A stretch of 22,855 nt of DNA, taken from assembly GCA_014730295.1 (NCBI GenBank), contig WJIN01000441.1:1-22855 (forward strand). The letters are read 5' to 3'. Position numbers and translations under genes: made by a program. Position 1 is the stretch's first letter. Each line of letters starts with the position of its first letter. Below, piece by piece: positions 1-22,855 of the stretch. The notes below the pieces were generated by a model. The model saw only the letters and a program-made list of their open reading frames with translations, had not been told where the DNA came from and searched no databases. Source of the stretch: Promethearchaeota archaeon. GTDB taxonomy: Archaea; Asgardarchaeota; Lokiarchaeia; Sigynarchaeales; SOKP01.

Positions 1-450
1 CTTTCTTACGAGAAACCTGTCGATGTAGCTTTCTAAGGCTTGTCTCTGAGGAGCGATAAAAACGAGGGTTAGAAAAGACCTTTCCTTCCCCTACTAAAAA
101 TTCAGACGCAGACATGTCAAAGGCGGCAATAGCATCGCAATGAACCTCTTTTAAGGAAGAGACTTCCAGCTCCTCCTCAATGAAAATAGACACGTAATAC
201 TTTCCGCTCTTGGTTTTCGAAACGGTCACGTGTTTAATGGGTTCAACAAAGCTCCTATTATCCTTAACCTTTATCCACGTTTTAATTTTTGGAAGCTTAA
301 TTCGCTTCTTCTCAAAATCTATCTTAATATTATTATTTATATTAAAGGTGGTATACGTTTGCTTGTGTTTTTTCGATTTAAACCTTGGATATCCTACTTT
401 TCGAGCCTCCTTTAAGCCCTTTAAAAAAGTTCTGAAAGGTCTTCTATAAA
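1..450 (-). pseudogene. tnpB: TnpB (IS200/IS605 OrfB) fragment, running off the left edge
   Basis: Reading the minus strand leftwards from about position 450 gives an open frame that matches the middle of TnpB, the RNA-guided nuclease of IS200/IS605 elements. It contains a basic segment ending in GYPRFKSKK, then the beta-rich wedge region, then the RuvC-I region with FDMSASEFL (the first catalytic Asp is present) followed by the hallmark NPRFYR and a Leu/Arg/Lys-rich helix ending in SRKK at the window edge. The N-terminal part of TnpB (roughly the first 80 residues) is absent: upstream the frame passes into tnpA-derived sequence and hits a stop. The rest of the gene, with the other RuvC residues and zinc finger, lies outside the window. 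Assignment to the family is firm. Calling it broken rests on the missing N-terminus. Confidence 0.85.
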
Positions 451-531
451 AACGGGTTGACGGGATTTTACTACGAAAATTAAGTGGTATGTGAGAGAAT
501 AGACTCTATGAGCATCTTTTCGATATTCCAT
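421..531 (-). pseudogene. tnpA: TnpA (Y1 transposase) N-terminal remnant
   Basis: An ATG at 531 on the minus strand opens a 36-codon frame that begins MEYRKDAHRVYSLTYHLIF, the usual start of the IS200/IS605 Y1-family transposase. The frame ends at a TAA (421-423) because sequence from the middle of tnpB follows in a different frame. The HUH motif and catalytic tyrosine, which lie further along in intact TnpA (about 130-150 residues), are missing. It therefore cannot encode an active transposase. The junction between the tnpA and tnpB parts is near 440-455. Confidence 0.8.
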
Positions 532-603
532 TATATTTTGATCAATTCGATGGTATAAAAAGGATAAAACTGTTTGAGTTTAGTGTTTTTTAAACACATT
601 CAT

Positions 604-623
604 CCATGCCCTAAAGGACGTGG
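604..623. mobile_element. Left-end hairpin of the IS200/IS605 element
   Basis: CCATGCCC, a TAAA loop and GGACGTGG form an imperfect 8-bp hairpin (one G-T pair, one mismatch) about 75 bp upstream of the tnpA start. IS200/IS605 ends are recognised as such subterminal hairpins, and this one resembles the common ends with a GTCC..GGGC-type stem. It marks the tnpA-proximal end of the decayed element; the opposite end lies outside the window. Confidence 0.6.
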
Positions 624-639
624 CTTTCTGCGTAAAAAA

Positions 640-929
640 GGGTAAATAATGAAAAAGAATTTTACTTTAAATATTCTAGTCAAAAATAAAATATATTCAA
701 GCGTAATTACAGCTCGCTTTCAAAATATTCCTTTAAAGATTTAAATTCAATCCAATATCCGAAATATAATTTTATGAGAAGTAATCTGAGAAGAACTTTT
801 CTAAAAAAGAAATAGAGCATAAGAGATTTTTAAAGTATTTTTATGTCAAAGATTAAAATAGTGCTCAGTTATTAGTTGTATAGAATGAAAATTATACAAT
901 AAAAACCCAAATTTTAGAGGAAGATTTTA
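640..929. other. AT-rich intergenic stretch
   Basis: No coding frame, RNA gene or convincing repeat is visible between the IS remnant and the next gene. TATA-like runs occur near 830-845 and 885-900 and may promote the gene starting at 930. Confidence 0.4.
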
Positions 930-1580
930 TTGACAACATTTTTTCCAATAGAATTAATATGCCCCATTTGTGGGACGGAATTTGAAAGCCAAACAGTGGG
1001 AAGTTGTGGATTTGCTTCAAAAAGGACAGATTTTCGCCCAAATTATTGGGGTGCGAATCCGGTATATCATTTCTACCATGATTGTCCAACGTGCGGATTT
1101 TGTGGTTCAGAACAGATCTATGATATCAAAATCGATAACGAAGAGTTTATAAAGCATATAGAGGAATTAGGACCGTTAGATAAAGCATCATGTGAAGAAA
1201 GTCTAATGTATAAAATTGAACGTGCAATGCACTGTTTAGAACTTATGAGGGATTATAATATCATGGATATTAATGAATTCACCCTCGCAAATAATTGGAT
1301 TAATGCATATTGGTGGGCGAATGACCATGAACATCAAAAAAGATTTGGAGATATTGTCTTGGACTATTTCGAAAAAGCAGATCATCAAGGTCAAGTCCCT
1401 GATAGTCAGAAATTAGATATTTTGTATCTCAGAGGAGAAATTAACAGAAGAATAGGAAATATCGATAAAGCTAATGAATTCTTTGATCGTGTACTTGAAT
1501 TAGCGCATGCTTTTCCAGATAAACACAAAATCTTATCCTTAGCTTCTCAACAAAAAACAGATCCGAAAGAAGTTCTATAA
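930..1580 (+). CDS. DUF2225-like zinc-ribbon and TPR-like protein
   Basis: A 216-residue soluble protein. The N-terminus has two CxxC pairs (C11/C14 in CPICGTEF and C52/C55 in CPTCGFCG) spaced as in the DUF2225 family, where they probably hold a structural zinc. The rest is helical and ends in a TPR-like helix pair (residues about 150-205, with DKANEFFDRVLELA). The only start compatible with the N-terminal cysteines is TTG at 930, with AGAGGAAG seven bases upstream; a nearby ATG (959) is out of frame. The family has no established biochemical function; the TPR-like tail suggests protein binding. It stands alone, with an 80-bp gap to the next gene. Confidence 0.7.
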   Translation: MTTFFPIELICPICGTEFESQTVGSCGFASKRTDFRPNYWGANPVYHFYHDCPTCGFCGSEQIYDIKIDNEEFIKHIEELGPLDKASCEESLMYKIERAMHCLELMRDYNIMDINEFTLANNWINAYWWANDHEHQKRFGDIVLDYFEKADHQGQVPDSQKLDILYLRGEINRRIGNIDKANEFFDRVLELAHAFPDKHKILSLASQQKTDPKEVL

Positions 1581-1659
1581 AAATAGACTGTTTAGATTTT
1601 TTAATCAAAATCAGCAATGGATAAATATTAATTAGAGAATTTGTATAAAACATATAATT

Positions 1660-2085
1660 ATGATGTCACTATTTTCGGTATATCAGATGGGTTTTCCCAT
1701 TGAACTGGTGATATTGATTATCTCTCCTATCTTTACTGTCATTCTTGAAATAATTCTTCTTAAAGTCGGGGTAAAAGTATCCAAAGCAGAAAAAAGAACA
1801 AATTTAAAGTGGATATTAGGTAGTTTACTCATACAAATTGGGGTTATTGCATTTATCGGATTGCCATTCATCCTGATGGGAATAACAGGTGAATTTAATG
1901 AGAGGAGTCTACCCTTAGAATTTCTTATACCATTATCGATCATTGGACTTATCGTAGAAATTAACTTAATTAATGCAATTCATGAATCTGGAATCGGAGG
2001 CTCGATATTAATCTTTATTTTGTTTATTCTACCGATGATTTTTCTAATATATATTTTAGTTACCACTTTACCCTCTGTTTTATAG
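1660..2085 (+). CDS. Four-helix membrane protein of unknown function
   Basis: A 141-residue, very hydrophobic protein with four predicted membrane helices (about residues 13-34, 51-74, 86-106 and 113-137). A basic loop lies after helix 1 (KVSKAEKRTNLK) and an acidic loop after helix 2. No family is recognised. The start is ATG 1660 or the adjacent ATG 1663. A TATA-like TTGTATAAAA lies just upstream with no ribosome binding site, so the transcript may be leaderless or have a very short leader. It converges on pyrF with a gap of only 10 bp. Confidence 0.6.
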   Translation: MMSLFSVYQMGFPIELVILIISPIFTVILEIILLKVGVKVSKAEKRTNLKWILGSLLIQIGVIAFIGLPFILMGITGEFNERSLPLEFLIPLSIIGLIVEINLINAIHESGIGGSILIFILFILPMIFLIYILVTTLPSVL

Positions 2086-2095
2086 GTTTGATGAT

Positions 2096-3028
2096 TTATT
2101 TCATAATTTCCTTGTTGATTTTCTTTTTCATCTCTAAAATTTCCTCTCTTGCGGCTTCTGCGAATTTTTCGGGGGGATAGTTATCATTCTGAGCATATGC
2201 GAACATTATTCCTCGAGATGAATTTATGATTGCCCCTAATCCTTGGTGGTCAAATCCATACTTTACGTCTTTTGCGGTAGCTCCTTGTGCTCCATAACCC
2301 GGAATTAGAATTATTGAATTTTTGACTATTTTTCTTATACTATTTAATTCTTGTGGATACGTTGCGCCGACAACAACCCCTAGATTATGATAACCCTTGA
2401 ATCGGTCAAGTTCCCTCCCCCATTTTTGAATTAATTCCGCCATCCGAATATAGTTCCTTTTTAAAATTAGATCTCTTGAGACATTGTCTAACTTGAGTTC
2501 CGTAGTTTCACTTGATATTGAATCAATTCTAACGCTAAAAAGGTCTTGAAAATCTTTGCTACTCGGATTGGATGTCTTAACTAAGACAAATTTACCATTG
2601 TTTTTGTACTCCAGAAACGGACTAATTCCATCTTTTCCAAAATAGGCATTAATCGTACATGCATCTGCATTATATCCTTCGAATTGAGATTCTGCATAAG
2701 CTTTTGACGTAGAACCGATATCATTTCTTTTTGAATCGAGTAGAACTAAGAGATCATTTTTATGAGCATATTTTATGGTTTCCTTTAAGGCATTAAGAGC
2801 ATCGTATTTCTCGTAAAATGCGATTTGAGGTTTTATAATTGGAATTAGGTCGTATGTGTGATCAATAAGGACTTTATTAAATTCCAAAATGACCTTATCG
2901 GGAATTTGATATTGCTCAATTATGTATTCGGGGATTTGATTTTCATTGCCCATTCTCGGATCTAGTCCCATACACACGGGACTTTTCTTTTCTTTGATTG
3001 AATCCAGTAATTGTCGAACGAAAGTCAT
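2096..3028 (-). CDS. pyrF: Orotidine 5'-phosphate decarboxylase, type 2 (long form)
   Basis: Last step of UMP synthesis: decarboxylation of OMP to UMP in the cytoplasm. At 310 residues it is the long 'type 2' subfamily rather than the ~210-residue form usual in archaea. Visible signatures are GLDPRM near the N-terminus (21-26), the catalytic DSKRNDIGST (98-107, giving the D-K-D tetrad residues D98, K100 and D103; the common Gly before the last Asp is Asn here), VVGATYPQEL (219-228), LIPGYGAQGA (241-250) and INSSRGI (268-274) for phosphate binding. ATG 3028 is preceded by AAAGGATT. The downstream end nearly abuts the convergent membrane-protein gene. No other pyrimidine gene is nearby. Confidence 0.92.
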   Translation of the reverse strand: MTFVRQLLDSIKEKKSPVCMGLDPRMGNENQIPEYIIEQYQIPDKVILEFNKVLIDHTYDLIPIIKPQIAFYEKYDALNALKETIKYAHKNDLLVLLDSKRNDIGSTSKAYAESQFEGYNADACTINAYFGKDGISPFLEYKNNGKFVLVKTSNPSSKDFQDLFSVRIDSISSETTELKLDNVSRDLILKRNYIRMAELIQKWGRELDRFKGYHNLGVVVGATYPQELNSIRKIVKNSIILIPGYGAQGATAKDVKYGFDHQGLGAIINSSRGIMFAYAQNDNYPPEKFAEAAREEILEMKKKINKEIMK

Positions 3029-3164
3029 AATAATCCTTTTATCAATACTCTTTCTAATAGATTATTTATAATAAATTTAAAATTTTCTTTATAAAACTAG
3101 TGTAAACAATAATAAGTGGAGAGAATCAGGACTCTTAGAATTTTATAGATAAAACTGATTAAAA

Positions 3165-3887
3165 CTAGCTTCCCTTTAATTTCAATTTATCAAGAATATC
3201 ATCCCAAAAAGGACTATTGAAGTTTCCTGAATAGGTGATCTCATCTATGTGTAATTTTACCGCACCAGTGGGGCATATAGAATAACACGCTCCGCAATAA
3301 ATACAATCATTTGGATAAATTTCAATTTTTAGATCTTTCTCCCATTCATTATCTTTTTTTGAGAATACTTCTGAGCCAACCGAGATTGCTCCCGTTGGAC
3401 AGATTTCGGCACAATTCTTACACCCCGTATTACATTCTTCTACATTTATATTTATAGACCCTTTTAAGTATACTTTTGCCTCTTCTCCAGAATTTATTTT
3501 TACTTTTTCATATTCTATTTTTGGAATCGCTTCAAGCTCAACTAGCTTAAGTTCTTCTGGATTCACTTCTTTTCCGTTAGATTCTATCTTTAGAGCTTCG
3601 AAAGGACATAGATAAGTACATAAACCACAAAAAACACAAGAGCTCGGATCCTCGACAAATGGGACATAATAACGCTTTTTCTTATATATAACTTTTTTCC
3701 CAAATAGATCTTTGGGTCCTTCTGGCGTGTATTTCTTGAATGCTTCTTTCGGACAAATATTAACGCATATATTGCACCCAGTGCATTTATTTCTGTCTAA
3801 TAACAATTTGTACTGTTCTTTAAGAAATTTAACTTCTATTCTATCTATATTTTGCTCAGAAATTTTATGAAATTTGGGAAATGACAT
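3165..3887 (-). CDS. Polyferredoxin with four [4Fe-4S] clusters
   Basis: A 240-residue soluble iron-sulfur protein with four Cys sets: C35/38/41/45, C84/87/90/94, C152/156/159/163 and C195/198/201/205. Three are standard CxxCxxCxxxCP. The third is CxxxCxxCxxxCP, with one extra residue in its first gap. Two ferredoxin-like pairs are separated by a charged linker (about 105-145). It is an electron carrier or a subunit that hands electrons between larger enzymes, but no partner is encoded beside it; its neighbours are pyrF and hisS. Similar proteins occur as polyferredoxin subunits of hydrogenases and heterodisulfide reductases, so the assignment stops at the domain level. ATG 3887 follows a 77-bp gap after hisS. 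Confidence 0.75.
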   Translation of the reverse strand: MSFPKFHKISEQNIDRIEVKFLKEQYKLLLDRNKCTGCNICVNICPKEAFKKYTPEGPKDLFGKKVIYKKKRYYVPFVEDPSSCVFCGLCTYLCPFEALKIESNGKEVNPEELKLVELEAIPKIEYEKVKINSGEEAKVYLKGSININVEECNTGCKNCAEICPTGAISVGSEVFSKKDNEWEKDLKIEIYPNDCIYCGACYSICPTGAVKLHIDEITYSGNFNSPFWDDILDKLKLKGS

Positions 3888-3964
3888 ATTTTGAGTTTAA
3901 AATTTATTATCATATTTAAGATATATGAACTTTAAAAAAAGTTTAAAAGACCAAGAATTGAATC

Positions 3965-5311
3965 TTACTCTAAATCGCTAAATATTAAATCTATTTCACT
4001 AATTAAATTGGAAATATCAATCGTTTTTTGTTCCTCTGAAACCATATTCTTGATTGTGACCTTTTTTTCTTCCATTTCTTTAGGGCCTATTATGAGAGAG
4101 ATAGATACACCCAAGTCGTTTGCTTTACTTAGTTGATTTCCAAGATTTTCAAACCGATAATCTATCATACATGCGAAGTCATTTTTTCTAATTATATTTG
4201 ATATTTCAAAGACATATGGAGCCACTTTCTTATCAATATTTGCGATATAGACGACTTCCGAATAGTCTGGTTCGCTTATCTCTTCCGGTAATAGTCCATA
4301 AGTTCTGAGAAACAATTCTAACATCAATAAACCCATACCAAATCCTATACCCGACATTTGTTCATCTGAGTATAATGAAAGCAGATCATCATATCTCCCA
4401 CCTCCAAATATTGCCCGAATATTCTCCTCTCCTGTATCAAATACTTCAAAAACAGTCCCTGTATAATAATCTAAACCTCTTACTACTCCAGACGAAAATG
4501 AACAAAACTCTGACAGATTTGCCTGATCAATCAATTTCTCTAAGGTTTTTAGCTCTTGATATCCGTTTGAATCATAGAATTCCGAAGGGATGTCGTCAAA
4601 ACTCTCGATAAGATCGTCTAAATTATCAGCGTCTCTAAGTTTTTTAATCCCTCGGATTACATATTCATTTTTAAAGGAATCTATGAGATATTTTTCGAAT
4701 TCCGATTCCTCCATTTTATCTGCTTTATCCAATATAGTATAGACTTGTTGGACTTTTTCTCCGGGAATATCCAATATTATTTCGCAGACCGCATCAATAA
4801 ATCTACGATTATTGAAATATATCTGAAATTGCTCGGAGGTCGCCCCAAAATTTGTGAGTATGTCCACCACGATATTTATGATCTCCAATTCGGCATAGAG
4901 GGTATCTTCGCCCAAGATGTCGATGTTGTATTGCAGAAATTCTCTCCTCCTTCCTTTCTGGGGTTGTTCATATCTATAGCATTTCGGGATCGAATACCAT
5001 CGAATGGGTTTTTTAAGTTCTTGACTCTTTTTTGCCACCATTCGGGCTAAAGTCGGGGTAATTTCGGGGCGAAGAATTAATCGTTCCCCGACCTTTTTCT
5101 CAACGATAAATGATTGTTCATTGACCAATTCAGTGGATGATTTTGCTTCGTAAATTTCAATAGGCTCGAGTAGAGGGGCGTCAAATTCTTCATAACAATA
5201 AAGTTCTGAAATTTCTCTTAACATATCGGTAATGTAATTAACCACTCGCATATCAGAAGGAAAAAAATCATCCATCCCTTTGATTGGGTCTCGTGAAAAT
5301 TTCTTAGACAT
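3965..5311 (-). CDS. hisS: Histidine--tRNA ligase
   Basis: Class II aminoacyl-tRNA synthetase that charges tRNA-His; 448 residues, normal for the family. Motif 2 is visible as RPEITP (81-86) followed by KCYRYEQPQKGRRREF (about 110-125). The histidine-specific signatures are GLDYYTGTVFEVF (from 279) and GGGRYDDLL (303-311), and motif 3 is GIGFGMGLLML (about 321-331). A C-terminal anticodon-binding domain runs from about 355 to the end. ATG 5311 is the better start: it has GGTGA seven bases upstream, while a TTG one codon earlier does not fit that spacing. It probably has its own promoter in the 300-bp gap to its right, and the polyferredoxin gene follows 77 bp downstream. Confidence 0.96.
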   Translation of the reverse strand: MSKKFSRDPIKGMDDFFPSDMRVVNYITDMLREISELYCYEEFDAPLLEPIEIYEAKSSTELVNEQSFIVEKKVGERLILRPEITPTLARMVAKKSQELKKPIRWYSIPKCYRYEQPQKGRRREFLQYNIDILGEDTLYAELEIINIVVDILTNFGATSEQFQIYFNNRRFIDAVCEIILDIPGEKVQQVYTILDKADKMEESEFEKYLIDSFKNEYVIRGIKKLRDADNLDDLIESFDDIPSEFYDSNGYQELKTLEKLIDQANLSEFCSFSSGVVRGLDYYTGTVFEVFDTGEENIRAIFGGGRYDDLLSLYSDEQMSGIGFGMGLLMLELFLRTYGLLPEEISEPDYSEVVYIANIDKKVAPYVFEISNIIRKNDFACMIDYRFENLGNQLSKANDLGVSISLIIGPKEMEEKKVTIKNMVSEEQKTIDISNLISEIDLIFSDLE

Positions 5312-5535
5312 CAATTATTCACCAATATCTATTTTAGGTTAAATAATGAAAAGAAGGTTTCAAAATATTTTTTATGATTATTAAACTCTCTTAAAATATT
5401 ATTAGTCTGAAATTAAAGTCTATGATTCTCAAAGATATTGCTAATTTCCTCATGATAGTTGATGAAAATCTTATAATTTTTATAAAAATCATTTTAAAAG
5501 GGAGAATTCCTAGTTTATTTAGGTATATTCCTAAT

Positions 5536-5561
5536 TTAAGGTGGAAAAAACTGCACCTTAA
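5536..5561. promoter_or_regulatory. Perfect 8-bp inverted repeat upstream of a TATA box
   Basis: TTAAGGTG and CACCTTAA flank a 10-nt spacer. The repeat lies directly before a TTTTTAAATA box (about 5564-5573) that could serve the gene starting at 5623. The position fits an operator or activator site at the TFB-recognition side of the promoter. It is followed by a short T-run, so a terminator hairpin is an alternative, but no plus-strand gene ends nearby. Confidence 0.45.
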
Positions 5562-5563
5562 GT

Positions 5564-5573
5564 CTTTTTAAAT
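5564..5573 (+). promoter_or_regulatory. TATA box for the 5623 gene
   Basis: TTTTTAAATA, about 50 bp before ATG 5623, which would give a leader of roughly 25-30 nt. The same sequence precedes the paralogous gene at 6352. Confidence 0.45.
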
Positions 5574-5622
5574 AGGATCTGTTTTGAAAAGATAAGGAAA
5601 TTTAATATAAAGTGATTTAAAA

Positions 5623-6177
5623 ATGGTATCTAAAAAAGTAATTGGGGGAATAATTGCCGTTGTAGCAGTTGTTTCGGTGATCGCGTTAATTCCAGTATTT
5701 ATGTATGGATTTGGAGTAAATACGGTCCAAGTAAATACAGGATTTGGAGTCACTGGCATTAGCTCCTCCATTGCAGAGGGAGGATATGAAACACAAGCAT
5801 CGGGCACAGGGGGAACTATTACTGCTGAGCAACAAACGGTTGATCCATATAGTTATTTCTTCAGAGGATTCAGCAACCACGCGTCAGTCTCACGACAAGG
5901 AACTACTCCGATTGATATAGATCTTTCTATAAGTATTTTTATAGATTTGGATATTTTAACTCCAGCGGGATCGATAAATAGAACTATTACCATAGACAGC
6001 GTACAAGATATCGTAGATGGGGCAATTAATGTAGAGGTAGGACCAGATCATGGCGCAATAGTAAATGGAACGTACTCTATATGGTTATACATAGAAATTA
6101 GTGTTAGCAGCTCTTTTTTCGATGATTTTTCCTTCAATTTTACCCTCTCTGGTACGGTTGATGTTTCTATTCCATAA
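5623..6177 (+). CDS. Membrane-anchored extracellular small protein, paralogue A
   Basis: A 184-residue protein. Lysines at the N-terminus are followed by one hydrophobic helix (about residues 5-27) ending in IALIPVFMYG. The remainder is Ser/Thr/Gly-rich and beta-prone with N-glycosylation sequons (for example NRT, NGT, NFT), so it is probably exported and tethered by an uncleaved N-terminal anchor. The first 29 residues nearly repeat those of the next gene, and the two share the order anchor, low-complexity linker, YxYxF motif, beta-rich domain. No known family is recognised. It is the first of two tandem paralogues before a transmembrane regulator. Confidence 0.65.
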   Translation: MVSKKVIGGIIAVVAVVSVIALIPVFMYGFGVNTVQVNTGFGVTGISSSIAEGGYETQASGTGGTITAEQQTVDPYSYFFRGFSNHASVSRQGTTPIDIDLSISIFIDLDILTPAGSINRTITIDSVQDIVDGAINVEVGPDHGAIVNGTYSIWLYIEISVSSSFFDDFSFNFTLSGTVDVSIP

Positions 6178-6194
6178 GTTTTACTAAAAAAACT

Positions 6195-6225
6195 CACTCC
6201 TTTTTTTTTAATTATTTTTTTCTCA
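6195..6225 (+). terminator. T-run terminator after paralogue A
   Basis: Two T-runs (ten and seven T) follow the stop at 6177 with no strong hairpin, which fits archaeal intrinsic termination. Confidence 0.4.
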
Positions 6226-6279
6226 TATTTAATTTAATTTTCAATAAAAATTGAAATGGAAAATACCATACCTCAATGA

Positions 6280-6289
6280 TTTTTAAATA
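6280..6289 (+). promoter_or_regulatory. TATA box for the 6352 gene
   Basis: TTTTTAAATA, identical to the box of the upstream paralogue and about 63-72 bp before the ATG, giving a leader of about 40 nt. The inverted repeat seen upstream of the first paralogue is not repeated here. Confidence 0.4.
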
Positions 6290-6351
6290 AAATTATTTCT
6301 ATATATACAGAAGTACTTATTTATCAAAAAAATAAAGGTAGAATAACTAAA

Positions 6352-6924
6352 ATGCCAAAGAAAAAAGTAATTGGCGGAATAATAGCTGCTGCAGCATTAA
6401 TCTCAGTGATCGCGCTAATTCCGGTTTTTATGTATGGAGTTTCTGTGAATGCAACGGAAGTAGAAATAGGAATGAGTATGGGTGGATCAACAAGCACCTC
6501 AAGCATTTCAGTATCCTCAATTGAAGTTAATCAAGCACCATCTTTTAATCCAGAAACATCGGGTGAAGACGTGAAACAGAGAGCAATAAGCGCGTACGAA
6601 TATTTATTTAGTAAATTTGGAGGTCCAGCTAGCATTTCTGAGCAATCTGGATCTGTGGGTGGAAATTATGTTGATATTCAAATCACATTCAATTTAACAA
6701 CTCCTAGCAATAAATCAGTTGTGTTTGAATTTAGTCCACAAGATCTTAATGCTGAAGGGTTGAAAGTATCTTTACTGCTTGGACCCGACGAACTAAATGG
6801 AGAAACAGGAACTTTTCATTTAGAAATAACGATTAGCATAAAAATAACGGTAACTGGGTTTGGTACTATTGTCGATGAAACCTTAACTCCTGTGAATTTA
6901 GACTTTACAGTTCCAGCAGCATAA
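6352..6924 (+). CDS. Membrane-anchored extracellular small protein, paralogue B
   Basis: A 190-residue protein beginning with a short lysine patch and a hydrophobic helix (about residues 5-27) nearly identical to that of the gene at 5623: KKVIGGIIA, then SVIALIPVFMYG. A Ser/Thr-rich linker (about 38-75), YEYLFSKFG (about 83-91) and a beta-rich C-terminal domain with sequons (NLT, NKS) follow. The C-terminal domains of the two paralogues are clearly diverged, while the anchors are conserved at both protein and DNA level. Probably on the outer face of the membrane. No family is recognised. Confidence 0.65.
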   Translation: MPKKKVIGGIIAAAALISVIALIPVFMYGVSVNATEVEIGMSMGGSTSTSSISVSSIEVNQAPSFNPETSGEDVKQRAISAYEYLFSKFGGPASISEQSGSVGGNYVDIQITFNLTTPSNKSVVFEFSPQDLNAEGLKVSLLLGPDELNGETGTFHLEITISIKITVTGFGTIVDETLTPVNLDFTVPAA

Positions 6925-6950
6925 ATTTTTAAAAAAATTTTTTTTTTAAT
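6925..6950 (+). terminator. T-run terminator after paralogue B
   Basis: A short A/T hairpin-like stretch and a run of about ten T directly follow the stop codon at 6922-6924. Confidence 0.4.
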
Positions 6951-7033
6951 TCAGATTTCTTAATTTTTATAAAATGGTGGAGAAAAATATACCTATATTG
7001 TTAAAAATATTTACTTCGTTAATCTTAATAGGG

Positions 7034-7043
7034 AATATATAAT
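7034..7043 (+). promoter_or_regulatory. TATA box for the transmembrane regulator gene
   Basis: AATATATAAT lies about 35 bp before ATG 7075, so the leader would be about 10 nt or absent. No ribosome binding site is visible before the ATG. Confidence 0.4.
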
Positions 7044-7074
7044 CACAAATTCGCTTTAATTTTGATAACTTAAT

Positions 7075-8337
7075 ATGACAAAATTTAATAAAAAGCTATT
7101 TGTATTATTGGTGGCTCTTTCATCAGGAATTCTAATGGGAATTCCGAACCAATCAAAAGCAAATGGAGGTCCACCTTATAATATAACCATTCAACCAAAT
7201 AACTATTTTAATATTACATACTCTTATGATTACTCACCTTTCGATTTAGTATTTAATTTCAATCTATCTACTAATGTATATACAGATTTATCCTTGGATT
7301 TTAACCTAACATATCCTCTGCTTACTTCAAGACAGATTTATCTCGAAATTAATGCCAATGAAGATGTCGAAATAGAATTTAAAGGTCTGTTTGATATTGA
7401 GGGATTTATTGAGGATTTGCCAGAAAATCCGACATTTGAAGACATCATCTTGGGATTTAACTATAATAGTTTTTATAGAATTAAATCGAATACTACCATT
7501 TCTGAGTTAAAATTTAGATTCATTAAATCTCCATTATTTGGATTTCAAGGTGACAATAATTATTCTATAGGTTTTTATAAAGGCAATCTAAATGGAAATC
7601 CAGAATTAATATTAACAACAGAAAGAGAAGGAGCAGGTATTGAATATCTAGAAGGAGAGATAGAAAATTTTGAAGAAGAGTCAGATTATTATATTTCTGT
7701 TTATGAAATTGAAACTAACCCAATTAATCCTCCTAATTACTTTTGGATATGGATTATCGTTCCAATTATTTTAGGATTTATAGCCATAATAATTGTAATG
7801 ACCAAAAAAGATTATATAGAGAGAATGAAGCGGCGAAATGTTAATATTGACAAAGGTTCCCATCGATTAGATATTGAAGAGGTACTGGAAAATGAAAATC
7901 GGAGTAAAATTATTGATTTAATTTTAGAGGAACCTGGAATTCATTTCAATGAATTATTACGAAAGACAGAACTTGCCCCCGGAAATCTGGTTTGGCATCT
8001 TGACATCTTGGAGACCTATAAAGTAATCAAGAAGAAGAGAGTGGGTAATTATGTCATGTTTATCCCATATTATAATAAAAATCCTCTCTCGAATATCAAT
8101 TTAAAATTACAGAAAAGTGAGCTTACTTTACAAATACTCGAGTCGATTGAGGAAAATCCCGGAATCTGGAATAGCAAATTAACAGATGAGATGGAAATCC
8201 ATCGAAAAACCATTCAATATCATATTGATAAATTAATTGATTTAGGACTCATATATAAGAAAAAAGAAGGGAGCAAAAAGAAGATTTATCCAAACTTGAA
8301 GGCGGACTATTATGAGGATAAAACCATAAAAGATTAG
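7075..8337 (+). CDS. Transmembrane regulator: extracellular sensor plus two winged helix-turn-helix domains
   Basis: A 420-residue one-component membrane regulator. Signal-peptide-like N-terminus (about 1-29), an extracellular beta-rich domain (about 30-220) with many sequons, one membrane helix (222-242, WIWIIVPIILGFIAIII), then a basic cytoplasmic stretch and two winged-helix domains at about 276-330 and 350-405. Each has the archaeal pattern 'EEPGIHFNELLRKT...WHLDILE' or 'ENPGIWNSKLTDEM...YHIDKLI'. Such proteins are taken to sense an outside signal and bind DNA at the membrane. It lies directly downstream of the two anchored small proteins, in the same direction, so it may control them or sense the same surface state; that link is inference. 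The start is ATG 7075. Confidence 0.75.
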   Translation: MTKFNKKLFVLLVALSSGILMGIPNQSKANGGPPYNITIQPNNYFNITYSYDYSPFDLVFNFNLSTNVYTDLSLDFNLTYPLLTSRQIYLEINANEDVEIEFKGLFDIEGFIEDLPENPTFEDIILGFNYNSFYRIKSNTTISELKFRFIKSPLFGFQGDNNYSIGFYKGNLNGNPELILTTEREGAGIEYLEGEIENFEEESDYYISVYEIETNPINPPNYFWIWIIVPIILGFIAIIIVMTKKDYIERMKRRNVNIDKGSHRLDIEEVLENENRSKIIDLILEEPGIHFNELLRKTELAPGNLVWHLDILETYKVIKKKRVGNYVMFIPYYNKNPLSNINLKLQKSELTLQILESIEENPGIWNSKLTDEMEIHRKTIQYHIDKLIDLGLIYKKKEGSKKKIYPNLKADYYEDKTIKD

Positions 8338-8366
8338 GTTTAAATTCCTTAACTCAATCAGTTCCG

Positions 8367-9671
8367 CTACTTAAATGGATTTTTGTCTTCTAAAATTTTC
8401 TCCTGATATTTTATCAGGGAGGGAGGACATAAACCCTTTTCTGTAGCTATTTTCTTAAGTTGTTTCATCATCTCTGCCAAATCAACTCCTGCAGGACACC
8501 AATTCGTACAGTTTGCACATCCCGTGCACAAGAATAACCCATCTTTAACTGCTTCTTCAATTCCGTTGTGAATATAATCGCGAACTATGTTCAGGCCTCC
8601 AATTCCATATTTTGACGCATAAATATTACCAAATGCCCGACTCGCGGTACAGACAAAATCGCAAGACTTACACGAAATGCATTTAAGCATATCTTTATAG
8701 AACAGATTTTTTTTCGCAGCTTCATTACGCCAATCATCCACTAATATAACTACAACTTCCTTAGCACCATACATCCCAAAAACCCGTGTGCCTTGAATAT
8801 CGGAAGTACTTGATGGAGATGAGATGAAACTGATATATCCCGCATCCACATTCGTGATCCGTTCTTGAAGTTTTGCCACCATAAAAGCGTCAAATTCATC
8901 TGGTACGATTTTTGAGATTCCCGCTACTACAATATGTTTATCCACGGCTCTCGTCAATATACTTATGTTTCCCTCATTTTCTAAGAGCACTATTGAGCCA
9001 TCATGAGCTGAAATCGCATTTGCGGAAGTTAAAGAAATTTTCACATCGTTCAAGAGTTCAGGTCGATAAGTTTTTCGATAATATTTCACAATTGCCTCGG
9101 CTTTTGGTTCCACTTCAACGCCATGTTTTTCTTTGATTTTGGCTACAATTTCTTGTTCGGTAAATTGAACTCCAGGAGCTAAGGTAAAACTTGGATGTTC
9201 GTACTCAAAGAGTTGACATAAAACATCCCCAAGGTCAGTTTCCTTTATCTCAATATTATTTTTCTTTAAAACATCTATTATTCCCGCATCTTTAGCTTCT
9301 AGAGATTTCGATTTATAAATTACTTTTGAGTCTCCTATTTCTTTCATGAAAGCCTCTTTTGCCTCCTCGTTAGTCTTTGCATAATAGACCTTGAATTTAT
9401 TGGTCTTTTCCATCACATTAATGCACTGGTCCACATATTTATCAATGTTTTCAATTAATTTCTCTTTAGCCTCGATCATTGCGGGTTTATATTTTTCCAC
9501 ATATTCCCTGCTGGTATCTTCATAGAGATATCGTAAATCAAACGATCGATATTTTCCAATACATGCCAATCTCCATATATCCGCAAATTTAGCGTAAATT
9601 GAGTTCTCATCTTTGAGACTTTCAACTTGTTCTTGCACTTCCTCATACAATTCTTTTCCTTTTTCACTCAT
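8367..9671 (-). CDS. LUD-domain [4Fe-4S] protein, LutB/LldF-like
   Basis: A 434-residue protein with an N-terminal helical region, a LUD domain (about residues 65-310, including ISAHDGSIVLLENEGN) and two [4Fe-4S] sites at C331/334/337/341 (CISCKSCDFVC) and C382/385/388/392 (CTGCANCTNWCP). This is the layout of LutB/LldF, the iron-sulfur subunit of the lactate-utilisation complex. The first cluster motif lacks the usual Pro after the fourth Cys. The gene follows, and overlaps by 8 bp (ATGAGTGA), the CCG-domain gene, so the two are translationally coupled and probably form a complex. A flavin-containing lactate or glycolate dehydrogenase subunit is not in the window. The substrate is therefore open: lactate or another 2-hydroxyacid, or a different reaction. 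Confidence 0.8.
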   Translation of the reverse strand: MSEKGKELYEEVQEQVESLKDENSIYAKFADIWRLACIGKYRSFDLRYLYEDTSREYVEKYKPAMIEAKEKLIENIDKYVDQCINVMEKTNKFKVYYAKTNEEAKEAFMKEIGDSKVIYKSKSLEAKDAGIIDVLKKNNIEIKETDLGDVLCQLFEYEHPSFTLAPGVQFTEQEIVAKIKEKHGVEVEPKAEAIVKYYRKTYRPELLNDVKISLTSANAISAHDGSIVLLENEGNISILTRAVDKHIVVAGISKIVPDEFDAFMVAKLQERITNVDAGYISFISSPSSTSDIQGTRVFGMYGAKEVVVILVDDWRNEAAKKNLFYKDMLKCISCKSCDFVCTASRAFGNIYASKYGIGGLNIVRDYIHNGIEEAVKDGLFLCTGCANCTNWCPAGVDLAEMMKQLKKIATEKGLCPPSLIKYQEKILEDKNPFK

Positions 9672-10407
9672 CTAAAGGATCAACCCCATTTTTGATTTTC
9701 ATTAAAAAGTCTTCAAATTTGATTACGGGTTTTTTTATATTATTTTCATTTGCTACCCGTTTAAAAGCAGTATAACAAAAAGGACATGCAGTGAGTAATG
9801 CCTTTCCTCGTCTCATTTGATCAAAAATGGTGTTGGTATTATAATCACTATTCTCCTTAAAGATTGAATAGACTCCTCCTCCCGCCCCACAGCAAATACT
9901 ATTTAATTTGTTATTTTCCATTTCAAAGACCTCAACTTTACCAAGGGATTCAAGAATTTGTCTCGGTTCTTCTATGATTGGAACGACAGCGTTTCGTAAA
10001 TGGCAGGCATCGTGATAGCATACCCGTAATTTTTTACCATCATACTTCAGGTTTAATTGTTCTAGATTTTCAGGTTCTGCTAAAAATTGTAAGAGATGCT
10101 TAACTTCTACTTTGAAATCGTCTCCTAAGAATTGAGGATAGTATTTAGTTAAATATTGATAACAACCGGCACATATAGTTGTGAGTTTCTCAATATCGTT
10201 CTCTTGAAACCAATTGTTTACATATTCCACGTGCTCTTTCAATTTTTCTGGTTGTGTAATATGATATGCTAAAGCGCCACAACACGGGGCATCTTCTAAA
10301 ATCTCATACTCATTATCCACTGATTTTATTAATCCCACGGCATTTTCGCACGTATCAGTATATCTGGTGGAGGAAAGACATCCTAAATAAATTAATTTCC
10401 TTCCCAT
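9664..10407 (-). CDS. CCG-domain iron-sulfur protein, LutA/HdrB/GlpC-like
   Basis: A 247-residue protein made of two cysteine-rich CCG modules: C10, PCCGA (41-45) and CAGC (79-82), then C130/C135, ICCGAGGG (171-178) and CPFC (208-211). These modules bind noncubane or [4Fe-4S] clusters in HdrB, GlpC, LutA and GlcF and usually pass electrons from a flavoprotein to a quinone, methanophenazine or thiol acceptor. It is the first gene of a two-gene leftward operon and overlaps the LUD protein gene. Start ATG 10407 is 357 bp from the divergent kor operon. Length and pairing with a LUD protein favour the LutA type. Confidence 0.82.
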   Translation of the reverse strand: MGRKLIYLGCLSSTRYTDTCENAVGLIKSVDNEYEILEDAPCCGALAYHITQPEKLKEHVEYVNNWFQENDIEKLTTICAGCYQYLTKYYPQFLGDDFKVEVKHLLQFLAEPENLEQLNLKYDGKKLRVCYHDACHLRNAVVPIIEEPRQILESLGKVEVFEMENNKLNSICCGAGGGVYSIFKENSDYNTNTIFDQMRRGKALLTACPFCYTAFKRVANENNIKKPVIKFEDFLMKIKNGVDPLDE

Positions 10408-10764
10408 TTAATAAATCACTTTGTTTTTTATAATACTTTTAATTAATAAATAAGTTTAAATCCTTATAAATGGTAAATTTTAGATACTTAACTTGTTCTT
10501 ACATAACTATTAATTTTCTATACAAAAAGCACTATGGTTAGAAAAATTATTCTAAATATTTATTCTAATTTTTATATTAAATCTTAAAATATTTATATTA
10601 TTTAGCCATTAATTCTAACTAGATAAAATTTAAACCATATATTTAAATTAAGAGAATTATCTGTTCTAAAGTAAAAGTTCACTTGTAGATTAGCTAGTAA
10701 AAACTAACATTATTAGCATTTCAAGGGAACATTACTTACTAGAATATTATGGAGTTGATGATAT
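10408..10764. promoter_or_regulatory. Divergent control region with repeated TTCTAA boxes
   Basis: This gap separates the leftward LutA/B-like pair from the rightward kor operon and should hold both promoters. TTAGAA and TTCTAA form an inverted repeat at 10538-10555. Further TTCTAA copies start at 10563, 10613 and 10664, the last three about 50 bp apart. TATA-like sequences are plentiful (for example 10585-10600 and 10635-10650), so no single start can be fixed. No RNA gene or hidden frame is visible before korD. Confidence 0.35.
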
Positions 10765-11043
10765 ATTCCTAAATTAGTTGAAAATAAAGAAAAGAAATTT
10801 ACTCTCTTTCTCAATAAGCAGAGATGTGGAGGCTGTAATGCTTGTATTGTTGTATGTCCTACAGGAATTTTAGAACAGAGCGATGAATTGAATACTCGTA
10901 TTGCCTATGTCCCTAAAGTAAAGGATGGAAAAGAGAAATACTGCACTGGGTGCCGACGATGTGAGTTTGGTTGCCCAGATTGGGCCATCTATGTATTAGA
11001 AGAGAAAGAAGAAAATAATGAACCAGAAAAAGCTAAAACTTAG
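10765..11043 (+). CDS. korD: 2-oxoacid:ferredoxin oxidoreductase delta (ferredoxin) subunit, apparent ATT start
   Basis: A 92-residue two-cluster ferredoxin subunit that carries electrons from the catalytic subunits to external ferredoxin. Cluster motifs are CGGCNACIVVCP and CTGCRRCEFGCP, placed as in KorD/PorD; the acidic C-terminal tail ends at TAG 11041. The frame has no ATG, GTG or TTG between the upstream in-frame TGA (10759-10761) and the first cysteines. The only sensible start is ATT at 10765, giving a normal N-terminus (PKLVENKEKKFTLFLNKQ). It sits five bases after GGAGTTGAT (10751-10759), which matches an ideal GGAGGTGAT ribosome binding site at 8 of 9 positions. Either ATT initiates, or the start codon has been mutated or misread. 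First gene of korDABC. Confidence 0.85.
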   Translation: MPKLVENKEKKFTLFLNKQRCGGCNACIVVCPTGILEQSDELNTRIAYVPKVKDGKEKYCTGCRRCEFGCPDWAIYVLEEKEENNEPEKAKT

Positions 11044-11045
11044 AG

Positions 11046-12227
11046 GTGACAAAAATTAGCTATAGTAATAATAAAAGATTTTTAAATCCCGGAAAGCATC
11101 TTATGATGGGAAATGAAGCGATGTCAGAAGGGGCTATTGCGGCGGGATGTACATATTTCGGAGGGTATCCCATTACACCAAGTACCGAAGTGATCGAACA
11201 TCTAGCGAAACGGCTTCCAGAGGTAGGAGGATGTTGCATGCAAATGGAGGATGAGCTAGCTTCAATAAATTCGGTAATTGGGGCATCATTGGCGGGAGCG
11301 AAGGCCATGACCGCAACCTCGGGTCCAGGATTATCTTTGATGGCAGAGACGATCTCCATGGCGGCAAATTTGGAGGTTCCTTTTGTATTCTGCGATGTCC
11401 AAAGGAATGGTCCGGGGACAGGGTATGTCACAGAACCACATCATAATGATATTGGTTTTGTTCGGTTTTCTGGCAATGGAGAATTCCAAGTAATAGCACT
11501 CGCACCGATGACATGTCAGGAATTATTCGATTTGACAATTACCGCATTTAATTTTGCAGAAAAGTTCCGGTGTCCCGTATTTATTTTGTCAGATGCCTAT
11601 TTAGGTCATCTACATGAAGTAGTACAAATTCCATCCCAAGAAGAGATTCTTGAACGTGTGGTAAAACGTGAATTGCCAGATGATACCTCAGGACGAATGT
11701 TCTCATATCAAGATAATGTTTCTGGAGAATATGTAATTCCAAAACCCCCCCAAATGGGGACTGAATATTGTCCCGGTCTTTTCATCCATCAACCGCACGG
11801 TCCGGACGGCTTACCCACTCCTAAACCGATGGATTTTATTAAGATGTTATTAGATAAAATAAAAGCAAATAAAGATGAAATATGTCTTACTGACACGTAT
11901 CAATTAGATGATGCTGAAATTTTAATCATTTCCTATGGTTTACCAGTAAGAGCGAGTTATAGAGCGGTTGATATCGCACGTAAGGATGGAATAAAAGTGG
12001 GTATACTTCGATTGATAACCGTATGGCCCTTACCCGAGGATCAAATAAAAGAAGCAGTTAAAGGTAAAAAAGCAGTTATAGTACCAGAATTGAATTATAC
12101 TGGATATATCGCGGAACAAGTGGAACGATTCACAGATTTAGAGGTTCCGGTGATAAGAATCCCTAATGTATGCGAGTTCCATCATCCAGATGAAATTTTA
12201 AAAAAAATAAAGGAGGTTGATGTATAA
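11046..12227 (+). CDS. korA: 2-oxoacid:ferredoxin oxidoreductase alpha subunit
   Basis: Alpha subunit of an oxidoreductase that decarboxylates a 2-oxoacid with CoA and reduces ferredoxin (2-oxoglutarate is the best guess; a branched-chain 2-oxoacid is possible). Visible family motifs are GNEAMSEGAIAAGC (22-35), GGYPITPSTEVIE (39-51), QMEDELASINSVIGAS, TATSGPGLSLM and DVQRNGPGTG in the pyrimidine-binding domain, then a C-terminal domain with ILRLITVWPLPEDQI. GTG 11046 yields 393 residues, but that GTG lies inside AGAGGTGAC, itself a strong ribosome binding site match. An ATT four bases downstream (11055) would give a start three residues shorter. It follows korD by 2 bp and leads into korB. 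Confidence 0.9.
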   Translation: MTKISYSNNKRFLNPGKHLMMGNEAMSEGAIAAGCTYFGGYPITPSTEVIEHLAKRLPEVGGCCMQMEDELASINSVIGASLAGAKAMTATSGPGLSLMAETISMAANLEVPFVFCDVQRNGPGTGYVTEPHHNDIGFVRFSGNGEFQVIALAPMTCQELFDLTITAFNFAEKFRCPVFILSDAYLGHLHEVVQIPSQEEILERVVKRELPDDTSGRMFSYQDNVSGEYVIPKPPQMGTEYCPGLFIHQPHGPDGLPTPKPMDFIKMLLDKIKANKDEICLTDTYQLDDAEILIISYGLPVRASYRAVDIARKDGIKVGILRLITVWPLPEDQIKEAVKGKKAVIVPELNYTGYIAEQVERFTDLEVPVIRIPNVCEFHHPDEILKKIKEVDV

Positions 12228-12228
12228 T

Positions 12229-13152
12229 ATGTCAGGAATAGGCCCTATGTACCCACAGGAGAAACCAGAACACCCCTATTTAGAAAGTTCATATGCAGGA
12301 AATCTGTTAGGGAATTACTCATCACGATTCTGTGCTGGATGCGGATATGGTATTATCGGGCAATTATATACAAGAGTATTTGAAGACGAGAATTTGGACC
12401 CTAAAAAGTTTCCATTAATCGTGGGGATAGGATGTTATTCCCAAATCATGCTAATAGTACATTATTCGGCTCAGAAAATACTTACTTTACATGGACGTGC
12501 TCCTGCAATCGCAACCGGTATTAAGATGGCAAATCCAAACATGAAACCTATTATTTTTTCGGGAGATGGAGACTCATTAGGAATTGGGGGGAATCATTTT
12601 ATACACATGTGTAGGAGAAACCTCGACGCAATAATATTTATCTTTAATAATAGCATATACGCAATGACTGGAGGGCAAGGAGCACCTACGACATTATGGG
12701 GTGCAAAAAGTACTACTACACCATATAAAATGTTCGAAAATCGAATGGACGGCGTAGAGTTGGCTTTAGCAGCGGGAGCAGCCTATGTGGCAAGAACAAC
12801 AGTAGCCCATCCAAGAACCTTCCAGAAATATTTCAAAAAGGCAATTCGACACAAAGGAACTTCTGTAATTGAGGTGATCACCCCATGTGTGACCTACTTT
12901 GGAAGAAAAAATGTAAACACCTTAGGATCTGAATATTCTGAAGCTCTGGAACAAGGAGAAAAAATGGACAATGCAGGAAAAATGATAGATTGGATAAAGA
13001 AGAATACCGTAAGAAGAAACCAAGCGAAATTTATGACAGAAGAGGAGTTATTTAATAAATATGTAATCGGAGAATTCAGATATGAGCCCGATAAGCCAGA
13101 ATATTCAGAACAATATGATGAGATAAAGAAAGTCGCTCAAGGGAGGAAATAG
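12229..13152 (+). CDS. korB: 2-oxoacid:ferredoxin oxidoreductase beta (TPP-binding) subunit
   Basis: Beta subunit that binds thiamine diphosphate and the proximal [4Fe-4S] cluster. From ATG 12229 it has 307 residues, with CAGCGYG (35-41) for the cluster together with C69 and C-terminal cysteines, the TPP/Mg motif GDGDSLGIGGNHFIH (112-126) and NNSIYAMTGGQ (140-150). TPCVTYFGRKN further on is typical of KorB. GGAGGT (12212-12217) precedes it. Another in-frame ATG at 12220 lies only two bases after that site, so 12229 is preferred. It starts one base after the korA stop, as expected for coupled translation. Confidence 0.92.
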   Translation: MSGIGPMYPQEKPEHPYLESSYAGNLLGNYSSRFCAGCGYGIIGQLYTRVFEDENLDPKKFPLIVGIGCYSQIMLIVHYSAQKILTLHGRAPAIATGIKMANPNMKPIIFSGDGDSLGIGGNHFIHMCRRNLDAIIFIFNNSIYAMTGGQGAPTTLWGAKSTTTPYKMFENRMDGVELALAAGAAYVARTTVAHPRTFQKYFKKAIRHKGTSVIEVITPCVTYFGRKNVNTLGSEYSEALEQGEKMDNAGKMIDWIKKNTVRRNQAKFMTEEELFNKYVIGEFRYEPDKPEYSEQYDEIKKVAQGRK

Positions 13153-13155
13153 AAA

Positions 13156-13785
13156 ATGGCGAGATATGAGATTAGAATAATAGGATTTGGAGGGCAGGGT
13201 GTAATTACTCTTAGTAAAATGATCATAACAGCATCCTCCCTTTATGAGGGTCTTGCTGCTACCCAAACTGAAGCCTATAGTGCCGCGGCTAGAAAACTGT
13301 ATATATAATATAGTTTGGTCAAGGGCGGTAAATGTTGGGCAGAAGTAGTAGTAGATTTGGATAAAGAGCAAGACCTTATCGATTATCCAAAGGCCTTAGA
13401 ACCGTATGATTTCTTAATCGTGCTGTCTGATGAAGGTGCATCTGATATAAAAAAAAATCATCTGAAATCAGGCGATGATACGGGATATCTTATCTGGGAT
13501 ACATCCACGATTGGAAAATTTAGAACTGCTAAACGAGTAAAATCTCTGGGACTCCCCGTTCAAAAACTTTCCCTAGAAAAATTCGATAAAACAGTTTTTG
13601 GAAACGCGATTCTATTTGGTGCCTTCACGACGATCGCAAAAATTTTCTCAGAAGAGTCTGCTATCGAAACAATAAAACAATTTGTCCCCCCAGACACATT
13701 AGACACAAACTTGGAGGCTTTTGAACTCGGCAAGAAAGAAGCGGAGGAATTTCTCAGGAAATTAGATGAGAATGGAGGTAAATAA
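13156..13785 (+). CDS. korC: 2-oxoacid:ferredoxin oxidoreductase gamma subunit, interrupted by a 30-nt hairpin insert
   Basis: Gamma subunit of the oxidoreductase. ATG 13156, nine bases after GGAGG, opens with RIIGFGGQGVITLSKMI, the nucleotide-binding-like start of the family, and runs to TQTEAYSAAAR (residues 36-46). The family then continues with RGG, but here 30 extra bases (13294-13323) intervene and carry an in-frame TAA (13306-13308). From 13324 the same frame resumes with GGKCWAEVVVD and continues to a normal C-terminus at TAA 13783. Without the insert the protein is 199 residues, the usual size. As written, translation would give a 50-residue peptide and perhaps a separate 156-residue one from TTG 13315. 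Flanking operon genes look intact. It could be a recent pseudogene, a split gene, or a gene whose insert is bypassed or removed. Confidence 0.8.
13294..13323 (+). other. 30-nt hairpin-forming insert in korC
   Basis: The first 23 nt form a 9-bp stem (AAACTGTAT with ATATAGTTT, including one G-U pair) around a five-base ATATA loop. GGTCAAG then leads back into the korC frame. The insert lies between the Arg and the Gly-Gly of the conserved RGG motif and is exactly ten codons long, with TAA at its fifth codon. It does not form a canonical bulge-helix-bulge with its flanks. No identical take-off and landing codons lie 30 nt apart. Confidence 0.75.
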
Positions 13786-13786
13786 A

Positions 13787-15607
13787 ATGTTTATGGAAAA
13801 AATACAAAAGGGTTGGAAAGAATTAGAATCTGAAGTGATCGAGACGGGTCGTTGCGTCTATTGTGGTGCTTGTGGAGCATTCTGTATAAATATCAAATTT
13901 GATAAGGACAAAGAAAAACCGTATGATGATGGATCTTGTGAAGAGATGAACACTTGTAGAGAAGGGTATGGTGTGTGTTATAATCTCTGTCCAAAAACCG
14001 CTATTGAGCATTTTCCTATTGATTTACTAGATAAATGGGTATTCGGAAAGGAGCATGATAGGATTTTAGGACATTATTCGAAGATAGTTTCTGCGAAACT
14101 TACTGATAAAGCAAAGCAGAAGATCGAGGATAATGAAGCGGGTCCGCTTACTGGACTATTGGCATCTGCTATGGACGCGAAAAAGATTGATTGTGCGATT
14201 GTAAATGAGAATGATGAGAAATTTCGACCGATTCCATATATAGCCAAAGAGATTAGCGAATTAAAAAAATCAATCGGATATAAGCCGAGTCAAGCCCCCA
14301 CAGTCTCATTGGTCGGAGATGCTATAAATGAAGGATGTACGGATATAGCTGTGGTTGGAACACCATGTCAAATCCAAGGGTTAAGAAAAGTCCAAAATCA
14401 TCCTCGGTTCGATTTTGAGGCATATGATTTAGTCTCTCTGGCTATTGGAACATTTTGTTTTGGCACCTTTCATAACGCAGAGCTAAGTAAAATTCTCCAA
14501 AAATATCACATTAATCCCGAAGAGATTAGTAGAGTAGAAAAGGACGAAGATAACTTTAAGTTAATATTTTACAATACTACGGAAAAAATAGCGGTTCCCT
14601 TGAACGAGCTCTATGATGCATCTATTAGAAATGCGTGTTTTTCTTGTTCAGATTATACAGCTTCATTTGCCGATATTTCTGTCGGAAATATAGGAAGTGA
14701 TTCCGGATGGGATACACTTATTATAAGGACCGAAAAGGGCAGAGAAATTTTTGAATTAGCTGTTGAGCAAGGATATCTTGAAATAAAGGATCTTGATAAA
14801 GATAGGAAGGAAATCGTGTTAGATATTACAAGAAATAAAGTGGATGTCGTTGAAATTGAACAAATTGACAAACACTCGGATGAGATCAAAAGTTTTTGGG
14901 TAAGAAATCCTCGTATTGCAAAAGCTTACAGACCGGGGAATTTTATAGTATTATGGATCCCCGATGTAGATTTTCTGCCGATGTCAGTGTCTCAAGTCCA
15001 AGGCAATTTACTTGAAATTACAGTACAGAAAATTGGTGAAGGGACTGAAGCTCTCTTTGAAATGCAAGAAGGTGATCACATTGGTATCAGAGGACCATTC
15101 GGAAATGAATGGAACTATGAGGATGCCTCTAACATTCTTGTAGTTGGGGGCGGGATGGGGATTGCTGCGATCACTTCCGTTATCGAACCGCTAAAAGAGA
15201 ACAAGAAAAACGTGTTTGTTGCGATAGGAGCGAAAAATGAAACCTCTCTTATATTCGAAGAGCGACTAAAAGATCTAATCCCTAATACGTTATGTACAAC
15301 CGATGACGGCTCTGTTGGTCGGAAGTGTTATGTAACAGATCCGATTGTCGAAATAATTGAGGAAAAGAATATCGACCTAATCCTTACCTGTGGTCCCGAA
15401 GTAATGATGAAAAGGGTGTTAGAATTGGCCAATGAGAACAATGTTGATCTGCAGGCATCTCTTGAGCGAAAAATGAAATGTGGAGTTGGATTATGTGGTT
15501 CTTGCTGTGTGGGGAAAGATAATGATATTGCAGTATGTAAAGAAGGACCTATCTTTTCAAAAGATCAATTGACTCAATTCCCTCAATTTGGAAACTATGA
15601 AAAATAA
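13787..15607 (+). CDS. FrhB-type F420/flavin domain fused to an FNR (PyrK/AsrB-like) NAD(P)H domain
   Basis: A 606-residue flavo-iron-sulfur fusion, last gene of the kor operon; its start codon lies one base after the korC stop. ATG 13787 has GGAGG eight bases upstream. Residues 20-340 match the coenzyme F420 hydrogenase beta subunit family (FrhB): cluster cysteines C23/26/29/33 and C51/57/64/68, GTPCQIQGLRK (191-201), then NACFSCSDY (282-290). Residues about 345-606 match FNR-type reductases such as PyrK and the AsrB/hydrogenase gamma group: FLPMS flavin motif (396-400), GGGMGIAA nucleotide loop (454-461), CGPEVMM (535-541) and a [2Fe-2S] set C565/C570/C573/C584. Probable role: accept electrons from the oxidoreductase or ferredoxin and pass them to F420, NAD(P) or both. 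The direction and the use of F420 itself are inferred. Confidence 0.85.
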   Translation: MFMEKIQKGWKELESEVIETGRCVYCGACGAFCINIKFDKDKEKPYDDGSCEEMNTCREGYGVCYNLCPKTAIEHFPIDLLDKWVFGKEHDRILGHYSKIVSAKLTDKAKQKIEDNEAGPLTGLLASAMDAKKIDCAIVNENDEKFRPIPYIAKEISELKKSIGYKPSQAPTVSLVGDAINEGCTDIAVVGTPCQIQGLRKVQNHPRFDFEAYDLVSLAIGTFCFGTFHNAELSKILQKYHINPEEISRVEKDEDNFKLIFYNTTEKIAVPLNELYDASIRNACFSCSDYTASFADISVGNIGSDSGWDTLIIRTEKGREIFELAVEQGYLEIKDLDKDRKEIVLDITRNKVDVVEIEQIDKHSDEIKSFWVRNPRIAKAYRPGNFIVLWIPDVDFLPMSVSQVQGNLLEITVQKIGEGTEALFEMQEGDHIGIRGPFGNEWNYEDASNILVVGGGMGIAAITSVIEPLKENKKNVFVAIGAKNETSLIFEERLKDLIPNTLCTTDDGSVGRKCYVTDPIVEIIEEKNIDLILTCGPEVMMKRVLELANENNVDLQASLERKMKCGVGLCGSCCVGKDNDIAVCKEGPIFSKDQLTQFPQFGNYEK

Positions 15608-15626
15608 AATTCTTACATATTAATCT

Positions 15627-15655
15627 TAATTTTTTCTTTTTATTGATTTTTTAAC
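15627..15655 (+). terminator. T-rich terminator after the kor operon
   Basis: Three T-runs (six, five and six T) lie 20-45 bp past the stop at 15607, fitting archaeal T-run termination. The next gene has its own TATA box. Confidence 0.4.
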
Positions 15656-15738
15656 ATCTTCCTATTACTTATTTGATGATAAATCTCTTGAAATACAGAT
15701 CAAACAATAGAGATTTCATTCTGCTTCAAAAAAACATA

Positions 15739-15748
15739 ATTATAAAGA
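15739..15748 (+). promoter_or_regulatory. TATA box for the EamA transporter gene
   Basis: ATTATAAAGA lies about 28 bp before TTG 15773, the spacing expected between a TATA box and the transcription start, so the mRNA may be leaderless from that TTG. Confidence 0.4.
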
Positions 15749-15772
15749 TTGTGCATACTTTTTCAATTAAAG

Positions 15773-16768
15773 TTGTCCGATAAAAGATTACTTAAAGGAT
15801 TTTTGTTTGCATCTATTTCTATGTTATTGGTGAGCCTTCAACCAATAATCGCATTAGCGCGGGATTCAAGTATCGATGCGTATCTTTTTGCTTCAATTAC
15901 TTGCTTTTATCAATCTATATTTTTTCTCCCTGTAATGATTCTTCAGAGAAGAAAGTTAAAAACTCAAATACGTAATCCAAGACTGGGATCTTCTGGAGAT
16001 ATTGAATTTATATCGTTACTGGATGGATGGAAAAACAAAAAAACATTCTCTGTCATTCTATATCTTGGGATTAATTTTGCGATCACCCAAGTATTATTTT
16101 ATTATGCGTTTGATTTAGCGGGAGCGATAAATGGCTCACTCAGTCAAAAAACTACCGTCATTTTTGCATTAGCATTCGGTTATGTTATCAATCGTGAGAA
16201 AATAACGATTAAACAGGTAGCATTCTCTATTTTACTATTATTTGGCGTATTATTAGCGACCACCCAAGGAGAATTCAAACTATTGGAAATAAACTTAGGT
16301 GTCTTTTTAATGATAATCGTTGCGATGCTATGGATGTTAGCTCATAGTATTACTAAACCAATTTTAGATAGAAATGAAATAATATCTTCTCAGATTGTCT
16401 TCAGCCGAAATCTGGTTAATGCGATCATTCTAATATCAAGTTATCTTCTACTATTTCCTTTAGATAATTTATTAGTACTTCTCAATCCTACGAATCAATT
16501 CTTTTTCATACTAATGTCTCTCAACTATAGTATAGACCTCTTTTGTTGGTATTTAAGTCTAAAATATTTAGATGTATCTAAAGCCACTATAATTATTGCT
16601 CCAACCCCCATAGTCACCGCGATTATTTCCACTTTGCTATTTGGAGAAATCTTCTCCATATTTCATCTCTTCGGCATGATTATTATAATAATATCGATAG
16701 TTATAATCATGTGGGAAAGAGAGGAGAAAAAAGAGAAGATAAAAAGAAAAAGGATAAAAGTTGTATAA
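15773..16768 (+). CDS. EamA/DMT-superfamily transporter
   Basis: A 331-residue membrane protein of the drug/metabolite transporter superfamily: ten membrane helices in two EamA repeats, separated by a soluble loop after helix 2. Recognisable features are LKGFLFASISMLLVSLQPI in helix 1, FAITQVLFYYAFDLAGAINGS in the first repeat and the end of the second repeat, KATIIIAPTPIVTAIISTLLFGE. The C-terminus is a basic cytoplasmic tail. The substrate cannot be told. TTG 15773 is preferred because of the TATA spacing; a TTG at 15749 would add eight residues. No ATG occurs near the start. It converges on the AIM24 gene with a gap of 4 bp. Confidence 0.75.
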   Translation: MSDKRLLKGFLFASISMLLVSLQPIIALARDSSIDAYLFASITCFYQSIFFLPVMILQRRKLKTQIRNPRLGSSGDIEFISLLDGWKNKKTFSVILYLGINFAITQVLFYYAFDLAGAINGSLSQKTTVIFALAFGYVINREKITIKQVAFSILLLFGVLLATTQGEFKLLEINLGVFLMIIVAMLWMLAHSITKPILDRNEIISSQIVFSRNLVNAIILISSYLLLFPLDNLLVLLNPTNQFFFILMSLNYSIDLFCWYLSLKYLDVSKATIIIAPTPIVTAIISTLLFGEIFSIFHLFGMIIIIISIVIIMWEREEKKEKIKRKRIKVV

Positions 16769-16772
16769 TCGA

Positions 16773-17486
16773 TTAGCTACTACTGCTACTAGGTTTTGGC
16801 ATAAAATTATATAACCATAAAGCAAATTCTCGTGGATTTCTCGATTGCATAATAATTCGGCCAGGTCCGGTTAGCTGAGCGACTAATCCTTCTCCAGAGA
16901 GAAATGTAGATTTCAAACCACCTACCTTCTTTATATCAAAAGAAACACTACTTTCCATAGCAACTAAATGTCCATTGTCGCAATTAAAGATTTGTCCATC
17001 TCCTAATGTAATTTCGTGGAAAGCACCCATCGCACCTATGAAGAGATCCCCTGGAGCAGCTAAAGCGTCAACTTGTAGAAAAAATGCTCGCTCTCCACCG
17101 AAAAAAGAACGCTTTAATCCTAAAAAGTTTGTCTGAGTGTCAAAATGCATGGAACTTGCCACAAAACATCCACTAAAAAGAACCCAACTTTCGTTTTTCT
17201 CTAAGGGAATATGCATAACATCTCCTGGAAATGCGGGAGCTAATCCCAAATATCCATCATCATGAGCATCGAATGTGTTCATAAAAAATGTTTCGCCTGC
17301 TAACGCACGTTTTAAAGATTTAAAAAATCCCTTGGAAGCTTTTTTTGTGGATATTTCCAATGTGGGATCAAAATAGATCATTGTCCCACCTTCACACTGG
17401 ATTTGTTGTCCCTTTTTTAAATTTATTCTTATATAGGAAAAAGTAGGTCGTTCTAAAACGTCAAATTCATATTCTACTCCTTGCAT
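16773..17486 (-). CDS. AIM24/TIGR00266-family protein
   Basis: A 237-residue soluble beta-rich protein of the AIM24 family, named after a yeast mitochondrial protein. The family hallmarks are GGTMIYFDPTLEIST near the N-terminus, Phe/Gly-rich repeats (GGERAFFLQVDALAAPGDLFIGAMG), VAMESSVSFD and SGEGLVAQLTGPGRIIMQSRNP near the C-terminus. It ends in a short poly-Ser tail. The family has a double-stranded beta-helix-like core and no known enzyme activity in prokaryotes. It is transcribed alone, convergent with the transporter gene and about 108 bp downstream of the ABC ATPase gene on the same strand. Confidence 0.85.
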   Translation of the reverse strand: MQGVEYEFDVLERPTFSYIRINLKKGQQIQCEGGTMIYFDPTLEISTKKASKGFFKSLKRALAGETFFMNTFDAHDDGYLGLAPAFPGDVMHIPLEKNESWVLFSGCFVASSMHFDTQTNFLGLKRSFFGGERAFFLQVDALAAPGDLFIGAMGAFHEITLGDGQIFNCDNGHLVAMESSVSFDIKKVGGLKSTFLSGEGLVAQLTGPGRIIMQSRNPREFALWLYNFMPKPSSSSS

Positions 17487-17593
17487 GTTTCATCATATTA
17501 TTTTAGTATGAGTAAATGATAATCATGAGTGTTATTAACCTTTGCTCTATATTAATTGTATTTTTAGATTAAACTATTTCTAAAAGATCTAAA

Positions 17594-18376
17594 TCATTTT
17601 TTTATATTGTTATCTCTCCAAAAGAGCAAATCTTTAAACTTAGAACTTCCAAAAATTTTGAGATATGCCTCCTCTAAATCATTGGAATCTTTTAAAGCAA
17701 TTATTTCTTGAGTAGTACCTTCTAATTTTAATACTCCTTCTTTTATTATCCCAATACGATTACATAGTTCTTCTGCGACATCCAACAAATGCGTACAAAT
17801 GAAAATTGTTTTATTTGCTTTTTTTGATAAAAGACTGATAAGATCCTTGACCATTTTCGAGCCTACTGGGTCTAAATTAGATGTTGGTTCATCCAAAAAG
17901 ATAATTTCGGGGTCATGAAAAATTGCTGCGCAAAGGCATAATCTCTGTTTCATTCCTCTAGAGTATTCTTCAATAAGATCGTTTTTTCTTTCATATAATT
18001 GAAATAGCTTTAATAAGTCTTCCGATCTGCTCATGATTAGCTCTTTCGGTAAATAATATAATTCACCTACAAACTCCAAGTATTCTACTGCGGTTAATTT
18101 ATCATAAAGGGCAGGTGACTCTGGAAGATATCCCGTATTTGTCTTTACTTCATTGGATTGGGTGGCTAAATCAAAACCAAGAACTGTACCCTCCCCCGAC
18201 GTCGGTTTAATTATACAGTTCAATACTCTTACGGTTGTTGTCTTTCCAGCACCATTTGGTCCCAATAACCCATATGTTTCTCCAGTTTTTATATTTAAAC
18301 TTAGATTGTTAACCGCAATGATCTCTCCATATTTCTTTTTAAGATCCTTAGTAACAATCGCAAGATTATCTTTCAT
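17594..18376 (-). CDS. ABC transporter ATP-binding protein
   Basis: A 260-residue ABC-2-type nucleotide-binding subunit. Walker A GPNGAGKT (39-46), a Q-loop region GYLPESPALY (82-91) without the usual Gln, signature YSRGMKQR (138-145), Walker B IIFLDEPTSNLD (158-169) and switch His 196 (CTHL). It resembles CcmA/NatA-type ATPases that power export through a separate membrane subunit. ATG 18376 is preferred: a TATA-like AAAATATATATTA lies about 25-35 bp upstream, suggesting a leaderless transcript; an in-frame GTG nine bases earlier is the alternative. The large membrane protein divergently transcribed at 18524 is the likely partner. Confidence 0.9.
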   Translation of the reverse strand: MKDNLAIVTKDLKKKYGEIIAVNNLSLNIKTGETYGLLGPNGAGKTTTVRVLNCIIKPTSGEGTVLGFDLATQSNEVKTNTGYLPESPALYDKLTAVEYLEFVGELYYLPKELIMSRSEDLLKLFQLYERKNDLIEEYSRGMKQRLCLCAAIFHDPEIIFLDEPTSNLDPVGSKMVKDLISLLSKKANKTIFICTHLLDVAEELCNRIGIIKEGVLKLEGTTQEIIALKDSNDLEEAYLKIFGSSKFKDLLFWRDNNIKK

Positions 18377-18523
18377 TTTGTTCACACTAAATTCTTATAG
18401 TAATATATATTTTCCCTTAGAATTTATAAAAACATCCAAACATAATTATATTAACATATTTAAATACATATAATTCAATATTTTCTAGATTAATTTTTAA
18501 TCCAAATTCCTTACACTCTTATA

Positions 18524-20185
18524 ATGTTGGGCAAAAAGAATATTAAAATTTGGTGGGCAATTAGCAAGAAAGAATTCAGAATTTTTACATATGGAATCAG
18601 AAAAAGAAGGAAAACAGTTTTAATTTTCATTAGTTTGGTTCTTTTTTTTTGGGGATTTTATTTTGGACCAAATATTATAACCTCAGTATTTCCTGAAATA
18701 TTCCATATTTATGCTTATGAATACAGAGCACGATATAGCGATTTTCTGGGATTTTTGTTTACGATTTGTTTTTTAATCAATCTCTTGGTTCCGATTTATG
18801 ATTCATATAGAAAATCTGAAGTGGATTTAAAAGAATTGTGTCTTTCTGCTCCAATAAGATTAAACGATATTTTCTTTGCTGATTTTTTATGGCGGATTCC
18901 TTTCTATATTTTAGTAGTTCTCATATTGGGGCCACTAATAGCGGGTACAATCAATTTGATAAAAATTCTTACTCTAGCCGAAATATTTTTACTGTATTCT
19001 TGTCTTTTAGGTAATTTTATTTTCAGTCTTTTGATTGGTTCAATTTTAATGGTTTATTTAGAAAGGAGAATACTAAATAGCGAAAAGATCAAAAAGAACA
19101 GCGCTTATGTTATCTTCCTCATAACTTTTTTAATCATTGGATTTGTCTATCTACTTCAATTTCTTATTTTCTATTTGCAACAAATCCCTGAACTAAATTT
19201 TATTCTCATCATTTTCCCTTCATTTTGGTATTCGAATATTGTATCGTACATGATTGATCCCCAGTTACTAATTTTAACCGATTTTAACCTCCTTCTTTCA
19301 ATCTTAGCATCTATCTTTATTCCTTTCATAATCTTAATATTATATTATAAAAAATTGGATAAAATCGTTGAAATGGATAAATTCAATGCCAAATCTGACT
19401 TTAGGAAAAAATCAGTCTTTTTTTCTATTATAGAGATCCTCTCGATAAGAAAATGGAAATCCTTAATATTAACTCAAATGAAGGAATTCGTAAGAGATAA
19501 GGAAAATTTAGTAAAATTAATATTTTCAACTGCGACGATATTTATTTCTGGAGTTGTGTTATTTCTCTCTTATGATCAGATAAAAAGCGTGGATATTTTT
19601 CAAGAAGCCGGTTTGAGCGATATAGACATAATTGATTTGAAGATTTTAGCAATCCCTTTATTATCTTGGTTAGGATCATTTCTTATTGCAGTCTTAAATG
19701 CGGTATATTCTTTCCTAAAATCAAAAGATTTGATATTATATTACAGAAAATCTCCCAGAGGGGTTAAAGCATTAATTTTTTCTTACTTTTTTTCCCAAAT
19801 CCAATTAATTTTCCTGATAGATTTAGTTGTGACTTTTTCAATCTCATTATTATATATGTTCGATATACTTCAGATTATCTATTTCTTCACAATGTTTTTC
19901 TTCTACGGTGTAATGTCAGTAGGATTAGAGATCGGTTTTCAGTGCCTCAATCCTTTATTTAAATATAAAACAAAAATCGTACTTATAAATATATATTATA
20001 TCCTTTTCATTCAGATACTCTCATTCTTTATAATATTGATGATTTTAATTCCACTTATCCCTAATGAAAGCGCCCATTTTGAAGTCTTAAACCAGATATT
20101 TCTATTACATCTGATACTAATGTATTGTACTTTTATGCCAATATTTTTATTTTTGGGATATAGAAAACTTAAAAAAATCGAATAA
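18524..20185 (+). CDS. ABC-2-type membrane permease, partner of the adjacent ATPase
   Basis: A 553-residue polytopic protein with about twelve hydrophobic helices in two halves: a basic N-terminus (KKEFRIFTYGIRKRRKT), helices from about 30-290, a soluble middle with VLTQMKEFVRDKENL-like sequence (about 315-330) that recalls the amphipathic entry helix of a second half, then helices to the end. This looks like two ABC-2 permease halves in one chain. No clear family match beyond that. It starts 148 bp from the divergent ATPase gene, and together they would form an exporter of unknown substrate. ATG 18524 follows an AT-rich promoter region without a ribosome binding site. Confidence 0.7.
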   Translation: MLGKKNIKIWWAISKKEFRIFTYGIRKRRKTVLIFISLVLFFWGFYFGPNIITSVFPEIFHIYAYEYRARYSDFLGFLFTICFLINLLVPIYDSYRKSEVDLKELCLSAPIRLNDIFFADFLWRIPFYILVVLILGPLIAGTINLIKILTLAEIFLLYSCLLGNFIFSLLIGSILMVYLERRILNSEKIKKNSAYVIFLITFLIIGFVYLLQFLIFYLQQIPELNFILIIFPSFWYSNIVSYMIDPQLLILTDFNLLLSILASIFIPFIILILYYKKLDKIVEMDKFNAKSDFRKKSVFFSIIEILSIRKWKSLILTQMKEFVRDKENLVKLIFSTATIFISGVVLFLSYDQIKSVDIFQEAGLSDIDIIDLKILAIPLLSWLGSFLIAVLNAVYSFLKSKDLILYYRKSPRGVKALIFSYFFSQIQLIFLIDLVVTFSISLLYMFDILQIIYFFTMFFFYGVMSVGLEIGFQCLNPLFKYKTKIVLINIYYILFIQILSFFIILMILIPLIPNESAHFEVLNQIFLLHLILMYCTFMPIFLFLGYRKLKKIE

Positions 20186-20239
20186 AAGTTATTTTTAGCT
20201 ATCTTCGATAAAAGAGAAATAAATTAAGTAGCCCTAGTA

Positions 20240-20503
20240 TTATGCTTTTTTTATTTGAGTATATAAAAATCTGATTGAAATAATTAAGATAGATGGAATA
20301 ATAATATATAAGAGATTTATAGGATTAGAAAAAAGATCGATCAATACTCTTAAACCAACTTGGGTTGGATTAATAATAAACAAATATACCAAAACAAAGA
20401 TATATACTGAGATTAGGAAAATTAGGGCAAAGAAATCCGCTTTTAGATTATAAGCAAGGAAGAGTAGAATAAATAGAAAAGCCATCGCATATAATATCTG
20501 CAT
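20240..20503 (-). CDS. Small membrane protein of unknown function
   Basis: An 87-residue hydrophobic protein with about three membrane helices (residues 3-20, 25-46 and 63-80) and a basic C-terminus (YTQIKKA). No family is recognised. It lies 51 bp downstream of the large surface-protein gene on the same strand and might be cotranscribed with it. ATG 20503 or an in-frame ATG at 20482 could start it. Support is only the open frame and its consistent membrane pattern. Confidence 0.45.
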   Translation of the reverse strand: MQILYAMAFLFILLFLAYNLKADFFALIFLISVYIFVLVYLFIINPTQVGLRVLIDLFSNPINLLYIIIPSILIISIRFLYTQIKKA

Positions 20504-20554
20504 TTGTTTGAAATTGTCTGTTAGTTTGATATGAAAATAAAAAAAAAATAGAAA

Positions 20555-22426
20555 TTAGGATTTGGAATAAATTACTTTGTTCTTTCTTAACACATAAATA
20601 AGCCCAAGAATGCTTGAAAGCGAAATTCCAATAAGCAAAATGAGTTCATATCCTGGAATTCCCCCTCCTCCTCCGCCAGAGCTTTGTATGGAAATCACCG
20701 TATCAGTACCGTAGTTCATAGATGCATGGTCAAGAACTCCATTCTCGTCCCATTCTATATCCAACTTTACATCGGGTAATGGATCTGGCATATTCATTGT
20801 CATATCCGTAAATGTAATCTTCGATTTATCATAGGTTTTTCCCATAAATAAAAGCATAGAATATTGTGCTTGAAATGCTAAAGCTTTCATAGGAGCGATG
20901 TATACCGTTTCGAGATCCTCGGGATCGAATATATATATTCCAGTGCCCCCCCCAATCCATGGAGATTCTTGGAATTGACCAAGGCCAGGATCTATCGAAA
21001 AGGTGAAATTGATCCATATAGTATTAATTCCAAAGGGACCGGGTACAGAGGTCACATTATTTATATCAAAACGTATCTTTATCCCTGCGGCCAATGCTGC
21101 AAGTTCCGATTCTTGACCCGTGAAGGCGCTTTCATACATATTTTCAAACAATATCCAGAATTCATCGATTAGTTCATTTATTGATAATTCATACCAAGGT
21201 TTTGGAGCAGTGGTGAAGTTATAGATAGAAAGATTATATAACTCGGGTAGGCTACTATTCATTTCTAAAACCATCGCCATCGTCATATTTTTCATTAATT
21301 CTTCAGCAGTTATCGATGGGTTGGAGGGAAATGCTTGATATATACTCTCATTAATCCCCATTTTCATAATGTCTATAAGCATAGAAATATTAGTATCCAT
21401 TGGAATCATTCCAGATTGATTAAAATTATATAAGATCTCTTCAACAAGGGTTGATAGATTTAACATGTCCCAATCTTCTGGAATAATTACTGTATCATTA
21501 TTTGCCATCATCAAAGTATAATTTAGAAGTTCAGTCATATCACATTCTATAAGATCTATGGTTAGATTCAAATCAGTTTCGGCATTTAGGGAATAATTGA
21601 GCTGCCACCCGGCCATATATATCATTTTGCTCATATTAAACTCAAAAAAAATGTCGTTAAAAACCTCTCTTTCATCACTTTCAAAAGGGGCCGTAAAGTT
21701 TGCCATGTAAGCAACGAAATCAATAAAATTCATATCCAATCCGGGAAACATACCTGCCAAAAAGCTTGATGTGTTTAAACTTTGCCAGCCTCCAGGGATC
21801 ATAAAAGTATCACCTGTTGCATCCTTTAGTAGATTATTCATAAAATTATCCATCTGCCATCCTAATAATTCTTCGAAGGTCAATATACTCCAATTTAATG
21901 GTAACATTCTGCCCAATTCAGATTCTGCCGCTGTTTTATTTACAATTTCATTTATTACATCAATTAATGTGTAATCAGTTGCATTAAAACCTTCAATGAT
22001 TTCATCGGCAAAGGTGGTCAAATTCATCGACATCCAGTCTTCTTCTATTCCTAATCCATAGGTACTATTGATATATTCAATTAAAGAAAGGATACTTTCT
22101 TCGGTTATTTCAGTAGCATTCATAGTTTCCCAGTTTTCAGGTAAAAATGGAGATGTAAAATTAAGAAGGATTTCCATCATAAAATCCGAGAAATTTAGGT
22201 CTCCTAATGAACCTAATTCACTCTTGAAATCATCCTTTACTCCTTCCATCTCATTAATAAGTTTATCTAAGGTGGGTTTATTCATTTTGATTTCGAATTC
22301 ATATCTATCTCCTTTTGATACCCCAACATATCCTGGAACGGTTTGAGCGGTTGAAAATCCTTGTAATGAGGTCATTGAAAGCATTAAACTTATTATGGTT
22401 AAGATTATTAAAATGTGCTTTTTCAT
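20555..22426 (-). CDS. Repeat-containing glycosylated surface protein with C-terminal anchor
   Basis: A 623-residue exported protein: a signal peptide (about 1-28, ending in FSTAQT), a long acidic extracellular region with more than twenty N-glycosylation sequons, a Ser-Gly spacer (SSGGGGGGIPGYE, 582-594), one membrane helix (about 593-613) and a basic end (RKNK). The region 90-330 holds five degenerate copies of a motif 'P-x-x-W-x-x-[LM]-[NT]-x-[ST]': LPENWETMNATE (95), IEEDWMSMNLTT (127), LPLNWSILTFEE (175), IPGGWQSLNTSS (210) and IPEDWDMLNLST (315). Spacing is irregular at 32-105 residues. The IPGY-helix-basic end resembles the sorting tails of archaeal surface proteins handled by archaeosortases, though no sorting enzyme is here. 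No enzyme domain is recognised; a role in the cell surface layer is inferred. Confidence 0.75.
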   Translation of the reverse strand: MKKHILIILTIISLMLSMTSLQGFSTAQTVPGYVGVSKGDRYEFEIKMNKPTLDKLINEMEGVKDDFKSELGSLGDLNFSDFMMEILLNFTSPFLPENWETMNATEITEESILSLIEYINSTYGLGIEEDWMSMNLTTFADEIIEGFNATDYTLIDVINEIVNKTAAESELGRMLPLNWSILTFEELLGWQMDNFMNNLLKDATGDTFMIPGGWQSLNTSSFLAGMFPGLDMNFIDFVAYMANFTAPFESDEREVFNDIFFEFNMSKMIYMAGWQLNYSLNAETDLNLTIDLIECDMTELLNYTLMMANNDTVIIPEDWDMLNLSTLVEEILYNFNQSGMIPMDTNISMLIDIMKMGINESIYQAFPSNPSITAEELMKNMTMAMVLEMNSSLPELYNLSIYNFTTAPKPWYELSINELIDEFWILFENMYESAFTGQESELAALAAGIKIRFDINNVTSVPGPFGINTIWINFTFSIDPGLGQFQESPWIGGGTGIYIFDPEDLETVYIAPMKALAFQAQYSMLLFMGKTYDKSKITFTDMTMNMPDPLPDVKLDIEWDENGVLDHASMNYGTDTVISIQSSGGGGGGIPGYELILLIGISLSSILGLIYVLRKNKVIYSKS

Positions 22427-22468
22427 ATTTTATCATTAGATTTATTTTACTAAAATGTAAAACCTTAA

Positions 22469-22485
22469 GAAGACAATATGTCTTC
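22469..22485. promoter_or_regulatory. Palindromic operator-like site in the surface-protein promoter
   Basis: GAAGACA and TGTCTTC form a perfect 7-bp inverted repeat around ATA. On the minus strand it lies just after a TATA-like box (ATTTAAATAT, 22489-22498) and before the expected transcription start, about 45 bp from ATG 22426. This is where archaeal repressors commonly bind. Confidence 0.5.
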
Positions 22486-22488
22486 CCC

Positions 22489-22498
22489 ATATTTAAAT
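22489..22498 (-). promoter_or_regulatory. TATA box for the surface-protein gene
   Basis: ATTTAAATAT on the minus strand, about 65 bp before ATG 22426, which would give a leader of about 40 nt starting at the edge of the palindrome. Confidence 0.4.
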
Positions 22499-22702
22499 CT
22501 TGTAGAATATCGTGCACTAAATTTATAAATTCTCGCACTAATACTTTTATTCCTTAAAATAAAATATTTAATTATATCTCCAGGTAAAGGAATGCAATTT
22601 AAACCCGTTCCACATAAACAAGAATATAACAATAGAGTATCTAAATCAAATTTTTTCTGTGAAAGCTGTGGCAATCGCAAGACTAGAAAGAAACTTCTTA
22701 CT

Positions 22703-22855
22703 CTAAGGATAATATTCTGGCTCTCCTTGCGCATTAAATTCATAGCACTCTTCGCAGTACCATGTATTATACACAGGGTTGTACACGAGGTCGATGTCGA
22801 TACGATGGCAAAGGGAGCATGAAAGGGGAGCACTGCGCTTCGCTAATTTGAGGTC
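22703..22855 (-). CDS. C-terminal end of a protein with a two-CxxC zinc-ribbon-like tail (partial)
   Basis: Reading leftward from the right edge, an open frame of 50 codons ends at TAG (22703-22705). It contains SCSLCHRID, then VYNPVYNTWYCEECYEF, and a short acidic tail. The two CxxC pairs 22 residues apart, with aromatic residues before the second, look like a zinc ribbon. The upstream part and the start lie outside the window, so the protein cannot be named. The gene is on the same strand as the surface-protein gene, with about 275 bp between. Confidence 0.6.
   Translation of the reverse strand, partial: DLKLAKRSAPLSCSLCHRIDIDLVYNPVYNTWYCEECYEFNAQGEPEYYP

Follow-up and report, generated by a model that had tools for sequence, protein, structure and literature searches.

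Predicted bulge-helix-bulge introns of about 30 nt in korC and other protein-coding genes of Lokiarchaeia

The window (the whole stretch of 22,855 nt that was analysed) carries korC at 13156-13785 on the forward strand, downstream of korA and korB. The features of this region are:

11046-12227, forward strand: korA, uninterrupted operon neighbour
12217-13152, forward strand: korB, uninterrupted operon neighbour
13156-13292, forward strand: korC exon 1 (codons 1-45 and two bases of codon 46); joined frame open and homologous
13293-13322, forward strand: predicted bulge-helix-bulge (BHB) intron of 30 nt, placed by the BHB cut rule; RGG restored exactly
13315-13317, forward strand: TTG inside the predicted intron, start of the database protein P0007 (156 aa)
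13323-13785, forward strand: korC exon 2; joined frame open and homologous

As written, the korC frame reads EAYSAAAR, then KLYI, a stop and YSLVK, then GGKCWAEV, and the stop codon (TAA) lies within a 30-nt insert. The stop-bearing insert described in the first-pass annotation proved real: removal of 30 nt from 13293 or 13294, which gives the same protein, left a single open frame of 199 aa with AAARGGKCW restored. Both flanks are normal family sequence, as had been stated, since 118 of the 120 homologues listed (439 in total) aligned full-length with the joined protein at 70–93% identity and 95–100% coverage. Two of the 120 were truncated, namely P0007 (the window's own protein) and P0117. 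The proposed gamma-subunit identity agreed with the family match (2-oxoacid:acceptor oxidoreductase gamma), yet the score was under the curated cut-offs. korA and korB were read without interruption, and the operon neighbours are intact as described earlier.

Databases carry exon-2 fragments of KorC that start inside the insert, P0007 (window 13315-13785) and P0117. Gene callers therefore misread such genes, and predicted protein sets are wrong at them. The start of P0007 at TTG 13315 was judged to be a gene-calling artefact.

The minimum free energy structure of 13279-13334 is a BHB of -17 kcal/mol (z -2.87). For 200 shuffles of the same segment the mean was -9.85 kcal/mol, and none was as stable. 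The earlier statement that no BHB splice site could be folded here was thus wrong. From outside to inside, the structure consists of an outer helix, a 3' bulge (AAGG), a central helix, a 5' bulge (AGA) and an inner hairpin:

13281-13286, forward strand: outer helix, exon-1 strand UGCCGC, paired with 13325-13330
13287-13290, forward strand: central 4-bp helix, exon strand GGCU, paired with 13317-13320
13291-13293, forward strand: 5' bulge AG^A, predicted cut after 13292
13294-13316, forward strand: inner 9-bp hairpin with 5-base loop at 13303-13307
13317-13320, forward strand: central helix, intron strand GGUC
13321-13324, forward strand: 3' bulge AA^GG of 4 nt, predicted cut after 13322
13325-13330, forward strand: outer helix, exon-2 strand GCGGUA

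The hairpin was as previously noted (9 bp including one G-U, 5-base loop). Cuts between 13292 and 13293 and between 13322 and 13323, i.e. between the second and third base of each bulge, give AG^G GGC GGT (Arg-Gly-Gly). EndA is described to cut at exactly this place in the bulge (excerpts of PMC2738675). The size of the insert and the resulting protein had been given correctly; its register had not, and the cut rule moved the bounds from 13294-13323 to 13293-13322. Bulge sizes in the window are 3 nt (5') and 4 nt (3'), where both are 3 nt in the canonical form, and the korC site is hence a relaxed BHB. Relaxed forms are treated as accepted members of the archaeal BHB introns (PMC6379350, in part).

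When both strands of the window were scanned for BHBs whose excision would join two open frames, the korC site ranked first with a score of 39 versus 28 for the next; with looser frame limits the scores were 39 and 32.5. Group I and group II catalytic RNA families gave no Rfam match in the window at gathering score. Spliceosomal introns end GT...AG; these ends are absent here, as the korC insert runs AA...AA.

For comparison of the same site in relatives, 38 korC loci (all Lokiarchaeota/Lokiarchaeia) were aligned by tblastn. The insert that the first-pass annotation had suggested looking for was present in two of them, L024 (AMARA_1S) and L031 (TEKIR_6S), each with 30 nt exactly at the RGG site. 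Hairpin sequences differed from that of the window and the architecture was the same. The central helix at RGG is UGCU/AGCA in both loci. The first central pair, read by hand, differs between the window (G-C) and L024 (U-A); both sides have changed, and the exon change is silent. Both loci also have a second korC insert at GGQ^GVI; it measures 30 nt in L024, and that of L031 has 29 nt and shifts the frame. P0117, from another assembly and 88% identical, starts at the same truncated point as P0007 (MVKGG), and we infer that the DNA encoding it carries the insert as well. P0001, which is 93% identical to the KorC of the window, lacks it. At E 1e-40, KorC was matched in 47 of 83 Lokiarchaeia genomes, with stops inside the match in only 2. 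A KorC tree (40 rows) required three changes of the intron label. By these comparisons the korC intron comes and goes, or has had multiple origins. G059 contig C31, considered as an exon-2-only korC, was rejected as a contig end.

For the search in other genes, about 0.95 Mb of G001 (the genome of L024, about 3.7 Mb) was scanned by structure and homology. Twelve introns were judged good by the restored motifs:

korC: two introns
Rpo1N: at GHFGH^IEL
CdhD: one intron
argininosuccinate synthase (ArgG): at SGGL^DTS
DeoC/LacD-family aldolase: at GVD^MGRN
uL11: at PPIGPAV^GPTG
MoxR-type AAA ATPase: one intron
B12-binding protein: at KPGL^DGHD
LeuRS: at GGIE^HAVMHL
TldD/PmbA: one intron
second POR-family gene, iorB-like: one intron

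Eight joined proteins (Rpo1N, uL11, MoxR, B12, iorB, TldD, ArgG and aldolase) were submitted for domain search, and the best Pfam domain spanned the junction in all eight. The strict structural scan missed the TldD and iorB introns, and homology recovered both. It also gave false positives, and L107(-)4629 and L115(-)9173 looked to be such once the frames were read. Many lower-ranked rows of the scans were assessed by eye only. Twelve introns in 0.95 Mb correspond to a floor of about 47 per G001 genome. The homology-covered DNA of G001 outside korC contained 3 introns in about 110 kb, corresponding to about 100 per genome with a very wide error. By the same homology test, with weak rows discounted on visual inspection, G028 had a single intron in 65 kb, and none turned up in 79 kb of G003 or in 451 kb of 34 further loci. 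A scan of 400 kb of G003 yielded no convincing intron.

Several further observations were made. L121(+)1474 is another candidate of the structural scan. The matches of L108 and L163 to a long protein of G001 (L126) are split and contain about 28 bases in excess, perhaps further introns. In G001, L131 had four Rfam matches to group II intron families within one 20-kb piece (4154-8652, reverse strand). ARAGORN found 1 tRNA in 55 loci of G001 and Rfam 1 in 280 kb; perhaps most tRNA genes of G001 are hidden by introns.

For the survey across the class, 83 Lokiarchaeia genomes were searched with KorC, aldolase, CdhD and LeuRS, and rows were flagged among the matches listed. Thirty flagged loci (aldolase, CdhD, LeuRS) were then subjected to spliced protein-to-DNA alignment blind to structure; it placed 33 introns, and 26 of the 30 loci had at least one. 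L219, L233, L234 and L252, flagged for stops or partial matches, had no intron by this alignment. A 4-bp BHB central helix at the protein-equivalent register was found at 30 of the 33 introns versus 240 of 5,913 (4.1%) shifted controls. When an inner helix of 4 bp or more without breaks was demanded in addition, the counts were 18/33 and 0/5,913. The LeuRS motif GYD^SFG was interrupted in at least 8 genomes (9 copies), with bulges of 3 and 3 nt, and the aldolase motif GVD^MGRN in at least 6 genomes, or 7 including G001. The most introns per gene were four (LeuRS of G039) and three (aldolase of G027). In the aldolase of G029 (L219), two nearby in-frame TAA codons occur without an insertion (GG, stop, Y, stop, KQ), by decay, error or something else.

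In total, at least 44 instances at about 22 positions were counted, in at least 21 of the 83 Lokiarchaeia genomes and the window, and removal restored the frame exactly in 11 conserved genes. Similar hairpins inside other genes, as sought by the first-pass annotation, are thus many in G001 and other Lokiarchaeia. Of these instances, 31 came from the structure-blind alignment and 13 from elsewhere. Seven of the 13 (G001 Rpo1N, CdhD, ArgG, aldolase, uL11, MoxR and B12 protein) were found by a scan that demanded a BHB, and the BHB of these seven therefore carries no independent weight. L223 aa 11 and L251 aa 750 were counted among the 33 and left out of the 44; the L031 RGG insert and the G002 TldD insert (both the same as in G001), the second Rpo1N interruption and the G027 MoxR insert were also left out. 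Lengths ranged from 28 to 36 nt, with 30 nt in 21 of the 44. Twenty-five were in-frame with a stop, 19 were frame-shifting and none was in-frame without a stop. The codon phases were 16/13/15. Five interruptions had no strict BHB:

G039 LeuRS, aa 327
G033 aldolase (L223), near codon 11: 30-nt insert at the gene start
G033 LeuRS, second copy, aa 750: 20 nt, perhaps an artefact
G027 MoxR
G001:C17 (L098) Rpo1N, DEDG^IPIPSG: second interruption, about 31 nt, with a 7-bp hairpin

Beyond the class, RpoB domain 6 was searched in 227 Asgard genomes (200 matched). Among the rows listed a single internal stop (G149) was present and the domain was otherwise uninterrupted; two genomes had two matches each. 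Aldolase homologues in 8 genomes outside Lokiarchaeia were full length and free of stops. The query LeuRS matched 50 of 195 genomes of the phylum, nearly all Lokiarchaeia (G187 lies outside the class set). Lokiarchaeia may have a LeuRS type of their own, and because the queried LeuRS was found almost only in this class, the phylum-level LeuRS search is uninformative for introns.

For covariation analysis, the seven aldolase introns at GVD^MGRN were compared. In total 96.8% of cells were paired, versus 24–48% in partner-slid controls, and 5 of 18 pairs had changed on both sides, one of these being an exon-intron pair. The covariation score was 0.312, a value attained by 1 of 500 shuffles; further pair types were not above the shuffles in these introns (436/500 as high). 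As the genomes are related, the shuffle counts are not probabilities. In LeuRS, 8 distinct 30-nt sequences pair at nearly every position with little two-sided variation.

Genes with core functions were compared between near relatives. uL11 gave a single match in G001 and in G030, each with an internal TAA, two fragments on one contig in G002 and one clean match in G003. Rpo1N was matched as two pieces in G001, a TAG lying in the larger one; in G002 it gave one match with 3 TAA, and in G003 and G030 it was clean. CdhD has an intron in G001 and an empty site in G002 (protein 97% identical) and G030 (95%), with 77/90 and 81/90 identical bases over the joined flanks, respectively. Empty sites of aldolase and korC in relatives also join at the predicted bases. 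No target duplication was seen at the empty and filled sites of CdhD, aldolase and korC. A supposed signature in the exon next to the aldolase intron (Lys replaced by Val) was rejected, because Val is usual in intron-less copies too. Judged from such site comparisons, mini-introns appear to be gained and lost between near relatives, and gain and loss are testable there, e.g. with CdhD of G001 versus G002 and G030.

EndA (PF01974) was matched in 82 of 83 Lokiarchaeia genomes, with two matches in 67, three in 1 and one in 14. RtcB was present in all 10 genomes searched. Of the two G001 copies, L205 has the EndA of Aeropyrum pernix (3p1z) as its nearest match and retains a His that is Ala in 3ajv. 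Copy L264 has Ser in place of the catalytic His of 1a79. The two copies fit a catalytic alpha and a structural beta subunit of a predicted (alpha-beta)2 EndA. By review, this enzyme type is tied to relaxed BHBs, M. kandleri excepted (PMC6379350, in part), and it has been tied to cbf5 introns (PMC2738675, in part). From these genes in relatives, we infer that EndA and RtcB are present in the window's own genome. In the proposed mechanism, exon and intron of the nascent korC mRNA would fold into the BHB. EndA, putatively of the two-gene (alpha-beta)2 type with broad specificity, would cut after 13292 and 13322. An RNA ligase, most likely RtcB, would join the exons to encode AAARGGKCW. The korC intron would then be one of a large population of mRNA mini-introns of 28-36 nt in Lokiarchaeia.

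Of the options listed in the first-pass annotation, removal at the RNA level as a mini-intron gained the best support, while bypassing, reinitiation and assembly error were disfavoured. The window's korC might be a pseudogene that a recent insertion has disrupted, in agreement with its in-frame stop and with the 93%-identical relative P0001 without insert. This is nevertheless very improbable: in L024 and L031 the same site holds a different hairpin of equal length and architecture, both korC flanks are still conserved, similar inserts are found in genes expected to be essential (uL11, Rpo1N, LeuRS), and BHB geometry is not favoured by simple decay. T4 gene 60 and the mitochondrial byps are small hairpin insertions in coding genes that are bypassed by ribosomes, and in such elements the take-off triplet matches the landing triplet. 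The Lokiarchaeia inserts, being small hairpins that translation of the gene would need to skip, resemble these elements, and ribosomes might bypass the korC hairpin likewise. Matching triplets giving the same protein occurred in 0 of the 44 inserts, which extends what had been stated for korC, and 19 of 44 are frame-shifting. Together with the use of all three codon phases and with exon-intron BHB pairing that is enriched and covarying, this makes bypassing less probable still.

A split subunit, with exon 2 made by reinitiation at TTG 13315, would explain the TTG after the stop and the start of P0117 with the same MVKGG. At the same site, however, L024 has no in-frame ATG, GTG or TTG between stop and exon 2, and other inserts break conserved motifs deep inside LeuRS, aldolase and CdhD; we give reinitiation hardly any credence. 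An assembly or sequencing error deserves equally little: BHB inserts are found again in 21 genomes, each assembled separately, where they lie at orthologous positions and covary in sequence, P0117 has the same truncated start, and the insert that L024 and L031 have at this korC site, with another hairpin, makes such an error unlikely.

The korC insert is thus very probably an mRNA mini-intron spliced by EndA and RtcB and belonging to a large Lokiarchaeia population, as judged from DNA comparisons. A wider picture is held only tentatively. Lineages rich in such elements may have genome-wide mRNA introns of about 30 nt (tens to about 100 per genome) that are still gained at new and recurrent sites, perhaps by EndA/RtcB reverse splicing of excised hairpins followed by recombination, and splicing of core genes may be pervasive there without a spliceosome. 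Few known organisms are closer to eukaryotes than the Lokiarchaea. If tRNA-type splicing is required in Lokiarchaeia for core genes (a ribosomal protein, an RNA polymerase subunit, a tRNA synthetase, central metabolic enzymes), intron-bearing core genes are possible without nucleus or spliceosome, which, if true, bears on arguments over introns in eukaryogenesis.

In the open-licence PMC literature (preprints and subscription papers lying outside this scope), no description of mRNA introns in Asgard archaea was found, including in the available parts of PMC11291895, PMC13149111, PMC12397907, PMC12872458 and PMC6379350. The room for something new that had been suspected does not lie in the chemistry; what is new is how many and how small the introns are, which genes carry them and how they are distributed. 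Unlike byps and T4 gene 60, the Lokiarchaeia inserts have no matching triplets, split codons in all phases and show BHB geometry. Archaeal tRNA BHB introns are abundant in the Asgard archaea Atabeyarchaeia and Freyarchaeia (PMC11291895, in part); splice motif and presumed enzymes are common to both systems, with tRNA genes concerned there and mRNA here. Putative introns of an archaeal virus, for which splicing was not demonstrated (PMC2738675, in part), are likewise very small and in protein-coding genes, but are 12 bp long and viral. Within the literature covered, just one archaeal pre-mRNA intron is described as confirmed, that of cbf5 in Crenarchaeota (PMC2738675, in part). The cbf5 introns occur in Desulfurococcales and Sulfolobales, are cut by EndA, often at a relaxed BHB, have been gained and lost between lineages, and their splicing was shown by cDNA (PMC2738675, in part). 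The Lokiarchaeia introns resemble them in BHB type, location in protein-coding mRNA, relaxed BHBs and gain and loss between lineages. They differ in that cbf5 introns concern one gene at one position with splicing shown by cDNA, whereas in Lokiarchaeia about 22 positions in 11 genes are affected, with up to four introns in one gene, mostly of 30 nt, and splicing is deduced from DNA. They are best read as a probable variant, on a much larger scale, of the crenarchaeal cbf5 introns.
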